Positions 1-64,000 of a stretch of DNA of 64,000 nt are shown piece by piece (the stretch's first letter is position 1; the number at the start of each line of letters is the position of its first letter). A model generated the notes under the pieces. The model was given only the letters and a program-made list of their open reading frames with translations, did not search any database and was not told where the DNA came from. This stretch comes from Brevinematales bacterium. GTDB taxonomy: Bacteria; Spirochaetota; Brevinematia; Brevinematales; GWF1-51-8. The translations under genes and the position numbers were made by a program. The stretch covers positions 1 through 64,000 of the forward strand of contig JAGVBZ010000024.1 in the NCBI GenBank assembly GCA_020059465.1, read 5' to 3'.

Positions 1-351
1 ATAGTCTATACTAAAATACAGCCCGTGATGAAAATATTCGCATTGTTCAAACATAATATACCCCCTGCGTACGGCTAAACCCGATATAAACCTAATAGTT
101 TAATCTAAAATACAGCCCGTGATGAAAATATTCGCTTGTTCAAACATAATATACCCTGCGTTCGGCTGAACCCGATATAAACCCAATAGTCTATACTAAA
201 TACAGCCCGTGATGAAAATATTCGCATTGTTCAAACATAATACACCCTGCGTACGGCTAAACCCGATATAAACCTAATAGTCTATACTAAAATACAGCCC
301 GTGATGAAAATATTCGCTTGTTCAAACATAATATACCCCCTGCGTACGGCT
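1..351. repeat. Tandem repeat, about 3.8 copies of a 91-94 bp unit
   Basis: Units begin at 1, 95, 186 and 277, each with ATAG, and the last stops near 351. Every unit contains TACAGCCCGTGATG, then TTCAAACATAATA, then a core close to GTACGGCTAAACCCGATAT. Copies differ by small indels and substitutions, including a two-base deletion in the TTCGC(AT)TTGTTC part. The whole unit is conserved, so this is not a repeat-spacer array, and there is no open frame in it. Bases 352-454 after the array hold one more degenerate repeat end and the promoter of the next gene. The same cores occur singly elsewhere in the window. Confidence 0.9.
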
Positions 352-403
352 GACATGATACTGTTTCATCCTGATTGAAATCGGATTTAGCGTGCGCAGC
401 ACC

Positions 404-432
404 TTGCAAAAAATCTGAAGTATAGTTATAAT
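404..432 (+). promoter_or_regulatory. Sigma70-type promoter for the zinc-ribbon protein and recO
   Basis: TTGCAA at 404-409, a 17 bp spacer, and a perfect TATAAT at 427-432 give a start near 439, just ahead of the AAGGAGA ribosome-binding site at 444-450. The -35 box lies at the end of a degenerate copy of the dispersed repeat (GCAGCACCTTGC). The same arrangement occurs before the ABC ATPase gene at 22.2 kb. Confidence 0.6.
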
Positions 433-454
433 ATGGTACGTTTAAGGAGAGAAA

Positions 455-1180
455 ATGTCACATAATAAAAGAAGACACCGCCCGCCGGGCACTCCGGGAA
501 AACCGCATTATCATCGAGTAGACGGACAGCCGGGGAACGCCGCAGGGGAAAAACCCGCCGAAGGCACGCCCGGAGAACACCCGTTTCAGGGCGCGGCGCA
601 GCCCGGTCAGCCCCAGCAGAACAGGCCGAGACCGCAGGGACAGGGCCCAAAACCTGCGCAGAACCGCGACAACAGTCAGCGCCGTCAGGATTCCCCCCAG
701 CAATCGAGGGATTTCCGGAACAGACGCCCCGACGGAAACCGTCAGCAGCAGCCCGGATGGAAACCCCAGCAGAATCAGAACAGGGATATCCGGCCCGAAC
801 AGCGCCCCCTGCCCCCTGTCAGAACACTGCCGCCCGTAGAAATATCCGACGAAATAAAGGAACAGTTGGGAATGAACGGCCTTGAGCCCAGCAAAAAATT
901 GATGGAATTAGAGAAAGAAGAAAATATATGCCCTATCTGCGACAAACCCATACAGGGATTGATTTTCGCGCTCAAACACCAGCCGACCGGCAAGTTTGCG
1001 CACTTTGACTGTATCATGGGGGAGATCCAGAAAACCAAGCCCGACATCCAGCAGAAAGGAAGAAAACTTTATTATATCGGCGCGGGTAATTTCGCCATAG
1101 TCCGTGAAATTTTCGATAAGCGCGGACGGCTGAAAAATTACACTATTCTCGAACGCATCACCCATGAAACAAAGGAATGA
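455..1180 (+). CDS. Disordered P/Q/G-rich protein with C-terminal zinc ribbon
   Basis: A 241-residue protein in two parts. Residues 1 to about 130 are rich in Pro, Gln, Gly, Asn and Arg and look disordered; they resemble RNA-binding or condensate-type tails. The C-terminal 90 residues are ordered and carry a CxxC...HxxC arrangement (C159, C162, H183, C186) that should bind one zinc ion, followed by a short beta-rich segment. The start is the ATG after AAGGAGA. The gene overlaps recO by 17 bp, so the two are probably translated together. I recognise the ribbon part only as a conserved protein of unknown function; an RNA- or DNA-related role is inferred from composition and the recO linkage alone. 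Confidence 0.75.
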   Translation: MSHNKRRHRPPGTPGKPHYHRVDGQPGNAAGEKPAEGTPGEHPFQGAAQPGQPQQNRPRPQGQGPKPAQNRDNSQRRQDSPQQSRDFRNRRPDGNRQQQPGWKPQQNQNRDIRPEQRPLPPVRTLPPVEISDEIKEQLGMNGLEPSKKLMELEKEENICPICDKPIQGLIFALKHQPTGKFAHFDCIMGEIQKTKPDIQQKGRKLYYIGAGNFAIVREIFDKRGRLKNYTILERITHETKE

Positions 1181-1901
1181 CCCTCCGGGTGAAGAAACAT
1201 TCAAATCGAATCATCTCAGATTTAACGGTATCATCCTCCGCGCCGACAGTTTCGGCGACGGAAACCGTATCATCACCCTATTAGACGAACATCTCGGGAA
1301 AATCAGGCTATTCGCGTTCGGCGCGGCGCGTGAAAAAAGCCGGCGTAAAAGCGTCATTATGGCTGGGAATCTGGTCAACGGTATCGCGCTGAAAACCAGG
1401 AATCCCGACAGCGGACTTCCCCTCTCTGTCAGGGAAATTTCGCTCGGAAATAATTTTGACGGTATCCGCGCCGAGTTGAAACGGTTGTCTTATCTGTATC
1501 TTGTGTTCGAGACCCTCGATACCGCCCTCTCAAACGAGCATCCGTTCCCCCTATTCGATTTAACCGAACCCCTGCTCATGAGAATGGCGTCCGAAAAACG
1601 ATTCGAGAAGTACGTGTTTTATTTTATTATCCTGACTCTGATCTCCGAGGGCATCTTTCCCGAGTATTCCGCCGATTTCGCGGAGGAACTGAGAGAACTC
1701 ACGTCGGAAAAGCACAGTTTCGGCAACGGCACCCTGCGTTTTATCCATGACTGCGAAGCCGCGGAGGGTATGGAGTTCTGGGACGGGAAGGAGATTTCCT
1801 TATCGGTGCAGAACGAATTGATGACGCTGATCGCGCGGATATTCAGGTATCATTTCGGACGGGAATTGAACTCGCTGTCGCTGCTTCCGCACGTTCTTTA
1901 A
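1164..1901 (+). CDS. recO: DNA repair protein RecO
   Basis: This 245-residue protein matches RecO, the recombination mediator that works with RecR to load RecA onto SSB-coated single-stranded DNA in the RecFOR pathway. An N-terminal OB fold (about residues 16-95: NGIILRADSFGDGNRIITLL, then LGKIRLFAFGAA) is followed by the helical C-terminal domain. The zinc-binding cysteines found in many RecO proteins are absent; only one Cys lies in that region. The ATG at 1164 lies inside the preceding gene, 17 bp before its stop, which suggests translational coupling. The last 59 bp overlap the 3' end of convergent hydE. Confidence 0.88.
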   Translation: MKQRNDPPGEETFKSNHLRFNGIILRADSFGDGNRIITLLDEHLGKIRLFAFGAAREKSRRKSVIMAGNLVNGIALKTRNPDSGLPLSVREISLGNNFDGIRAELKRLSYLYLVFETLDTALSNEHPFPLFDLTEPLLMRMASEKRFEKYVFYFIILTLISEGIFPEYSADFAEELRELTSEKHSFGNGTLRFIHDCEAAEGMEFWDGKEISLSVQNELMTLIARIFRYHFGRELNSLSLLPHVL

Positions 1902-2943
1902 AGCGGGGAGAATCGCCCCATTCGTTTAATCCGACTTCTTCCCCGATCATCCTGATCCGGGCGTTCAGACATCCCATGCACTGCTCCGGTTCCTCGTCGG
2001 CGCACGGTTTGCCCTGATAGAGGGTATAGTCCGGACGGTACTTGGACGGGGTAATGTTCGGCATAATGATGTTCGCCCCGGCGCGCAACGCCTTTTCTCG
2101 CCCGGCGGGATCGAGCACCTGCAGGGCGGTAGTCGCCGCGATATTCACATCCCTGAGCAGTATCCGTGTCAGCGCGACCATCTTCAGCGAGAGCCGGAAA
2201 CGTTCCGTCTGTGTGGCGTGTGCATCCTCGAAACCGGAAGCGAGCGGCGTGTCACTGTGCAGGATATACGGCCCCATCCCGATCATATCGATATCCATGT
2301 CGCGGAAGAATTCGATATCCCCCGCGAGATCGCCGGCAGTCTGGTAAGGCAGCCCGATCATCACCCCGGTACCGGTCTGATACCCGATCCCTTTCAGGAC
2401 GCTGAGACACTCGACCCGGCGGCCGTAATCGTGGTCGGCGGGATGCAGGCGGGCGTAGAGAGCCGGACTCGACGTCTCGATACGCAGGAGGTAACGGTGC
2501 GCGCCAGCGTCGAACCATCGGCGGTATACATCGGGAGACTGCTCCCCGAGCGACAGGGTAATCCCCAGCTTCCCGCCGGAAACTTCCTTCAGCCGGACAA
2601 TTAAATCGGTAACCGTATCGATAAACGCCCCATCGGTGCGTTCCCCGGACTGCAGGACGACCGAACCCATCCCCTGCCGGTACGCCAGCATTCCGGCGTC
2701 GGCAACCTCGGCGGGGGTCATCGTATACCGGCGGGCAGAACGGTTATCTCTGCGGATACCGCAGTAATAACAGTTTTTTATGCAGATATTGCTGTATTCT
2801 ATCAGTCCCCGGAAGTACACCTTTGTGCCGACCGTTTTTCGTTTCACGTCATACGCATAGTCAAGCAGTCCCTGGAATAAACCGTCATCGACGGAGTTTA
2901 ATATATCGGGGATATCGTTAAATCCAAGTGTTTCCCATTTCAT
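1843..2943 (-). CDS. hydE: [FeFe]-hydrogenase maturase HydE, radical SAM
   Basis: A 366-residue radical SAM enzyme. The CxxxCxxC that binds the SAM [4Fe-4S] cluster is C54, C58 and C61. A second cysteine set, C314-x7-C322-x2-C325, has the spacing of the accessory [2Fe-2S] site known from Thermotoga maritima HydE and separates this protein from biotin synthase and PylB. HydE works with HydF and HydG to build the H-cluster diiron subsite of [FeFe]-hydrogenase; neither partner nor a hydrogenase is in this window. The start is supported by AAGGAGT upstream. The 3' end overlaps recO by 59 bp. An upstream promoter and an intervening terminator hairpin suggest a controlled leader. Confidence 0.88.
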   Translation of the reverse strand: MKWETLGFNDIPDILNSVDDGLFQGLLDYAYDVKRKTVGTKVYFRGLIEYSNICIKNCYYCGIRRDNRSARRYTMTPAEVADAGMLAYRQGMGSVVLQSGERTDGAFIDTVTDLIVRLKEVSGGKLGITLSLGEQSPDVYRRWFDAGAHRYLLRIETSSPALYARLHPADHDYGRRVECLSVLKGIGYQTGTGVMIGLPYQTAGDLAGDIEFFRDMDIDMIGMGPYILHSDTPLASGFEDAHATQTERFRLSLKMVALTRILLRDVNIAATTALQVLDPAGREKALRAGANIIMPNITPSKYRPDYTLYQGKPCADEEPEQCMGCLNARIRMIGEEVGLNEWGDSPRFKERAEAATASSIPVRNDT

Positions 2944-2982
2944 GCGGGCGACTCCTTAATCTATTATGGACGCTCCTAAAAA

Positions 2983-3001
2983 ACCGCCGATTACCGGCGG
3001 T
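2983..3001 (-). terminator. Rho-independent terminator between the hydE promoter and hydE
   Basis: Read on the minus strand this is ACCGCCG, a five-base loop and CGGCGGT, followed by TTTTTTAGG. It has the strong GC stem and U-run of an intrinsic terminator. It lies after a minus-strand promoter (3082-3110) and about 40 bp before the hydE start, and no other minus-strand gene reads into it. This suggests an attenuator leader or a short RNA of about 90-100 nt. Confidence 0.6.
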
Positions 3002-3081
3002 AGGGAAGCGCCCATTGTGCGTATTCCAAATAATGATAATGTAATATGTAAAAATAGTTATTTGTGTCTGCAACCGCCCTT

Positions 3082-3110
3082 AATTTACCGGGTTTCGGCA
3101 CTTCTGTCAA
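3082..3110 (-). promoter_or_regulatory. Minus-strand promoter upstream of hydE
   Basis: On the minus strand, TTGACA (3105-3110), a 17 bp spacer and TAAATT (3082-3087) form a good sigma70-type promoter with a start near 3075. It is divergent from the histidine kinase promoter, whose -35 lies only 16 bp away. Confidence 0.5.
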
Positions 3111-3125
3111 GAAAAAGCGTTTTGT

Positions 3126-3153
3126 TTGACAATTTCCGATAAGTCGATAAAAT
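3126..3153 (+). promoter_or_regulatory. Promoter of the sensor kinase gene
   Basis: TTGACA at 3126-3131, a 16 bp spacer and TAAAAT at 3148-3153 predict a start near 3160, before the AAGGA site at 3171. The TTG of this -35 box can be misread as a start codon of the kinase gene. Confidence 0.55.
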
Positions 3154-3182
3154 ATGTAGGTATAATTCAGAAGGAAATTTAT

Positions 3183-5942
3183 TTGACGAACACGAATTAT
3201 TTCGCCCTGTACAATACTGAGTTTCACCTGCTGCCCGGCACGTTTTCCCCGTTTGCGAATTACTCTGCTTTTTGTACTGTTCTGCTGGGGGTGTTTTTGT
3301 CTATTGTGATGATGCTGATCTTGAGAACACGCCCCGAGAAGAAATATTTAAAATTATATATCATTTCGATTGTTTTAACTATTGCAGGCTTATTAACTTA
3401 TTTTTTAAGATGGCGTTATGAAATCGATTGGCTATTCATACCCACTGTGGTATTTTTTATTAGTCACTATTATTTTATCGGTTGGTTCATCTTTCGATCC
3501 GGATTCCCCAAAAAACTGCTCATCGCAGGATTAATCTTAGTTTCGCTTGGGAGTATACCGTTATTTCTCAATGTCCAGCATGTATTCCGCCTTCCGCTAT
3601 TCCTGTTAACGTTTTTTATATCAATAGGGGGATATCTTTCGTTAATACGCTATATGAGTATGAAAATGAGTAAATTAAAGATAGTGTTATTCATTTTCAT
3701 CACCTCGATGTGCATAGGAAGCTATTTCCATGTATTCCGTCTGCTGGATACTCGCAGTGAATTCTTTTTTTCTCTTTCATATATCCATCTTGGAATACTC
3801 TTTTTAACCCTGATGCTGTTTTTCATAAACGATTCACTCATTTTTAAAATCCGTCAAAGGATACTCCTGAGTTCGGGAATTGTATTTTTTATCGGAATAA
3901 TGGTGATAGGCTGGTTATTTACAAGATTTCAGATCGGGTTTTACCTAAACAGATTACAGATTATTCCGGACGCAGGGATTATCAATGATGTCTTCCGTAA
4001 TTATCTGTTCTTCTCAGAGGTAATCGTCCTTTTGCTCTTCTTCGGGATGGTTTTCTTTATTCTGTATAACTTCCAGCAATTAAAAAATCTCCGGCGTCTG
4101 GACGAATTGAATCACCTGAACCGAAAACTGTTTAATTCCACCGGACTGCCTCTCATGATGATCGGGGACGATAAGATTCAGAGCTTCAATCCCGAAACCG
4201 TCAGACAATTCGGGTATAGTTCCAAGGAATTCAAAAAATTGAACCCGAAATCTCTTTTTAAAGACGATCAGATCTATGAAAAACAGAATAGTATTCTCCG
4301 GCAGCAGAGCAGCGTGGATTTTGAGACTGACTGCAGAATGAAGGACGGGACATACTTTAAAGCATCGGTACATTTATCTCTTTTTACGGAGAGGGATAAG
4401 CAGTATTATATACTTGTAGTCAAGAATATTTCCGGGATCATTAAGAACCTGCAGGCAACGGAATTGCTGAATCTTGTATTCAACACACTGCTGAGCGAGG
4501 CATCATGGGAAGATACGTTTCCTGATATCCAAAAAGTGCTGGGAGAATATTTTTCCTGCGAGACGTTCTATATCTATCTTCAGACTTATGAAGGCTTATT
4601 CGAGTTCGGTTCACTGACGGAGACTGAGAGTATTTTAACCCGGGAGTTTTCTATAGATTATTCAAAAATGTTTGAAACTGAGATCAGCGGCGATAAGCTT
4701 CTGATACTTTCCAGAATTTCCACACCGAAACAGCACTACGGTTTTCTGTTCCTGAAAATGGATCCGCATCTTTTCGACGAACTCGCCGCATCGACAATAA
4801 AAAATATTTCAAGAATTATCGCCGAGGTTCTGGAAACCGACACTTTGTTCAGAGAACTGGATAATTCCGAGAAAACATACCGAACTTTGGTCGATCATTC
4901 TCTTTCCGGTATTTATCTCATGCAGGAAAACCGCATCTTAATCGCAAATTCAAAGTTTTATGAAATCACAGGGTATTCGGAAGAAGACCTTGAAAATAAT
5001 ATCGACCCTTCGATTTTATTTCACCCGGATTCTGATATCGAAGTGAAGCCGAATGTGCAAAAAGCAGGAATCATCGACGAAAATCAGGGGATTCTATATA
5101 CATTCAAGGGTTTAAAAAAGGATAGAACGGTACGCTGGTTCTCGGCCTACGAATCGATCATCGAATACAATCATAAACCCGCTGTACTCGCCCATTTACT
5201 GGATATCACCTCGCAGATCGAAAACGAAGAGCAGAAAAAAAAGATGACCGCTCTGATGATTCAGCAGCAGAAAATGGAGACGATGAAAAATCTTGTTGCC
5301 GGGATATCTCACGAGTATAATAATATTTTTGCCATCATAAAAGGGTATGCGGAATTATTGCTCTATTCCGTAAAATCGCCCGACATCCGGAATGCCGAAG
5401 AGGATATATCGAATATCACGCAGGCGGTCGAACGGGGTATAAAGATTACGAACCGGATGCACGTTTTCGCGCGTCACGAGCAGATCACAAAAAGGCCTCT
5501 CGACCTGCACGATTTCTTCAAATCGCTCGAACCCGTATTCCAGAACATGGTACGAAAGAAAAATACTTCCATCACTCTGAAAATGTCCGCGGCGACTGAA
5601 AGATTTATTCTTGACACCGATGAAGTAGGCTTGGAGGAAATCCTCTACAACCTGCTCCGGAATTCCATCGACGCGGTTTCGGAAACCGGCGTAATCGCTA
5701 TCAATGCGTATCAGCCCGACCCCGGCCATATCCGCATCGATATTTCCGATAACGGAACCGGCATATCCAAGACCGACCTGCCGAATATCTTCGACCCTTT
5801 CTTTACCACAAAAGACCCGCAGTATGCGACCGGGCTGGGACTTTATATCGTTTTCGAATTATCCAAAGCGCTCGATGCCGATATATCCGTCGAGAGCAAA
5901 CCCGGCAACGGCACCACCGTCAGCCTTCTGTTCAACTTATAA
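3183..5942 (+). CDS. Membrane-bound PAS sensor histidine kinase
   Basis: I place the start at TTG 3183, seven bases after AAGGA (3171-3175) and downstream of a plausible promoter, giving 919 residues. An in-frame TTG 57 bp upstream belongs to a -35 box. Residues 10-300 contain roughly eight to nine hydrophobic segments, like the 7TM-type sensor regions of histidine kinases. A PAS domain follows (about 310-415), then a GAF-like stretch, a second PAS (about 560-680), a dimerisation helix with the phosphoacceptor in SHEYNN (H710), and an ATPase domain with the N box near 821, DNGTGIS, DPFFTTKD and GLGLYIV. There is no receiver domain and no response regulator next to it, so it is an orphan kinase. 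The ligand is unknown. Confidence 0.85.
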   Translation: MTNTNYFALYNTEFHLLPGTFSPFANYSAFCTVLLGVFLSIVMMLILRTRPEKKYLKLYIISIVLTIAGLLTYFLRWRYEIDWLFIPTVVFFISHYYFIGWFIFRSGFPKKLLIAGLILVSLGSIPLFLNVQHVFRLPLFLLTFFISIGGYLSLIRYMSMKMSKLKIVLFIFITSMCIGSYFHVFRLLDTRSEFFFSLSYIHLGILFLTLMLFFINDSLIFKIRQRILLSSGIVFFIGIMVIGWLFTRFQIGFYLNRLQIIPDAGIINDVFRNYLFFSEVIVLLLFFGMVFFILYNFQQLKNLRRLDELNHLNRKLFNSTGLPLMMIGDDKIQSFNPETVRQFGYSSKEFKKLNPKSLFKDDQIYEKQNSILRQQSSVDFETDCRMKDGTYFKASVHLSLFTERDKQYYILVVKNISGIIKNLQATELLNLVFNTLLSEASWEDTFPDIQKVLGEYFSCETFYIYLQTYEGLFEFGSLTETESILTREFSIDYSKMFETEISGDKLLILSRISTPKQHYGFLFLKMDPHLFDELAASTIKNISRIIAEVLETDTLFRELDNSEKTYRTLVDHSLSGIYLMQENRILIANSKFYEITGYSEEDLENNIDPSILFHPDSDIEVKPNVQKAGIIDENQGILYTFKGLKKDRTVRWFSAYESIIEYNHKPAVLAHLLDITSQIENEEQKKKMTALMIQQQKMETMKNLVAGISHEYNNIFAIIKGYAELLLYSVKSPDIRNAEEDISNITQAVERGIKITNRMHVFARHEQITKRPLDLHDFFKSLEPVFQNMVRKKNTSITLKMSAATERFILDTDEVGLEEILYNLLRNSIDAVSETGVIAINAYQPDPGHIRIDISDNGTGISKTDLPNIFDPFFTTKDPQYATGLGLYIVFELSKALDADISVESKPGNGTTVSLLFNL

Positions 5943-6007
5943 TCCCGCCGCACCCTTTACCTTTTCCGCGCAATTCCGATAATCATAATGAAACCGACGG
6001 AGGAATT

Positions 6008-6337
6008 ATGGATATCAAACTGGGAAGCGAATATCTTTATTCGGCGCAGGAAAAACTCAGTCTTTCCAAGGCTACCGCGATGGGCAAAAAAGATTACGGT
6101 GCGATGGAAGATAAACAGCTCCGTCAGGTCTCGGACGAATTCGCCTCGCTTCTGATTCAGGAAATGTATAAAGCGATGAGGAATACGGTGCCTAAAGACG
6201 AGTGGCTGAACGGCGGACTGAAACAGGATATTTTCGAGGATATGCTCTATACCGAATACTCCCGTCAATCCGCGTATAACGGCGGACTGGGACTGGGAAA
6301 AATGATCTACGATTTTTTAGAACGTACGGAAAAGTAG
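6008..6337 (+). CDS. flgJ: Flagellar rod-binding protein, FlgJ N-terminal type
   Basis: A 109-residue protein matching the rod-binding domain of FlgJ (EFASLLIQEMYKAMRN near the middle, and YSRQSAYNGGLGLGKMIYDF near the end). In enterobacteria FlgJ also carries a muramidase domain that opens the wall for the rod. Here only the rod-binding part exists, as in many spirochaetes and epsilonproteobacteria, where a separate enzyme supplies the hydrolase. GGAGG-like bases precede the ATG. It is not next to flgHI or other rod genes in the window. The strong bidirectional terminator after it shows that it ends its transcript. Confidence 0.85.
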   Translation: MDIKLGSEYLYSAQEKLSLSKATAMGKKDYGAMEDKQLRQVSDEFASLLIQEMYKAMRNTVPKDEWLNGGLKQDIFEDMLYTEYSRQSAYNGGLGLGKMIYDFLERTEK

Positions 6338-6373
6338 GATTTTCGATATCACGAAATCTGCCTTTATATACGA

Positions 6374-6404
6374 AAAAGGGGGACTCATTAAGAGTCCCCC
6401 TTTT
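6374..6404. terminator. Bidirectional terminator between flgJ and nadC
   Basis: Perfect 13 bp stem (6374-6386 with 6392-6404) around a five-base ATTAA loop. The core is GGGGGACTC/GAGTCCCCC with A-run and T-run flanks on both sides, so it can stop both of the convergent transcripts. Confidence 0.9.
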
Positions 6405-6420
6405 ATTATTCTCATAGTAA

Positions 6421-7308
6421 CTATTCGATCAATAATGTCAGGTTGAGGTTTTTTACCGTATGAGTCAGTTCGCCCATCGAAACAAAATCCACACCGATAT
6501 CGCCGAGTTCCTTGAGCCGTTTCTCGTCGATATTTCCGGACACTTCGATATGCTTAGCCCCGTCGATAATTTTCATCGCCTCGCGTACTCTTGTATTATC
6601 CATATTGTCGAGCATCAGAATATCCGCCTCGGTCTCGACAGCCTCGGCTACCTGTTCCATAGTTGAGGTCTCGATCTCTATGGGAACCATCGGGTAGGCT
6701 TTTTTCGCAAGTTCCACCGCGCGTTTGACCGATCCCAAAGTAGCGATATGGTTATCCTTAATCAGTATCATATCGTAAAGGCCGACGCGGTGATTATAAC
6801 CTCCCCCGGTCGCAACTGCGTATTTTTGCATTTCACGCAGACCGGGCAGTGTTTTCCGGGTATCCAGAAGCTTTGTCGGGGACCCGTCGAGAAGCTTCAC
6901 ATAACGGTTGACTTTTGTGCTGACGCCGGAAAGAAGGCCGAGGAAATTCAGGGCAATTCGCTCGCCGGTAGTAATCGCTGAGGGTTTACCCTTGATCACA
7001 AGAATAGTGTCCCCTTTCTCTACATAATCGCCGTCTTTTTTATGATGCTCCACATCGATGCTGATTGAACTGGAAACCATGGAATATACTCTTGCGGCGA
7101 TATAAGTACCGCAAATTATCCCGCTCTCTTTTGCGAGAATCCGACCCGTACGGGATATCTCGTTCAGCCCGGCAAAAAGTGATGTTGTGGTGATATCGCC
7201 TCTGCCGTCCAAATCCTCGATAATCGCCAGACGTACGACGGATTTCATCATGCTGTCAGAGAGCCTTTCGATTCGTTTCGGAAAATCGATCCCCTGTTTT
7301 TTCTTCAT
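6421..7308 (-). CDS. nadC: Quinolinate phosphoribosyltransferase NadC
   Basis: A 295-residue enzyme of de novo NAD synthesis that joins quinolinate and PRPP to give nicotinate mononucleotide, CO2 and PPi. Visible family motifs are EDLDGRGDIT (31-40), DTRKTLPGLR (149-158), GGGYNHR (168-174), the KDNH active-site segment (184-187) and EVSGNI near 255-260. The length is standard. nadA and nadB are not nearby. It lies 14 bp after the PilZ gene in the same direction, so the two are probably co-transcribed, and ends at the shared terminator with flgJ. Confidence 0.93.
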   Translation of the reverse strand: MKKKQGIDFPKRIERLSDSMMKSVVRLAIIEDLDGRGDITTTSLFAGLNEISRTGRILAKESGIICGTYIAARVYSMVSSSISIDVEHHKKDGDYVEKGDTILVIKGKPSAITTGERIALNFLGLLSGVSTKVNRYVKLLDGSPTKLLDTRKTLPGLREMQKYAVATGGGYNHRVGLYDMILIKDNHIATLGSVKRAVELAKKAYPMVPIEIETSTMEQVAEAVETEADILMLDNMDNTRVREAMKIIDGAKHIEVSGNIDEKRLKELGDIGVDFVSMGELTHTVKNLNLTLLIE

Positions 7309-7322
7309 AGTATCCCTTTCTA

Positions 7323-8132
7323 TTATTCTTGTGACTGCGCAGGCGAACCTTCTGGCGGGGTTTCGGCGGGGTTCTCGGGCCCCTTTACTGGAAGTTCGGA
7401 TGTCCGCGATATCTTATCGAAGATAAACTGGCTCATCGCTTCCCTGTCCTGCTGTGAAAGATGCGTGAAGCGGAAAGCGCAAAAATTCTTCTGGTATGCG
7501 ACTACTACCGCATTCACCAAAACATCCCGCGAATCCAGCATAAACTGCATGTTTTTCACTTCCATCCCGTTCTCGATCGCCTCTTTATCAAATGTCCCGA
7601 CCAGTTCGACCGCGATCCCCCCCGCGCTGATATCCTTGATTACCCCGAGGATAAGCTGCATATTTAACGTAGACCGGAATTTTACCCCGATTCGTTCGGA
7701 TTCTATCGATGTATTCAGAGAGACGCGGACATACTTGCGCTCAGGAGGGATTCCCCTGATTTTTTGATAGATCTCCATAGTGTATTTCGAAATCGTTTCT
7801 TCTGAGGCGTTGCTTTTTATAAACCCGATCACCCCTAATTGAAGCGCGCGAGTGATCTGCGCTTTATCAACCGATCCGATCAGCATCAGGAGACTGATTT
7901 TTTCCGGCAGCCCAGTTTCGGTGCCCTGTTTGATTTTGATCAATTCGGGAAATACTTCATCATAGTTTTCCTGAATGACATCGAAAACTATCATCTCGAT
8001 CGAATTCTTTCTAACAGTGTCAAATAGCGTAGTGAGATGGTCGGTTTGAAAAACCGATATTCCCATTGGTATGAGTGCGTTGATAAACGTCTTTCGCACA
8101 TAAAAAGACTGGGTATAAACCAGAATATTCAT
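7323..8132 (-). CDS. Receiver-like domain fused to a PilZ domain
   Basis: 269 residues. Residues 1-125 look like a response-regulator receiver fold, with a candidate phosphoacceptor D51 and K106 (FIKSNAS), but the acidic pair near the N terminus is missing, so phosphorylation is doubtful. Residues about 130-245 are a PilZ domain with the c-di-GMP contact residues RKYVR (132-136) and DISAGG (167-172). The tail is rich in Pro and Glu. In motile diderm bacteria such proteins link c-di-GMP to flagellar or surface behaviour. It precedes nadC, with which it has no obvious functional link. The effector partner is unknown. Confidence 0.8.
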   Translation of the reverse strand: MNILVYTQSFYVRKTFINALIPMGISVFQTDHLTTLFDTVRKNSIEMIVFDVIQENYDEVFPELIKIKQGTETGLPEKISLLMLIGSVDKAQITRALQLGVIGFIKSNASEETISKYTMEIYQKIRGIPPERKYVRVSLNTSIESERIGVKFRSTLNMQLILGVIKDISAGGIAVELVGTFDKEAIENGMEVKNMQFMLDSRDVLVNAVVVAYQKNFCAFRFTHLSQQDREAMSQFIFDKISRTSELPVKGPENPAETPPEGSPAQSQE

Positions 8133-8187
8133 GGTACTTCCTAAAAGAGAGTTCCCCCCAGAATTTCCAAAACTTAAAATCCTTATA

Positions 8188-10014
8188 TCACGATGACTTA
8201 TTATACAGCGACTTCAGGGAATTGTAAACTTTTTCCGCGATACCGGAGGGAATGCCCTCGTCGGTTAAATCCTTCACAGTCAACCTTTCGATTGTCTGCC
8301 GTTTCAGAAACTTCCGGACAATGATACTTTTCCTTTTATCGCCGATCCCTTCTATGTCGTCGAAAACCGATTCGACCGCCGACTTCCGTTTCAGCCGGTT
8401 ATAACACAGGTTGGAGAAACGGTGTGATTCGTCGCGCACCCGCTGAAGCACATGAAGCGCGGGAGAATTCCGTTCCAGAACAATCGGCTCGGCGCGGCCG
8501 GGCACAAATATCTCCTCGTTCTTCTTAGCGAGCGACACGACATTCAGGCTAACCCCTATCTCGGCAAGCGCGTCCGCCGCCGCGTGTAACTGTCCCTTCC
8601 CGCCGTCTATCAGTACAAGATCGGGATATTCCAGCCCCTCGTCCCTGAGACGTTTATACCGCCGCAGGACCGCCTCATGCATCATCGCAAAATCGTCCGG
8701 CGTTTCCTTCGAACGGATATTGAAATGGCGGTAATTGTCCTTATCCGGATCGCCCCCGTAAAATGAGACCATCGCCGCGACAGCCTGCTGACCGAGGATG
8801 TTGGCGATATCGAAACCTTCAATCCGCATCGGCGTCCTGTCGATGCCCAGCACATCGCGGAGAAGCGCGAGGCTCTCAGAATTATCGACCTTAGAGAGCA
8901 CCTGCGCAAGATGGAGTTCGGCGTTTTCTTTAGCGATCCTGAGCAGCGCGGTCTGGTCGTTATCATGGGGTATCCCGACCTTTACCCCAGCCTGCCCGGT
9001 GTCCGCAAAGTATCCGTTCAGCGCGGAGACCTGCGCCTCAAAAGCGGGATCGATAATAATAAGGTCGGCTTTTTTATCCGATTGGAGGCAGTACTCGATT
9101 ACAAAACGTTCCATCATCCCGCTCTCTTCCTCGTCGATACGCGGGGATGCGGTATAGCTCCGTTTCCCAATCATCCTGCCCTGCCGGATTATATTGACCA
9201 CATAGAGTATTTTTCCGAAACGCGAGGCGGATGCGATAAAATCCGCGTTTATCCGCGACTGAAGATAGACGTGCTGACCCTCTACGAAAAAAGTAACCGC
9301 TTCGATTTTTTCCTTTATTGCCTGCGCTTTTTCATACAGCAGTTCTTTGGACGCGGCGCGCATTTCCTGTTCGAGGTCGGTCATAAGTTCGTCGGTCTGC
9401 CCCCTGAGGAGTTTTAACACCAGTTCGACCTGCGCCTTATACTCCTCAGAAGTCACCTTTTGAATACACGGGGCGCTGCAGCGGTGCATATGATAATAAA
9501 GGCATTCCCGCTTCGGGAGTTCGCGGCATACGCGGAGCATAAACAGCCGCTGCACCATATCGATGTACCTCCGCACCATCTGCGAACTGGTATACGGGCC
9601 GAACACGAGGGAACCGTCCTTCCGGGGTTCGCGGGTAAGGAATATTCGCGGATATTCTTCTCGTATTGTGACTATTATAAACGGGTAAAACTTATTATCC
9701 TTAAAATCGACGTTGTAACGCGGATGATATTTTTTTATAAAGTTGGCTTCGAGTATCAGCGCTTCCATCTCGTTCCCGACGGAAATATAATCGATCAGGG
9801 CAATGTTTGCGACAAGCGACCTCGTTTTTATATCCGGGTGATTCTTCTGGAAATACGACGATACCCGCTTCTTAAGGCTGACCGCCTTTCCGATATAGAT
9901 TATCTCGCCGTCCGCGTTCTTCATCATATAAACCCCCGGAGACGACGGCAGCTCCGAAACCCGTTCGGGAGTAAGATAACCTTTGTTTTCTTCTATATTG
10001 CGTTTAGCGGACAT
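8188..10014 (-). CDS. uvrC: Excinuclease ABC subunit C
   Basis: 608 residues, usual UvrC length. UvrC makes the dual incisions on either side of a UvrAB-marked lesion in nucleotide excision repair. The GIY-YIG nuclease domain is at residues 24-105 (PGVYMMKNADGEIIYIGKA), a cysteine-rich segment follows (CRELPKRECLYYHMHRC), then the UVR motif near 205-240, the RNase H-like second nuclease domain (DLVLIDGGKGQ), and helix-hairpin-helix motifs at the C terminus (IEGIGDKRK). It looks complete and monocistronic. Confidence 0.95.
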   Translation of the reverse strand: MSAKRNIEENKGYLTPERVSELPSSPGVYMMKNADGEIIYIGKAVSLKKRVSSYFQKNHPDIKTRSLVANIALIDYISVGNEMEALILEANFIKKYHPRYNVDFKDNKFYPFIIVTIREEYPRIFLTREPRKDGSLVFGPYTSSQMVRRYIDMVQRLFMLRVCRELPKRECLYYHMHRCSAPCIQKVTSEEYKAQVELVLKLLRGQTDELMTDLEQEMRAASKELLYEKAQAIKEKIEAVTFFVEGQHVYLQSRINADFIASASRFGKILYVVNIIRQGRMIGKRSYTASPRIDEEESGMMERFVIEYCLQSDKKADLIIIDPAFEAQVSALNGYFADTGQAGVKVGIPHDNDQTALLRIAKENAELHLAQVLSKVDNSESLALLRDVLGIDRTPMRIEGFDIANILGQQAVAAMVSFYGGDPDKDNYRHFNIRSKETPDDFAMMHEAVLRRYKRLRDEGLEYPDLVLIDGGKGQLHAAADALAEIGVSLNVVSLAKKNEEIFVPGRAEPIVLERNSPALHVLQRVRDESHRFSNLCYNRLKRKSAVESVFDDIEGIGDKRKSIIVRKFLKRQTIERLTVKDLTDEGIPSGIAEKVYNSLKSLYNKSS

Positions 10015-10024
10015 TTTGTCCTCA

Positions 10025-10212
10025 CATCATTCTTTTTATGCCACTTCGGCTGCGCTCACACTTCGGCTGCGCTCAGTGCCGGACACTATTATGTCTCGCC
10101 GTCGTCCTGAGAGTTTGTCTTACGCGAAAGCGCGGAATCTTGAGGATAACGGGCTTCCTCAGAAACCCGAAGTTCCCAGAGGGAGCGCACTGCCTCATCA
10201 CAGGCTGTATTT
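10025..10212. repeat. Composite of dispersed intergenic repeat fragments
   Basis: The gap between uvrC and the CDF gene is mostly repeat material. CACTTCGGCTGCGCTCA occurs near its start, preceded by a near copy. A segment containing CCTGAG and GCGGAATCTTGAGGAT follows, and 10196-10212 (CATCACAGGCTGTATTT) is the reverse complement of the TACAGCCYGTGATG core of the tandem array at the left edge. The GAGCGCAGCCGAAG part recurs before ppdK at 27.65 kb. No coding potential is seen. Confidence 0.6.
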
Positions 10213-10256
10213 AACTATCGTCAACCACTCTGAAACCGGGTTAGCCCGCGCAGCGG

Positions 10257-11216
10257 TCAATGGCCGTCGCAGAGTATTGTATCCCGCGCGTACTTCCGGG
10301 TCTCCGGCTGAATCACGATATGGGTGATCCCCATTGTCTTCAGCTTCGCCCGTATCCGTTCCAGAAGCGCCTCCACTTCCTCCATCGGCATCTTGGACGG
10401 CACCACGATATGCGCGGTGAATAAGGTGTCCTTCGATGACGGATGGGTCAGGTGAACCCCGTGGATATTCTCAACTTCCTTGAACTCTTTCATTGTGTCG
10501 ATAATTTTATTCAGATTGCTGTCGGTCCTGTCCATCAGGCTGAAAAAAGTTTCCTTAAGAACCCCCGCGCCTTTGACGGTAATAAAGACCGCAAACAGGA
10601 TTGAAATAATCGGGTCGATAGCCGGAATTTCCCAAATCCATATGGCAAGCCCGCCGAGAATAACCGCTGCCGATATCGCGACATCGCTGAGTAAATGCAG
10701 GGTCGCCGCACGGATATTCATATCCTGTACTTCTCGCTTGGGAATTTCCGTATGCCCAATCCCCTCGCATATATTGTCCTCGTGATCGTGCTCATGGTTA
10801 TGATGGTGATGGGCATGCCCTGCTCCGGTACCGCGAAGGAGTATTACAGATAACCCGTTTGCAAGCACAGCCACTCCCGCGACAATCATCATTGTCACAC
10901 CCTGTACAGGTTCGGGCGAGATGAGCTTTTTGACCGATTCGAACACGACATACATCATTGCAAGTATCAGGAAAATGGAGTTTACAAATCCCGCCATCAT
11001 TTCCGAACGGATATACCCGTATGTCATTTTTTCACTGACTTCCCGCTCCGCATATTTAATCGCGATAAACGCAATCCCGAGCGCAATCACGTCGCTGAAG
11101 TTGTGGATAGCGTCCGCTACCAGTCCCAATGAATTTCCGATCACCCCGAAAATAAGTTCGGTCACAACAATGACTATATTTAGAATAATGACCGCTATAA
11201 GCCGCTTCATCTTCAT
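10257..11216 (-). CDS. Cation diffusion facilitator, zinc exporter type
   Basis: 319 residues with six predicted membrane helices. It exports Zn(II), perhaps also Co or Cd, in exchange for protons. The metal-site residues HNFSD in helix 2 and HLLSD in helix 5 are the HxxxD pair of zinc-transporting CDF proteins. A cytoplasmic His-rich loop (HAHHHHNHEHDHED) lies between helices 4 and 5, typical of the CzcD/ZnT branch. The C-terminal domain with HGVHLTHPS and THIVIQPE is the ferredoxin-like metal-sensing domain. No regulator adjoins it. Confidence 0.9.
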   Translation of the reverse strand: MKMKRLIAVIILNIVIVVTELIFGVIGNSLGLVADAIHNFSDVIALGIAFIAIKYAEREVSEKMTYGYIRSEMMAGFVNSIFLILAMMYVVFESVKKLISPEPVQGVTMMIVAGVAVLANGLSVILLRGTGAGHAHHHHNHEHDHEDNICEGIGHTEIPKREVQDMNIRAATLHLLSDVAISAAVILGGLAIWIWEIPAIDPIISILFAVFITVKGAGVLKETFFSLMDRTDSNLNKIIDTMKEFKEVENIHGVHLTHPSSKDTLFTAHIVVPSKMPMEEVEALLERIRAKLKTMGITHIVIQPETRKYARDTILCDGH

Positions 11217-11238
11217 TTCAGTCTCCCGTATAATTATA

Positions 11239-11262
11239 GCACCTTAATCCCATTACGTTATG
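11239..11262. repeat. Copy of the dispersed TAATCCCATTAC repeat core
   Basis: Within the 344 bp gap 11217-11560 the segment at 11239-11262 matches the TAATCCCATTAC variant seen twice at 23.2-23.3 kb. The rest of the gap up to 11450 shows no gene, only short direct repeats such as TATAATT and TCCGGTGCAG/TCCGTGGCAG; the promoter of the following lipoprotein gene is at 11451. Confidence 0.5.
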
Positions 11263-11450
11263 CAGTTCTGCCGTTAAACGCAAGCCTGCACCTGAGAGCT
11301 ACTCATAATTATAGCAAAGAATGTGTCTTACGTCAAGTCTCCTTCGGAGTGTAAATCCGGTGCAGATTATCGCTATAATTCAACCGCAAATCCGTGGCAG
11401 GACGGATGCTATAATGCAGAAAATTCTGTAAAAAAAGTCTTCCCATTATT

Positions 11451-11479
11451 TTGACAAAGAAACAATAATAGAATATTGT
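11451..11479 (+). promoter_or_regulatory. Promoter of the lipoprotein gene
   Basis: TTGACA at 11451-11456, a 17 bp spacer and TATTGT at 11474-11479 predict a start near 11486 and a leader of about 75 nt before the ATG at 11561. Confidence 0.5.
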
Positions 11480-11560
11480 TGAGTAGGGATTCCGTAAAAT
11501 ATTTAAAACCCCAAAGAACAGAATTATTCGAAAAAAGTTAAAATATTTTAAGGAGGCTGT

Positions 11561-12274
11561 ATGAACAGCAAATTTCGTTTCATATGGTGCATGATTGCCG
11601 CGGCGATGTTCCTTTCGTGCGGCGGCGGGGATGGCTCCGCAGTGAAGGCGGAGGCAAAAGTGAGTGTGAAGGTTTATATTCCGAAGACGTATCAGAACCA
11701 GTTTTCGGATAAGTACGCAAAGTATGACGACACTCTAAGAAAGGCGAACGATATCAATGAGTTGCTGGTGAAAGCCGCCGAGGATGTCGACAACTTCACA
11801 TCCAATTTAAAGATGATAATCGGCGATACTAAAGCCGCGATCAGCGATCCCGCTTCGGCTTTAGCGGCATTAGTCGATTCCCTCAAAGGCACGAAAGTTT
11901 CGGTAACACTGAAGCTTGAGATCTATGCCGAGGGCGGTAAAGCGAAATTCAAAGTCAAACCCACGGCAGCTGCGGAAATTCCCGCTGAAATTCAGGAAAA
12001 GATAACCGCATTCGAGACCGTGATTAAAGCGCTGCCGTCCGCGGCGGAAGAAGTCGCAGCGGCCGCAAAGACCAGCGTACAACTTGCCAAGGATTGCAAA
12101 GCCCTCGCGCAGAGCGCGCCGAAGGATTTCACCGGTCTGGACGCGATGAACGCGCCGAAGGCGGCGGGTGCGCTGACCGATGCAGCGGCAAAACTTGCCG
12201 AGGTACCGGCTAAGGCTGCGGCGCTCGGAAAGAAACTTTCCGATCTCCTCTTTGCGGTCAATTCCGCGTTCTAA
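11561..12274 (+). CDS. Alanine/lysine-rich lipoprotein of unknown function
   Basis: 237 residues. The signal peptide ends in a spirochaete-type lipobox, AMFLSC, with the acylated cysteine at C20, followed by a glycine-rich tether. The mature part is rich in Ala and Lys, has a short beta-prone stretch near 105-140 (VSVTLKLEIYAEGGKAKFKV) and long amphipathic helices on both sides that look like coiled coil. AAGGAGG precedes the ATG. It has its own promoter and terminator and no functional neighbours. I do not recognise a family; an abundant periplasmic or surface lipoprotein is plausible from the strong expression signals. Confidence 0.75.
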   Translation: MNSKFRFIWCMIAAAMFLSCGGGDGSAVKAEAKVSVKVYIPKTYQNQFSDKYAKYDDTLRKANDINELLVKAAEDVDNFTSNLKMIIGDTKAAISDPASALAALVDSLKGTKVSVTLKLEIYAEGGKAKFKVKPTAAAEIPAEIQEKITAFETVIKALPSAAEEVAAAAKTSVQLAKDCKALAQSAPKDFTGLDAMNAPKAAGALTDAAAKLAEVPAKAAALGKKLSDLLFAVNSAF

Positions 12275-12292
12275 GTAAAGCAATTTCCATAC

Positions 12293-12322
12293 GGGGCGGT
12301 TAATACCGTCCCGGAATTTTTT
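12293..12322 (+). terminator. Terminator after the lipoprotein gene
   Basis: GGGGCGGT (12293-12300), loop TAAT and ACCGTCCC (12305-12312) form an 8 bp stem with one G-U pair. A T-run follows at 12317-12322. Confidence 0.8.
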
Positions 12323-12398
12323 CTCGTTAATCATAGCGTACTTACTTGATAAGAATACATCCGCGGTTCTTATATCTTTTACATCTCCTATATTTTTC

Positions 12399-12426
12399 TT
12401 GCCTTTTAGGAGGTTTGTGGTAGAAT
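12399..12426 (+). promoter_or_regulatory. Promoter of the first vapBC-type pair
   Basis: TTGCCT at 12399-12404, a 16 bp spacer and TAGAAT at 12421-12426 place the start near 12433, 28 bp ahead of the antitoxin ATG. Confidence 0.45.
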
Positions 12427-12460
12427 ATACGCATGAAGGATTTTTTCAGGAGAAACAGTG

Positions 12461-12658
12461 ATGATTTTGCATGGAATATACGATAACGGAAGAATCGAGA
12501 TACTAGAAAAGGACCTTCCAAATATTCGCGCTGAAATCGAAATTCAGTTACCTATTGAAAAAGCGCAAAAGTCGGATTTTAATAAAGCTCTAGCGATTAT
12601 CGATGGTTACCATGGGACAATTACTCGATGGATGAGGGAAGAGCTTCATGAACGGTAG
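12461..12658 (+). CDS. AF2212-like/VapB-type antitoxin
   Basis: About 65 residues. The N-terminal beta strands ILHGIYDNGRIEI followed by a DLP segment are typical of short AF2212-like antitoxins (former DUF104) that pair with PIN toxins. The C terminus is a charged helix likely to bind the toxin. ATG 12461 follows AGGAGA at a good distance; a GTG just before it at 12458 is an alternative start. It overlaps the toxin gene by 11 bp. A clear paralogue lies at 36515-36745, with the same HGIYxNGxIEI opening and a different C terminus, also paired with a PIN gene. Confidence 0.75.
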   Translation: MILHGIYDNGRIEILEKDLPNIRAEIEIQLPIEKAQKSDFNKALAIIDGYHGTITRWMREELHER

Positions 12659-13070
12659 ATTTTTTCTTGATACCAATATTCTTGTTTATGCATTCGATAG
12701 AGCAAACCCTGTGAAACAGGTGAAAGCAAAAGAATTAATTCAGCATCTTTTCGAATCCCCCAATTGTTTCATCAGTACTCAAGTCATTACTGAGTTTTGT
12801 AATATCGCATTGAAGAAGATGAAACCGGCGCTGAGTGGAGAGAAAACACGGGAGTTTATATCTTTAATCCCAGAGACACAAATCCGTTTAATAACTCAAA
12901 CGGATATTCTCACAGCGATTGAAGTTTATACCCGTCTTAGCTTCTCCTTTTGGGATGCACTTATTATTTCATCCTCCATTTCCTCTGAATGTAATATACT
13001 TTATACGGAAGACCTGCAGCATGAAATGAAAATTGAGAACGGTTTAACAATAATCAATCCTTTTAGATAA
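12648..13070 (+). CDS. PIN-domain toxin, VapC family
   Basis: 140 residues. The four acidic positions of a PIN ribonuclease are present: D8 in FLDTN, E49 in ITEF, D103 in FWDAL and E121/D122 in TEDLQ. VapC toxins cut tRNA or rRNA and are held inactive by the cognate antitoxin encoded just upstream, here with an 11 bp overlap. Base composition is more AT-rich than the neighbouring housekeeping genes, in keeping with horizontal gain. Confidence 0.85.
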   Translation: MNGRFFLDTNILVYAFDRANPVKQVKAKELIQHLFESPNCFISTQVITEFCNIALKKMKPALSGEKTREFISLIPETQIRLITQTDILTAIEVYTRLSFSFWDALIISSSISSECNILYTEDLQHEMKIENGLTIINPFR

Positions 13071-13087
13071 TCCTCCGGGAGTACGAA

Positions 13088-14083
13088 ATGAATGCACAGC
13101 AGTTCACCGCGAAAAACCGCGATTTATGGAGCCGCCTCACAGAGCTCCTGAAGAACCGTAGGCGCACGTTCGACGAGACCCGCGAGATGGGCGGACTATA
13201 CCGTACGGTCACCGAGCATCTTTCGTTCGCGCAGACAAACTTCCCGGAGCATCCGATCGCAGCCTACTTGAACCAGCTCGTGCGGGAATGCCATATGCTG
13301 TTCTATCGCCCGGAAAAGACCCGATTCCAGCGCCTGATGCAATTCCTGTTCCGCACATTCCCTGAGACTCTCGCCAAATTGGGAATCCCCATACTCATTT
13401 CCGCGGGTATTTTTATCGCCGGAACAGTCATATCGTTCGTGATGGTCACCAATAATGTCAAGCTCGCCGAGATGTTCCTCGATCCCGCCACCTACCAGAT
13501 GGCGCGCTACGATCTCGAGAACAAGCAGAAATTCGGGAACTTCGATAATATCCCGGAGGATCAGCGTGTTTCGGTATCGTTCTTTATCTGGTACAATAAC
13601 AGCAGGGTTTCGCTGTACTGCTTCGCACTCGGTATCACGCTCGGACTGGGCACAGTGTATATTCTCGCGAGTAACGGGTTCATGCTGGGGGCGCTCGGAG
13701 CGTTCTACTACCTCAACGGGAGTTTCGACGATTTCATATCGCTCATCATGATACACGGTTCCATCGAGCTTCCCGCGATCATGATTGCCGGGGGTGCTGG
13801 GCTGTATATCGGATCGGCTATTCTGATGCCGGGGCGGCAGCCCCGCGGGATGCGCCTGAAGAATAACGCGCGGGACGCATTCAGGGCGCTCGCGGGTGTC
13901 GTATTCCTGCTGTTTATTTCCGGCCTCATCGAGGGATTGATAACCCCGATGAAGATCGCTATCCACCTTCGCCTGTTTGTCGCGATGATAAATACGGTGT
14001 TTATCCTGAGTTATTTCCTGATCGGTTTCGTATGGAAGCGCCGAAACGAGCAGTTTACGGGCGCGGCCCCGGTAAATGCTTGA
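13088..14083 (+). CDS. SpoIIM-family integral membrane protein
   Basis: 331 residues. A soluble helical N terminus of about 95 residues precedes five to six membrane helices (TLAKLGIPILISAGIFIAG near 97-115; then ISLIMIHGSIELPAIMIAGG). The HGSIELPAI motif is diagnostic of the SpoIIM/DUF95 family. In non-sporulating bacteria this protein commonly accompanies RDD, MoxR and DUF58 genes, which lie here on the opposite strand right next to it, so it probably works with that system at the cytoplasmic membrane. The precise role is unknown. GGGAG precedes the ATG. Confidence 0.85.
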   Translation: MNAQQFTAKNRDLWSRLTELLKNRRRTFDETREMGGLYRTVTEHLSFAQTNFPEHPIAAYLNQLVRECHMLFYRPEKTRFQRLMQFLFRTFPETLAKLGIPILISAGIFIAGTVISFVMVTNNVKLAEMFLDPATYQMARYDLENKQKFGNFDNIPEDQRVSVSFFIWYNNSRVSLYCFALGITLGLGTVYILASNGFMLGALGAFYYLNGSFDDFISLIMIHGSIELPAIMIAGGAGLYIGSAILMPGRQPRGMRLKNNARDAFRALAGVVFLLFISGLIEGLITPMKIAIHLRLFVAMINTVFILSYFLIGFVWKRRNEQFTGAAPVNA

Positions 14084-14113
14084 TAAAAAATATAGAAATT
14101 GAAATTTATTTGT

Positions 14114-14280
14114 CATTACGATACCGCGCTGCAATAAACTCCTGAAACGCGGCAGAAGCAATCTATTCAACAGCCCGCTTCTCTTCTTAGCAGTGACGGA
14201 AGGATATAACTGGGGTTAAGAACAACCCTCGTCTATATTTCCCGTCTTTGCGGGAAACGAAATAACGATGCAATCTATTT
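14114..14280. repeat. Degenerate dispersed repeat, GTCATTACGATACCGCGCTG type
   Basis: The gap between spoIIM and the DUF58 gene contains GTCATTACGATACCGCGCTG with AGAAGCAATCTATT about 45 bp later, then a second half with TTTGCGGG...GATGCAATCTATTTGAC near 14240-14283. Relatives with the ATACCGCGCTG and GAAGCA(A/T)TCT parts lie at 56.77-56.86 kb and 59.1-59.2 kb. It resembles the small palindromic GTCATTGCGAG...GAAGCAATC elements common in bacterial genomes. No gene is seen. Confidence 0.55.
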
Positions 14281-14301
14281 GACGGATACTATACCCGAAG
14301 C

Positions 14302-15582
14302 TTATACCGACAGATAAGTGTTCACCACTTTCTGCTTAATATTTTCCGAATTGACGCGGATAGTCCGGATGCCCTTCTTCGAGAGTTCGCGGACAATAGT
14401 TTCCTTCTCGGCGATCTGTTCTTCCTGCAGGATTCTCCGCGTGATACTCCCCAAATCCTCGCCCCTCGCCCATTCCTCGGCCTCCTCGAAGCTGACGAAA
14501 TAGATCTGGTGATGCGACGACATCAGCCGGAGCAGGCTAACAAGTTCTTTCGAAACGATCCGGTCGTAGAGCTCCGAGAATACGAAGATGATCGAGTTCT
14601 TCCTCAGGCGGTGCATCAGGTAACTGTACGCAGCGAGATAATCGCTGCGGAGGAAATCCGCCTCCGTCTTATAGAGCGCGGAAAGCACCTCGTTCAGAAC
14701 GCGGTTCTTCCGGCTGGGTTTGATATAGGAATGGACTTTATCCGAAAAGGTCAGCAGTCCGAAGAAGTCCTTTTTACGCGACGCCGCTCCCGCGAGTATC
14801 AGCGACGCGTCCACCGCGTAATCGAGCTTGGTGAGGTCGCCGTAACGGGTCGTCATCATGCGCCCCGCGTCGATCAGTGTGAATACGTTCCGGTTATACT
14901 CCTTCTCGTCCACCTCGACTATCGGGTAACGGTGCTTCGCGGTGGCCTTCCAGTTGATCTTGCGATAGTTATCGCCCCAAAGGTATTCCCGCAGGAAATC
15001 GAATTCGTTCTCGCCGCCGTGCATGGGGCGTTTATACCCGATCTGCTCCAGACGGTTCGCGCGGAACATCATCAGGTATTTCTTCAGTTCGAGGATATTC
15101 GGGTAAACCTTCACGTCGGTGGAGATATCGTAACGGTACTGCCGCGCGGTCAGGCCCCATCGCCCGGACACCCGGAGCTGAACGCCGCCGAAATGGTAAT
15201 CGCCCTTACGGAGGGGTTTGATCTGGTAGACTGCGGCGGATATCGACATCGGCGCGGAGTCGATCATCACACGGTCGTCCGCGGTCTCCATCTCTTCGGG
15301 ATACTCGTCGCGAAGTTCGATCTTTCCCGCGAACCCGCTTTTATTGACCACCCGGAACCGGATGATGTTCGACGCGCCGATGGACAGGAACTTCTCATGC
15401 TCGCGGGTGACAGTCAGTTCGCGCTTCCGGGGAATCAACGCTATATCTATTCCGGCAAGGACGACCAGTACGAGATAATACACGTACTGCAATACGCCGA
15501 ATACCGGGGCGAGGAAACCTAAAAGCGAGAGCGCGAACCCGCAGGCAAGAAGAACGAGAAACCTTCGGCGCGGGACTATCAT
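14302..15582 (-). CDS. DUF58 / vWA-like protein
   Basis: 426 residues. Two N-terminal membrane helices (about 7-45), then a beta-rich domain, and the DUF58 core GDNYRKINWKATAKHR with DEKE near 210-250, leading into a von Willebrand A-like fold (FTLIDAGRMM). DUF58 proteins almost always follow a MoxR ATPase, as here, where the start overlaps the moxR stop by 4 bp (ATGA type). MoxR/DUF58 pairs act as chaperone-like modules that mature or insert metal into envelope or enzyme complexes; the client here is unknown. It is the last gene of a six-gene operon. Confidence 0.9.
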   Translation of the reverse strand: MIVPRRRFLVLLACGFALSLLGFLAPVFGVLQYVYYLVLVVLAGIDIALIPRKRELTVTREHEKFLSIGASNIIRFRVVNKSGFAGKIELRDEYPEEMETADDRVMIDSAPMSISAAVYQIKPLRKGDYHFGGVQLRVSGRWGLTARQYRYDISTDVKVYPNILELKKYLMMFRANRLEQIGYKRPMHGGENEFDFLREYLWGDNYRKINWKATAKHRYPIVEVDEKEYNRNVFTLIDAGRMMTTRYGDLTKLDYAVDASLILAGAASRKKDFFGLLTFSDKVHSYIKPSRKNRVLNEVLSALYKTEADFLRSDYLAAYSYLMHRLRKNSIIFVFSELYDRIVSKELVSLLRLMSSHHQIYFVSFEEAEEWARGEDLGSITRRILQEEQIAEKETIVRELSKKGIRTIRVNSENIKQKVVNTYLSV

Positions 15583-16523
15583 CTCGGCACCTTGACGCTT
15601 TCTATAATCGACTTCACCACATCGTCGGTCTTATATCCCTCGATCTCCGCGTCGGCCTGCAGGATGATACGGTGACGGAGCACCGGAGACGCGGACAGCT
15701 TCACGTCGTCGGGTATCACATAGTCGCGGCTGTCCAGACCCGCGCGGTACCGCGCGATATTCATGAGCGCTATCCCCGCGCGCGTGCTCGCTCCGAGCAA
15801 TATTGCGGAATTCGTGCGGGTCTCGCAGACGATATTCATGATGTACTCCATAATCCAGTCGTCCACCCGAATCTTAACCGATTCCTTCCGGCACTCGGCC
15901 AGCATTTTTTTATCGATAGTCTCGAATTTTACCTTGTCCAGTTCCTTCGAGTCGAACCCGTCCCGGAATTTCTTCAGCACCTCGGTCTCGGTGTCCTTTT
16001 CGGGATAGTCCACATTGATTTTCATCAGGAAACGGTCGAGCTGCGCCTCGGGCAGAGGGTAAGTCCCCTCGAACTCCACCGGGTTCTGGGTCGCGAGCAC
16101 CATGTACGGCGGCTCCATCGGGTAGCTTTTTCCCTCGATCGTCACCTGCTGCTCCTCCATCACTTCGAGGAGCGCGGACTGGGTCTTGGGCGACGCGCGG
16201 TTGATTTCATCGGCAAGCATGATATTGGTGAACACCGGGCCCGCGTGGAAAACGAACCGTCCGCCCTGCACGTCGTAAACCATCGTGCCGAGGATATCCG
16301 ACGGCATCAGGTCGGGGGTAAACTGGATGCGGGAAAACTTCACCCCGGTAATCATCGCGAACGTCCGCGCGATCATCGTCTTCGCGAGGCCGGGCACTCC
16401 CTCGAGGATGACATGCCCCCCGGCGAGGAACGCGAGGGTGATGAGGTCGATCACCTCCTCCTGCCCGACTATGACCTTTTTCATTTCTTTCCTGATATGT
16501 TCTCCGAATTCGCGGATTCTCAT
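15579..16523 (-). CDS. MoxR-family AAA+ ATPase
   Basis: 314 residues. Walker A GVPGLAKT at 42-49, Walker B IMLADEI at about 101-107, followed by NRASPKTQSALLEVMEE, sensor-1 ATQNP and the typical C-terminal lid. It belongs to the MoxR subfamily, chaperone ATPases that act with vWA-domain partners. It overlaps DUF58 downstream and DUF4350 upstream by 4 bp each, so the stoichiometry is likely to be set by translational coupling. Confidence 0.93.
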   Translation of the reverse strand: MRIREFGEHIRKEMKKVIVGQEEVIDLITLAFLAGGHVILEGVPGLAKTMIARTFAMITGVKFSRIQFTPDLMPSDILGTMVYDVQGGRFVFHAGPVFTNIMLADEINRASPKTQSALLEVMEEQQVTIEGKSYPMEPPYMVLATQNPVEFEGTYPLPEAQLDRFLMKINVDYPEKDTETEVLKKFRDGFDSKELDKVKFETIDKKMLAECRKESVKIRVDDWIMEYIMNIVCETRTNSAILLGASTRAGIALMNIARYRAGLDSRDYVIPDDVKLSASPVLRHRIILQADAEIEGYKTDDVVKSIIESVKVPR

Positions 16524-17758
16524 TTGATACTCCTTTCCTGTTCGTTCATCGTTCTCATCAGTTCCTTTAACTTATGGAGCGCATCGCCGTCCCCGGTCTG
16601 GGAGCGTTCGAGCGCCTTGTCTACCAATACTTTAGGGTAACGGTTCGGGAGGAGCACCGCAAGGCGCGTCAGGTTTTCCCGTGCGAGCGTGAGCAGCCTA
16701 TCGGCGAAACGCCTATGCCCGAGTATCCCCGCCATCCCCTCGGAATAATAATATATCCTCTCCGCGCGCGCGATGTTCGTATAACGGTAACGTCCGAAAC
16801 GCACACCCGCCGCGAAGAAATAGATCAGCAGGAAAAGCGCGGCCTGCACGATCAGGTGACGGAACTCCGGTTTCGCGAGAAAATAAAATATAGTCATCTG
16901 CCCCTGTATACCGTGATGGTACTCGTCGAAGTACACCGCGCCGTCACCCGCGAAGTGTGCCACCAGACGGTAGATAAACGCGCCGTTGTCGCCCTCGCGG
17001 AGTTTCAGGTTCGACAGGAATCCCGAGTCCGACATGAGCACGATATGCCCCTTTCCGATTTTACGCGAGAGCGCGGACGTACCCTGACTGTCGATCACTA
17101 GCGGCTCCCATTTCATGCTCCACATCGAGAAACGGCGCATATCCGGCAGGGCAAGGGATTTGATATCCTTGAATAACCCCATAGTATCTTTCACGATCTT
17201 CGACGTGTTAGTGAATACTTTATTAAATTTTACCGCGTCTATCAGATCGGCGTCATGCGTATCGGGGTTTTCCCCTTCCGGCGCGATGAAACGCCCAATC
17301 TTCATGGAATCTCCCGTGAAGATCATCACGGTAAATCCGCCCTCCGCGATATGCTCGAAAAGCGCGACGTCGTCCCTGGAAAAAATAACGCTCGGCTCCA
17401 CGCAGAGAATAACCCCCGTCTCAGCCTTTTTATCCTGCCGGACAAACCAATTCTCCTGATTAGTATAGAACTCCGTACGCGCGTAAAAATCCACGAGCGG
17501 TTCGGTGATTTTATCCGGCTTCATCCCCAGCATCTCGAAGTATTCCCAAAGCGCCATAGTCCCGGACGAACCGGGATTAAAGACGCTCCGGTCGGGAAAC
17601 AGGTCGTGCTCTTTCGGGCGGTCGGCCTTCATCTGTTCCATAATATACAGCGCCGCGATCAGCACGACGGACAGTACAAAAAGGATGACGGCGGTCGATT
17701 TAAACGACTTGTTCCGATAAAAAGGTTTCAACTTGTCCCAGTATTTCCCTGCATTCAT
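16520..17758 (-). CDS. DUF4350-domain membrane protein
   Basis: 412 residues. One membrane helix near residues 20-38, an extracytoplasmic domain with GSSGTMALWEYFEMLG and later VYFDEYHHG, a second helix near 295-312 and a cytoplasmic tail. This matches the DUF4350 layout found in MoxR/DUF58 operons. The ATG at 17758 lies 59 bp inside the upstream DUF4129 gene, with GGAAGA just before it. It overlaps moxR by 4 bp. Function is unknown; genomic company suggests an envelope complex. Confidence 0.82.
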   Translation of the reverse strand: MNAGKYWDKLKPFYRNKSFKSTAVILFVLSVVLIAALYIMEQMKADRPKEHDLFPDRSVFNPGSSGTMALWEYFEMLGMKPDKITEPLVDFYARTEFYTNQENWFVRQDKKAETGVILCVEPSVIFSRDDVALFEHIAEGGFTVMIFTGDSMKIGRFIAPEGENPDTHDADLIDAVKFNKVFTNTSKIVKDTMGLFKDIKSLALPDMRRFSMWSMKWEPLVIDSQGTSALSRKIGKGHIVLMSDSGFLSNLKLREGDNGAFIYRLVAHFAGDGAVYFDEYHHGIQGQMTIFYFLAKPEFRHLIVQAALFLLIYFFAAGVRFGRYRYTNIARAERIYYYSEGMAGILGHRRFADRLLTLARENLTRLAVLLPNRYPKVLVDKALERSQTGDGDALHKLKELMRTMNEQERSIK

Positions 17759-18407
17759 CTTCTTCCAACCTGTCTTTATAGAATACCGCGATTTCGGATC
17801 GCCTCACTATTGTTTGTAATTCCCAGTATTTTCCATGCTGACGCAGACGGGTAAGGTACTCGCGGTCGGTACGGCTTTTATCGTACGCGACCGTACCGTT
17901 CCCGGACAGATACAGCCAGAGCGCGTTCAGGAAAAGATCGACCGCCTCCTTGAACCTGCCGTCCTTCATCAGGGATTTCCCGCGCTCTATCTCAAGCTGG
18001 TAATCGAGATTGAGGATTTCCTGCACCGGGAGGTCTACGGCGGACTTCTTCCGCTTCGAGAAATTCATATTCCGGACTGCAGTCAGGACCAGAAACGCGA
18101 TCAGCCCGCCGACCAGCACAATTACAATGACAAGAAAGATTCCCGATAGGTTGCCGAGCGCGGTAAAAATATCCTCCCAGAATTTCCCGAACGACTTCAT
18201 GATATCCTGAAGCCATTTGATAAACCCGGAAGTTTCTGGCATTTCCGGTTTGACATACTCGGTGTACTGGAACTTGGGCTGACTGATTACCTGGTTTAAT
18301 TTGGAATCGAGCTCGTCCTTGGGGACACTTCCCGCGAATAATCCGTTGACTGAAATCATCAGAAGGAGAAGGATATTGAATATCCGCGCGCTATTTCGAT
18401 GTTTCAT
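17700..18407 (-). CDS. DUF4129-domain membrane protein
   Basis: 235 residues. A signal peptide-like N terminus (residues 8-25), an extracytoplasmic stretch, a membrane helix at about 87-112 and a C-terminal cytoplasmic DUF4129 domain with TDREYLTRLR, helical and probably TPR-like (SLMKDGRFKEAVDLFLNALW). In other genomes DUF4129 sits beside transglutaminase or MoxR/DUF58 genes. It overlaps both neighbours, by 59 bp downstream and 17 bp upstream. Confidence 0.8.
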   Translation of the reverse strand: MKHRNSARIFNILLLLMISVNGLFAGSVPKDELDSKLNQVISQPKFQYTEYVKPEMPETSGFIKWLQDIMKSFGKFWEDIFTALGNLSGIFLVIVIVLVGGLIAFLVLTAVRNMNFSKRKKSAVDLPVQEILNLDYQLEIERGKSLMKDGRFKEAVDLFLNALWLYLSGNGTVAYDKSRTDREYLTRLRQHGKYWELQTIVRRSEIAVFYKDRLEEDECREILGQVETFLSEQVV

Positions 18408-19266
18408 TCTGCAGCTTCGCTTTTTTGATTCTTTTTATCAGCTCCGCCCCGTCCTGAACATTCTTCAGATTATAGTAGTACAGTGTCATCGATAGATTCT
18501 GAAGGGGGAGGAAAAAAACCTGAAGGATGATAATCAGTCCGGTATTAATCGCGTAAATCAGCAGAATCGACCCGCCGGCCATATCCTGCGCGGACGGGGC
18601 GCTGTATCCGCCCTGCTGGATCATCTTCACAATACTTTCGATCAGCGGAACGATATATAGGGCAAGCGTGACTATCTGCCCGACCGACATCATCAGGATC
18701 CCGTACACCAGAATAATAACCGCCACCGGCAGAAAACTTCGGGTGACCAGCTTGAAACTGGTATCGATCGCGCGGACATAGTAACGGTCGTCGATCATGA
18801 CAGCATGGGGGATAAATGTCAGGAATACGCTGAGCACCGCGATCGCGACAAAACATGCGACCAAGCCGAACGCATACATGAGGATTATCAGCATACCGGT
18901 GAGAAACAGCGGTATCAGCCGTTTGAACGTCTCCCGCGCGACCCCGCCGAGCGTCATTTCACGCCCGGTGAGCTTTCCCTCGATCGACTTGATCGACGCG
19001 GCTTGTGTCAGACCGAACCCTAGAAGATATACCACGAACGCGAGGAAATAGTAGAGCAGTTTTATGGAAAAAAAGAGGTTCTCGAATTCCTCCAGGCTCG
19101 GCAGTCCTGTGAACGTTACGATCAATCCGCAGATAATCATAGTGGGAACGAAAAAGACGGCGATCACCTTTACATAGTACCAGAAGTCGCGGCGGAACAG
19201 TTTTACCGACCATGTGAGGATATCGTCGAGGGTCATCCGTTTGGTCAGATCAGGCAGGTTGTCCAT
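18391..19266 (-). CDS. Six-helix membrane protein of the MoxR/DUF58 operon
   Basis: 291 residues with about six hydrophobic helices (around 35-55, 68-90, 115-150, 165-200, 235-260). The pattern LTLDDIL...LFRRDFWYY at the N terminus and the regular amphipathic linkers resemble the glycerophosphodiester phosphodiesterase membrane domain/YciC-like group, but I cannot assign a family firmly. It overlaps the RDD gene by 17 bp and the DUF4129 gene by 17 bp. A structural membrane role within the operon's complex is inferred from position only. Confidence 0.7.
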   Translation of the reverse strand: MDNLPDLTKRMTLDDILTWSVKLFRRDFWYYVKVIAVFFVPTMIICGLIVTFTGLPSLEEFENLFFSIKLLYYFLAFVVYLLGFGLTQAASIKSIEGKLTGREMTLGGVARETFKRLIPLFLTGMLIILMYAFGLVACFVAIAVLSVFLTFIPHAVMIDDRYYVRAIDTSFKLVTRSFLPVAVIILVYGILMMSVGQIVTLALYIVPLIESIVKMIQQGGYSAPSAQDMAGGSILLIYAINTGLIIILQVFFLPLQNLSMTLYYYNLKNVQDGAELIKRIKKAKLQNETSK

Positions 19267-20050
19267 CGCCGCCCCCTTCTCCGCTCAGTATCGTATGGAT
19301 CGAAATAATATAGGTACGTTTCTCGAACCCGTCGGGGCATTTCACCCCGGTTTTCTGTTCGAGCCACGAAACCATCTCGTTCTCAATCTCTTTTATCGAA
19401 TGAAAATGATTGGTCTCATAGAGGAAAATACGCGCCGGGAAATAATCCTCGACAATCCCGCGCTCCTCGTCCGAAAAGCCCCGGTTCAATTCGGCCTCCT
19501 TTCCCTTGAATAGGTCCGTGTCGACCGTATAATTCCGAAGGTCGGGCAGAACGGAGGCTTTCTCCCGCACAACAATCGTCCCGGCGACCAGATCGCCCAA
19601 ACGCTTCTTATCCTTATTCACCATCGCGCATATCCCGCCGGCAAGATACGCGGCCGGGAGAAAATCCACAAGCCGGAAAATATTCCGCAGAACCAGCGAT
19701 AACGGAGTTGCCAAACTGCCGTTATCCTGTACGACCCGGATATGGAGCAGCTTCTTACCGGGCGTCTGCCCCTTCCATAATAGCTCGAATATCAGATGGT
19801 ACGAGGTTACCATAATTGCGAGAATGATGAGAAATATAATGAGCGCGGCGGTCGGGAATTCACTGTTATTAGAGTCTACGCATGCCCCGCCTAAAATAAC
19901 GAATGCGAGGATGAAAATAAGCCCGGCCGTAATCAGGAATTGGAGAATCATGTCTACCGCGAGCGCCGCGTAACGCAGGAACACTCCCGCGACCTCGAAC
20001 TCGACCCTGATCTTTTCGGACGTCTGGTAGGATTGCGACAGATCCTGCAT
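19250..20050 (-). CDS. RDD-family membrane protein
   Basis: 266 residues. The RDD core is clear: the Arg and two Asp positions lie in FLRYAALAVDMI, LWKGQTPGKKLLHIRVV and NIFRLVDFLPAAYLAGG...KDKKRLGDLVAGT. Three to four membrane helices are followed by a 90-residue cytoplasmic tail. RDD proteins are often the first gene of MoxR/DUF58/SpoIIM clusters, as here. Some RDD proteins act as Na+/H+ antiporters in halophiles; there is no evidence for that in this case. Confidence 0.87.
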   Translation of the reverse strand: MQDLSQSYQTSEKIRVEFEVAGVFLRYAALAVDMILQFLITAGLIFILAFVILGGACVDSNNSEFPTAALIIFLIILAIMVTSYHLIFELLWKGQTPGKKLLHIRVVQDNGSLATPLSLVLRNIFRLVDFLPAAYLAGGICAMVNKDKKRLGDLVAGTIVVREKASVLPDLRNYTVDTDLFKGKEAELNRGFSDEERGIVEDYFPARIFLYETNHFHSIKEIENEMVSWLEQKTGVKCPDGFEKRTYIISIHTILSGEGGGDGQPA

Positions 20051-20236
20051 CGGCTTTACTCCTTATCCGAATAGATTATATCACCCGATACGAATTCTCG
20101 CAAGGTGCTTCGCACATCTGCCCCGATATTTATCTCATCCCCGTTATCGATACTAGCTCATGATGGAGGAGATAGAATATCAATTTATCATCACGGGATG
20201 ATTGTTGATACTGAACTCTGCCTTAGCACAGGGACA

Positions 20237-21952
20237 TTACATCCGTTCGACAGTCTCCACACCTAACAGATCGAGGCCGGTCTTAATCACCCGCGATACC
20301 TGTTCCGAGAGCAGGAGGCGCGAGTAGAGAAGCTCGTCCTTTTCCTTCAGCACAGGGAGCGCGTTATAGAACGAATTATAGCTCTGGCAGAGGTCGAACA
20401 GGTAATCGGCGATCAGGTTCGGCGAGTAGGCCTCGGCGGCCTTCATCACCGCAACCGGAAATTGAGTGACCCGTACCGCAAGCGCGCGTTCCAACGCATC
20501 CTCGAACAGGATGGAGGCGTCGTCACGGAGGTTTTTGCCAGCGTCCTCAGCCTTGCGTATCATCGAACGGATACGCGCGTAGGTATACATCAGGTACGGC
20601 GCGGTATTGCCGTCGAAACTCAGCATCTTGTCCCAGTCGAATATCACGACACTGACGCGGTTTTTGCTCAGATCGGCATACTTGACCGCGCCTATCCCGA
20701 CTTTCTCGGCGACAAGGTCTTTTTCATCTTCGGGCAGTCCGGGATTCTTCTCCTCGATGACCGCGCGGGCGCGTTTGACCGCCTCGTCCAAAAGATCGTC
20801 CAGCAGGATAACGTTACCCTTGCGGGTCGAGAACATCCCGTCGGCGAACTTCATGAACCCGAACGGAACATGCACCTTAGGCTCGTTCAGTCCCATTCTC
20901 TCAGAAATACGGAAGACCTGCCGGAAATGGTCGATCTGACGGTCGTCGGTAACATATATGATCCGGTTGATCTCATAGTGTTCGCGGCGGTACTGGATAC
21001 ACGCGAGGTCGGAGGTGGCGTAGAGGAACGCGCCGTCCTGTTTACGGATGATGCATGGCGGGAGATGCTCGGCCTCCTCGAAGAATACGACCACAGCGTC
21101 CTCGGATATCTGCGCGATACCCTTATCGAGAAGGGTTTTCACTATCCCCGGCATCCGTCCGTGATAGAACGATTCGCCGTGGAAGGTGTCGAACGATACG
21201 TTCATCCGCCTGTATATTTTGCCGTACTCGGTAAGCGACATATCGACAAACTCCTTCCAGAGCCGCGTATTTTCCGTATCGCCGTCCTGCAGTTTCTTCA
21301 GTTCCTGCCTTGCCTCCTCAGCAAGCTCTGGTTCGGCCTCGGTACGCCGCTCAAACTCGACATAGATCCGTTCGAGTTCCCCGATGGGGGATTTCTCGTA
21401 ATCCGCGCGGTTCAGCCATTTCCGGTAACCGACGATCAGCTTCCCGAACTGGGTGCCCCAGTCCCCGAGATGGTTATCTCCGATCACTTTATACCCGAGA
21501 AATTTATATATCCGTTTGATAGCGTCGCCGATAACCGTACTGCGGAGGTGCCCGATATGCATCCGTTTTGCGATATTCGGCGAGGAGTAATCGACCAGCA
21601 CATCCCCGCGGCGGGGAATGAACGTAAAATCGTAGGCGCGTGTATTGGCGGATTTCACATATTCGCCGAGGAACTTGTCGGATAGGAAGAGGTTGACAAA
21701 CCCCGGCCCTGCGACCTCCGCGCGTTCGACAGTCCCGCTTCTTATATATTTAGCGGCGATCTCTTTCGCCATTTCCACCGGGTTCCTGCCGAGCGCCTTC
21801 GCGCTGACCATCGCGAAATTGGTCTGGTAGTCCCCGAACTTGGCGTCGCCGGTCTTCTGCACAAACAGTTTGCCGGACATGTCGAACCCGGGATAAAGCT
21901 CCTTCACGATCCCGAGCAGTTCCGATTCCAGCGTCTTTTCGATTAGCGTCAT
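20237..21952 (-). CDS. argS: Arginyl-tRNA synthetase
   Basis: 571 residues, standard class I ArgRS. The N-terminal additional domain recognises the tRNA D-loop. The HIGH motif appears as HIGHLRST after NIAKRM, and the KMSKS loop is replaced by the usual ArgRS degenerate form FSTRKGN. The C-terminal DALR anticodon-binding domain begins with YTYARIRSM. It charges tRNA-Arg. The gap upstream (21953-22281) is filled by dispersed repeats, and the 186 bp gap downstream has another weak copy (TATCATCACGGG near 20186). Confidence 0.95.
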   Translation of the reverse strand: MTLIEKTLESELLGIVKELYPGFDMSGKLFVQKTGDAKFGDYQTNFAMVSAKALGRNPVEMAKEIAAKYIRSGTVERAEVAGPGFVNLFLSDKFLGEYVKSANTRAYDFTFIPRRGDVLVDYSSPNIAKRMHIGHLRSTVIGDAIKRIYKFLGYKVIGDNHLGDWGTQFGKLIVGYRKWLNRADYEKSPIGELERIYVEFERRTEAEPELAEEARQELKKLQDGDTENTRLWKEFVDMSLTEYGKIYRRMNVSFDTFHGESFYHGRMPGIVKTLLDKGIAQISEDAVVVFFEEAEHLPPCIIRKQDGAFLYATSDLACIQYRREHYEINRIIYVTDDRQIDHFRQVFRISERMGLNEPKVHVPFGFMKFADGMFSTRKGNVILLDDLLDEAVKRARAVIEEKNPGLPEDEKDLVAEKVGIGAVKYADLSKNRVSVVIFDWDKMLSFDGNTAPYLMYTYARIRSMIRKAEDAGKNLRDDASILFEDALERALAVRVTQFPVAVMKAAEAYSPNLIADYLFDLCQSYNSFYNALPVLKEKDELLYSRLLLSEQVSRVIKTGLDLLGVETVERM

Positions 21953-21989
21953 GATTCCCTCCGTAAATAGTACAGGTTATATTATAACC

Positions 21990-22232
21990 TCTCCGTCCAT
22001 CTTTCGCAACCCACTGCGTGGGAGCTAATTCCGATCTCAAGCAGTATACAATCATTCCAATATAGCCCGTGATGAAAGCGGGAACATTATAGTGAGTCTG
22101 CCGAACTACGGTCACTGCGTGGGAGCTATTCACGATCTATGATGAAATAGATCAGCGCATTTCTACATCACAGGCTATGTTCATATACTACCGAATGGCT
22201 TGATATCGGGGTTAGCCGTATGCAGCACTTTC
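21990..22232. repeat. Composite intergenic element with inverted CCYGTGATG ends
   Basis: The 329 bp gap between argS and the ABC gene contains ATAGCCCGTGATGAAA near 22061 and, inverted, ACATCACAGGCTAT near 22164, so the two form a long inverted repeat of about 115 bp. CACTGCGTGGGAGCTA occurs twice in similar form (22013 and 22112). The end, GATATCGGGGTTAGCCGTATGCAGCAC (given here in parts: GATATCGGGG, then TTAGCCGTATGCAGCAC), is the reverse complement of the GTACGGCTAATCCCGATAT core. No open frame has coding character. Confidence 0.6.
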
Positions 22233-22261
22233 TTGCGGAAATCTCATTCGTTTTCTATAAT
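22233..22261 (+). promoter_or_regulatory. Promoter of the ABC ATPase gene, abutting the repeat
   Basis: TTGCGG at 22233-22238, a 17 bp spacer and TATAAT at 22256-22261. The predicted start near 22268 leaves only about 14 nt before the ATG at 22282, which still includes GGAGG. As at 404-432, the -35 box is the last part of a repeat copy. Confidence 0.55.
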
Positions 22262-22281
22262 ATACGCCACCCGGAGGCGTC

Positions 22282-23208
22282 ATGAATGTAATAGAAGTAA
22301 AACATGTGTCCAAATCCTATCCCGGCATCAAGGCGGTCGCCGACCTGAATTTTGAGGTCGGGCAGTCGGAATGCTTCGGGCTTCTCGGCCCCAACGGCGC
22401 GGGGAAGACCACAATGATGAAAATGCTTTACGGGAAGGCCTCCCGCGATAAGGAATGCGACTGCAGTATCTCCGTGTTCGGCTACGACCCGCTCCATCAC
22501 GAGCTGGAGATCAAATCGCTGTGCGGGGTAGTCCCTCAGGATAACAACCTCGACGAGGAACTGAACGTACTCGATAACCTCAGGGTGTTCTCGAAATTCT
22601 ACGGCATCCCCCCGCGCGAGGCGGGGAAGCGTATCGACGAGCTCCTCGAATTTATGGAACTCTCCGACCGCAGGAAAGCCAAAGTGAGCGAACTCTCCGG
22701 CGGTATGAAACGCCGCCTCACTATCGCGCGCGCGCTGATCAACCAGCCCCGCCTCCTGATCCTCGACGAGCCTACCACCGGACTCGACCCGCAGGTGCGT
22801 CACCTCATATGGGAAAAGCTCCGCAACCTGATGAAGAACGGGGTCACTGTCGTACTGACCACCCACTATATGGAAGAGGCGTTCCAGATATGCGACCGGA
22901 TTATTATTATGGACAAGGGCGCGAAGATGCTCGAGGGGAAACCGTCGGAACTGCTCGCGAACAATGTCGAACGATATGTCCTCGAGGTCATGACGGTAGA
23001 GGCGTCGGCGAAAATCCAGGACGAGGCGCTCCGGAACGGCGCTCGGATGGACGATACGTTGTCTGTCGTGTTCTATTACTCCGGGAGTATCGACCTCCTC
23101 AAGCGGATATCGGAAAAGCTCGCGCCGGGCGACTACATGCTCCGGCAGTCGAACCTGGAGGACTTGTTCCTGAAGACCACCGGGCGCGCGTTGAACGACG
23201 AGCAGTGA
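22282..23208 (+). CDS. ABC transporter ATP-binding protein, NodI/DrrA-like
   Basis: 308 residues. Walker A GPNGAGKT (36-43), Q-loop VVPQDNN near 85, signature LSGGM (138-142), Walker B LLILDEP (158-164), D-loop and switch histidine in TTHYMEEA. The C-terminal 75 residues are the regulatory extension of the ABC-2/NodI-DrrA group that exports small or lipidic molecules. Such genes are normally followed at once by an ABC-2 permease gene. Here the gene is followed by repeat sequence and then a convergent KAP gene, so the permease is absent from this locus. Confidence 0.88.
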   Translation: MNVIEVKHVSKSYPGIKAVADLNFEVGQSECFGLLGPNGAGKTTMMKMLYGKASRDKECDCSISVFGYDPLHHELEIKSLCGVVPQDNNLDEELNVLDNLRVFSKFYGIPPREAGKRIDELLEFMELSDRRKAKVSELSGGMKRRLTIARALINQPRLLILDEPTTGLDPQVRHLIWEKLRNLMKNGVTVVLTTHYMEEAFQICDRIIIMDKGAKMLEGKPSELLANNVERYVLEVMTVEASAKIQDEALRNGARMDDTLSVVFYYSGSIDLLKRISEKLAPGDYMLRQSNLEDLFLKTTGRALNDEQ

Positions 23209-23211
23209 GTA

Positions 23212-23340
23212 CTGCGCACCCTAATCCCATTACATAATGTGGTGCTGAATAGCAATCGTAGGCCTGCGACGAATCGATTGTCGCTCCAAGCACTGCCGGG
23301 GGAAGGCGTTGATGTCGTAGCCGGCGGCTAATCCCATTAC
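23212..23340. repeat. Two copies of the dispersed CTAATCCCATTAC core
   Basis: CACCCTAATCCCATTAC at about 23217-23233 and GGCGGCTAATCCCATTAC at about 23323-23340 flank a short segment. Both are variants of the GTACGGCTAATCCCGATAT core. They occupy the place where an ABC-2 permease gene would be expected. Confidence 0.55.
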
Positions 23341-23367
23341 GAAACATGATATCTATGATTAATAACT

Positions 23368-24759
23368 CTAACCACTATATACTACACAAGATATATGTTG
23401 ACATAGTAACGATAGTAATTTTTCTCGTTTTACTCCGAAGCTCCTATGTAGAGTAATACGCTCTAACATTCGATTTTTATCTTCAATATCTAAAAGTGCA
23501 AATTCATCAGCTGTCATTGAATAATAGAGAATACATTCTAAAAACCATTCTGGATTTAAACTTATCCAACCAGTACTTTTATCTACTTCATGATAGTTCG
23601 TTTCTTTCATAATTTTTTTCCCTGAATTTTCTTCAAATAGAATATTGTTAAAAACCTCTGGATAATACATGTATAGAACTAACAAAAAAGAAATTATCAT
23701 ATATACGAAATTTTTGTCCCGTATATTTTTATACTTATCTAATGCAACTAATAAAACAATTATCTTAAAACAGCTCTCTATTTGCCGTAAAGATAGTGAA
23801 TAAAAATAGAAATAAGCATTAAATACTTCAATAAATCTTGATCCTGTTTGTGCGGAATCAATTTTATAAAACTCAAATAGTCCCTTTGTAAAATTACTAT
23901 AATCGAAATGGTCAACTCTCATCTCTTTTTCTGGAATCGAGATACATACTGTAAAAAACTTTTGTAAATAAGTATAAGCATCGATACCCTGTCCATACAC
24001 ACACTTTACATGGTTTTCAAGCTGTTCCAGATTGGTTAATAAAACGAAGGAAACGTTATCAACCGAAAAAAGATGCTTGATTCGTTCTATCAGCTTCAAT
24101 GCAAAATCGGGGCGGCATCGGTCGAGTTCATCCACAATGATTAATAAGGGAAATCCAATTTTCTCTTTAAGTACCGACCCTATTTTCTTTAATTCATTTC
24201 CAAATTCAGTTATTGTTTTTTTATCTTCATTATAAGAACCTAATTGCTCTTCTATTGTTTTTGAAATGAACCCTGTTACATCGGAAGAGGTATCTTTAAA
24301 AACTCCTTTAACAGAATCTACTAATTGCGGTTCAATAATTCCAAAAGAGATTAATTTGAGGGCAATCTTGGAAAGGGTAGGTAAAACCATTTTTCCAACT
24401 TTTACAACTTTCTTTTTAAAGTTTCCGGTAGGCATTTTTAATTCTTTATATTCATTCTTCAATAACGAAAGAATTTCTGCTGAAAATGATATAAAAGGGT
24501 CTTCTGTATAATCATGTTCGAATGCATTGAAATGAATGTATTTATATTTTTTATCCGTTAAATCCTGCATCCACATTTCCGCGAAGGTGGTCTTACCGTC
24601 CCCCCATTGCGCATCGATACATAAAACCATACTTTCTTCAATGTTTTTTATTATGGAAGTGATGGAATCTCCGAATTCTTTCCTGTTACCGAAAATATCG
24701 TTTTTGTACGGATCGCCCGGAAGAATCTCCGGTTTCGGGGGATTAATTTTCATATTCAT
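23368..24759 (-). CDS. KAP-family P-loop NTPase
   Basis: 463 residues, strongly AT-rich compared with both neighbours. Walker A is WGDGKT (52-57). The extended Walker B LLIIVDELDRCRPD (205-218) is the hallmark of KAP NTPases. A hydrophobic stretch between the two (about 123-143) and another near 333-352 could be membrane helices, as in many KAP proteins. KAP proteins are patchily distributed, mostly by horizontal transfer, and several are linked to phage defence or plasmid maintenance. This copy stands alone with its own promoter, so an anti-phage role is only an inference from family and composition. Confidence 0.85.
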   Translation of the reverse strand: MNMKINPPKPEILPGDPYKNDIFGNRKEFGDSITSIIKNIEESMVLCIDAQWGDGKTTFAEMWMQDLTDKKYKYIHFNAFEHDYTEDPFISFSAEILSLLKNEYKELKMPTGNFKKKVVKVGKMVLPTLSKIALKLISFGIIEPQLVDSVKGVFKDTSSDVTGFISKTIEEQLGSYNEDKKTITEFGNELKKIGSVLKEKIGFPLLIIVDELDRCRPDFALKLIERIKHLFSVDNVSFVLLTNLEQLENHVKCVYGQGIDAYTYLQKFFTVCISIPEKEMRVDHFDYSNFTKGLFEFYKIDSAQTGSRFIEVFNAYFYFYSLSLRQIESCFKIIVLLVALDKYKNIRDKNFVYMIISFLLVLYMYYPEVFNNILFEENSGKKIMKETNYHEVDKSTGWISLNPEWFLECILYYSMTADEFALLDIEDKNRMLERITLHRSFGVKREKLLSLLCQHISCVVYSG

Positions 24760-24803
24760 ATTTTACTCCTGAATGAATAAATACGAAAAATATTCGTTAC
24801 CCC

Positions 24804-24832
24804 ATTCTAGAGCGCTATATAAAATATGTCAA
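24804..24832 (-). promoter_or_regulatory. Promoter of the KAP gene
   Basis: On the minus strand TTGACA (24827-24832), a 17 bp spacer and TAGAAT (24804-24809). The start near 24797 leaves a 38 nt leader that contains the small inverted repeat ACGAA-N5-TTCGT (near 24783-24797) and AGGAGT before the ATG. Confidence 0.5.
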
Positions 24833-24892
24833 CCGATTTATATCTTTCCCATTCGTGTGCCCATGCGAAGCGGGGGCGTAACAAAGAATATT

Positions 24893-25630
24893 TTATTGCA
24901 AAGGTTTGAGGAATACCGGGCTGGAATGACTGAACGGGGGGATTTCCCCGCCGCCGAGAAAACTCAGGGTATGCCGCGCGAGATTGACCGATTCGATCAC
25001 GCAGTCGATTATCCGCCGGTCAGTCCCGTCGACCATCGACATTACTTTCGACGCGGCCGCTTTTTCGAGCATTTTATTCGCCCGTTTCCGGATATCGTAG
25101 AAATAGTTCTTCACGCTGATATACGGACGGTGGCCGCTGCCGGAAATCTCGTTCCCAATGGGGACATCCATTTTCCTCGCCTCGTAAAAATAATCGGGAT
25201 ACCCCGAGGGTACGAGTACCCATCTATCGATAAATACCAGTATTTTCATCATCGCGTCGTCATTTCGCCCCATACGGTTGTCCCGAATCAGTTCCTCGAT
25301 ATCCCACAGGATAAAATTGAGATCGGCGAGAATGGATTCCCACGATCCGCTGCCCGGCAGAGAGGTGCGGTATTTCGCCGCGGATTTCCGGTTTCCCGCG
25401 ACCGAGGGACTCGAACCGAGGTAACTGTCGTATTCAGCGCGCTTTTCGGGGTCGGTCAGCACCGAGTAAGCGTGATGGATCACGATAAATCTCGCCGCGG
25501 AGTCGGGAGTATTCCCGTTCTTATCGGGATGATAGATATGCGCGAGCTTCCTGAACGCCGATTTTATTTCGTCGGCTGCCGCGCTTTCGGGGACATTCAG
25601 TATTTCATAGAGGGTGGAGAACTTCCGCAT
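24893..25630 (-). CDS. J-domain protein
   Basis: About 245 residues. The start at ATG 25630 is chosen because AAGGAG lies eight bases upstream; a longer frame would start inside the previous gene. The J domain occupies residues 4-70 with the HPD tripeptide (IYHPDKN) that stimulates DnaK ATPase. The remaining 170 residues form a helical domain I do not recognise, with a conserved-looking LNFILWDIEELIRDN segment. It follows another J-domain gene by 5 bp, so they form a two-gene unit. There is no G/F-rich or zinc-finger region, so it is a class III co-chaperone that probably directs DnaK to a specific client. Confidence 0.8.
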   Translation of the reverse strand: MRKFSTLYEILNVPESAAADEIKSAFRKLAHIYHPDKNGNTPDSAARFIVIHHAYSVLTDPEKRAEYDSYLGSSPSVAGNRKSAAKYRTSLPGSGSWESILADLNFILWDIEELIRDNRMGRNDDAMMKILVFIDRWVLVPSGYPDYFYEARKMDVPIGNEISGSGHRPYISVKNYFYDIRKRANKMLEKAAASKVMSMVDGTDRRIIDCVIESVNLARHTLSFLGGGEIPPFSHSSPVFLKPLQ

Positions 25631-25635
25631 CGAAC

Positions 25636-26154
25636 CTACTCCTTCTCTTTCCATACCGGCGTCCCGCGCGGGGTCTTTCCGATTTTATGGGTGCGGACGA
25701 ACTCGATATTGCTCGCCAGATTGACGAACGCCTGTTCGATCTTCTTCAGCCGTTCCTCCGAATCGTACGCCCAGTCGCTGTCGGGATACTCGTTCAGCAC
25801 CCGTGCGAAATATTCCCGCGCAGCCTCTATATCCCGTTTTTTCTCGAGGAGTTTATCCATATCGAGGGTGATATCCTTGAATTTCAGCGAGATCGACCCG
25901 GTATACCTATCATAGATCGCCGCGCCTTTTTTGTAGAGAGTGTAGTCGTTTTCCGCGGGCGCGGGGGATTTCCCGTGTTTTTTCAGGCGGGCGATAATCT
26001 CCCTGTAGGCGTTATTGATTCGCGCCATCGTCTCATCATCGTTATGGTTCAGGTCCGGATGATTCTTTTTCGCGAGCGCGCGGTACGCTTTCTTGACATC
26101 GTCGAGGGACGCATCGGGGGTCAGTCCGAATAAGCGAAAGTCATCGTTTATCAT
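25636..26154 (-). CDS. J-domain protein, short
   Basis: 172 residues. An N-terminal J domain (residues 4-65, HPD in KKNHPDLNHN) is followed by a helical, TPR-like C-terminal region (EAAREYFARVLNEYPDSDWAYD). It is class III, lacking other DnaJ modules. Paired with the J-domain gene 5 bp downstream. The tandem pair suggests that the two act on the same process. Confidence 0.8.
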   Translation of the reverse strand: MINDDFRLFGLTPDASLDDVKKAYRALAKKNHPDLNHNDDETMARINNAYREIIARLKKHGKSPAPAENDYTLYKKGAAIYDRYTGSISLKFKDITLDMDKLLEKKRDIEAAREYFARVLNEYPDSDWAYDSEERLKKIEQAFVNLASNIEFVRTHKIGKTPRGTPVWKEKE

Positions 26155-26201
26155 GTTATGTAGTATAATACGCGGGCGAGATTTTTACAATCCCCGGCGG
26201 G

Positions 26202-26546
26202 TTACTCGTTTATCAGCAGATTGATGTATCCGATCACCTCGGCGACAATCTTCGGTGATGCCCCGGTAATGAAACTCGCGTCCCGCGCCCGCCAGTCGAG
26301 GCTTTTTATCTGGTCGCACAATACTGCGCCGTCTATTTTATCGCCCGCGTTTATCCTGACCTCGAACGGATATCCCTTGATTTTCGCAGTGATAGGACAG
26401 AAAAGCGCGAGCCCGGTTTTAGCGTTATACGATTTAGGGGAAATCACAAGCGCCGGACGGTGTCCTGCCTGTTCGTGCCCGCTCTGCGGATTGAACATGA
26501 GCCGCACGATGTCACCCCTTTCCGGGATATAGTTACCAGATTTCAT
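26202..26546 (-). CDS. mazF: MazF/PemK-family endoribonuclease toxin
   Basis: About 114 residues starting at ATG 26546, within the end of mazE; a longer frame from 26594 would overlap mazE more deeply. The motifs PERGDIVRLMF, GHEQAGHRPALVIS and FCPITAKIKGYPFEV are those of the MazF/PemK fold, a sequence-specific mRNA interferase. GDIV...GHRP includes the catalytic Arg region. The antitoxin gene is directly upstream with a 14 bp overlap. Confidence 0.9.
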   Translation of the reverse strand: MKSGNYIPERGDIVRLMFNPQSGHEQAGHRPALVISPKSYNAKTGLALFCPITAKIKGYPFEVRINAGDKIDGAVLCDQIKSLDWRARDASFITGASPKIVAEVIGYINLLINE

Positions 26547-26772
26547 TGCCAACCTGTCCTCCAGTGTCGGTCTCTCCATGCAGGTTATTCTCATCGATGC
26601 GGGAAAGCATTTCCTCCAGACGTCCGCCCTTCGTTTCAGGGAAAATCACAATCCGGTTATCCTCGACTGTTAATTCCACAGCCGATCCCTCGGTAATATG
26701 GACATCTTTCGCGTAATTCGCGGGGATTCTCACCGCGAGACTGTTTCCCCATTTCTGTACCGCAGATTTCAT
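26533..26772 (-). CDS. mazE: MazE-type antitoxin
   Basis: About 79 residues from ATG 26772, which follows GGAGG at a normal distance. The N-terminal AbrB/MazE swapped-hairpin DNA-binding fold is evident (SAVQKWGNSLAVRIPANYAK, then GSAVELTVEDNRIVI). The C-terminal tail wraps the MazF dimer in related systems. It probably represses its own promoter. Confidence 0.88.
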   Translation of the reverse strand: MKSAVQKWGNSLAVRIPANYAKDVHITEGSAVELTVEDNRIVIFPETKGGRLEEMLSRIDENNLHGETDTGGQVGNEIW

Positions 26773-26852
26773 ATCGCCTCCATTGTATCTACAATGAATA
26801 TACACCTGCAGGCGTGATTTGTCAATAAAATGACTACATGTGGTCTCTTCCG

Positions 26853-26890
26853 TACCCCCAATAAAAAGACCGCCCCTTTCGGAGCGGTGG
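26853..26890. repeat. Hairpin repeat upstream of hicAB, related to the array downstream
   Basis: GTACCCCCAATAAAAAGACCGC followed by CCCTTTCGGAGCGGT (shown in two parts) forms a stem ACCGC...GCGGT at 26869-26888. The GTACCCCAATA...AGACCGC context is shared with the 39 bp units at 27426-27540, so the same cassette lies on both sides of hicAB. In minus orientation the hairpin is followed by TCTTTTTATT and would work as a terminator. Confidence 0.65.
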
Positions 26891-26920
26891 TAAAAAGATG
26901 GGCAGGAAACAGATTAACCT

Positions 26921-26949
26921 TTTACAAATTTCTTTTATTTGTCTATAAT
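26921..26949 (+). promoter_or_regulatory. Promoter of hicAB
   Basis: TTTACA at 26921-26926, a 17 bp spacer and a perfect TATAAT at 26944-26949. The predicted start lies at about 26956, practically on the ATG at 26955 of the full-length hicA frame, so that ATG would be leaderless or cut off. Confidence 0.6.
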
Positions 26950-26954
26950 AACTT

Positions 26955-27212
26955 ATGAGTAAATGGACAAAACTGATTTAGAAAACACTTTCCGGGACTT
27001 CGGATAAAAATTTCCCATTCGACGATTTGGTTTCGCTATTGCTATACTTAGGATTCGAACAGAGAATAAAAGGAAGTCATCATATTTTCTTTCGAACAGA
27101 TATAGAAGAAATAGTAAATGTTCAACCTGTGGGGAATCTTGCCAAACCGTATCAGGTCAAACAAATCAGAAACCTGATACTAAAATATCAATTAGGAGAC
27201 CGCGATGAATGA
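26955..27212 (+). pseudogene. hicA: HicA-type mRNA interferase with an in-frame amber codon
   Basis: From ATG 26955 the frame reads MSKWTKLI, then TAG at 26979-26981, then KTLSGTSDKNFPFDDL and on to a complete HicA-like sequence ending YQLGDRDE. Known HicA proteins carry Glu at about the position of the TAG (LIEKIL-type), so a GAG or GAA to TAG change fits. The body keeps the catalytic GSHHIF histidine and the KPYQVKQ tail. The only in-frame start after the stop is TTG 27027, giving 61 residues without the first helix and without a ribosome-binding site. It is likely a broken or attenuated toxin; a sequencing error cannot be excluded. The 3' end overlaps hicB. Confidence 0.65.
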
Positions 27213-27420
27213 TATAAAATACGAAATCCTGATATACTGGAGCGAAACCGATAGTTCATTTATCGCCGAAGTACCCGAACTCTCCGGCTGTATCGCGGAC
27301 GGTTCTACCTACGAGGAAGCATTAAAAAATGCCGAATTGGTAATCGCCGAATGGATCGAGACCGCGAAAGAACTCGGACGCCCTATCCCGAAACCGAAGG
27401 GAAAACTCTCCTTCGCGTAA
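27205..27420 (+). CDS. hicB: HicB-type antitoxin
   Basis: 71 residues, the short form of HicB: a degenerate RNase H-like fold with YWSETDSSFIAEVPELSGC and GSTYEEALKNAE. It normally binds and blocks HicA. AGGAGA precedes the ATG, which overlaps the hicA stop by 8 bp. It appears intact although the toxin frame carries a nonsense codon, as would be expected if toxicity has been lost or reduced. It has no C-terminal DNA-binding domain. Confidence 0.88.
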   Translation: MNDIKYEILIYWSETDSSFIAEVPELSGCIADGSTYEEALKNAELVIAEWIETAKELGRPIPKPKGKLSFA

Positions 27421-27566
27421 AAAAAAGACCGCGTGCAGTCTTTTCAGCTGTACCCCAATAGAACAGACCGCGTGCAGTCTTTTCCGCTGTACCCCAATAG
27501 AACAGACCGCGTGCAGTCTGTTCCTCTCGCAGAATAGAAAAGACCGCCCCTTGCGGAGCGGCCTCT
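27421..27566. repeat. Array of terminator-like hairpins, 39 bp units
   Basis: AGACCGCGTGCAGTCT starts at 27426, 27465 and 27504, so the period is 39 bp, with TGTACCCCAATAGAAC between copies. A fourth, diverged hairpin (AGACCGCCCCTTGCGG) begins at 27541. Each has short arms (AGAC/GTCT plus GC/GC), and the first has A-run and T-run flanks, so it can terminate hicAB and incoming ppdK transcription. The translation of this stretch on the minus strand is repetitive and not a gene. Confidence 0.75.
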
Positions 27567-27595
27567 ATTGTTAGTCTATACATTCAAACTTTATA

Positions 27596-27665
27596 CCCTA
27601 TCCCCGAGCGCTCGCACCGAGCGAAGTCGAGGTGTAGCCGAAGGGCGGTCCCTGAGCGCAGCCGA
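27596..27665. repeat. Dispersed GAGCGCAGCCGAAG element at the 3' end of ppdK
   Basis: GAGCGAAGTCGAGG, TGTAGCCGAAGGGCGG and CCTGAGCGCAGCCGAAGGGC follow one another up to the ppdK stop. The CTGAGCGCAGCCGAAG part is the inverse of the CTTCGGCTGCGCTCA copies at about 10.04-10.08 kb. It is the small palindromic CCTGAGCG...CGAAGGG type found between genes in many genomes. Confidence 0.5.
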
Positions 27666-27669
27666 AGGG

Positions 27670-30402
27670 CTACTTCTTCGCCTGCTTTTCCTTGATCGCG
27701 GCCTGCGCGCTCGCAAGACGTGCGAGAGGTACGCGGAACGGGGAACAGCTTACGTAGTTCATACCGAGGGTGTAGCAGTATTCCACTGTCTTCGGCTCGC
27801 CGCCGTGTTCTCCGCAGATACCGATCTCGAGGTCCTTTTTGACTTCGCGGGCCTGTTTGATCGCGTACTGCATCAGTCTGCCGACGCCGCTCTGGTCGAG
27901 AACCTGGAACGGATCGTAGTCATAGAAGCCCTTCTCCACATACGGCGGCAGGAACGAACCCGAGTCGTCGCGTGAGAAACCGCAGGTCATCTGAGTCAGG
28001 TCGTTGGTACCGAACGAGAAGAATTCCGCGATAGTCGCAATCTCGTTGGCGGTCACAGCCGCGCGAGGGACTTCGATCATCGTACCGAGCATAATATGGA
28101 TATTCACACCGGCGGCCTTCATCTTTTCATCGATGATAGGCTTGGATTTATCGATCAGGAACTGGAGTTCCTTGACGTTCCCCACAAGCGGGAACATGAT
28201 TTCAGGGATAACATTGATGCCTTTCTTCTTCACAGCGATCGCGGCGTTCACGATTGCGGAAACCTGCATTTCCGTGATCTCGCTGAACACGATACCGAGA
28301 CGGCATCCGCGGAAACCGAGCATCGGGTTGAACTCGTGCAGGGATTCCACTCTCTGGTGGACTTTCTCGTAAGGCACCTTCATCTGCGCTGCAAGTTCCT
28401 TCTGCTCCTTCTCGGTATGCGGAAGGAATTCGTGCAGAGGCGGGTCGAGGAGACGGATGATGACCGGATAGCCGTCCATCGCGGTAAAGAGCTGTTCGAA
28501 GTCGCCCTGCTGCATCGGCTCAAGTTCCTTGAGCGCGGCGCGGCGACCTGCTTCGTCGTCGGCGAGGATCATTTTACGTACCGAGTCGATACGGTTGCCC
28601 TCGAAGAACATGTGCTCGGTGCGGCAAAGGCCGATACCGACAGCCCCGTATTCGCGGGCGCGTTTCGCGTCGATAGGAGTATCGGCGTTGGCGCGGACTT
28701 TCATCTTAGTGGCTTCGTCAGCCCAACCCATCAGGGTCGAGAAGTTCCCGGTCAGCTTCGGCTCTTCGGTCGGGGACGACCCCGCCATCACTTCACCGGT
28801 CGAACCGTCGAGCGAGATAAAATCGCCCTTCTTGAGGGTGACATCCCCCGCGGTCATCTTCTGAGCTTTATAATCGATATTGATAGTCGAACATCCGGCC
28901 ACACAGGGCTTACCCATCTGACGGGCGACCACGGCTGCGTGGGACGTAGCCCCTCCGCGTGCGGTCAGGATACCCTGAGCGACATTCATACCGCCGATAT
29001 CTTCGGGAGAGGTTTCAATCCGGACCAGCACGACCTTTTCACCGTTCTTGGCCATTTCTTCCGCTTCGTCGGCGGAGAATACCACCTTACCCACAGCGGC
29101 GCCGGGGGAGGCGTTCAATCCCTTCGCGATTACCTGCTTCTTCGCGCCCTTCTGGAACGTCGGGTGCAGAAGCTGATCGAGCGCGTTAGGCTCGATACGA
29201 AGGAGAGCGGTTTCCTTATTGATAAGTCCTTCCTCTACCATTTCCACCGCGATCCTAAGCGACGCCTGAGCGGTACGCTTACCGTTGCGGGTCTGGAGGA
29301 AGTACAGTTTGCCTTCCTGAATGGTAAACTCCATATCCTGCATATCTTTATAATGCTTCTCGAGGCGGTCTTTGATGCCTACAAGCTCTTTAAATACTGT
29401 GGGCATAGTTTCTTCGAGCGACGGGAATTTCTTCTTGCGCTCGTCCTCGGAGATACTGTTATTCGCGGCCCATTCCTTGGAACCGTCGAGAGTGATTTCC
29501 TGAGGGGTACGGATACCGGCGACCACGTCTTCGCCCTGCGCGTTGATGAGGTATTCGCCGTAGAACTTGTTTTCACCGGTCGCGGGGTTGCGGCTGAAAC
29601 ATACGCCTGTCGCGGATGAGTCGCCCATATTGCCGAACACCATCGCCTGAATATTGACAGCGGTGCCGAGAAGGCCGCGTATATCGTGAATCTGGCGGTA
29701 CTTGATCGCGCGGTCGTTGTTCCATGAACGGAATACCGCTTCAACCGCGCCCCAAAGCTGTTCGCGTGCATCGGACGGGAAATCCTTCCCTTTGACTTCT
29801 TTATACATCTTCTTGTAAGACGCGACCACTTCCTTCAGGTCATCGACATCGAGGTCGGTGTCCTTCACGTCCTTAAGATTGATGCCTTTCTTCTTGGCAA
29901 CTTTTTCCTTAGCGGCTTCGAGGATATGCTCGAAATTATCGTGGGGTACGTCCATCGCGACATCCCCGAACATCTGCATAAACCGGCGGTATGCGTCCCA
30001 AACGAAACGGGCGTTGCCGGTCTTAGCGCTGAACCCCTCCACCACTTCCTCGTTGATACCGAGGTTGAGGATAGTATCCATCATACCGGGCATCGAACTG
30101 GCTGCGCCGGAGCGGACGGACACGAGAAGGGGATTGTTCTTGTCCCCGAACTTCATCCCCATTGACGCTTCGAGCTTGGCGATATTATCGTTCACCGCTT
30201 TCTCGAGACCGTCGGGGTATTTTTTGTTATTCTTATAATATAGGTCGCACACCTCGGTGGTGATAGTGAAACCCGCGGGTACCGGAATACCGATATTCGT
30301 CATTTCCGCGAGGTTCGCTCCCTTTCCGCCGAGGAGCTCCTTCATCGACTTATCTCCCTCGGCTTTTCCGCTGCCGAAGAAGTATACCATCTGATTACCC
30401 AT
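27670..30402 (-). CDS. ppdK: Pyruvate, phosphate dikinase
   Basis: 910 residues, full length. It interconverts pyruvate + ATP + Pi and PEP + AMP + PPi; in anaerobes it often runs in the glycolytic direction. Seen in order: the nucleotide-binding domain (GGKGANLAEMTNIGIPVPAGF), the swivelling phosphohistidine domain with the catalytic His in GGATSHAAVVARQMG, and the PEP-binding TIM barrel with the catalytic Cys in GICGEHGGEP. AGGAGG lies before the ATG and inside the end of the upstream small gene, whose stop codon overlaps the start (TAATG). Confidence 0.96.
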   Translation of the reverse strand: MGNQMVYFFGSGKAEGDKSMKELLGGKGANLAEMTNIGIPVPAGFTITTEVCDLYYKNNKKYPDGLEKAVNDNIAKLEASMGMKFGDKNNPLLVSVRSGAASSMPGMMDTILNLGINEEVVEGFSAKTGNARFVWDAYRRFMQMFGDVAMDVPHDNFEHILEAAKEKVAKKKGINLKDVKDTDLDVDDLKEVVASYKKMYKEVKGKDFPSDAREQLWGAVEAVFRSWNNDRAIKYRQIHDIRGLLGTAVNIQAMVFGNMGDSSATGVCFSRNPATGENKFYGEYLINAQGEDVVAGIRTPQEITLDGSKEWAANNSISEDERKKKFPSLEETMPTVFKELVGIKDRLEKHYKDMQDMEFTIQEGKLYFLQTRNGKRTAQASLRIAVEMVEEGLINKETALLRIEPNALDQLLHPTFQKGAKKQVIAKGLNASPGAAVGKVVFSADEAEEMAKNGEKVVLVRIETSPEDIGGMNVAQGILTARGGATSHAAVVARQMGKPCVAGCSTINIDYKAQKMTAGDVTLKKGDFISLDGSTGEVMAGSSPTEEPKLTGNFSTLMGWADEATKMKVRANADTPIDAKRAREYGAVGIGLCRTEHMFFEGNRIDSVRKMILADDEAGRRAALKELEPMQQGDFEQLFTAMDGYPVIIRLLDPPLHEFLPHTEKEQKELAAQMKVPYEKVHQRVESLHEFNPMLGFRGCRLGIVFSEITEMQVSAIVNAAIAVKKKGINVIPEIMFPLVGNVKELQFLIDKSKPIIDEKMKAAGVNIHIMLGTMIEVPRAAVTANEIATIAEFFSFGTNDLTQMTCGFSRDDSGSFLPPYVEKGFYDYDPFQVLDQSGVGRLMQYAIKQAREVKKDLEIGICGEHGGEPKTVEYCYTLGMNYVSCSPFRVPLARLASAQAAIKEKQAKK

Positions 30403-30635
30403 TATGAAACCTCCTGGTTATTTTCATTATTATCTTTGACTTTATCGCATTCTACTTCATCATGGATCATGAAATCTGAACGAAGGATAAGTACAGAGTT
30501 TTGCATGGTGAGCAGGTCGCTTTTTATTGTATCGAATACGTGCTTTTTCCAGAAGAACAGCTTACTGACACAGTCCAAATTCTTGAACGTTTCTGAATCT
30601 ACCAAGTCCTTGAGGGATTTTTTCATCGAATACAT
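30402..30635 (-). CDS. 77-residue protein coupled to ppdK
   Basis: I choose ATG 30635 because AAAGGA lies seven bases upstream; an in-frame extension to 30746 has no such site. The product begins MYSMKKSLKDLVDSE, continues with a helical segment containing SKLFFWKKHVFDTIKSDLL and ends in a polar, Asn/Glu-rich tail. No family is recognised. Its TAA shares its last A with the ATG of ppdK, and the ppdK ribosome-binding site is within its coding region, so the two are translated together. A role in setting PPDK level or activity is an inference from position alone. Confidence 0.6.
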   Translation of the reverse strand: MYSMKKSLKDLVDSETFKNLDCVSKLFFWKKHVFDTIKSDLLTMQNSVLILRSDFMIHDEVECDKVKDNNENNQEVS

Positions 30636-30948
30636 ATAGAATCCTTTATGAAATTCCGGCAAATTCCCGCCTACCCATTCCGCGGTCATAGGCGTTAGAC
30701 TAAATAATGGCAAGTTGATTATAATATATAATCCGAAAAAACGCAAAAATATCTCCCGTAACCCGGAACGCTCGCCGATATTTTTGAAATTTTCAGGTTT
30801 TTAAATAGCAGTGCAGAATTTTATTAAGTATTAATCACCGCGCGGGATTTTGATTCTTTTCTCCATCCGCCTTAAAATACTGATAATGAGCGATTGTTTT
30901 GCTGAATAGATCGATCATCCCAAAAACTGTCCTATTCAAGGAGCGCCT
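30636..30948. other. Gap between the ppdK operon and the SUKH gene
   Basis: AT-rich 313 bp with divergent regulatory sequence. A plus-strand promoter for the SUKH gene is TTGATT (30850-30855), a 17 bp spacer and TAAAAT (30873-30878). On the minus strand a TATAAT occurs near 30719-30725 but with a poor -35. No RNA gene or further open frame of note is seen. Confidence 0.5.
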
Positions 30949-31488
30949 ATGGGTAGCACCTATAAGGAACTGAAAAAATCATTCGGGAAATATGCTGTCC
31001 CAAATATGCTGAAGGAACTCTGCGATTATTGGGATGAGAACCCCTATTTTTTCGCGGGCAGTATCGAGATTCAGCCCGACGATTACAATACTGTGAAAGA
31101 TTGGTTCGGCGATATCGAGGAGGGGTATTCAAAGGTACTCCCTTTCGCGATAGACGGCGCCGGGTCAATGATCGGATTCTGGCTGTACGGGGACGGGATG
31201 ACCCCCGATAGCGCCCCGGTGATTTTTCTGTCCTCCGAGGGCTCCGGGTCGACCGTGCTTGCGGACAATATATCCGACTACATGGTTATGCTGACCGCCA
31301 ACCGGGACTATATCCCGTTCGACGGCGAATTCTACGACTACGAGGAGGAACAGAAAGAAGAGAGCGACGAGTACCGGAAATGGCTCAAATCGAAGTTCGA
31401 CCTCGACCCTGTGGACGATCCCGATCCGTTATGGAAAAGAGCCAAACTTCGCCATCCCAATTTCGAGGAATGGGCGGAATCGTTATAA
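30949..31488 (+). CDS. SMI1/KNR4 (SUKH) family protein
   Basis: 179 residues. The segment LPFAIDGAGSMIGFWLYGDG, then APVIFLSSEGSGSTVLADNI, matches the SUKH superfamily core, which includes many immunity proteins of polymorphic and contact-dependent toxins. The C terminus is acidic (YDYEEEQKEESDE) and ends LRHPNFEEWAESL. AAGGAGCG precedes the ATG. No toxin gene is adjacent, so it may be a stand-alone immunity gene or a housekeeping SUKH protein. Confidence 0.75.
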   Translation: MGSTYKELKKSFGKYAVPNMLKELCDYWDENPYFFAGSIEIQPDDYNTVKDWFGDIEEGYSKVLPFAIDGAGSMIGFWLYGDGMTPDSAPVIFLSSEGSGSTVLADNISDYMVMLTANRDYIPFDGEFYDYEEEQKEESDEYRKWLKSKFDLDPVDDPDPLWKRAKLRHPNFEEWAESL

Positions 31489-31533
31489 AACGTCTACTCG
31501 AACCGGGTGCTTTACCCCTGAAAGAACCTTTTT

Positions 31534-32250
31534 TCAAGGCTTACCGATGGCAGTAATAAAAAGATATACCCCCGTTAAAATAACAAGGATTCCGCAGACC
31601 TTCCTGAAAATCAGCGCCCCTTTCGATTTCTCGTTCCATTTGAGGTAGCGCTGCACATGATTGGCGAACGTACCCGCGAGGACAATCGTTGCAGTGTGGC
31701 CAAGCGCGAAGGCGGATAACAGTCCGATCGACAACGCGAGGTTATGATTGACCGAATTGAACACGACCAGCAGAAGCGGCATCATAAACCCGAACGAGCA
31801 CGGCCCCAACGCCAGCCCGAAGAGCAGGCCTAAAACCAGCGCGCCCGCTTCGCCCTTCCCCTTCACATCGGGAGTTATCACAGGGAGACGCAGGAACGGC
31901 AGGATATCGAGCATCCATACGCCGATCAGGACAAACAGTACCGCGACTATTATCCCGCCGGGTTTCCCGATATCCCCGAGCATCAGGCCGAGCGCCCCGG
32001 TAATCACCCCGATAAGCGCAATAGAAACCAGCACGCCGGCGGAAAAAATCAGCGCGAGAATAAACGCCCGCTTCGTTTCGACCTTTCCGCTCCCGTTTAT
32101 ATAACCGATAGCAAGCGGGATACCCGACAGATGGCATGGACTGAGCAAAATACTGAGTATCCCCCACCCGAACGCGGCGGCTATCGCGACAATCGGCGCG
32201 GACTGGAACGCCCCGTTAAATGCGTCGAAGATAGCGGTAAAAAAATCCAC
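31534..32250 (-). CDS. ccdA: CcdA/DsbD-type transmembrane thiol transporter
   Basis: 238 residues, about six membrane helices. The two redox cysteines sit in LLSPCHLSG (C39) and LALGPCSFG, as in CcdA, which carries electrons from cytoplasmic thioredoxin across the membrane. Its start shares one base with the stop of a thioredoxin-like lipoprotein gene, its likely partner outside the membrane. It is the last gene of the arsenic/thiol operon; the thiol couple may keep exported or metal-binding proteins reduced. Confidence 0.9.
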   Translation of the reverse strand: MDFFTAIFDAFNGAFQSAPIVAIAAAFGWGILSILLSPCHLSGIPLAIGYINGSGKVETKRAFILALIFSAGVLVSIALIGVITGALGLMLGDIGKPGGIIVAVLFVLIGVWMLDILPFLRLPVITPDVKGKGEAGALVLGLLFGLALGPCSFGFMMPLLLVVFNSVNHNLALSIGLLSAFALGHTATIVLAGTFANHVQRYLKWNEKSKGALIFRKVCGILVILTGVYLFITAIGKP

Positions 32251-32654
32251 TACTCTATCCCTTTCAGTTTCAGGATACTTTCGATCTGCTCGAGCGGGAA
32301 ATATCCCTCATGCCGGAAGTACTCGTTCCCGTTGGTATCGAGGAATACCTGAGTGGGAATCACCCGGATACCGTACTGGTAGGCGTACGGCTTTCCCGCG
32401 ATAGTATTAATGTCGTAAAATACGATATTGATCCGGTTGGAATACTTCTTCTCCATTTCGAGCATCACCTTCTGCATCATCTGGCATGGCTTACAGGTGG
32501 ACGCGCCCAGTTCTACGAATGTCACTTTTCCCAGATGGGAAACATTTGTTTTTTCCTGCGTTATGGTTTTGGAATCGCCGCTATTCCCGCAGCTCAATAT
32601 ACCGAAAAATACCATAGCGATGAAAAATACTTTTACATACAGAGTTTTCATCAT
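32250..32654 (-). CDS. Thioredoxin-fold lipoprotein
   Basis: 134 residues. Lipobox FGILSC with acylated C22, then a thioredoxin fold with the active site CKPC (C54, C57) and cis-Pro in VIPTQVF. The extracytoplasmic location and the overlap with ccdA indicate that it receives electrons from CcdA. AAGGAG precedes two consecutive ATG codons; either may be used. Confidence 0.9.
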   Translation of the reverse strand: MMKTLYVKVFFIAMVFFGILSCGNSGDSKTITQEKTNVSHLGKVTFVELGASTCKPCQMMQKVMLEMEKKYSNRINIVFYDINTIAGKPYAYQYGIRVIPTQVFLDTNGNEYFRHEGYFPLEQIESILKLKGIE

Positions 32655-32666
32655 ATCCGCTCCTTA

Positions 32667-33854
32667 TTATAGTGGAATCATCCCGTATATCCATCCGGCA
32701 AACGTGGAAAGCACGACCACAAGCGCGATATATACCAGCGTCTTTTTCGCGCCCAACTCCCCGCCGATCACAAGCATCGACGGCAGCGAGAGCGACGGCC
32801 CCGCGAGTAAGAGCGCGAGCGCAGGCCCATGTCCCATCCCCGACCCGAGCAATCCCTGTACGATCGGCACCTCGGTCAGAGTGGCGAAATACATCAGCGC
32901 GCCGGAAACGGCGGCAAAGAAATTCGACAGCAGGGAATTCCCGCCGACCGCCGACGAGATCCATTCGCCGGGAATCAGCGCCGTATGCCCCGGACGTCCG
33001 AGCAGGAATCCCGCGATCATCACTCCCCCGAAAAGAAGCGGGACTATCTGGAGGGAGAAGTCCCGGGTCGCGACGACCCATTCCTTCAGTTCGTCCTTCC
33101 TGAACCAGAATATCAGCATAACGATCAGCCCGATCCCGAACCCGCCCGCGATCCACCATTTCAACTGATAAATGAAGTCCCATACCGGAAGCGATCCGTC
33201 CGACGGCGCCCAGTTCAGGAAGACCAGTATGCCGATCATCGACGCCATATACAGACCAGTCTGCCCTAAGTTTCTTGACGAATCCTCATGGACGCCCGAA
33301 AACATTTTTTCGTCCGTCACCCGCTTTTCCTCGTCCTTCCTGAATATCAGGTGCATCATAAGCCCGATTACGACCGCGAAAACCACCGCGCCGATCATAC
33401 GGGCGAGGCCGAGCTGCCATCCGAACACCTTGAACGATAGCACGATGGCGAGGATACTGATCGCCGGGCCCGAATACAGGAACGAGACCGCAGGGCCAAG
33501 CCCCGCGCCTTTTTTGTATATCCCCTTGAACAGCGGCAGAACCGTGCAGGAGCAGACCGCGAGTATCGCGCCGGATACCGACGCGACCGTGTACGCGACC
33601 GCCTTATTCGCCTTCGGCCCGAGGTATTTGATGACCGCCTGCTGGTTCAGGAATACGGTGATCGCCCCTGCGATGAAGAACGCCGGAATGAGGCATAAAA
33701 GGACATGCTGGCGGGCATAGTCCGCGAGCATGAAAAACGCTTCATGGAAGGCGTTCTGTACAACCGGATTACCGAACGGGATAAAATAGGCGAGCGCGAA
33801 AACTCCTATGAAAATCAGGATTTTCTTATTCGGTGATAATTCCTTAGAGGCCAT
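32667..33854 (-). CDS. Permease of the DUF318/ArsP group
   Basis: 395 residues with about ten membrane helices. The AVCSCTVLPLF motif in an early helix and the repeated SGPAISILA/AGPSLSLPS halves are typical of the permease family that includes ArsP (organoarsenical export) and the SO_0444 Cu/Zn efflux group. The CSC pair could bind a soft metal or arsenical. It overlaps the DGC gene by 11 bp. The substrate cannot be read from the sequence; the arsR-acr3 setting favours an arsenic species. Confidence 0.85.
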   Translation of the reverse strand: MASKELSPNKKILIFIGVFALAYFIPFGNPVVQNAFHEAFFMLADYARQHVLLCLIPAFFIAGAITVFLNQQAVIKYLGPKANKAVAYTVASVSGAILAVCSCTVLPLFKGIYKKGAGLGPAVSFLYSGPAISILAIVLSFKVFGWQLGLARMIGAVVFAVVIGLMMHLIFRKDEEKRVTDEKMFSGVHEDSSRNLGQTGLYMASMIGILVFLNWAPSDGSLPVWDFIYQLKWWIAGGFGIGLIVMLIFWFRKDELKEWVVATRDFSLQIVPLLFGGVMIAGFLLGRPGHTALIPGEWISSAVGGNSLLSNFFAAVSGALMYFATLTEVPIVQGLLGSGMGHGPALALLLAGPSLSLPSMLVIGGELGAKKTLVYIALVVVLSTFAGWIYGMIPL

Positions 33855-34221
33855 TTAGGATACCTTCCATGATGACGGACTTTACCTCTTCGATAACTTC
33901 CCCGGTAACCGGTGTCTTTCCCTTCTTCACCCCGTAATCGGTGACAACGAATTGTTTATATGCGATACCGAGCTTATCGAAAATCGCGCTCCCGCACCCG
34001 ACCCCGCACCCGTCGATAACGATATTCATGTCGGCGGCCCGCGCCGACGCGACAAACCCGGACAATTCCGCGCCGAGCGCCGCGAGGCATGTCATACTCC
34101 CGGCATTATCCTGCATGAGTCCGCGAGCGACCTGATCGGCTAAAAGCCCGGTATTCGCCGCACCGGAGCACGCGTAAATCAGCCGTGATTTTTCTCCCGA
34201 CCCGCAATTGCATTCCGTCAT
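33844..34221 (-). CDS. DGC-domain putative zinc-binding protein
   Basis: 125 residues with a Cys-rich N terminus (CNCGSGEK), YACSGAANTG, TCLAALGA and the family signature IDGCGVGC. DGC proteins are small, presumed metal-binding proteins of unknown function that recur beside arsenic permeases and thioredoxin-like proteins. Cytoplasmic. Within the operon it could pass a metal or arsenical to the permease, with which it overlaps by 11 bp. Confidence 0.82.
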   Translation of the reverse strand: MTECNCGSGEKSRLIYACSGAANTGLLADQVARGLMQDNAGSMTCLAALGAELSGFVASARAADMNIVIDGCGVGCGSAIFDKLGIAYKQFVVTDYGVKKGKTPVTGEVIEEVKSVIMEGILNGL

Positions 34222-34299
34222 TGAATTTCTCCTTTATTTCAACCCCGGATACAGTCCGGCAGGTTTGCCATGACAATCCCGGTGTGAAAAAGTATATTT

Positions 34300-34536
34300 T
34301 TATTTCTCCCCGATCATCCGTATGACCTGTTCCTTCGTCAGTATCTTTCCCGCGCTGACCACATTCCCGTCGATAGCGAACGCGGGAGTAATCATGACTC
34401 CCATATCCATGATACGGTCGAGGTCGGAAACCTTCTCGACCTCAGCGTCGATACCCGTTTCCGCCGCGGCGGCGCGGACATTCGCCTCAAGCATATTACA
34501 GCGGGCGCAACCGGTGCCCAGTATCTGTAGTTTCAT
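34300..34536 (-). CDS. Small thioredoxin-like CxxC protein
   Basis: 78 residues of the MTH895/TM0996 type: beta strand KLQILGTGC, active site CARC (C10, C13), and VMITPAFAIDG with the cis-Pro. Such proteins are cytoplasmic redox proteins frequently encoded in arsenic and permease operons. It lies 15 bp after acr3. Confidence 0.85.
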   Translation of the reverse strand: MKLQILGTGCARCNMLEANVRAAAAETGIDAEVEKVSDLDRIMDMGVMITPAFAIDGNVVSAGKILTKEQVIRMIGEK

Positions 34537-34551
34537 ATTTATCTCCTCATG

Positions 34552-35628
34552 TTAATTTGCACTATTTTCCGCAGGCGCATCCTTGTCGAACCATTTCCGG
34601 CTGCGGTTGGAAATCATCACAAGCGTCAGCATGACCGGGACCTCCACCAGCACACCGACCACTGTCGCGAGGGTAGCGCCCGAATTCAGCCCGTAGAGCG
34701 AAATCGCCACAGCCACCGCCAATTCGAAGAAGTTACTCGCCCCGATCATCGCGGCAGGGGACGCTATCTTATGCGGGAGCTTCCATAGCCTCGCCCAGAA
34801 ATATGCGAGCGCGAATATGAACAATGTTTGGATTACGAACGGGACGGCTATCAGGAAAATATGCGTATAATTGCCGAGGATAGTCTCGCCCTGAAACGAG
34901 AAAATAATCACGAGGGTCAGCAGCAGTCCTATGACGGTGACGGAATTGAACCGTTTCACGAATCTATCCTGAAAATAATCGATGCCCTTCCGCCTGATAA
35001 CCGCTACCCGTGTCAGGTACCCGGCTGTCAACGGTACAACAACGAACAATACAACCGATAGGATTAAAGTATCCCACGGGACGGGTACGTTGGAGAGGCC
35101 GAGGAGGAACGCCACAATCGGCGCGTAGGCGGCCAGTATCACAAGGTCGTTGACCGCGACCTGCACGAGTGTAAACGCGGGGTCGCCCTTCGTCAGGTGA
35201 CTCCAAACGAACACCATCGCGGTACACGGCGCCGCGCCGAGGAATACCGCACCCGCAAGATATTCGGTCGATAACGTATCGGGGATAATCCCGTGAAACA
35301 CGACCTTGAGGAAAAAGACGCTGATCCCGTACATCGTGAACGGCTTGATGAGCCAGTTTATCACGAGGGTGACGGCGAGTCCCTTCGGCTTCTTCGCGGC
35401 GTTTACGATACCTGAAAAATCGATCTTCAGCATCATCGGGTAGATCATCAGCCAGATCAGCACGGCGACCGGAATAGAGACATGCGCGTATTCCAGCCCG
35501 CCGAGGAATTGCGGCACCGCCGGCAGGAATTTCCCGATCAGTACGCCCAGCGCCATGCAGACGATCACCCATACGGTGAGGAATTTCTCGAATATCCCTA
35601 ATCCCAGCGGCTCTTTCGCCGTTTCCAT
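34552..35628 (-). CDS. acr3: ACR3-family arsenite exporter
   Basis: 358 residues, ten membrane helices. The GAAPCTAMVFVWSHL motif contains the conserved Cys required for As(OH)3 transport in characterised Acr3 proteins, and VNDLVILAAYAPI is also typical. It exports arsenite by proton exchange. AGGAGG precedes the ATG. A consensus promoter with an overlapping inverted repeat lies directly upstream, and the arsR gene precedes it, so induction by As(III) or Sb(III) through ArsR is very likely. No arsC arsenate reductase is visible. Confidence 0.93.
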   Translation of the reverse strand: METAKEPLGLGIFEKFLTVWVIVCMALGVLIGKFLPAVPQFLGGLEYAHVSIPVAVLIWLMIYPMMLKIDFSGIVNAAKKPKGLAVTLVINWLIKPFTMYGISVFFLKVVFHGIIPDTLSTEYLAGAVFLGAAPCTAMVFVWSHLTKGDPAFTLVQVAVNDLVILAAYAPIVAFLLGLSNVPVPWDTLILSVVLFVVVPLTAGYLTRVAVIRRKGIDYFQDRFVKRFNSVTVIGLLLTLVIIFSFQGETILGNYTHIFLIAVPFVIQTLFIFALAYFWARLWKLPHKIASPAAMIGASNFFELAVAVAISLYGLNSGATLATVVGVLVEVPVMLTLVMISNRSRKWFDKDAPAENSAN

Positions 35629-35637
35629 ACCGCCTCC

Positions 35638-35693
35638 TATATGACTATCTGCTCATATAGTAATATTATACAAAAATCGCGGGAATTTGTCAA
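35638..35693 (-). promoter_or_regulatory. acr3 promoter with SmtB/ArsR-type operator
   Basis: Minus strand: TTGACA (35688-35693), a 17 bp spacer and TATAAT (35665-35670), a perfect sigma70 consensus. From 35638 to 35659, covering the transcription start, is an inverted repeat with TATATGA and TCATATA arms separated by eight bases, matching the 12-2-12 operator pattern of SmtB/ArsR repressors. Its AGGAGG-proximal position would block initiation when bound. Confidence 0.8.
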
Positions 35694-35701
35694 TAAGTCC
35701 G

Positions 35702-36064
35702 TCATGAGAGATTGCAGGTTTTCATGCAGAGCATCCCGGATTCATGACTGCGGGCGAGGTTCACGATATCGGACTGATGCACCGGAACCGATTCCAACGC
35801 GGCATGCATAAAGGAGTCGAAGCCGGGGTAGCGTGCGGAGAGCGCGGGGTCGATCCGGTAAAACACGAACTGCGCGCGTTTCTCGGAGACAATCAGCCCC
35901 GCCTGCGCGAGCTTGGTGAGGTGGCGCGAAAGGTTGGACTGCTTGATCCCCAGCACGCATTCGAGCTGGCAGACGCAGAGTTCCTCGCGCAGGAGCAGGT
36001 TCAGTATCCGCAGACGGTTCTCGTCGGCGAGGGCCTTGAAGAGGGATGCGGGAGTATTATTCAT
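35702..36064 (-). CDS. arsR: ArsR-family arsenite-responsive repressor
   Basis: 120 residues from ATG 36064, which matches the family's N terminus (MNNTPASLFKALADENRLRIL); longer frames lack support. The winged helix carries ELCVCQLEC in the DNA-recognition region: C30 and C32 plus C36 correspond to the three-Cys As(III) site of E. coli ArsR, with one extra residue before the third Cys. The C terminus adds CMKTC. No strong ribosome-binding site is visible. The gene is followed by the acr3 operon it should control. Confidence 0.9.
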   Translation of the reverse strand: MNNTPASLFKALADENRLRILNLLLREELCVCQLECVLGIKQSNLSRHLTKLAQAGLIVSEKRAQFVFYRIDPALSARYPGFDSFMHAALESVPVHQSDIVNLARSHESGMLCMKTCNLS

Positions 36065-36123
36065 AATTATTTCGCTTTTTATCATTACAGTTTTAGAAAA
36101 AATAACTTCTAACCCCAAGAAAG

Positions 36124-36528
36124 TTATAGCAATTCTATCTCAATACTACAAATATTCTTAAATCTCATATAATCTTTATCATACGAACATAGTTTATCCG
36201 CATGTTTTTCAGCAAGGGCGACATGAACCGCATCGTTAAAATTCTTGAAATCATCGACTGCGATACAAATGTTTCTCGCACGGCTTAGAATGCCGGTATC
36301 AACTTGACCTGAAGAGAACGAAAGAAAGAAGTTGAAATTTTCTTCAATAATTGAATTGGCGATTTTTAATTTTGCTAAAGAATACATAAATTCCTGTATC
36401 ACCAGCGGAGAAAGAACCAGGGACTCTTCCGAAATAAGGTTTTCAATATACTCTTTAGACTGTTCATACTTCAATTTATCCTGAATTACTGAGGAATAGA
36501 TGAGGACACTCGTATCAAGATAGGTCAT
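36124..36528 (-). CDS. PIN-domain toxin, VapC family
   Basis: 134 residues from ATG 36528; a longer frame begins inside the antitoxin gene. The PIN acidic residues are D5 (YLDTS), E46 (IQEF), D99 (FNDAV) and D117/D119 (SYDKD). AT-rich. It overlaps the antitoxin by 14 bp and forms a second pair related in organisation, and in antitoxin sequence, to the pair at 12.5 kb. The toxins themselves have diverged strongly. Confidence 0.85.
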   Translation of the reverse strand: MTYLDTSVLIYSSVIQDKLKYEQSKEYIENLISEESLVLSPLVIQEFMYSLAKLKIANSIIEENFNFFLSFSSGQVDTGILSRARNICIAVDDFKNFNDAVHVALAEKHADKLCSYDKDYMRFKNICSIEIELL

Positions 36529-36745
36529 TATATACACCGTCAATAAAATCATCTATATCTTTTCCTTCAGGGAGTTTCAGGTTTAACGCCGCCATTTTTC
36601 GGTTTAATTTCTCAAACTCTTTTATCCTATCCCGCTTTTCCGGTTTCTCGGGAAGCACAATCTCAATCTCAACCTTCATTTTCGGTAAGTCCTTTTCCTT
36701 TATTTCAATCTTTCCATTATTATATATTCCATGCAGTGTAATCAT
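36515..36745 (-). CDS. AF2212-like antitoxin, second pair
   Basis: About 76 residues from ATG 36745, preceded by GGGAGA. The opening ITLHGIYNNGKIEI and KDLPKMKVEIEIVLP parallels the antitoxin at 12461-12658 over the first 35 residues; the C-terminal helix (LNLKLPEGKDIDDFIDGVYND) is different, as expected for the toxin-binding part. Paired with the PIN gene downstream. Confidence 0.8.
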   Translation of the reverse strand: MITLHGIYNNGKIEIKEKDLPKMKVEIEIVLPEKPEKRDRIKEFEKLNRKMAALNLKLPEGKDIDDFIDGVYNDLS

Positions 36746-36910
36746 ACTTCTCTCCCGCAATTCTAGATATATCTTACCCCCGAAACACCCGTGTGTCAAA
36801 TTGTTTTGTCGATTTTAGGATGTAGGAGGGAGTATTATTCATAGGATCACGCTTCTATTTATATTTATAACTATCGACGAATAAATAATATACTACTGAT
36901 TTCCACCATT

Positions 36911-37210
36911 TTACGGATTGGTACTGACGGTTTTTTTATAGGCATAGACCATGTCCGCGTCATCATCCCCGCCCCCATGCTCTCCGTCCGTCCTTTTATT
37001 ATTCATAAAGAATTCTTCAATTTCTATCGCTTCGTCATGAGAATCCGCAGTGTAGTATACCCATAAATTGGCATCTTCATTGACATGGTGTTCTTTAAAC
37101 AGACTTTCATCGGCATCCAAGCCTATTCCGACATACCATGAACCGAAATCGCCACCGTTCTTTTTAATCAGGTTTTCAATCCCCATGATGATCTCTTCTT
37201 TGGAAGACAT
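36911..37210 (-). CDS. Small WYVGI protein of unknown function
   Basis: 99 residues. GSWYVGIGLDADESLFKEHHV is followed by LWVYYTADSHDEAIEIEEFF and a C-terminal GGGDDDADMVYAYKK. The order WYVGI...LFxxHxV...A..E..F resembles the start of a GIY-YIG nuclease fold (YVGI plus His plus Glu), but a catalytic set is not certain. I know similar proteins only as conserved hypothetical. It lies in the AT-rich accessory island between the PIN pair and the restriction-modification pair. CTCCTAT-complement AGGAGA precedes the ATG. Confidence 0.7.
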   Translation of the reverse strand: MSSKEEIIMGIENLIKKNGGDFGSWYVGIGLDADESLFKEHHVNEDANLWVYYTADSHDEAIEIEEFFMNNKRTDGEHGGGDDDADMVYAYKKTVSTNP

Positions 37211-37335
37211 ATACTCTCCTATAGAGGTCTGAATGCTAATTTAATCCTACCCTAAATGAAACTTTCCCTTCAGGATAATCATCATATCCTCCGGTATATT
37301 TTATCCGTAATATCATACTTCCGAAACCTCATAGT

Positions 37336-37372
37336 GTCAATTTCCTAATTAAAATTCACGTATGCGAACTTT
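37336..37372. repeat. Left direct repeat: diverged copy of the slt 3' end
   Basis: Read on the minus strand this segment encodes KFPKFAYVNFN followed by TAG, almost identical to the last residues FPKFAYMNFN of the lytic transglycosylase gene at 38913. It stands alone; upstream sequence is unrelated to slt. With the copy at 38899-38943 it brackets the restriction-modification genes. The differences are mostly in third codon positions. Confidence 0.7.
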
Positions 37373-37416
37373 GGGAATTTGAAGAAAAGTTCAATAATTT
37401 ACTGAATAATATTCAA

Positions 37417-38088
37417 CTAGAAAAGATTCTTTGTTTTAAGATAGGTGCTTATTTGAGGGATTTCTACCAGACTATCTAGAAAGAATTTAAAATTAGCTTT
37501 CTGATCTTTTTCCCTCATTGAAACAACCTTATTATAATCTATGTTTAATATATCACACAGTTCTTGTCCAGTTAACGCTTCTTCTTCAGAAATTCTTCCC
37601 TTAAATCCGTTCACTATCATATGCCTACTATTTTGGTTAAAGCAACAAAAATGAATTGATGTAGTAAATTGAATTTTTTTAGAAATATGATTTTCAAATT
37701 TCTTCATATTTTCTTTTTCGCCTGAAGATTTTTTCGTATCAAAATTATCCCCGTCTTTTAATTCGACAATATAACAATGCTGATGTTTGTTCTTAATTTT
37801 AAAAATCAATAAATCTGGTTCTAAATTTGAAAATAGTTTTAGCTTCGATTTTTTTACAGAGTTTTTTGTTATTAAAAACACTCCCTCGAAAAAGTTTTCA
37901 TCTATAATATCGTCCAATGTAATTGTAATATTCGCAAGTGATGATATAATCTTTTCCAGTTCATTCCCTGCAGAAATTGACGTAGCATGCACTCTACTTA
38001 TAAGACTCCCAAGTTGTTGGTTTCCAAAAACTCTTGAGTATCCAGAATTTGCATCTCTTCTTCCTTTTCTTTTTTCAATTAATGCCAT
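37417..38088 (-). CDS. Type II restriction endonuclease, PD-(D/E)xK type
   Basis: About 223 residues from ATG 38088, with GGAG six bases upstream; longer starts lie inside the methylase gene. The catalytic pattern EPDLLIF...[11 protein letters not shown] gives D92, E109 and K111 of a PD-(D/E)xK nuclease. It is AT-rich and overlaps the methyltransferase gene by 14 bp, the standard layout of a type II pair. The recognition site is unknown. The identification rests on the motif and the adjacent methylase. Confidence 0.75.
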
Positions 38089-38791
38089 ATAGTTCTCCAT
38101 AGGAAATATCACAGCCTATGAACCTTCTATTTGTCTCAATCGCAGCCTTCATTACTGAAAAAGTTCCCGCCGCAGGATCTAGAATAATATCATTTTCATT
38201 ACTTGTTGCTAGAATTAATTCCTTCTGAAGTCCTATTGGTTTGGGATGTGCATGATTAATGTTTTTTACTTTTTCAGACCAAATATCTGGAATATTATGT
38301 TTCGACCACACACCTTTTGCTCGCAACGGTTCTTTTTGAAGAATAACTAGATACTCTACTTGTCTTCTTGTTCTATACCCCATTCCCATCTTCTGTTTAT
38401 CCCAAGTTAATAAATCTACAATGTGTAACTTGGTATTCTCTAACCAATCATGAAACCCTTCACAAAGATGAAATTTATCAACCCATAAAAACATATGCCC
38501 AGAAGGAATTAAAACCGAATCAATTCTTTGAATAAACTCAATAATTATTTCTTCAGACATCTGTTCCATTTTTGCCCTAAATTTTTGTCGCGCTCCTTCG
38601 TTTCCATAATTCATTTTATCCATAATACCTCGATACTGAGGATCAAAAAAACACACAGGAATACTTTCATTTTTTATATATGATAAAAGCTTAAGTCCAT
38701 CCATTTTTAATGTTGTATTATATGGCAGGTTTGTTTTATGAAAAGCATTTTCTGTAATATCTAAGTCCCTTTCTAAACTAAATACACTCAT
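38075..38791 (-). CDS. DNA adenine or N4-cytosine methyltransferase, beta class
   Basis: 238 residues. The catalytic motif IV is DPQY (50-53, FFDPQYRG), a known variant of DPPY, and the SAM-binding motif I region ([16 protein letters not shown]) is near the C terminus, so the order IV, target recognition, I defines a beta-class amino-methyltransferase. The segment [13 protein letters not shown] after DPQY is characteristic of this subfamily. It protects host DNA from the nuclease encoded downstream. AAGGA precedes the ATG. Confidence 0.88.
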
Positions 38792-38898
38792 TATTATTCC
38801 TTTTTGAAATTCTAAAATACAAGAGATGAATTATACGTAACCCCAAAAAGCCTTTACAAGATTACTTCGATTAAATATATTACTCCCTATGAAATAAA

Positions 38899-38943
38899 CT
38901 GTCAACTACCTGTTAATTAAAATTCATGTACGCGAACTTCGGG
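38899..38943. repeat. Right direct repeat: slt 3' end and flank
   Basis: The stop region of slt. TGTCAA, AATTAAAATTCA, GCGAACTT and GGGAA occur in the same order as at 37336-37372, with a two-base indel between them. This marks the right boundary of the AT-rich restriction-modification insert. Confidence 0.7.
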
Positions 38944-41207
38944 AAGCCGTAGAGCATGCTGTAATAGTACCGCGTCAGCATGATCCGTTTTACATAGTTC
39001 CGGGTTTCGTCGTACAGTATGCATTCAATCCACAGTTCGTTCTTATATTTTACATCGCTGCGCCACCTGTTCACCGCGCCCTCGCCCGCGTTGTACGCCC
39101 CCAGCGCAAACACATAGTTGTCCTTGTACAGCTTGAACAGATAATTAAACAATGTTATTCCCATCCGGATATTGTCCTCGAAGTCGCGAAGCTCGAGGTA
39201 AGGTTCCTTCATATTCTTCTTCAGGCCCTCGGCGGTATAAGGCATCACCTGCGCGTAACCGACCGCGCCTACCCATGAACTCACCAGCTTACGGAAATGG
39301 CTCTCCTCGCGGAACGACGAGAGCATCCACAGGCTGCGGTTCGTATCGCCGACCATTTTAGCAATCATCCCGAACTCCATCAGCGGGTACAGGTCCTCGA
39401 ACGACTCCTTCGGCAGGACGGGATGGTACATCCGGCCGCCGATCAGGCTGAACGACCAAGTATTGAAGCGGCTGACAACATTCCCCCAAAGCTTCAGCGC
39501 GCCGTATACGTCTTTATAATGATAGGTGTATTTCCATTTCAGTTCATCGTTAATCTTGCCGTCCTTAGCGTTCCGGCATACTTTATTGAGGGCGTCCTCG
39601 ACATACCTGAAAAGTTCGAGATTCCACCCCTTATCGGCAAGTGTCATCGCCTGGGCGACCTCAGGGATTTCCTTCGATTCGTTCAGGATTCCTTTCATCG
39701 ACGTCCGGTAGCTCGTCAACTGCTTCTCGATAGACTTTATCCCGATTTTCTGTTCGAACGTTACCGGGTCGGCCTCGGCAAAACCGAGATAGACCTGCAG
39801 CATCTTTTTCAGCGACTGGGATTTCGCCCATTTCATCCAACCGGAGAAGATTTTATCGAATACATCGGGGTATTTTTCACGCAGGACGGGTTCATAACGC
39901 ATCGCGACAACCCATTCGTAGGTAAACGGATAATACAGCATTACCTTAAGGAATTGGGGGTACGCTTTTTCCAATTCGCCGCGTTCATGGTACAACAGCG
40001 CAGAAACAAGAAGGACGTTATAATCGTCAGCCTTTTTCAGCATCGTGTCCATCAACCCGCGCGCCTTATTCTCGTCCTTACGGAGCAGGGTCTGAACCGT
40101 GACCGCGCCGTACTTGTCGACTAATTTGGAATTATTTATATGTTTGAGGAGCCACTGCGAGAGTTCGTCGGCATACCCGAGATTCTTGAGGATTGTCACA
40201 AAACTGTCGGTAAATTCCCCGGGAAACTTCGCCTCCGCGAGCTTAACCACATCATATGCGTCTTTCCATGTCCCTTTCTTCTTCAGGTTGCGAAGCAGGA
40301 ACGAAAAAGACGCCGCCGATGCCTTGCCGGACTGTATATGCTTCTTCAGCCCATCGATGGCCTTCTGCTTCTCTCCCGCCCGTATCAGCAGAATGCATTT
40401 ATTGCGCTCGTAATAATCCTTGTCCTTCTCCATCTGGTAGATCCGTTCGAGCAGTTTCGATGCGAACGGATTCAGGTGGAGGTCGAGCGCGATCGTGTAC
40501 GCGCGCTTGAGACTCCACAGGTTGGGCAAGTCCTCAATGCTAAGTTTATCGAGTATCGTCTTATAAACGCTTTTATTGGGGATATCATAATAACGGTTCA
40601 GGGCGGCCCCGATCTGTTTTTTATCTCCCAGCATATATAGGGCAAGCGGGATGAACGGGTTGACGTTCGAGAGCTTGAGAAGCTTGTTATTCGTCAGAGT
40701 CGTGTACTTCTGGTTTTTCCACAGGAAAAAAAAGTAGATTTCTCCGACATCCTCGTAGAACATCGATTTGGGATTCATCCCGACGAGAATATTGGAAACA
40801 ATATCGAGGGAATCGGCATAAACTTCTGGAGAATCGATCAGCGCCTTCGGGAAGTAATACTCATAATTTTCATTGAGGAATTTCCCGTCCTTGCATTCCT
40901 CCAGCGCCTTCACGTCTATCTTGCGGAAATATTTGACCGCCTCGGCATACTTTTTCAGTTCCTGCAGACTCCGGGCGGCAAGGTAATAATCCGCCGCAGT
41001 CGGGGCGTTCATCTTCTCAACATACTCGAAACTATGACGGTAAAGACCCTCCGAGTACTCATCAAGCGCTTTCGGGTCGACGGCTTTCTGTACGGCATTC
41101 TCGCCGGATAATGTACATATCCCGGTCACAACCATCGCTGCCACAAGCACGGTAAACATCCCAGCTTTTATCCAGAAGCCTCTCGGTTTCGCGTTTAATA
41201 TTTTCAA
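38913..41207 (-). CDS. slt: Lytic transglycosylase, Slt family
   Basis: 764 residues. A membrane or signal segment at 12-32, a long superhelical region of TPR-like repeats (about 40-590), and a C-terminal SLT lysozyme-like domain. The catalytic Glu is E635 in REESHF, followed by GAVGYAQVMPYTAEG and LGAYNAGEGAVNRW, the classic Slt motifs. It cleaves peptidoglycan to 1,6-anhydro products in the periplasm. The order resembles Slt70. In this genome it could also supply the wall-opening activity missing from the short FlgJ, but that is speculation. Confidence 0.92.
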   Translation of the reverse strand: MKILNAKPRGFWIKAGMFTVLVAAMVVTGICTLSGENAVQKAVDPKALDEYSEGLYRHSFEYVEKMNAPTAADYYLAARSLQELKKYAEAVKYFRKIDVKALEECKDGKFLNENYEYYFPKALIDSPEVYADSLDIVSNILVGMNPKSMFYEDVGEIYFFFLWKNQKYTTLTNNKLLKLSNVNPFIPLALYMLGDKKQIGAALNRYYDIPNKSVYKTILDKLSIEDLPNLWSLKRAYTIALDLHLNPFASKLLERIYQMEKDKDYYERNKCILLIRAGEKQKAIDGLKKHIQSGKASAASFSFLLRNLKKKGTWKDAYDVVKLAEAKFPGEFTDSFVTILKNLGYADELSQWLLKHINNSKLVDKYGAVTVQTLLRKDENKARGLMDTMLKKADDYNVLLVSALLYHERGELEKAYPQFLKVMLYYPFTYEWVVAMRYEPVLREKYPDVFDKIFSGWMKWAKSQSLKKMLQVYLGFAEADPVTFEQKIGIKSIEKQLTSYRTSMKGILNESKEIPEVAQAMTLADKGWNLELFRYVEDALNKVCRNAKDGKINDELKWKYTYHYKDVYGALKLWGNVVSRFNTWSFSLIGGRMYHPVLPKESFEDLYPLMEFGMIAKMVGDTNRSLWMLSSFREESHFRKLVSSWVGAVGYAQVMPYTAEGLKKNMKEPYLELRDFEDNIRMGITLFNYLFKLYKDNYVFALGAYNAGEGAVNRWRSDVKYKNELWIECILYDETRNYVKRIMLTRYYYSMLYGFPKFAYMNFN

Positions 41208-41309
41208 TCCATCCTCCCAATATTCAGCTAAATTTTATATGATAAATAGACCCGGTATTCATCGGGGTTTTTAAGAACGTCCATAAGTTAAAGGAAAAAC
41301 CGTTATTTT

Positions 41310-42161
41310 TCAAGATTCAGGCAGTGTTTTTCTGACGACAAGTACCCGTTCGAATTGGTTATAATCCTTCACGGGCGTCTGGACAAAATACCCCTTCTCG
41401 GCGAATATCTTCGCCGCCCGCTCCCATTTATAATCTGTCTCCAGAAGGATAATCCCCTTCTCATCGAGAAGCCCGCCCGAGATCTCCGCGATACGCCGGT
41501 AGAAATCCATCCCGTCTGGGCCGCCGTACAGCGCATCGTACGGCTCGTAATCCCTCACCTCCGGGGAAAGCCGTTCCATATCGTCGTCCGAAAGGTACGG
41601 CGGGTTCGATACAATCAGGTCGAACATCGTCCCTGGCGACGGCTCAAGCGCCATCACATCCTGATACAGGATATGCACGTTGAATACGCCGAGGCTCCTG
41701 ACATTCTTCCCGGCGGTCTCGGTCGCAATATCGATCCCGATCACGGCGGCGTCGGGGAAAAGCCGTGCGAGCGATACGGTTATCGCGCCGCTTCCCACGC
41801 CTATATCGAGGATTCGCTTAAACCCCCCGCGCTCCTTTCCGATCTTTTCGGCGGTATAGATAATATGCTCCGTATCGGGGCGCGGAATCAGTACGTCGGG
41901 ATTGACGGAGAATTTGTCCTGATAGAAATAACGGTATCCGAGGATATACGCAACCGGTTCGAAACGAAGCCGCCGCCGGATCATTTTCATAATTTTATGC
42001 CTGCGGAAAAACCCGAGGGGTTCGTCCTTCCTGAGAAATATATCGATTCGTTCCAGCCCCAAGCCATGCGCGATCAGCAATCCGGCGTCGGTCTTGGGTG
42101 TCGGTATCCCCGCTTGCGCGAACTCCTCCGAGGCGTATTCGTAGATTTCCCCTATCGTCAT
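41310..42161 (-). CDS. prmC: Release factor glutamine methyltransferase PrmC
   Basis: 283 residues. An N-terminal helical domain that contacts the release factor is followed by a Rossmann methyltransferase fold: DIGVGSGA (119-126) binds SAM and NPPY (186-189) positions the glutamine side chain. It N5-methylates the Gln of the GGQ motif in RF1 and RF2. It follows prfA after a single base, the usual arrangement. Confidence 0.95.
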   Translation of the reverse strand: MTIGEIYEYASEEFAQAGIPTPKTDAGLLIAHGLGLERIDIFLRKDEPLGFFRRHKIMKMIRRRLRFEPVAYILGYRYFYQDKFSVNPDVLIPRPDTEHIIYTAEKIGKERGGFKRILDIGVGSGAITVSLARLFPDAAVIGIDIATETAGKNVRSLGVFNVHILYQDVMALEPSPGTMFDLIVSNPPYLSDDDMERLSPEVRDYEPYDALYGGPDGMDFYRRIAEISGGLLDEKGIILLETDYKWERAAKIFAEKGYFVQTPVKDYNQFERVLVVRKTLPES

Positions 42162-42162
42162 A

Positions 42163-43230
42163 CTAATCCAGTGTTTTGAGCATGGACTGCTGCTCGTCGA
42201 GAATCAGCGCGTTTATCAGTTCGTCCAAGTCGCCGTTCATGATAATATCGAGCTTATAAAGGGTGAGATTGATCCGGTGGTCGGTGATCCGGTTCTGAGG
42301 ATAGTTATAGGTGCGGATTTTTTCCGCGCGCTCCTGCGACCCGATCATCGAACGCCGGGCCTCGGTCTCCTCGCTCATGTTCTTCTGAACTTCCATATCG
42401 TACAGTTTCGCGCGCAGCACCTGCATCGCACGTTCGCGGTTCTGCAGCTGGGAACGCTCGTCCTGGCAGGTCACAACGACTCCGGTCGGGAGGTGGGTGA
42501 TGCGTACAGCAGAGTCGGTCTTGTTGACATGCTGGCCGCCCGCGCCGCTCGCGCGGTACACGTCGATACGCAGATCTTTCTCATCGACCTGCACGTCCAC
42601 TTCCTTCGCTTCGGGCATCACTGCCACCGACGCAGTGGACGTATGGACTCTTCCCCCCGCTTCGGTCAGCGGCACCCTCTGCACCCGGTGTACTCCGCTC
42701 TCATACTTCATGTATCCGTAAAGGTCTTTCCCCTTCATGGAAAAAACAATTTCCTTGTATCCGCCGAGACCGATCTCGTTGAAGTCGATGATCTCATACT
42801 TCCAGCGCTTGAGTTCGGCGTAACGGGTGTACATCCGGAAAAGGTCGCCGGCAAAAATCGCCGCCTCGTCCCCGCCCGCACCCGCGCGGATTTCTACTAT
42901 GATATTGCGGGATTTCCTCTCGTCCTTGGGGAGAAGCATCGTCAGTACTTCCTGTTCGAGCCTTGCTTTCTGCTCATACAGGTTCTCGAGTTCCGCTTTT
43001 GCCATGTCCCGGATTTCCGGGTCGCTGTCCCCGCGCATCAGAGCGTCGTTATCCTCGATCTCCTTCTCGACCGCAGCCACTTCGTTGTACTTATCGACAA
43101 ACGGTTCGAGATCGGCGCGTTCCTTTGCGGTCTTGATATATTCCTGCGTGCCGGGGCCCTTATCGGATAACGCGGCAGTCAGGTCGTTGTATTTTTTCAT
43201 GACTTCAAGAGCCTTGGGGTGCATATCCAT
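42163..43230 (-). CDS. prfA: Peptide chain release factor 1
   Basis: 355 residues. The GGQ at 231-233 triggers peptidyl-tRNA hydrolysis. The stop-codon reading tripeptide is P187-L188-T189 (PxT form of RF1, reading UAA and UAG). RAGAGGDEA and VHRVQRVP are also canonical. RF1 presence fits the use of TAG as an ordinary stop in this genome, for example in flgJ. Confidence 0.96.
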   Translation of the reverse strand: MDMHPKALEVMKKYNDLTAALSDKGPGTQEYIKTAKERADLEPFVDKYNEVAAVEKEIEDNDALMRGDSDPEIRDMAKAELENLYEQKARLEQEVLTMLLPKDERKSRNIIVEIRAGAGGDEAAIFAGDLFRMYTRYAELKRWKYEIIDFNEIGLGGYKEIVFSMKGKDLYGYMKYESGVHRVQRVPLTEAGGRVHTSTASVAVMPEAKEVDVQVDEKDLRIDVYRASGAGGQHVNKTDSAVRITHLPTGVVVTCQDERSQLQNRERAMQVLRAKLYDMEVQKNMSEETEARRSMIGSQERAEKIRTYNYPQNRITDHRINLTLYKLDIIMNGDLDELINALILDEQQSMLKTLD

Positions 43231-43283
43231 GCCTCCTGTGATATTGAAATATTATAGCATGGAACATGAAAAATGTGAAGGTA

Positions 43284-43394
43284 CTGCGTACGGCTAATCC
43301 CGATATCAGCATGCTCCCCTATCCATACCGTCAGACCGTGCTGTGTGTTTTCCTATTCACCGTTTCTCATTCGTACGGCTAATCCCGATATCAG
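43284..43394. repeat. Two direct copies of the GTACGGCTAATCCCGATAT core
   Basis: CTGCGTACGGCTAATCC plus CGATATCAG at about 43284-43309, and TCGTACGGCTAATCC plus CGATATCAG at about 43371-43394, 87 bp apart. The period is close to the 91-94 bp of the tandem array at the left edge, suggesting an eroded tandem of the same unit in the gap between prfA and the DUF4914 gene. Confidence 0.65.
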
Positions 43395-43510
43395 GATACT
43401 GGATTATTCCCCGGACCGCTCCCCGAATCTAAAAAACAATCCGTAGTTTGCATAAAGAGAGTGTTAGAATAATTTCGGGGTTTTTTCTGTTTCAATGCCT
43501 GATTTTTTCT

Positions 43511-43539
43511 TTGACGCGCCCTCAAATCCATGTTATAAT
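43511..43539 (+). promoter_or_regulatory. Promoter of the DUF4914 gene
   Basis: TTGACG at 43511-43516, a 17 bp spacer and TATAAT at 43534-43539. The start near 43546 lies inside an upstream extension of the reading frame, which rules out the 5' start at 43448 and supports ATG 43616. Confidence 0.65.
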
Positions 43540-43615
43540 ATTCCGCATATTGTCGGGCAATATAGGGTACAACTCTTATTCCAGACAGGTCATAAATATA
43601 TTGAAGGGAAACGAT

Positions 43616-45520
43616 ATGAAAACCTTTGCGGAAATCAGTTCCAAACTACGCCTGAATCCGGAAATCGAAACGTTTTTAAAGAGCGCGAAATCCGTCGTAT
43701 TTGTAGAAAACCATGCCGAGCTTTTCGGTCTGACTGTACCGGAAACCAATCCGAAGGGATTCTATAATGTCGAATATGAGCTTCCGAGCAAGCGTACAAT
43801 TCAGGAAGCGTATGTCTGCAAGGTGACCAACGGGATTGCCGTAAACTACTTCGAGCCGTATATGCGCCGGCGCGATCCGGACACCATGCTCATCGGAGAC
43901 AGCTTCCCGACCGATAAAACCCGTTATACCGACGTGTATGGAAAACCGTTCGATTCCCTCCGTGCGGAAACGTTCGAATGGATGAAAGGTGTCGACCTGA
44001 TCGCGATGCCCTTTGTTGCGGGGAACGACGAGACAGGAGTTCATTCGCTCGCTGTGGTGCCAAAAAACGCCGCGTTCTTCGCGTTCGGCCTCTCCCTTCT
44101 GCAGGGAATAACCGACCTTTCGGAGTTTAACGGGGTATTTGCGCCGAAATGCGTAGCCTATGTGGCGCCTCCCTTCCGGCACACCCATTTCAACGGAAAA
44201 CAGAAAGTGATTCATAACCGTCTCAAGGACCAATACGAAATATTCAGCTATAATCTCTATCCCGGCCCGAGCGCTAAAAAAGGCGTATACGGAGCCCTGC
44301 TGCATTTCGGTGAAAACGAAGGATGGCTCACTAACCACGCCTCGCTCGTGCAGGTTGTTACGCCCTACGACAATAAAGTGAACATCATGCATGAGGGTGC
44401 GAGCGGCGGGGGGAAGTCCGAGATGAACGAGCATGTGCACCGCGAGTTCGACGGATCGCTCCGTTTCGGAGTGAACACTGTCACCGGAGAGGAAAAGTTC
44501 CTGATACTTCCGAAGGGATGCAGCATCAATCCTGTCACCGATGATATGGCTATGTGCCCGCCATTAGCGCAGAAGGGTAACGGTAAATTGACCGCGCTTG
44601 ACGCAGAGAACGGATGGTTTATCCGTGTCGACCATATAAAGAATTACGGTACTGACCCTGATATAGAATCCCGTTCCATCCATCCCAAAACCCCGCTATT
44701 GTTTTTAAATATCGAGGCGCAGCCGGACAGCACCGCGCTCTTATGGGAGCATATCGAGGATGCTCCGGGCACCTCCTGTCCGAACCCCCGGGTCATTATC
44801 CCGAGGAAATGTGTCCCGTCCATTGTCAATAAACCCGTCAGCGTGGACATACGAAGTTTCGGGGTGCGTACCCCTCCATGCACGCGCGAGAATCCGACAT
44901 ACGGTATCCTCGGGCTGTTTCATATACTGCCTCCTGCGCTCGCATGGATATGGCGTCTCGTCTCGCCGCGCGGACATGACAATCCCAGCATCATCAATAC
45001 GGAAGGGATGAGTTCCGAGGGAGTCGGTTCATACTGGCCGTTTGCGACCGGTCTTAAAATCAATCATGCGAATCTTCTGCTGAAACAGATCACAGATAAT
45101 CCGCGCGTACACTACAGCATCAGTCCCGTAAAACACGTCGGGGCGTGGAATGTCGGGTTTATGCCGCTTTGGATTATGCGTGAATACATTTCCCGCCGCG
45201 GCGGCATCCGTTTCACCCGTGAAGAACTGTCGCCGTCGAGATGCACCCTGCTCGGGTACTCGGTCAATAAATTAGTAGTCGAGAGTCAGATGTTCGATAT
45301 CGGATACATGAAAGTCGAGCATCAGCCGGAAGTGGGGATTGAGGCATACGACAAAGGCGCAAAGAGCTTAACCGATTACTTCAAGGCGGAGCTTCGCGCG
45401 TTTAATCAGCCGGAACTCGACCCACTCGGCAGAAAGATCATCGACTGTTTCGAAAAAGGCGGCTCAATGCAGGACTTCGAGAGCATGATCGAAACAGAAA
45501 CGATTTTTCTCGACGACTGA
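43616..45520 (+). CDS. DUF4914, PEP carboxykinase-like protein
   Basis: 634 residues from ATG 43616, preceded by AAGGGA and a consensus promoter. Near residue 260 lies [11 protein letters not shown], a P-loop of the type found in PEP carboxykinases, and further on [19 protein letters not shown] and [12 protein letters not shown]4914 proteins are PEPCK-like kinases of unknown reaction found in anaerobes and spirochaetes. With ppdK in the same window it points to PEP/oxaloacetate metabolism, but a substrate cannot be named. It is a single-gene transcript. Confidence 0.75.
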
Positions 45521-45623
45521 TTTCGCCCGAACATCATGGATTCAAACCCAAGCGGGAAAGAACAAAAATCCCTGAGTGTGCCCGGTGTTTTTAGTTGAAA
45601 GAACAAATCAAACTTCGATAACA

Positions 45624-45657
45624 CACCGCCCGGTATTAACCTCAATACGGGGCGGTG
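45624..45657. terminator. Hairpin between convergent genes
   Basis: CACCGCCCGGTATT and AATACGGGGCGGTG pair over 14 bp with one mismatch around a six-base loop. It lies between the convergent DUF4914 and beta-helix genes. No T-run adjoins it on either side, so it may act as a barrier or processing site rather than a classic terminator. Confidence 0.6.
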
Positions 45658-45672
45658 CGGGTAACGATACCG

Positions 45673-46893
45673 TCAGTCTCCATAATTCTCTTCGCCATCA
45701 AAGCTCTCCGCCTGATCAAACAATATCCCTTTCTCGAAGTCTTTTTTCGAATAGACTTTTTCGTTTATTGTAATACCGGCCTTATCGTAGAACTTGCATT
45801 TGTCGACAACCAGCCTGACACAATCACCGATATTAATCCCGCCCCCGTTGTTCTTAAATTCGCAGCCGAGTATCTCGAGGTTTTGTACGCCGTAGATTTC
45901 CAGGCTGGAATCGACATGATTGAGGAACTTTGTGTTCTTTATGGTGATACTCTTTAAAGTACTCAGCCATAATCCCCAGTAACCGGAACCGTCGATTGTG
46001 CAATCCTCAAGGGTGAGCGATTCGTTGTCGTACCCGTAGATAACATTCCCGGAACAAATCAATTCCTTGGGAGGATTGTAATGCTTGAAATGGAGATTTT
46101 TCAGGACGATATTCTTACATTCATAAATATCCACTACATTCGCGTTCTCATCTTTAATATAAATATTGACCTCACCCTCGCCGGCTAAGGTAAGATTACC
46201 CTTATTTTCAATCGATAAGGTGCTTTTAAGGTAGTACGTTCCTTTTGCAATAGTAATCACCTCCCCCGATTCTGCGCCATATATCGCGTTTACCAAATCC
46301 TCTACGGTGGAAATCTTATTCTTAACCGCTTCCGGTTCGTCGGGTTTCCCGTCCAGTACGTTCTTAAGATACGGCGCAGGAATCCATCCCTTATAGCCTT
46401 TGGATGTTTCGACCATCACCCAGACACCTTGGACAGACTTCCCGCTTACCTTGAACATTTCTTTCTGATCGGTCTGATACTGCTTGTACGATACGATCTC
46501 ACCCTTTTTACACGCGGTTAAAACAAGTGCTCCGCTATGCGGGTCGGCAAACAGGCTTGTTTTATCAACGGTAACTTCCATCGCGTTTTTCTTCTTCAGC
46601 GCCCCGGCGAATACCCATCCCTGTTTTCCGTTCTCGGCCTGCACCAGCACCCAAGGCGCGGTATATTTTACCCCGCGAAGCTCTATGGTTATCTCATCCT
46701 TTGTCTTTTTACCGAGAAACACCACATCCTCGCCCTCAGCAAGCTGGTGTACCACCTTTGAGGTGAGGCTTGGTTTATCGCGCAGGTTCAGCTTATCCAC
46801 CCATGCGTAGTACGATTTGTCCATCAGCACTTCTTTTGAGTAGCCAGCACCCGAAATCAGTACCAGCAATACGGCTCCCATCAATTTTTTCAA
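45673..46893 (-). CDS. Exported SH3b plus parallel beta-helix protein
   Basis: About 406 residues. I choose TTG 46893 because GGGAGGG lies just before it and it gives a clean signal peptide (MKKLMGAVLLVLISGAGYSK); an ATG six codons upstream would place that site inside the gene. Two bacterial SH3-like domains follow (about residues 28-105, YYAWVDKLNLRDKPSLTSKVV; and about 120-195, GWIPAPYLK), then a right-handed beta-helix from about 210 with coils such as GNLTLAGEGEVNIYI and SLEIYGVQNLEILGCEF. A wall-binding or polysaccharide-related role is plausible. No enzymatic residues are evident. Confidence 0.78.
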   Translation of the reverse strand: MKKLMGAVLLVLISGAGYSKEVLMDKSYYAWVDKLNLRDKPSLTSKVVHQLAEGEDVVFLGKKTKDEITIELRGVKYTAPWVLVQAENGKQGWVFAGALKKKNAMEVTVDKTSLFADPHSGALVLTACKKGEIVSYKQYQTDQKEMFKVSGKSVQGVWVMVETSKGYKGWIPAPYLKNVLDGKPDEPEAVKNKISTVEDLVNAIYGAESGEVITIAKGTYYLKSTLSIENKGNLTLAGEGEVNIYIKDENANVVDIYECKNIVLKNLHFKHYNPPKELICSGNVIYGYDNESLTLEDCTIDGSGYWGLWLSTLKSITIKNTKFLNHVDSSLEIYGVQNLEILGCEFKNNGGGINIGDCVRLVVDKCKFYDKAGITINEKVYSKKDFEKGILFDQAESFDGEENYGD

Positions 46894-47192
46894 ATTACCC
46901 TCCCTTTCCATAATTTTTCATACATAAATAAAACGTTCCCCGTCAATAATCGCCGGGATTCATTCTGACATCATCGGGGATTTTTTTCAATCTTTTCGAT
47001 GAAAATATATGAAAATGGCTGATGAAACGGGGTATCAGACGAACAAAAAATTACGGTCTTTTCCTGTGATGCGATACGCAACGCGGTGAATCAGTTTGTT
47101 TATTTCATGAAATGATATATCGATACTTGGCAAACCCGGCCGGATTCGCTCGCGATATTAAAAACACTTTATCGACACACCAAAAAGCGGAG

Positions 47193-48545
47193 CTATGTTT
47201 TCAGGCTGTTGATCGATTCGTTCAGTTCGGACATGGACGACATATAGATATGCACGCTGTTTTTAATATGCACGATATAATCCGAAAGCCCTGACAGAAA
47301 ACCGATCATGTTGGACATCTGGGACTCGAATTTCATAAGCGAGGCTTCCGTACGGACAACCGAATCGTCGATAAGGGAGATTTCATCCACCACCCGGTTC
47401 GACTCATTTTCTATATCCAACGAAATCGTTTTCAGGCCGTCGACGGATATTTTTATTTTATCGTTATTCTGAGATAAACTCTCGACCCCGTTTTGGATAC
47501 TCTGAAGCGAAACATCCACCTTTTCGGACTCGCTTTTTATCTTATCGAAAATTTCATTCAGGGCGTTCCCCGCCGTATTCAGCATATTGATATTGTCAAT
47601 CGTATGCTGGAGGGATTTTGAAATTTTCTCGGTGTTCTGATATGTCACCCGCGAAAGATTCCGGATCTCCTGGGCGACTATACTGAACCCCGCGCCGAAC
47701 GCTCCCGCATGCGCCGCCTCAATCGCGGCGTTCATCGCGAGCATATTGGTGCGGTCGGCGACATCGCTGATCAGCATTACGATTTCCATCATCTCGTCGG
47801 AATCCTTTTCCAGCCTCTTCAGGTGGTGATTATTTTCGGTGATCCGCTGAACTCCCGAATTGACCGCGTCGCTCAGTTTCACCATCTCGGTTTTTCTATC
47901 GGTAGCCGAAAGATTGATAAAATCGATCGAATGTGAAACCTGTTCGAACAGCGTGAAGAAGTCCTTAAAAATCTCCCCCTGAGCCTCGATCTTTTTCAGC
48001 ATCCCGTACATTTTATTGGTCATATTTTTCAGGGAAAGGGAGATATGCGAGGTCTCGTCACGCAAGGCTTTCCATTTCTGATCGGTGTCCTCGCTTACCT
48101 TTTCAGCCTGCTCGCGGTTTTTATTCATCTCCGCGGTTACCTCCAGACATCCCTCCGCCGAGGTGGACGCCGTCTGAAAACTCGCATGGACTTCCCGTAT
48201 CAGTTTCCTGAAATTATCGATCAGCAAATTGATTATCCCGGCGGTAATTCCGATTTCATCGTTACTGGAAACCGAGATCGACTTGCTGAGATCGCCGTTC
48301 TCGATCATACTGTTGATCTGATTTTTCAGAGTTTGAAGCGATTTGATAAAGGTCGATTTTGCGATAAAAAAAGACGTCATTACGACAAGAATACCCGCCC
48401 CCACACACAGCAGGGTAAACGGCAAAGCGAGTTCGGGAGATTTATACTCCGTAAAGAATCCTGCGAATACGGGAAAAACCAGGCCCACCCCGATACCGAT
48501 AGATAATGAAATAACGTAGAACCGCCGAAAGAGATTTTTCTTCAT
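47193..48545 (-). CDS. Methyl-accepting chemotaxis protein without periplasmic domain
   Basis: 450 residues. Two membrane helices close together (about 12-30 and 42-62) with only a short loop between, a HAMP segment (about 63-115), and the signalling coiled coil. The tip DVADRTNMLAMNAAIEAAHAG followed by GAGFSIVAQEIRNLS contains the conserved CheA/CheW contact. It lacks a ligand-binding domain, so it probably senses in the membrane or cytoplasm. The C-terminal CheR/CheB pentapeptide is absent. It has no adjacent che genes; cheW-cheY-cheA lie 3 kb away. Confidence 0.9.
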   Translation of the reverse strand: MKKNLFRRFYVISLSIGIGVGLVFPVFAGFFTEYKSPELALPFTLLCVGAGILVVMTSFFIAKSTFIKSLQTLKNQINSMIENGDLSKSISVSSNDEIGITAGIINLLIDNFRKLIREVHASFQTASTSAEGCLEVTAEMNKNREQAEKVSEDTDQKWKALRDETSHISLSLKNMTNKMYGMLKKIEAQGEIFKDFFTLFEQVSHSIDFINLSATDRKTEMVKLSDAVNSGVQRITENNHHLKRLEKDSDEMMEIVMLISDVADRTNMLAMNAAIEAAHAGAFGAGFSIVAQEIRNLSRVTYQNTEKISKSLQHTIDNINMLNTAGNALNEIFDKIKSESEKVDVSLQSIQNGVESLSQNNDKIKISVDGLKTISLDIENESNRVVDEISLIDDSVVRTEASLMKFESQMSNMIGFLSGLSDYIVHIKNSVHIYMSSMSELNESINSLKT

Positions 48546-48584
48546 CGGTTTGCCCCCAGACCTCTGATGTTTTTCTCCACACTA

Positions 48585-49154
48585 TTATTCGATATACCCT
48601 AAATCTTTCAGGTGATTGATAATCGCCCGCATAGGCGCCCCGACGACGTTGTCGAAATCCCCGGAAAGTATATCGATCAACTGGTCGTTGTCCTGCACAC
48701 CGTATCCCCCCGCAAACTTTGTCACCGGATGGTTTTCCACATAATCTGAAATAAATTCGTCGCTCAGGTTCTTCAGGTAAAGCACCGTCTCGACCTGATC
48801 GTTAATCTCAAGCCCGAGCCGTTTATTGACTATCGCATATCCGGTCATAACAATCTGCCGTTTCCCGCGTATCTGCTTCAGTATCCGTATTGCGTCTTTT
48901 TTATCACGGGGCTTGCCGATTATTTCCCCATCGCAGACCACTACCGTATCGAAACCGATGGTTATATCGTCTGGAAATTTCTGCGCGACTTCCACAGCCT
49001 TCATCAATGCAAGCGTGCAGACCAGTTTCCTCGGGTCGGTGATAGCCACCGCTTCCTCGTCAACCTTCGACACGGCAATCGCGAAATGTTTTATGTGAGC
49101 CTCAAATAAGCGCTTCCTTCCTTCGGACGCGCTCGCGAGTATCACTCTATTCAT
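48585..49154 (-). CDS. maf: Maf-family nucleotide pyrophosphatase
   Basis: About 189 residues from ATG 49154 (two further ATGs lie just upstream). Family motifs: the N-terminal LASASEGRKRLF, KVDEEAV, DTVVVCDGEIIGKP and AGGYGVQDN. Maf proteins hydrolyse noncanonical or modified nucleoside triphosphates and delay cell division when overproduced. It overlaps the lepA stop codon by 8 bp and is probably co-transcribed with lepA. Confidence 0.9.
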   Translation of the reverse strand: MNRVILASASEGRKRLFEAHIKHFAIAVSKVDEEAVAITDPRKLVCTLALMKAVEVAQKFPDDITIGFDTVVVCDGEIIGKPRDKKDAIRILKQIRGKRQIVMTGYAIVNKRLGLEINDQVETVLYLKNLSDEFISDYVENHPVTKFAGGYGVQDNDQLIDILSGDFDNVVGAPMRAIINHLKDLGYIE

Positions 49155-50958
49155 CATCACTCCGTTTGAGTATTTCTACAAACGCTTCCTGAGGAATATT
49201 AACATTCCCTATAGTCTTCATCCGTTTTTTACCTTCTTTCTGTTTCTCAAGGAGTTTGCGTTTCCGCGAGATGTCTCCCCCGTAGCATTTCGCGGTCACA
49301 TCCTTCCTTAACGCGGATATCGTCTCACGGGCGACTATTTTCGCACCGACAGCCGCCTGTATCGGTATCTGGAATAAATGCCTCGGGATCAGTTCGCGCA
49401 GCTTCTTCACGACACCGCGCCCGCGCCGTTCGATGCCCTCTTTATGCACCATCTGAGATAACGCATCCACCGGCCTTCCGCCGACCAGTATATCCATCTT
49501 CACCACTTCGCTGTCGCGGAACTCGAGGAATTCGTAATCGAAAGACGCATATCCCTTCGTGAACGATTTCAGTTTATCGTAAAAATCGTATATGATCTCC
49601 GCCAGCGGAAGTTCGACAAATATCTCGATACGCCCGGTGTCGATATAGATCAGGTTGGTCTGAATTCCGCGCCGTTCCTGTACCAGCTGCATGACCTGAC
49701 CCATAAAGTCCTTCGGCATGATAATATTCGCCTTCACATACGGCTCTTCAACTCTGGCTATTTTACTGATATCGGGGAATTCCGTCGCATTCTCAATAGT
49801 GAAAACCTCTCCGCTGGTCAGGGTAATCCGGTATTCGACAGACGGGACTGTAGAGATGATATTCAGATCGAACTCTTTTTCCAGCCGTTCCTGAATGATT
49901 TCCAGATGGAGAAGCCCCAGAAAACCGCATTTATATCCCATCCCGAGTGCCGCAGAGTTCCATTTTATAAACGACAGCGATGCGTCGTTCATCTTCAGTT
50001 TATGGAGCGCCTCGGTGAAACCCTCAAACTCTTCCCCGTCTGCGGTAAACAGTCCCGCGAATACGTACGCCTTGGGTTCCTTATAGCCGGGGAGCGCCTT
50101 AGCGCAGGGTTTTTCCGTATGAGTGATCGTATCGCCCACACCGAACTCGCTGACCGACTTGATCCCCGCGATAATATATCCGACCTCGCCGGCGCGGAGA
50201 GAATCTTTTGGAATCAGTTTGAGCTGATATGTCCCGACCTCTTCCAATTCGTATTCTTTGCCCGACCGCATAAACCGGACGCTTTCGCCGGGTTTTACCT
50301 CGCCCGCGATGATGCGTACTTTTACTACAACCCCGCGGTAGATATCGTAATAAGAATCGTAAATCAGCGCCTGAAGCCGTGCGTTCTCGTCCCCCTTCGG
50401 CGGGGGGATTCTGAGCGCGATACCCTCCAGAAGCTCGGAGATACCCAGCCCGCGTTTGGCGCTGACCAACAGCGCGCCTTCGGGATCGAGGCCTAAATCC
50501 TGTTCGATCTGCTCCTTGACCATCTCGAGATGCGCGGTCGGCAGATCGATTTTATTGATAACGGGAATAATTTCCAGATCGTGCTCGAGCGCCACGAAAA
50601 AATGGGATAGCGTCTGCGCCTGAATCCCCTGCGATGCGTCGATCATCAGGAGAACGCCCTCGCATGCCGCGAGACTGCGCGACACCTCGTAGGAAAAGTC
50701 TACGTGGCCGGGGGTATCAATCATATTATAGGTATACTGGGTCTTATCCTTCGCACGGTAGGGAACCGACACTGTCTGCGCTTTTACGGTGATTCCATGC
50801 TGCTTCTCGACCTCCATCGAATCGAGTACCTGAGTTTCGCCTTTCGATGCGTCATACATACCGTTTAATTCGAGAATACGGTCGGCGAGAGTGGATTTCC
50901 CATGGTCAATGTGTGCGATAATTGAAAAATTCCTGATAGTATCCCTGTAGGACGGCAT
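49147..50958 (-). CDS. lepA: Elongation factor 4 (LepA)
   Basis: 603 residues. The GTPase domain has IAHIDHGKST, DTPGHVDF and NKIDLP. The EF4-specific C-terminal domain with GGDISRKRKLLEKQKEGKKRMK follows the EF-G-like domains III and V. LepA is a back-translocase or 30S assembly factor that acts on the ribosome. The start is supported by position; the leader contains AGCTCC-like sequence only weakly resembling a ribosome-binding site. Confidence 0.96.
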   Translation of the reverse strand: MPSYRDTIRNFSIIAHIDHGKSTLADRILELNGMYDASKGETQVLDSMEVEKQHGITVKAQTVSVPYRAKDKTQYTYNMIDTPGHVDFSYEVSRSLAACEGVLLMIDASQGIQAQTLSHFFVALEHDLEIIPVINKIDLPTAHLEMVKEQIEQDLGLDPEGALLVSAKRGLGISELLEGIALRIPPPKGDENARLQALIYDSYYDIYRGVVVKVRIIAGEVKPGESVRFMRSGKEYELEEVGTYQLKLIPKDSLRAGEVGYIIAGIKSVSEFGVGDTITHTEKPCAKALPGYKEPKAYVFAGLFTADGEEFEGFTEALHKLKMNDASLSFIKWNSAALGMGYKCGFLGLLHLEIIQERLEKEFDLNIISTVPSVEYRITLTSGEVFTIENATEFPDISKIARVEEPYVKANIIMPKDFMGQVMQLVQERRGIQTNLIYIDTGRIEIFVELPLAEIIYDFYDKLKSFTKGYASFDYEFLEFRDSEVVKMDILVGGRPVDALSQMVHKEGIERRGRGVVKKLRELIPRHLFQIPIQAAVGAKIVARETISALRKDVTAKCYGGDISRKRKLLEKQKEGKKRMKTIGNVNIPQEAFVEILKRSDDE

Positions 50959-51125
50959 ATTAGCTCCAATTAAATAGTCGAAATATTATAAGGTAAGTAG
51001 GAAAATTAATCAATAGTCAGTCCGCACCGGTTGAAGGAAACGCGCGACAGCCATGAAATCAATAAACAGTTTTGCTATGAATGAACGAAGGGATCGGTTT
51101 ATCATGAAGAAAGGATTATACAGGG

Positions 51126-51305
51126 CTATTCGCTTTTATTAATCGTTTTAATTGCGGCGATCAACTCCTTTTCACTCAGAAACCCCATTTCCAGCAGGAC
51201 AACCCCGAGCTTCTTCTGTTCGCCCGATTCTTGCTTGGCCAATGCTTCGTTCAACTGCTGTTCGGTGATCATCCCTTCCTGAATCAGATATTCTCCAAGT
51301 TTCAT
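51126..51305 (-). CDS. 59-residue MshEN-like domain protein
   Basis: An easily overlooked small gene with ATG 51305 and GGAG six bases upstream. The protein is two matching halves: KLGEYLIQEGMITEQQL...ALAKQ and KLGVVLLEMGFLSEKEL...AIK, the RLGxxL..xG.I....L..AL..Q pattern of MshEN domains of GspE/MshE ATPases, some of which bind c-di-GMP. Here the leading Arg is Lys. CheA, encoded 1.2 kb upstream in the same direction, has the same two-half module at its residues 295-350. Its own promoter lies at 51345-51372, after the che operon terminator. Confidence 0.75.
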   Translation of the reverse strand: MKLGEYLIQEGMITEQQLNEALAKQESGEQKKLGVVLLEMGFLSEKELIAAIKTINKSE

Positions 51306-51344
51306 AAATACTCCAAAATAAGTATTATTACCCCTTTCGTTATA

Positions 51345-51372
51345 AGCATAGTATAAATCTGAAAAATGTCAA
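51345..51372 (-). promoter_or_regulatory. Promoter of the small MshEN-like gene
   Basis: Minus strand TTGACA (51367-51372), a 16 bp spacer and TATGCT (51345-51350). It lies between the che operon terminator and the gene, so expression can be independent of cheA. The region 50959-51125 after the gene shows no other feature. Confidence 0.45.
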
Positions 51373-51391
51373 TAGCAAACCGGATTAAAAA

Positions 51392-51422
51392 TAAAAAAGA
51401 GGCTGTTGGGAAAAACAGCCTC
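51392..51422 (-). terminator. Terminator of the cheA-cheY-cheW operon
   Basis: Minus strand GAGGCTGTT, a six-base loop, AACAGCCTC and TTTTTTATTTTT. A nine-bp perfect stem with a strong U-run, 130 bp after the cheW stop. Confidence 0.85.
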
Positions 51423-51550
51423 AAATCAGCCCCAATCTGCACTAGAAATCAATAAAACCTTGGGTAGTATGCGCGGATTCCCCGCGCACCGCCCGGTTTT
51501 CCCGAAAGCTCATCTATCGTCTATGAAACACTTCCTATCTACACTGAAAA

Positions 51551-52057
51551 TCAAATAGCCTTTGCCTCGTGTATCCCCGATTGCCTATCGCTGAATTCGC
51601 GCATTTCGACCACTTCGTCGGAACTCAGGATTCTGTCCATATTCAGCATCATTATCATGTGTTCCCCGACCTTCGCTATTCCCTCGAGATACTGACTCTT
51701 CAGACGAAGTCCGATATCCGGCGTCTTCTCGACATCTTCCTCCTTGATATCCACCACATCCTGTACCGCGTCCACGGAGATACCAAGATTATAGACTTCC
51801 TTCGCGCCGAGAACGTCTACGATAATAAACACCGTCCTGTCGGAATAAGCCTGTTCCTGCATACCGAACTTCGCGCGCATGTCGATAATCGGGATGATTT
51901 TCCCGCGCAGGTTGATAACCCCCTTGAGGAAATCGGACGCCTCGTGGATAGGGGTGATTTTCACAAAACGGATAACCTCTCTGATCTTAGAGATGGGTAT
52001 CCCATAGTCTTCGTTATTAATGTTAAATACCAGATGCTTCGTCGAATTGCCTGCCAT
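51551..52057 (-). CDS. cheW: Chemotaxis coupling protein CheW
   Basis: 168 residues of CheW fold: LVFNINNEDYGIPISKIREVIRF, INLRGKIIPIIDMRAKFG and the second beta barrel half. It bridges receptors and CheA in the array. It is the third gene of the cheA-cheY-cheW operon, 15 bp after cheY. Confidence 0.94.
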   Translation of the reverse strand: MAGNSTKHLVFNINNEDYGIPISKIREVIRFVKITPIHEASDFLKGVINLRGKIIPIIDMRAKFGMQEQAYSDRTVFIIVDVLGAKEVYNLGISVDAVQDVVDIKEEDVEKTPDIGLRLKSQYLEGIAKVGEHMIMMLNMDRILSSDEVVEMREFSDRQSGIHEAKAI

Positions 52058-52072
52058 AATAACCTCCTTGGC

Positions 52073-52438
52073 TTACTTCTTCAGGAACATTTCCACCACT
52101 TTGATGAACTTGTCCGCATCGAAGGGTTTAATGATCCATCCGGTCGCCCCCATATTCTTCGCCTGCACCATTTTCTGTTTATCCGATTCTGTCGTCAGCA
52201 TCACAATAGGAGTGGCGGGATCGAGTTTTCTAATCTCGCCGATCAGGGTTATTCCGTCCATATTCGGCATATTGACATCGAGGACATAGAGTTCGATGGA
52301 CTGAAATACGCTTTTTATCTTATTCATCGCGTCTACACCGTCTTCAGCCTCGATAACATCTCTGTACCCGTATAGATCGAGCGATTTTTTTACCACGCTT
52401 CTGACTACCCCAGAATCATCAACGATTAAAATCGACAT
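52073..52438 (-). CDS. cheY: Chemotaxis response regulator CheY
   Basis: 121 residues, single receiver domain. The acidic pocket is D7/D8, the phosphoacceptor D54 (VLDVNMP), T82/T83 in MLTTES and K104 in IIKPF. CheY-P binds the flagellar switch. It lies between cheA and cheW. Confidence 0.93.
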   Translation of the reverse strand: MSILIVDDSGVVRSVVKKSLDLYGYRDVIEAEDGVDAMNKIKSVFQSIELYVLDVNMPNMDGITLIGEIRKLDPATPIVMLTTESDKQKMVQAKNMGATGWIIKPFDADKFIKVVEMFLKK

Positions 52439-52457
52439 ACCCTCTCCTTGATAGAGT

Positions 52458-54791
52458 TTATTCCTGATTGATTCCCATTTCTATTTCGGTCTTCACCGCT
52501 TTATGCAATTTACGGCTGGTCTTTTCTTCCCTGTTCTTTACTGCATCGAGAAAACCCTCAATATCCACCACGAAACCGATCGCTCCGTCGCCGAAGATGG
52601 TACCCCCGGAGAATACGGACATTTGGCTCAGACTTTCCCCGAGATTCTTGATGACTATTTCCTGTTTACCGATTATCTTATCAACTAATATACCATAGTT
52701 TTTATTTTCATGCGAAATAATGACCGCTAAAAGCTGCTTATTTTTATCAGATATATCTATTTCATGCGTGAAAATCGCGTTCGAGAAAATCAGCGGGATA
52801 TAATTACCGCGGTTGAAAAGCATTCGGCTGCCGTCCTCCATATCCCTGATCTGATCGGGCTGGGGAACTAATATTTCATCCACAGCATTGAACGGAAGAA
52901 CATAATTATTTTCCCCGATCTGGATGACAAATCCTTCGATTATCGCCAATGTCAGCGGGAGACGTATGATAAAGCGGGTGTATTTGCCTAATTCCGATGC
53001 GATCTCGACCTTGCCGTGAATCTCGTCGATATTCTTTTTTACCACATCCATACCCACGCCGCGGCCGGAAACTTCGGTGACCTTTTTCGCGGTGGAAAAA
53101 CCCGGCAGAAAGAGGAGATTATAGATTTCCTTATCGGTCATCTCCTGAGCGTCCTCGGCAGTGATCAGGCCGCGCTCGACTCCCTTCCGGATGATCGCGT
53201 CCTTATCGATACCCGCGCCGTCGTCCTCGACAATAATCTGGATACCGTTCCCGCGATGTTCCGCCGATACGGATACCCGCCCCACCCTGTCTTTTCCAGC
53301 CTTCACCCGTTCATCGGGAGATTCGACACCATGATCCACCGCGTTGCGAACCATATGTACCAACGGGTCATAGATCGCTTCGACGACATTCCGGTCGAGT
53401 TCCGTATCCTCGCCGTGGATATCGACGATGACGGTTTTATGAAGTTCGTTGGATGTATTCCTGATCACTACACGAAGCTTATTAAATACTTCCGTAATCG
53501 GCACCATACCCATGGATAGAACAATATTTTTTATATTGGTGGTGATTCCTTCGAGCTGGGAGATTATTTTCTCGACACTCGTCCCGTTGTCGTCCTTCGA
53601 TGACGCCTGCCGGGACTGTTTCAATTCCAGATCGATTACCTGCCTGAGCATCGACTGGTTGATGACCAGCTCTCCTACTATATCGATCAGCGTATTCAGC
53701 CGTTCGTTGGATACTTTTACATAACTGACTTTTTTAGCCACTGACGTCTGTTTACGGATTGCGTCTTTTACATCATCGGCCGAGACCATTTTTTCACGGA
53801 TTGCGATAGTCCCGAATTTATCGTCGGTTTCCGACTGTTTCTGCAGAATGGAAAGGATATCTTCCTTGGTCAGTTTTCCTTCTTCCGCAAGAATCTCGCC
53901 GATCTTCTTGGTCTTATACTGAGACAAGATTCTCTTTATCAGATCGATGTATGAAAAGATATCCACTTTATAAAAACTTTCCCTCATTTTTTCGATATTG
54001 AAGTCCAATGTTTCCATAATAGAAACAAGATTGCGTAGAAGATCGATCCCGTAGAAGATTACATCGATTAGGTCCCGGGATATCCGGAACTTCCCGTCGC
54101 GGATCAAAACGAGCAGGTTTTCCATCTCATGCCCGATCTCCTCGAAGTTCCTCAGACCCAGGAATGCGGAAGACCCTTTGACAGTATGAAATGCGCGAAA
54201 CACTTTGTTGATATTCTCATGGTTCGTTTCATCGTACTCAAGTTCGACCAGTGTAAACTGCGCTATATCCATATGCTCCTTTATTTCATCGGCAAGCTGG
54301 GAAAGCATTTTTTTATCGTCAACAATAGCGCTGAAATAAGCCGGCCCGTAGTGTTCTTCAAGCGAAATATCGTCCGGGATTACCGGAGGCGCATCCGTTC
54401 CGGAAACCGCGGGTTTTTCCCTCACCGCGCCATCCTTTCTCTTCTCACGGCGCAGAATCTCTTCAATCGCGGGAGAGATTTTATCGATGAGTACCGCTGC
54501 GTTTTCCGGGGCAATTTCCTCAGTTAAAACTTTTTCAAGAATCCCGTTAGCAGTGTCCATTAACCCGATTATTTCGTTCTCATGGCCGGTTTGGGACAGT
54601 TTCATTACCGTACGGGCCAGTTGGCTGACAAATTTCGCAATCTCCCGGAATGAAGGATCGGCATAGAGTTCGGCTTGGATTGTGAGGTAGGTTTCTTTTA
54701 ACTCAAGTACGGCCATCAGATCGCCGCTTTCAAATACAGATAAGATTTCCTTCGCTTTGTCGAGGATAGAAGACTTTTCCTGTCGATTCAT
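52458..54791 (-). CDS. cheA: Chemotaxis histidine kinase CheA with MshEN-like insert
   Basis: 777 residues. An N-terminal helical extension of about 140 residues precedes the HPt (P1) domain with phosphoacceptor H202 (FHTVKGSSAFLG). Where a CheY-binding P2 domain is usual, residues about 295-350 instead carry KIGEILAEEGKLTKEDILSI and FGTIAIREKMVSADDVKDAI, a two-half MshEN-like module. P3 dimerisation follows (LIDIVGELVINQSML), then P4 ATPase (HMVRNAVDHG, DDGAGID, GRGVGMDVV) and the C-terminal CheW-like P5. The first gene of its operon, with its promoter at 54890-54918. Confidence 0.94.
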   Translation of the reverse strand: MNRQEKSSILDKAKEILSVFESGDLMAVLELKETYLTIQAELYADPSFREIAKFVSQLARTVMKLSQTGHENEIIGLMDTANGILEKVLTEEIAPENAAVLIDKISPAIEEILRREKRKDGAVREKPAVSGTDAPPVIPDDISLEEHYGPAYFSAIVDDKKMLSQLADEIKEHMDIAQFTLVELEYDETNHENINKVFRAFHTVKGSSAFLGLRNFEEIGHEMENLLVLIRDGKFRISRDLIDVIFYGIDLLRNLVSIMETLDFNIEKMRESFYKVDIFSYIDLIKRILSQYKTKKIGEILAEEGKLTKEDILSILQKQSETDDKFGTIAIREKMVSADDVKDAIRKQTSVAKKVSYVKVSNERLNTLIDIVGELVINQSMLRQVIDLELKQSRQASSKDDNGTSVEKIISQLEGITTNIKNIVLSMGMVPITEVFNKLRVVIRNTSNELHKTVIVDIHGEDTELDRNVVEAIYDPLVHMVRNAVDHGVESPDERVKAGKDRVGRVSVSAEHRGNGIQIIVEDDGAGIDKDAIIRKGVERGLITAEDAQEMTDKEIYNLLFLPGFSTAKKVTEVSGRGVGMDVVKKNIDEIHGKVEIASELGKYTRFIIRLPLTLAIIEGFVIQIGENNYVLPFNAVDEILVPQPDQIRDMEDGSRMLFNRGNYIPLIFSNAIFTHEIDISDKNKQLLAVIISHENKNYGILVDKIIGKQEIVIKNLGESLSQMSVFSGGTIFGDGAIGFVVDIEGFLDAVKNREEKTSRKLHKAVKTEIEMGINQE

Positions 54792-54889
54792 GAAACACTC
54801 CGTTTCTGAAATATTAGGAAATCCTTCCCCTTCCTCATATCAGAGTATGCTTCATAAATGGAATTTCATGCACTTCAAATCCCTTTGAT

Positions 54890-54918
54890 ATTCTATACCG
54901 CTTCTTGCATAACGTCAA
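54890..54918 (-). promoter_or_regulatory. Promoter of the cheA operon
   Basis: Minus strand TTGACG (54913-54918), a 17 bp spacer and TAGAAT (54890-54895), giving a leader of about 90 nt. It is back to back with the receptor promoter at 54946-54974. Confidence 0.5.
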
Positions 54919-54945
54919 GTTTTTCCCGTAAAATATAAATTTTTC

Positions 54946-54974
54946 TTGACTTAAACCCGTCCTCTTTATATTAT
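54946..54974 (+). promoter_or_regulatory. Promoter of the receptor-like gene
   Basis: TTGACT (54946-54951), a 17 bp spacer and TATTAT (54969-54974). The start near 54981 makes a GTG at 54983 an unlikely start codon and supports the ATG at 55043 with a 60 nt leader. Confidence 0.55.
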
Positions 54975-55042
54975 TAGACATAGTGTGCGATACGAGGGGG
55001 ATTTCGGAAAAGTCGAAATCGAATTTTGCAGGATGTAAACAG

Positions 55043-56692
55043 ATGAGCAAGCGGTTTTTTTATCCCCGTGAGTTGAAGGCTCAATTCTTACTTTCAACCC
55101 TTTTATTCGGGTTAGTTTTTATTGCCGGCTGCGGGATAATTCTGTATTTAATCGTATCCGCTCCGCAAATAACCGTTACAGGGATCGTACTTTTTTCGGC
55201 ATATATCGCCGCCTCCGCAGCGTATCTTATCTTCGGAATTCTCCGCGACACTGTCAAATTTAAAAAATTCCTTCTGGAATCCCGAAACCGCATGCTGACA
55301 TCTTTTTACTCCGTCCGTTCGATCATCAATGTCATTATCAACCTATTCATGCTTTTAGAAAAAGTCCGTTTACCCGGCGAAGATACCCTGATCGATATGA
55401 AATTCGAAAAGCTTAAAGCGAATATTTACCGGATAAAGGAGACCTTGCTGTCTTTTACCGAGTATGAAGAAATGCTGAACAGCCCCGAGACGGTTGACGA
55501 GGAACTGATTGAGAACGGGTTGAAAGAAATCAACAATACCTTTTACGCGATAAACGAAAATATCGTGTCCGCGATGAAAGATTTTGTCGAGGCTTTTTTC
55601 GATAAACGCGAGACTCTGAAAAAAGGTTCCATTTCTATGGCGACCCTCATCTATTTTCTCGCAAATATTATCCCCATCATCTCCGACCTGTCCTCCTCGT
55701 CGAACCGTTTTTCTCAGGAGGTGATTCTCCAAGTGATCGCTCAATTCGAGGAGATTGCCAGTTTCAGTAACCGTATCACCGACGATATTCAATCGACCAT
55801 GTCCGAACTGATGAACGAAAATAATGAAGACAGTCTGGCGTTCATTATCAAACGCGCTCATACGGTGGTTGCGGATTTCGATACGTTCTATAAGAGTATG
55901 GACACCCTCAAGGACGTATCCAATCATTTTGTCGATACAAGCGTGGATAAATTAAAAAACATCTCGGATATCGCCAATTCTATCGAAGAGATCGCCGAAA
56001 CCATCAAAGTGATTTCGCTTAACGTAAGCATCGAAGCGGCGAACACGGGAAATGTCGGCAAGGGTTTCCAAGTCCTATCGCGCGACCTCCGTCAGTTCGC
56101 TCATACCACGATGCAGTTCGCGCAGGACGTAAAAACCCGCGTGCAGGAAACGATGCTGACTACGGAGAATTTAAAGAACGGATATCTGGAGAATATGGAA
56201 TCCGTCTACCGTTACGGCGACGAGATTAAACAATCGATCGAGTCATTCGAACGGATAATCGTCAAGTCTTTCGACAGAATAAAAAGTATCATCGACACGC
56301 TCCGCGGATTCTCATCAAAGATCGATACCGGAATCAAGGATGTGGTCGGCAAACTCCAATACTACGATATTACCAGTCAGGAAGTGGAACACCTCGGCCA
56401 GTTCATCGAACAGATTTTCAAGATCTCCAGCTCGCGAATCGACGAATTCCAGATCGATAAAATCCTCGATAATACGTCGCGGCAAACGATTAAAATGGAA
56501 ATTCTCGAGACCGTAAATCATATCATTACGACCAAGAATGAACGCGAGATTTACGATACCTATACGAACATTTTCGGCCTTCGCTCCGCTGAAATCAGCA
56601 TCGATAATAAGGCCTCCGAATCCCTCGGTGTTAAATTTTCCGATCAATCAACTGCGGGCACATCGAATGCCGACGATATCATTATTTTCTAA
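55043..56692 (+). CDS. Divergent methyl-accepting chemotaxis-like protein
   Basis: 549 residues. Two membrane helices (about 18-40 and 45-67) with almost nothing between, a long coiled-coil body and a degenerate signalling tip: IAETIKVISLNVSIEAANTG then VGKGFQVLSRDLRQFA. The NxxIEAA core that contacts CheA is kept, but flanking residues differ from typical receptors. The C-terminal 80 residues are a separate segment (NEREIYDTYTNIFGL). It is divergent from cheA with back-to-back promoters. No HAMP of standard type is apparent. A receptor or array-modifying protein dedicated to this CheA is an inference. Confidence 0.8.
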   Translation: MSKRFFYPRELKAQFLLSTLLFGLVFIAGCGIILYLIVSAPQITVTGIVLFSAYIAASAAYLIFGILRDTVKFKKFLLESRNRMLTSFYSVRSIINVIINLFMLLEKVRLPGEDTLIDMKFEKLKANIYRIKETLLSFTEYEEMLNSPETVDEELIENGLKEINNTFYAINENIVSAMKDFVEAFFDKRETLKKGSISMATLIYFLANIIPIISDLSSSSNRFSQEVILQVIAQFEEIASFSNRITDDIQSTMSELMNENNEDSLAFIIKRAHTVVADFDTFYKSMDTLKDVSNHFVDTSVDKLKNISDIANSIEEIAETIKVISLNVSIEAANTGNVGKGFQVLSRDLRQFAHTTMQFAQDVKTRVQETMLTTENLKNGYLENMESVYRYGDEIKQSIESFERIIVKSFDRIKSIIDTLRGFSSKIDTGIKDVVGKLQYYDITSQEVEHLGQFIEQIFKISSSRIDEFQIDKILDNTSRQTIKMEILETVNHIITTKNEREIYDTYTNIFGLRSAEISIDNKASESLGVKFSDQSTAGTSNADDIIIF

Positions 56693-56769
56693 ACATATCG
56701 CGGGATGGCATATCTGTGACGTGAAAATCTTCGGGGCTTGCTGACGAACAAGGAATTCCGTTTGTTTTA

Positions 56770-56861
56770 TGTCACTGCGAGGCGCAATACGGCGAAGCAG
56801 TCTGCTTTATTCCTCATACGGAAGTATAATAGATTGCTTCGACTCAGGCCTCGCTATAACA
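56770..56861. repeat. Palindromic GAAGCAATC-type intergenic element
   Basis: GTCACTGCGAGGC and GGCGAAGCAGTCT on the left are mirrored by AGATTGCTTC and GCCTCGCTATAAC on the right, so the 90 bp element is an imperfect inverted repeat that could fold into one hairpin. It lies between the convergent receptor and TPR genes. It is the commonest small palindromic type in bacterial intergenic DNA and is related to the 14.1 kb and 59.1 kb copies. Confidence 0.65.
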
Positions 56862-56897
56862 ATAGCAGTTCATCATCAATCCCTTCGCCGTACCTTT

Positions 56898-59015
56898 TTA
56901 TTTATAATACTCTTTAAGAATTTTTTTAGCTTCAGCTAATCCGAGCTCGGCGGCTTTTTGGAAATATTTTTTCGATTCTGCAGTCTGCTGCGAATTATAA
57001 TATATTTTCCCCAAATTATAATACGCCTTCGCGAATTTTGGGTCGAGTTTGACAGTCTGATTCAGATCCGCTATCGCTTCGGATTTTTTTTGAAGCGCAA
57101 GATAGGTAATTCCCCGATTAAAGTAGTAATCCGCGACCGTTTTATTGATCGATAACGCCTTCTGGTAATCATCCAGCGCGGCTTCGTACTTTCCCAGTTC
57201 ATAATACACGTTACCCCGATTGTTATAAGCCTCGGAGTAATTCGGCGCCAGTTCAATAGCGATATTATAATTCTGAAGCGCTTCCCCGTACTCCTTTTTC
57301 GACAAGTGCAGATTCCCCAGATTGAAATGCGCCTGCGGAAGCTGGGGGGTGAGTTTCAGCGCGGCCTGATAATCTTTCAACGCATTCCCGTTGTCTCCAA
57401 GCTTTTTATACGCTATTCCACGGTTGATATAGGCGTTGATATATTTATCGTTCAGTTTCAGAACGTTTCCATACTGCAGGATTGCGTCAGTGAATTTTCC
57501 CTGGATAAAATAGGTATTCCCCAGATTATAATACGCCTCGATATACGTCGGATCGATGGATACGACTTTCCGGTAATCGGCGACCGCCAGATCATACATC
57601 CCGGTCAGTTTATACGCCACCCCCCTGTAGAAATAAGCATGGGGGTTTTCAGGCGTTTTCGCGATCACCGCGGTGTAATCCGTTATCGCGCCGGTATATT
57701 TATTATTTATCAGGTTCAGGTTCGCGCGGTAGAACACCGCCTTTACCATCTGAGGATTCTTCTCGTAGGCCGCCGAATAATCCCTGATCGCGTTTTCATA
57801 ATCCCCGTTTTGTTCGTACAGCACACCCCGCATGAAGTAGGCTTCCGCCATATCTGGATTCAGTTCCAGCGCGGCGGAAAACTCGGTGATCGCCTCGGTC
57901 TCCATTTTCTGCTTGACATAGAGAGACGCCATATCAAAATGAACCTGCGCGGTCGCGGCGGACTTTGCCGGTTGTCCCGCTGAGTCGGCCGTGTTCACAG
58001 CCGGCGTATTGGTTGCGCTAACCGGGAGGGATAGATTTGTCGCCTGTACCGGCGTCAAGGATTGTCCTTTGACATCATTTTCCTTGTCTATCAGGCCGAG
58101 CACCTTTTTATAATCGTCGAGCGCGAGGGAATTTTCCTCCAGCGCCGTATATGCTTTGGCGCGTTCCTGATACGCCTCCATATAATCCGGGGCGATCTGA
58201 ATCGCGCGGGTATAATGCTCGATCGCCAGCCGGTACTGCTCGGCTGACATCAGTACTTTCCCGATCTTCACATACTCCTTCGCCTCGAACGGGATACTTC
58301 CTGCGTTCGTCTTATTTCCCGGTTCGACAGTGACCGGCTCGACAGTCTCACCGTTCGTGATCAGCGAAATGTTCCCCGGCGCGATATCTTTCGATTCGGA
58401 CGCCGGGCCGGTGATTACCGATTCCGCGACTGTCTCCAAACGGAACATTTCCACATACGTCTTGATGATATAGGTAAACGCGTTGGTGTAATTAGGGTAA
58501 AGGTCGGTGGCATGATAGAAATCGGCGAGCGCCGGTTCGTATTTTTTCCAACTGAAGTAGATCAGCCCCCGGTTGTAGAACGGAAGCGCAAAATTCTCGT
58601 CCGCGCCGATCGCACTATTATAATACTCCATTCCCTCATTGGTCGATCCTGTTTTCACGGAGGCGTTCCCCAAATTGTTATAGGCGTAGGCAAATTTAGG
58701 ATTAAGCTTCACCGCAGTAGAATAGTAACTGATTGCTTCGGCGTACTTTCCGCCGGCAAGATAGATATTTCCGATATTATAATACGGAGCGGGAAAATCC
58801 TTCTTGAGCTTGATAACAGTCTGATAGTCTTCAATCGCTTGAGTGAAATCCCCGGATTTTTTGTAGGCAATCGCTCGCTCGAAATATAGGATTTCGTTTT
58901 CAGGATTCTGCGCGATCGCGGCGGTCAATTCTTTTATATTATTGTCCATCTGCTGAGCAAACAGCGCCATAGCGGGAACACAGAGAAAGAGTATCAGGAA
59001 TCTGACGATTTTCAT
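56898..59015 (-). CDS. Exported TPR-repeat protein, 705 residues
   Basis: A signal peptide (MKIVRFLILFLCVPAMALFA, cleavage after about residue 20) is followed by about 16-17 TPR units in two blocks separated by a linker rich in Thr, Ser and Ala (about residues 200-235 and again near 325-350). Typical units read AYYNLGNIYLAGGKYAEAI. The repeat count and periplasmic location suggest a scaffold for an envelope or secretion complex; many spirochaetes have such proteins. No catalytic domain is visible. Substrate or partner unknown. Confidence 0.85.
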   Translation of the reverse strand: MKIVRFLILFLCVPAMALFAQQMDNNIKELTAAIAQNPENEILYFERAIAYKKSGDFTQAIEDYQTVIKLKKDFPAPYYNIGNIYLAGGKYAEAISYYSTAVKLNPKFAYAYNNLGNASVKTGSTNEGMEYYNSAIGADENFALPFYNRGLIYFSWKKYEPALADFYHATDLYPNYTNAFTYIIKTYVEMFRLETVAESVITGPASESKDIAPGNISLITNGETVEPVTVEPGNKTNAGSIPFEAKEYVKIGKVLMSAEQYRLAIEHYTRAIQIAPDYMEAYQERAKAYTALEENSLALDDYKKVLGLIDKENDVKGQSLTPVQATNLSLPVSATNTPAVNTADSAGQPAKSAATAQVHFDMASLYVKQKMETEAITEFSAALELNPDMAEAYFMRGVLYEQNGDYENAIRDYSAAYEKNPQMVKAVFYRANLNLINNKYTGAITDYTAVIAKTPENPHAYFYRGVAYKLTGMYDLAVADYRKVVSIDPTYIEAYYNLGNTYFIQGKFTDAILQYGNVLKLNDKYINAYINRGIAYKKLGDNGNALKDYQAALKLTPQLPQAHFNLGNLHLSKKEYGEALQNYNIAIELAPNYSEAYNNRGNVYYELGKYEAALDDYQKALSINKTVADYYFNRGITYLALQKKSEAIADLNQTVKLDPKFAKAYYNLGKIYYNSQQTAESKKYFQKAAELGLAEAKKILKEYYK

Positions 59016-59104
59016 TTTTCTCCCCTGTAGTATTATACTATGCTTTTCTGTTAAAATAAAAATATACTCGATTCTAAAATCTCTATTATTAGGGAATAAA
59101 CAAG

Positions 59105-59225
59105 CACTATGTCTCCGAGATACCGCGCTGTATAATACTTTTAATGCGCGGAAGAAGCATTCTGTGTCATTTTTGATATGTTAAAAGTGATTGCTTCGCT
59201 ATACCCGCAAGAACGAAGCAAATTC
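59105..59225. repeat. Dispersed GATACCGCGCTG / GATTGCTTCG element
   Basis: GAGATACCGCGCTGTATAA, GCGCGGAAGAAGCATTCT and GTGATTGCTTCGCTATACCCG occur within 120 bp in the gap between the TPR and epimerase genes. The first two parts correspond to the copy at 14114. The 280 bp gap shows no gene. Confidence 0.55.
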
Positions 59226-59295
59226 TGCAACCCTGAACACTGCTCCGCTGTTTTCGAGTACCCGGAACCGCAAATAGATTACCGATACCCTTATC

Positions 59296-60291
59296 TCATT
59301 TAGACCGTTCTTTCTTATACCATTCGATCGTTCTTTCCACCGCGGCATCTATGCCTGTTTCGGGTTTCCACCCCAGCACGTTTTTCGCTTTTTCGATTGA
59401 AAAATGATAATTCGAGCTGACCTGCTGTGTCCGGTAGCGTGTCAACGGCGGCCCTTCCTGCGAATTAGCGAGCCGGTAGAGTAACTCCATCGAACTGCCG
59501 ATAAAACGCGCGATCGCTCCGGGCACGGACAGCCAGTGAGGCTTGACTTCCAGCGCGGCGCAGAGCTTCTCAGTCCATTCCCGCCATGTGATCCTCAGCC
59601 CGTCGGAGATGATAAACACCTCCCCGACCGCTTCGTCCTTTTCCATCGCGGCGATAATCGCGTCCACCAGATTCCCCACATAGACCGGGCATGTCAGCCT
59701 TCTGCCGCTATCGACATGAGGCAGACTCCGCGTACGCAGAGCGTCGGCCATATTCAGGATTGTCACCGTATCGTTCTCGCCGTACACGTTCGCCGGACGG
59801 ATAACGCTTACCGGAAAGGAATGTTCCTTATAAGCGTTCAGAACACATTTTTCGCCCTCATGCTTAGTCAGACAATAAGGAAACTCTGTCGGGAAGTACG
59901 GGCCTTCCTCGTCGGTATCGATATGGTTCCCGAATCCGTGCACCGCGACGGTGCTGATATGCACGAATTTTTTTATTCCCGCGCGCATCGATTCGTCCAG
60001 TATGTTCTTGACACCTATGATATTCGGGACTACAAACGATTCGTACGTCCCCCAGTCCCATGCCCTGCCCATCACATCGATCACATAGTCGGCGCGTTTC
60101 AACGCGGCGCGGATGCACTCGGTGTCCGTAATCTGACACACTATCCGTTCAGCGCCCATTTCCTCCAGCATCTCACGGTTATGGTCCCCTCGTACAAGAG
60201 CGAGTACCTTATATCCCTGTCCGATCAGAGTACGGCACAGGTTTGTGCCGACAAATCCGCTGGCACCGGTCACCAGTACTGTTTTATTCAT
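59296..60291 (-). CDS. NAD(P)-dependent epimerase/dehydratase
   Basis: 331 residues from ATG 60291, nine bases after GGAG; an ATG five codons upstream is possible. Extended short-chain dehydrogenase: VLVTGASGFVGTNL is the TGxxGxxG nucleotide motif, the catalytic Tyr and Lys are in YCLTKHEG, and the Ser/Thr lies in HISTVAVHG. The C-terminal part with RLTCPVYVGNLVDAII resembles the 3-beta-hydroxysteroid dehydrogenase/dihydroflavonol reductase-like branch. The substrate is probably a sugar nucleotide or isoprenoid-type alcohol. It overlaps hflX by 8 bp. Confidence 0.85.
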   Translation of the reverse strand: MNKTVLVTGASGFVGTNLCRTLIGQGYKVLALVRGDHNREMLEEMGAERIVCQITDTECIRAALKRADYVIDVMGRAWDWGTYESFVVPNIIGVKNILDESMRAGIKKFVHISTVAVHGFGNHIDTDEEGPYFPTEFPYCLTKHEGEKCVLNAYKEHSFPVSVIRPANVYGENDTVTILNMADALRTRSLPHVDSGRRLTCPVYVGNLVDAIIAAMEKDEAVGEVFIISDGLRITWREWTEKLCAALEVKPHWLSVPGAIARFIGSSMELLYRLANSQEGPPLTRYRTQQVSSNYHFSIEKAKNVLGWKPETGIDAAVERTIEWYKKERSK

Positions 60292-61393
60292 CCTCCGGTT
60301 CTCCATCTATATGTTTTGCATAACCATCACCCATTATCCCTTTCAGCCTGCTTTTCAGGTCATCCGTATGAAGCCCCGCCTTCGCGGAGATGAAGATCGC
60401 TTCGGGGTATTTCAGACGAATGTCCAGTAGTATTTCACGGGGGACCAGGTCGATTTTATTCATGCATAGGAGCGCGGGTTTATTATCCGCGCCTATTTCC
60501 TTAAGGGTTTGGTGTACCGATTTAATATGTTCGCCGAACGCCGGGTCGGACACATCGACGACATGCAGCAGCATATCCGCATAACGGGCGTCGGCAAGGG
60601 TGGATTTGAACGATTCGATCAGCCCTACCGGAATATCACGGATAAACCCGACGGTATCGGAAAGCAGCGCGATAGTCCCATCGCCGAGCCATACCCTGCG
60701 GGTAGTGGTGTCCAGCGTAGAAAAAAGCTTATCCTCAGCCAGCACTTCCGCCTTCGAGAGATTATTCAGGAGGGTGGACTTACCGGAGTTCGTATAACCG
60801 ATGATGGACACTTTAAATTCGCCCATCCGTTTTTTCCGCTGGGTCTCCTTTTCGCGCTCTATCTCCTCAAGCTTGGTCTCTATAAAATGAATCCGTTTAC
60901 GGAGACGCCTGCGGTCTACTTCGAGCTTCTGTTCGCCGGGGCCGCGCAGTCCGATACCCCCGTCGGTGCGGGACAGATTCTCGTAATGCCCGACCAGACG
61001 CGGGAGCTGGTACTTCATCTGCGCCAATTCGACCTGCAAACGCGCGGCGCGGCTGCGTGCATGGATTGCGAATATATCCAGTATCAGTTCCGTACGGGTA
61101 ATCACGCGCCGTTCCAGTACTTTTTCGATATTCCTAACCTGCGCAGGGGATAGTTCGTGATTGAATACGACCAGATCGACCGGTTCGTCGGCGTAAAAAT
61201 CGCGTATCTCATCGATTTTTCCCTTCCCGATATAGAAACGCGCGTCGATGGCGCTCTTCGCCTGTATCAGGATATCGACTACTTCTGCGCCCGCTGTATC
61301 GGCAAGCCGTTTCAGTTCGAGCATCGATTCCTGAATATCGTTAAAATTATCCTGCGGGAGCTTCAGCCCCACGAGTACCGCTTTTTCGTTCAT
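60284..61393 (-). CDS. hflX: GTPase HflX
   Basis: 369 residues. The N-terminal HflX domain (VFNHELSPAQVRNIEKVL) is followed by GPGEQKLEVDRR, the coiled linker, and the GTPase domain with GYTNSGKSTLL, DTVGFIRDIP and NKIDL. HflX splits stalled or heat-damaged ribosomes. It follows the large membrane-associated gene by three bases. Confidence 0.95.
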   Translation of the reverse strand: MNEKAVLVGLKLPQDNFNDIQESMLELKRLADTAGAEVVDILIQAKSAIDARFYIGKGKIDEIRDFYADEPVDLVVFNHELSPAQVRNIEKVLERRVITRTELILDIFAIHARSRAARLQVELAQMKYQLPRLVGHYENLSRTDGGIGLRGPGEQKLEVDRRRLRKRIHFIETKLEEIEREKETQRKKRMGEFKVSIIGYTNSGKSTLLNNLSKAEVLAEDKLFSTLDTTTRRVWLGDGTIALLSDTVGFIRDIPVGLIESFKSTLADARYADMLLHVVDVSDPAFGEHIKSVHQTLKEIGADNKPALLCMNKIDLVPREILLDIRLKYPEAIFISAKAGLHTDDLKSRLKGIMGDGYAKHIDGEPEDE

Positions 61394-61396
61394 GGG

Positions 61397-63259
61397 TTAC
61401 TGTTTTAGAAGAACTGTCAATTCCTGGACTCCCTGAAGGATTTTCATCCCCTTCTCAAGAGACTGTAGAAATTTAACATTCCTGAACCCGCCGATGGAAC
61501 GGATGTTCCTGATATACTTCGGGGGTTTCGCGTCGATATCTTTGTATACCTTGGTAATAATAGTAAGAATGGATGAAAAATGGCGGTTAAACTCCTCGAA
61601 CAAGTCGCGTGCTCTCCCGTTGATGGTCACTATATGCTTTTCGACAATTTTCCGGTTTTCGGGGTTTACACTGTCCTTCCGGGCGAGTAAAGTCAATAAA
61701 CGTTTCCCCTCGCTGCCTTCCGGGGAAACATCCGCCATATATTCATTGAACCGTTCGATGAACTTATCCATCGCATAGAACGTATCCGACATCAGTTTAT
61801 GAAAATTCTTCTCCGAAAACACCCCGTTCAGAAGAAGGATATTTATCGTGTTTTTCAGGAACTCGTTATAGTATCGTTCGAGGAACTGGGCAACCGTCCC
61901 GACATGGAATGTGAAAAAGAACCCGGTAAACCCTATTTTCTCGATTTCGTCGGAAAGTTCGATATTATAAATCCCCACCCATTTCATTTGCCCGAACATC
62001 TGATGGGATAACGATTCCAGCGCGCGTTTCTTTCGCGAGTGTATCACATTCTTCGACACCACCTTGATGCGTTTCTCAAATGTCTCGACATACATTTTGA
62101 ACAGGTCGTATCGCGTGTGAACAAACGACGGGGCGTAAAGCGGATCGACTTTTATCATCTGGATCAGAAGGGTCAGACTTTTTGTATAAAGAAGTTCTTT
62201 CAGTATCTCGAAGAGAATTAAAAGTTCTCCCTCCAGTTTCTCGGGCGTAATACTGTCACCCATTCCCTGTATTGCGGTTGTTTTCGGGGAAATACTCGAC
62301 ATCGGATCGCTGCTGTCGGACGACGAACCGTCCATATCGACATTCTCGAATTCTTTGGATACCGCGAATAATTTTTTAAAAATAATGATATTATCGATAT
62401 TCAGGTCGATCTGGAGAATCGCCTCTTCGAGGTTCTGAAGGTGGGTCAGAATACCCTCGCCGGGAATGTCTATAAAATTAGGCGTGACCCCCGGATGAAA
62501 CGTCGGATCGAAGCGCTTGAAAAGGGCGAAAAAATCATAATCGCATAGATTCCTGAAATACGAAAGATTGGTGTAGATATCGTTTACCTTTTCTACCAGC
62601 GTCTTGTCGATGGAGTAGACAAATGTATAAAAACTTTTCTCGACCGTTTCGACCGCAGTACGCGGGTCTTCGAACTGGCTGACCACCATTTCAATCCCGG
62701 CCGGGGAAAAATTACTGTCTACCTCATCCGTATTGATATTCGCCAGCCGCTCGAATAAAGATTCCGCCACAGCTTTTGAGACATTGGGATTATCCCAGAA
62801 TTTTTTATTATTCAGGGTGAGATCCATCATCCTCTTTACCCAAACAAGCTTCAGATAAAGGTCGTGGAGTTTGTGGGCGAAAAATTTACTAATCCGGCGG
62901 GTCTGCAGAAGATATACCGGAGGTTTGATCCGCGCAATATCCTTCTCGATATTCCGGATAACCTTCTTTTTTTTAAACTGTTCGGCATTCGATAATCCGA
63001 AGATCGTCAGAAAAAACAGGATAACCTTTTCGAGAAACGTCAGCTCCACATCGAGGGGGGTGTGCTCCTTCCGTTTCTTTCTGGGCTGGTCTTTGGCGGG
63101 AACGGGCTTTCGGGGTTCCATATCCTGCTTAACCCGCTCCAACTCCCCCGACAGCCTCTGTTTTTCGCTTTCATTCATCTCAAGTATTTTCGGGTCGAGC
63201 GCGTTATCGAAAGTCCCAAGCTTTTTAGCGTCGTTTATGGAATCCTTTTCGTAGCTCAT
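61397..63259 (-). CDS. Large conserved protein resembling spirochaete DUF5312
   Basis: 620 residues. A charged N-terminal tail (1-72) is followed by a hydrophobic segment (LTFLEKVILFFLTIFGL, about 74-92) and a long helical body. I recognise it only as similar to a large uncharacterised protein family of spirochaetes, tentatively DUF5312; no enzyme motif is seen. Its start overlaps the ricT stop by 4 bp, and hflX follows three bases after its stop, so it is part of an operon ricT - this gene - hflX - epimerase. Membrane association is inferred from the hydrophobic segment. Confidence 0.65.
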   Translation of the reverse strand: MSYEKDSINDAKKLGTFDNALDPKILEMNESEKQRLSGELERVKQDMEPRKPVPAKDQPRKKRKEHTPLDVELTFLEKVILFFLTIFGLSNAEQFKKKKVIRNIEKDIARIKPPVYLLQTRRISKFFAHKLHDLYLKLVWVKRMMDLTLNNKKFWDNPNVSKAVAESLFERLANINTDEVDSNFSPAGIEMVVSQFEDPRTAVETVEKSFYTFVYSIDKTLVEKVNDIYTNLSYFRNLCDYDFFALFKRFDPTFHPGVTPNFIDIPGEGILTHLQNLEEAILQIDLNIDNIIIFKKLFAVSKEFENVDMDGSSSDSSDPMSSISPKTTAIQGMGDSITPEKLEGELLILFEILKELLYTKSLTLLIQMIKVDPLYAPSFVHTRYDLFKMYVETFEKRIKVVSKNVIHSRKKRALESLSHQMFGQMKWVGIYNIELSDEIEKIGFTGFFFTFHVGTVAQFLERYYNEFLKNTINILLLNGVFSEKNFHKLMSDTFYAMDKFIERFNEYMADVSPEGSEGKRLLTLLARKDSVNPENRKIVEKHIVTINGRARDLFEEFNRHFSSILTIITKVYKDIDAKPPKYIRNIRSIGGFRNVKFLQSLEKGMKILQGVQELTVLLKQ

Positions 63260-64000
63260 ACAGTTTGCTGCTGCACCTCCGGTGTTTGTGCTTTCAGCCG
63301 GTAATGTGCGAATCCATTCTCGTCCTTTTTCAGGAACTGTATATCGTTATGCGAGAACTTTCTCTGATGATGGTAGGTGTCCGACGCATAAATCTCGTCG
63401 CAGAGTATATTCACCGAAAATATCTTATATTCGAACTGATCGTCCCTTACAAACGAACCGACTTCAGGGAAATGCTTCCGTTCCTCGATATAAAAATCGT
63501 TCTCGTACGCGAGACAGCACATCAGGCGCCCGCATAGTCCGGTCAGTTTGCTGGAATTTACCACAAACCCCTGATCCTTCGCCATTTTGAGGAATATCGA
63601 GTTCATGTGGCAGTTGGAACGGATACAGCATGTGCATTCGCCGCATACCCCGTACCCGCCCTGAATCTTCGCCGCGTCGCGTACGCCGATCTGGCGCATC
63701 TCGATTCGTGTCCGGAATATCGAAGCGAGTTTCTTGACCAGTTGGCGGAAATCGATACGGTTATCGGCGGTAAAATTGAAGATGATCTTTTTCTTCTGGA
63801 GCAGGAAATGCACGTTAATGAGTTTCATCGGGAGGTTCAATAGCTCAATCTCTTTTTTCGCGGATTCATACGCTTTGATCTCCTCTTTGGAGAATCGCTC
63901 TCTTTCCCGGATCTCTTCGTCCGTCGCGGCGCGAAGGATTTTGTTAGTCTCAATCTCTATGGGCATATGCTCCTGTTTGTCCTCTAGAATTGAAGCGTCG
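63256..64000 (-). CDS. ricT: PSP1-family protein RicT (YaaT), 5' end outside window
   Basis: The reading frame stays open from 63966 to the window edge (DASILEDKQEH before the Met at 63966), so the true start lies beyond. The visible 247 residues include ILRAATDEEI, LLNLPMKLINVHF, FRQLVKKLASIFRTRIEMRQIGVRDAAK and the Cys-rich GVCGECTCCIRSNC...LTGLCGRLMCCL region that binds an Fe-S cluster in B. subtilis RicT. The family's N-terminal 50-60 residues would be in the missing part. RicT works with RicA and RicF in RNase Y-dependent RNA processing where those exist. It overlaps the next gene by 4 bp. Confidence 0.88.
   Translation of the reverse strand, partial: DASILEDKQEHMPIEIETNKILRAATDEEIRERERFSKEEIKAYESAKKEIELLNLPMKLINVHFLLQKKKIIFNFTADNRIDFRQLVKKLASIFRTRIEMRQIGVRDAAKIQGGYGVCGECTCCIRSNCHMNSIFLKMAKDQGFVVNSSKLTGLCGRLMCCLAYENDFYIEERKHFPEVGSFVRDDQFEYKIFSVNILCDEIYASDTYHHQRKFSHNDIQFLKKDENGFAHYRLKAQTPEVQQQTV

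Follow-up and report, generated by a model that had tools for sequence, protein, structure and literature searches.

The window analyzed here is the whole 64,000-nucleotide stretch of DNA from a Brevinematales bacterium, and it carries a chemotaxis cluster followed by a gene for a protein of 59 amino acids. Read along the minus strand, the cluster runs from CheA (52458..54791), a CheY-like receiver (52073..52438; PF00072, E 2.3e-28), CheW (51551..52057; PF01584, E 3.1e-35), a terminator-like site and the mini-protein gene (51126..51305) to a LepA-like gene, a Maf-like gene and an MCP gene, the LepA-like and Maf-like assignments being read from translations. The original prediction had described a 59-residue gene with two matching half-motifs, and both (KLGEYLIQEG and KLGVVLLEMG) are indeed read in the minus-strand translation of 51126-51305, MKLGEYLIQEGMITEQQLNEALAKQESGEQKKLGVVLLEMGFLSEKELIAAIKTINKSE, the plus-strand translation being unrelated. 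Motif I occupies residues 2-25 and motif II residues 32-55, with a spacer of six residues, and the score of one half against the other was equalled by 1 of 5000 shuffles. The mini-protein gene had also been placed beside CheA; the two do belong to the same cluster, but CheY, CheW and the terminator-like site lie in between. A PilZ protein said to be encoded nearby turned out to lie at 7419-7739, some 43 kb from the mini-protein gene, and as the genome has 10 PilZ matches, this one included, it provides no evidence of linkage. GGDEF domains have 12 matches over the cut-off in this genome (13 at E<=0.001), and FlaA (PF04620) has four, as compared with none in 14 control genomes, which points to a spirochaete.

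The mini-protein gene is a real coding gene under purifying selection. It was found in all four genomes of the genus that were searched, and the protein is 95, 93 and 75% identical to the window copy in three congeners. For the three close genomes the pairwise dN/dS values are 0.023, 0.041 and 0.065; synonymous sites are near saturation in the comparison with the fourth. A sigma-70-like promoter (TTGACA-16-TATGCT; 51345..51372, minus strand) lies 5' of the gene, a consensus match of which five were found against 3.5 expected, and a TTGACA-type element occupies the same place upstream of the mini-protein gene in two relatives (G001 and G002). A hairpin followed by a T run, likewise a consensus match to a terminator, lies between cheW and the mini-protein gene (51399..51422, minus strand). 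These promoter-like and terminator-like sites argue that the mini-protein gene is its own transcription unit and not the last gene of the che operon. In G000, G001 and G002 the gene comes after the che cluster or after the MCP gene belonging to it; in G001 and G002 that MCP gene is found between CheW and the mini-protein gene or just upstream of the latter. The LepA-like gene follows in G001 and G003 and is absent from that place in G002, and in G003 the mini-protein gene and CheA are on separate contigs.

The CheA of the window is a protein of 777 amino acids with Hpt, H-kinase_dim, HATPase_c and CheW domains, all four of which exceed their Pfam cut-offs. As had been predicted for residues 295-350, a module resembling the mini-protein lies where a P2 domain is usual; we locate it at residues 296-348 (53748..53906, minus strand), with Hpt (162-255) before it and H-kinase_dim (356-427) after it. 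Standard CheA proteins with a P2 domain, such as those of E. coli and Thermotoga, share with the window protein the Hpt, dimerization, ATPase and CheW domains and the H-x-x-K-G-S phosphorylation region in P1, but the window CheA has the MshEN_N module after P1 and before P3, and a Pfam search reported no P2-type family in it at E<=1. We note that HMMER misses many P2 domains, according to a CheA architecture survey (PMC10782961). The internal repeat of the module is strong, with none of 5000 shuffles scoring as high, and the module and the mini-protein are 31% identical with an alignment score of 64 that was likewise reached by none of 5000 shuffles. When 13 orthologues sharing 45-83% identity are aligned, K296, G298, Q319, G327 and Q348 are among the module positions that do not vary. 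The distance from Gln348 to the conserved Val of P3 is 9-12 residues in these orthologues, and that from P1 to the module is 40 residues in 12 of the 13 and 37 in the other. Spacing this short and nearly constant would fit a part that acts on P1/P3 geometry better than it would fit a flexibly tethered docking domain. Residues 1-140 of the window CheA form an extension before Hpt with no assigned domain, which is common to some orthologues (a GDLMAVLELKE-type start). The CheA gene of one close relative (L003, G002:C36:15700-18030) has an in-frame TAG about 218 codons in, reflecting either an assembly error or a broken gene.

Sequence profiles, joined for the mini-protein by fold prediction, leave little room for doubt about what the two segments are. 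The curated NCBIfam model NF053729, which describes a 53-residue cyclic di-GMP-binding MshE-related domain and has a cut-off of 38 bits, matches the mini-protein at 60.6 bits and residues 296-348 of CheA at 39.6 bits over all 53 positions, the latter a narrow pass; the original prediction, that both would resemble MshEN-type models, holds. Across the whole genome there are three passes: the mini-protein (59.3 bits), a PilB/GspE-type ATPase (59.0 bits) and CheA (42.8 bits). A profile built from 12 mini-proteins matched 17 PDB sequences at E<=1, and all 14 of those at E<=1e-3 are MshE, PilF or PilB chains (MshE 5htl at 7e-16, PilF at 4.2e-33). A profile of the CheA module gave 15 PDB matches, 14 of them to MshE, PilF or PilB chains; the last (E 0.99) is to another protein. 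An AlphaFold model of the mini-protein, made from its sequence alone, has a pLDDT of 91.1 and helices at residues 3-9, 15-25, 33-39 and 45-58, and its best Foldseek match is c-di-GMP-bound MshE (5htl_B; TM 0.93, rmsd 0.5 A), with a Z score of 11.8 over 58 residues against that structure. For so short a chain the Foldseek E-values remain modest (best 5e-3), and helical bundles reach good scores readily. Unrelated entries in the fold tables such as 1vdk and 6xp8 are set aside as common helical arrangements. Complexes of the PilB N-domain with PilZ (7lkm and 7lkn) are also among the structural neighbors of the model. The CheA module folded alone from a single sequence gave a pLDDT of 50.8 and no confident model. 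For the mini-protein, the weight of the identification is that sequence and predicted fold agree on the same few entries, and we regard it as close to certain that the mini-protein and the CheA segment are MshEN_N domains.

Several other assignments were considered and rejected. The Pfam model named MshEN (PF05157, 90 positions) does not match the mini-protein or CheA at E<=1, and over the whole genome its sole match at E<=10 is the GspE/PilB-type ATPase; since it misses both proteins and the ligand-binding half of MshEN has its own model in NF053729, PF05157 is the wrong model for assessing membership and was dropped. No mini-protein that we scanned exceeds any Pfam-A cut-off. PATAN/DUF4388, also called the alpha-clip, shows weak sequence similarity below the Pfam cut-off (20.1 versus 25 bits). 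The C-terminal domain of fumarase shows weak similarity, again below the cut-off (18.4 versus 32.5 bits), together with a similar helical fold (Z 6.5-7.2). A recent duplication of the CheA module is also rejected as the origin of the mini-protein, which scores 64 against the module of its own CheA, 83 against PilB and 126 against a mini-protein of another family.

What the domain would do depends on the residues that contact the ligand. MshEN_N is a 53-residue four-helix bundle in which one c-di-GMP is bound between two 24-residue motifs. In MshE the polar contacts are made by Gly3, together with the next backbone amide, and by the last Gln of each motif, while the first Arg stacks on the ligand (PMC5013675); we followed six contact positions, namely position 1, Gly3 and Gln24 of each motif. 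Our sample consisted of the 34 distinct CheA modules with three gaps or fewer among 110 distinct aligned rows from the loci of the mini-protein and CheA searches. Position 1 carries K, R or L in 34/34 (motif I) and 32/34 (motif II), Gly3 is present in 34/34 in each motif, and Gln24 is present in 30/34 (motif I) and 34/34 (motif II); all six contacts are present in 28 of the 34, including the window module, in which they are K296, G298, Q319, K325, G327 and Q348. The mean conservation of the six contacts is 3.98 bits, as compared with 2.22 bits elsewhere, a value that none of 20,000 random six-position sets reached, in rows that were found by profile and are related to each other rather than independent. 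As a set, these six positions far exceed the rest in conservation, so c-di-GMP binding has probably been retained by the CheA module. A point against binding is the turn Gly of motif II, which 17 of the 34 modules have but which is Lys in the window CheA.

The case for ligand binding by the mini-protein is somewhat weaker, and we consider binding likely on balance. Like MshE 1-62 of Vibrio cholerae and the GSPII-B domain of Thermus PilF, it has a 53-residue repeat, a predicted four-helix bundle, motifs that start with a basic residue followed by L-G, both contact Gly residues and the motif-I Gln; it differs in that the domain is the whole protein, with no MshEN_C or ATPase, in that the spacer is 6 rather than 5 residues, and in that the motif-II contact Gln is Ile. 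For MshE 1-62 on its own, c-di-GMP binding has been measured at 0.35 uM (PMC5013675), and so a free-standing domain suffices. Of the six contacts, K2, G4, Q25, K32 and G34 are kept and the motif-II Gln is replaced by Ile55 in 4/4 copies from the genus. More broadly, 20 gap-free rows from free-standing proteins have Gly3 in 20/20 in both motifs; Gln24 is present in all 20 at the end of motif I but in 14 at the end of motif II, and all six contacts are found together in 6. It had been thought that Lys in place of the motif Arg weakens the c-di-GMP reading; this argument fails because PilF GSPII-B, in which the Arg residues are replaced by Lys, as in the mini-protein, and by Leu, has an affinity of 6 nM, and the consensus was widened to (R/K/L)LG in that study (PMC11731258). 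The missing motif-II Gln is the real weakness. PilF GSPII-B keeps Q190 and Q218 and has no equivalent of Q53 of MshE; Q190E lowers affinity to 950 nM and Q218E, the change corresponding to that in the mini-protein, lowers it to 460 nM, while binding is lost when both are changed (PMC11731258). PilF GSPII-A shows measurable binding only after restoration of both Gln residues and the motif-II Arg, and binding there is blocked by one more helical turn at the N-terminus (PMC12002112); motif I of the mini-protein starts at residue 2, with no blocking turn of this type.

The domain is widespread in the phylum. Among 149 genomes with completeness >=90%, NF053729 exceeds its cut-off in 91, and searches with two profiles (A2 and A3) matched 93 genomes each. 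Using frame length as a proxy for gene class (mini-proteins <=130 aa, CheA 660-1100 aa), we find short frames in at least 47 genomes, CheA-length frames in at least 50 and both in at least 34, all counts being restricted to the phylum, with the CheA loci of other phyla (L062-L141) left out. Among the matches listed, 13 genomes have only the mini-protein and 16 only the CheA module, and the two co-occur with a Fisher odds ratio of 14 (p 2e-11, kinship ignored). Two of the mini-only genomes (G066 and G114) have a module match in a shorter frame, that of G066 being CheA (L252), and CheA signatures are present in 30/30 loci fetched from one profile search. One genome (G020) has mini-proteins and no CheA match at E<=1e-30, so that mini-proteins can occur without such a CheA. 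In several families, mini-proteins of another class (about 65 aa; L198-L203) are repeatedly encoded after a glycerol-kinase-like gene. A protein of 162-165 aa at the genus and order level (G000:C25; L207 2364-2849, plus strand) starts with a weak MshEN_N-like segment, which at 28.9 bits stays under the cut-off, and continues with a coiled-coil-like region.

The N-terminus of FliM is the docking peptide for CheY-P. In other spirochaete families we found a class of mini-proteins of about 90 residues (loci L142-L188) in which MshEN_N is followed by a C-terminal tail resembling this peptide, L038 1426-1758 (plus strand) being one example; the tail reads DEWLDQDEIDMLL, compared with TEILSQDEIDALL in FliM/FliY. 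All 25 distinct mini-proteins with the signature IG-x-I-LVT carry the tail, which is EKWLSQEEID in one and has the form DEWLDQ[DE]E[IVL]D in the others; the strict pattern L[SD]QxE[IV]D covers 24 of them, with Leu in the remaining one. FliM N-termini in 12 genomes searched read MTEILSQDEIDALL or very nearly so. In a six-frame search of 975 kb of spirochaete DNA, a total that counts overlapping loci, the strict ten-residue pattern occurred in 29 distinct contexts: 20 mini-proteins, 8 FliM/FliY N-termini and 1 position within a CheA. The tail is the strongest hint that part of the mini-protein family works in chemotaxis, and it predicts that the tailed class binds CheY-P; the mini-protein of the window has no such tail. 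Tailed mini-proteins usually adjoin a conserved gene of about 330 aa and a thioesterase-like gene of 138 aa (L169-L187), and three of the loci have an MCP-like gene alongside or close by. One representative of the ~330-aa gene, which lies upstream, had no Pfam match at E<=0.1. Elsewhere, a weak FliM match and a CheA match share a single frame of 1088 aa (G036:C26:230352-232415).

The presence of MshEN_N in both the mini-protein and the neighboring CheA suggests that c-di-GMP may be read directly by the chemotaxis system. Most likely both would sense the c-di-GMP of the cell: the CheA module as a built-in input, in which bound c-di-GMP would change the geometry of P1 or P3 and hence kinase output, and the mini-protein as a separate small c-di-GMP-binding protein that would act on a partner or buffer the messenger. 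The best-supported part of this mechanism is the CheA module as a candidate c-di-GMP input to the kinase, whereas ligand binding, the effect on kinase activity and the partner of the mini-protein are what we infer. We assign the explanation as a whole a probability of roughly 0.55. That the mini-protein of the window itself acts in chemotaxis is a more tentative proposal, and competition with the CheA module would be conceivable. The mini-protein is no closer to the module of its own CheA than to PilB.

The alternative that survives best, which we consider unlikely, is that both are protein-docking modules that no longer bind ligand, much like the N-domain of XpsE, with the CheA module replacing P2 and the mini-protein acting as its competitor or mimic. 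The position of the module and the failure to find P2 would fit this, as would the contacts that MshEN domains also make with proteins (the PilB N-domain with PilZ in 7lkm and 7lkn), the one contact Gln missing from the mini-protein and the docking-type peptide on a different mini-protein class. The XpsE N-domain has lost G11, R38, G40, L54, L58 and Q61 (PMC5013675), however, and the CheA modules show the opposite pattern, their ligand contacts being what is most conserved; mimicry of CheA is not favored because PilB and the other mini-protein outscore the CheA module in alignment with the mini-protein, and G020 has mini-proteins in the absence of a CheA match. Less likely still, the mini-protein could be a c-di-GMP receptor or buffer outside chemotaxis, for example for the type IV pilus ATPase, with the che neighborhood incidental. 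Its apparently separate transcription unit, the quite different genes that adjoin other mini-protein classes and the placement of the other strong copy of the domain in PilB/GspE would all be accommodated, but the mini-protein gene keeps its place behind the che cluster or its MCP gene in three genomes, and mini-proteins and CheA modules occur together in at least 34 of the 149 genomes, kinship again ignored. A chance open reading frame or gene remnant with accidental similarity, for which the shortness of the gene and the want of a Pfam-A match over cut-off might speak, is refuted by dN/dS values of 0.02-0.07, the NF053729 match and the confidently predicted fold, and has a negligible chance of being right.

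Turning again to direct reading of c-di-GMP, the MshEN domain, its binding of ligand on its own and its fusion to CheA are already published (Wang et al. 2016, PMC5013675). That paper names CheA and CheX among MshEN partners, and MshEN within CheA is common to its account and ours; the main-text sentence in question gives no position, organism or contact analysis. The text portion of the CheA architecture survey (PMC10782961) contains no occurrence of 'Msh', and the accessible part of a survey of c-di-GMP proteins in Leptospira lists a single MshEN protein, GspE (PMC12943098). The literature searched, which comprised listings and the papers named here, yielded no article about MshEN_N proteins that stand alone or about the FliM-like tail. 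The spirochaete-wide family of free-standing MshEN_N proteins looks new, and the FliM-tailed class is the most novel thing we have seen; free-standing proteins of this kind are small enough for annotation cut-offs to miss.

It is conceivable, though we hold this broader picture only loosely, that many spirochaetes feed c-di-GMP into chemotaxis both through an MshEN_N domain at the P2 place of CheA and through free-standing MshEN_N microproteins, of which the tailed class might retain CheY-P or let it go depending on c-di-GMP and the tailless class, as in the window, lies behind the che operon. The conservation of the contact residues makes the CheA part of this reading directly testable. Known links from c-di-GMP to chemotaxis run mostly through PilZ proteins, receptors or methyltransferases. 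If our reading is true, no route from c-di-GMP to chemotaxis would be shorter than a kinase that itself carries the receptor.
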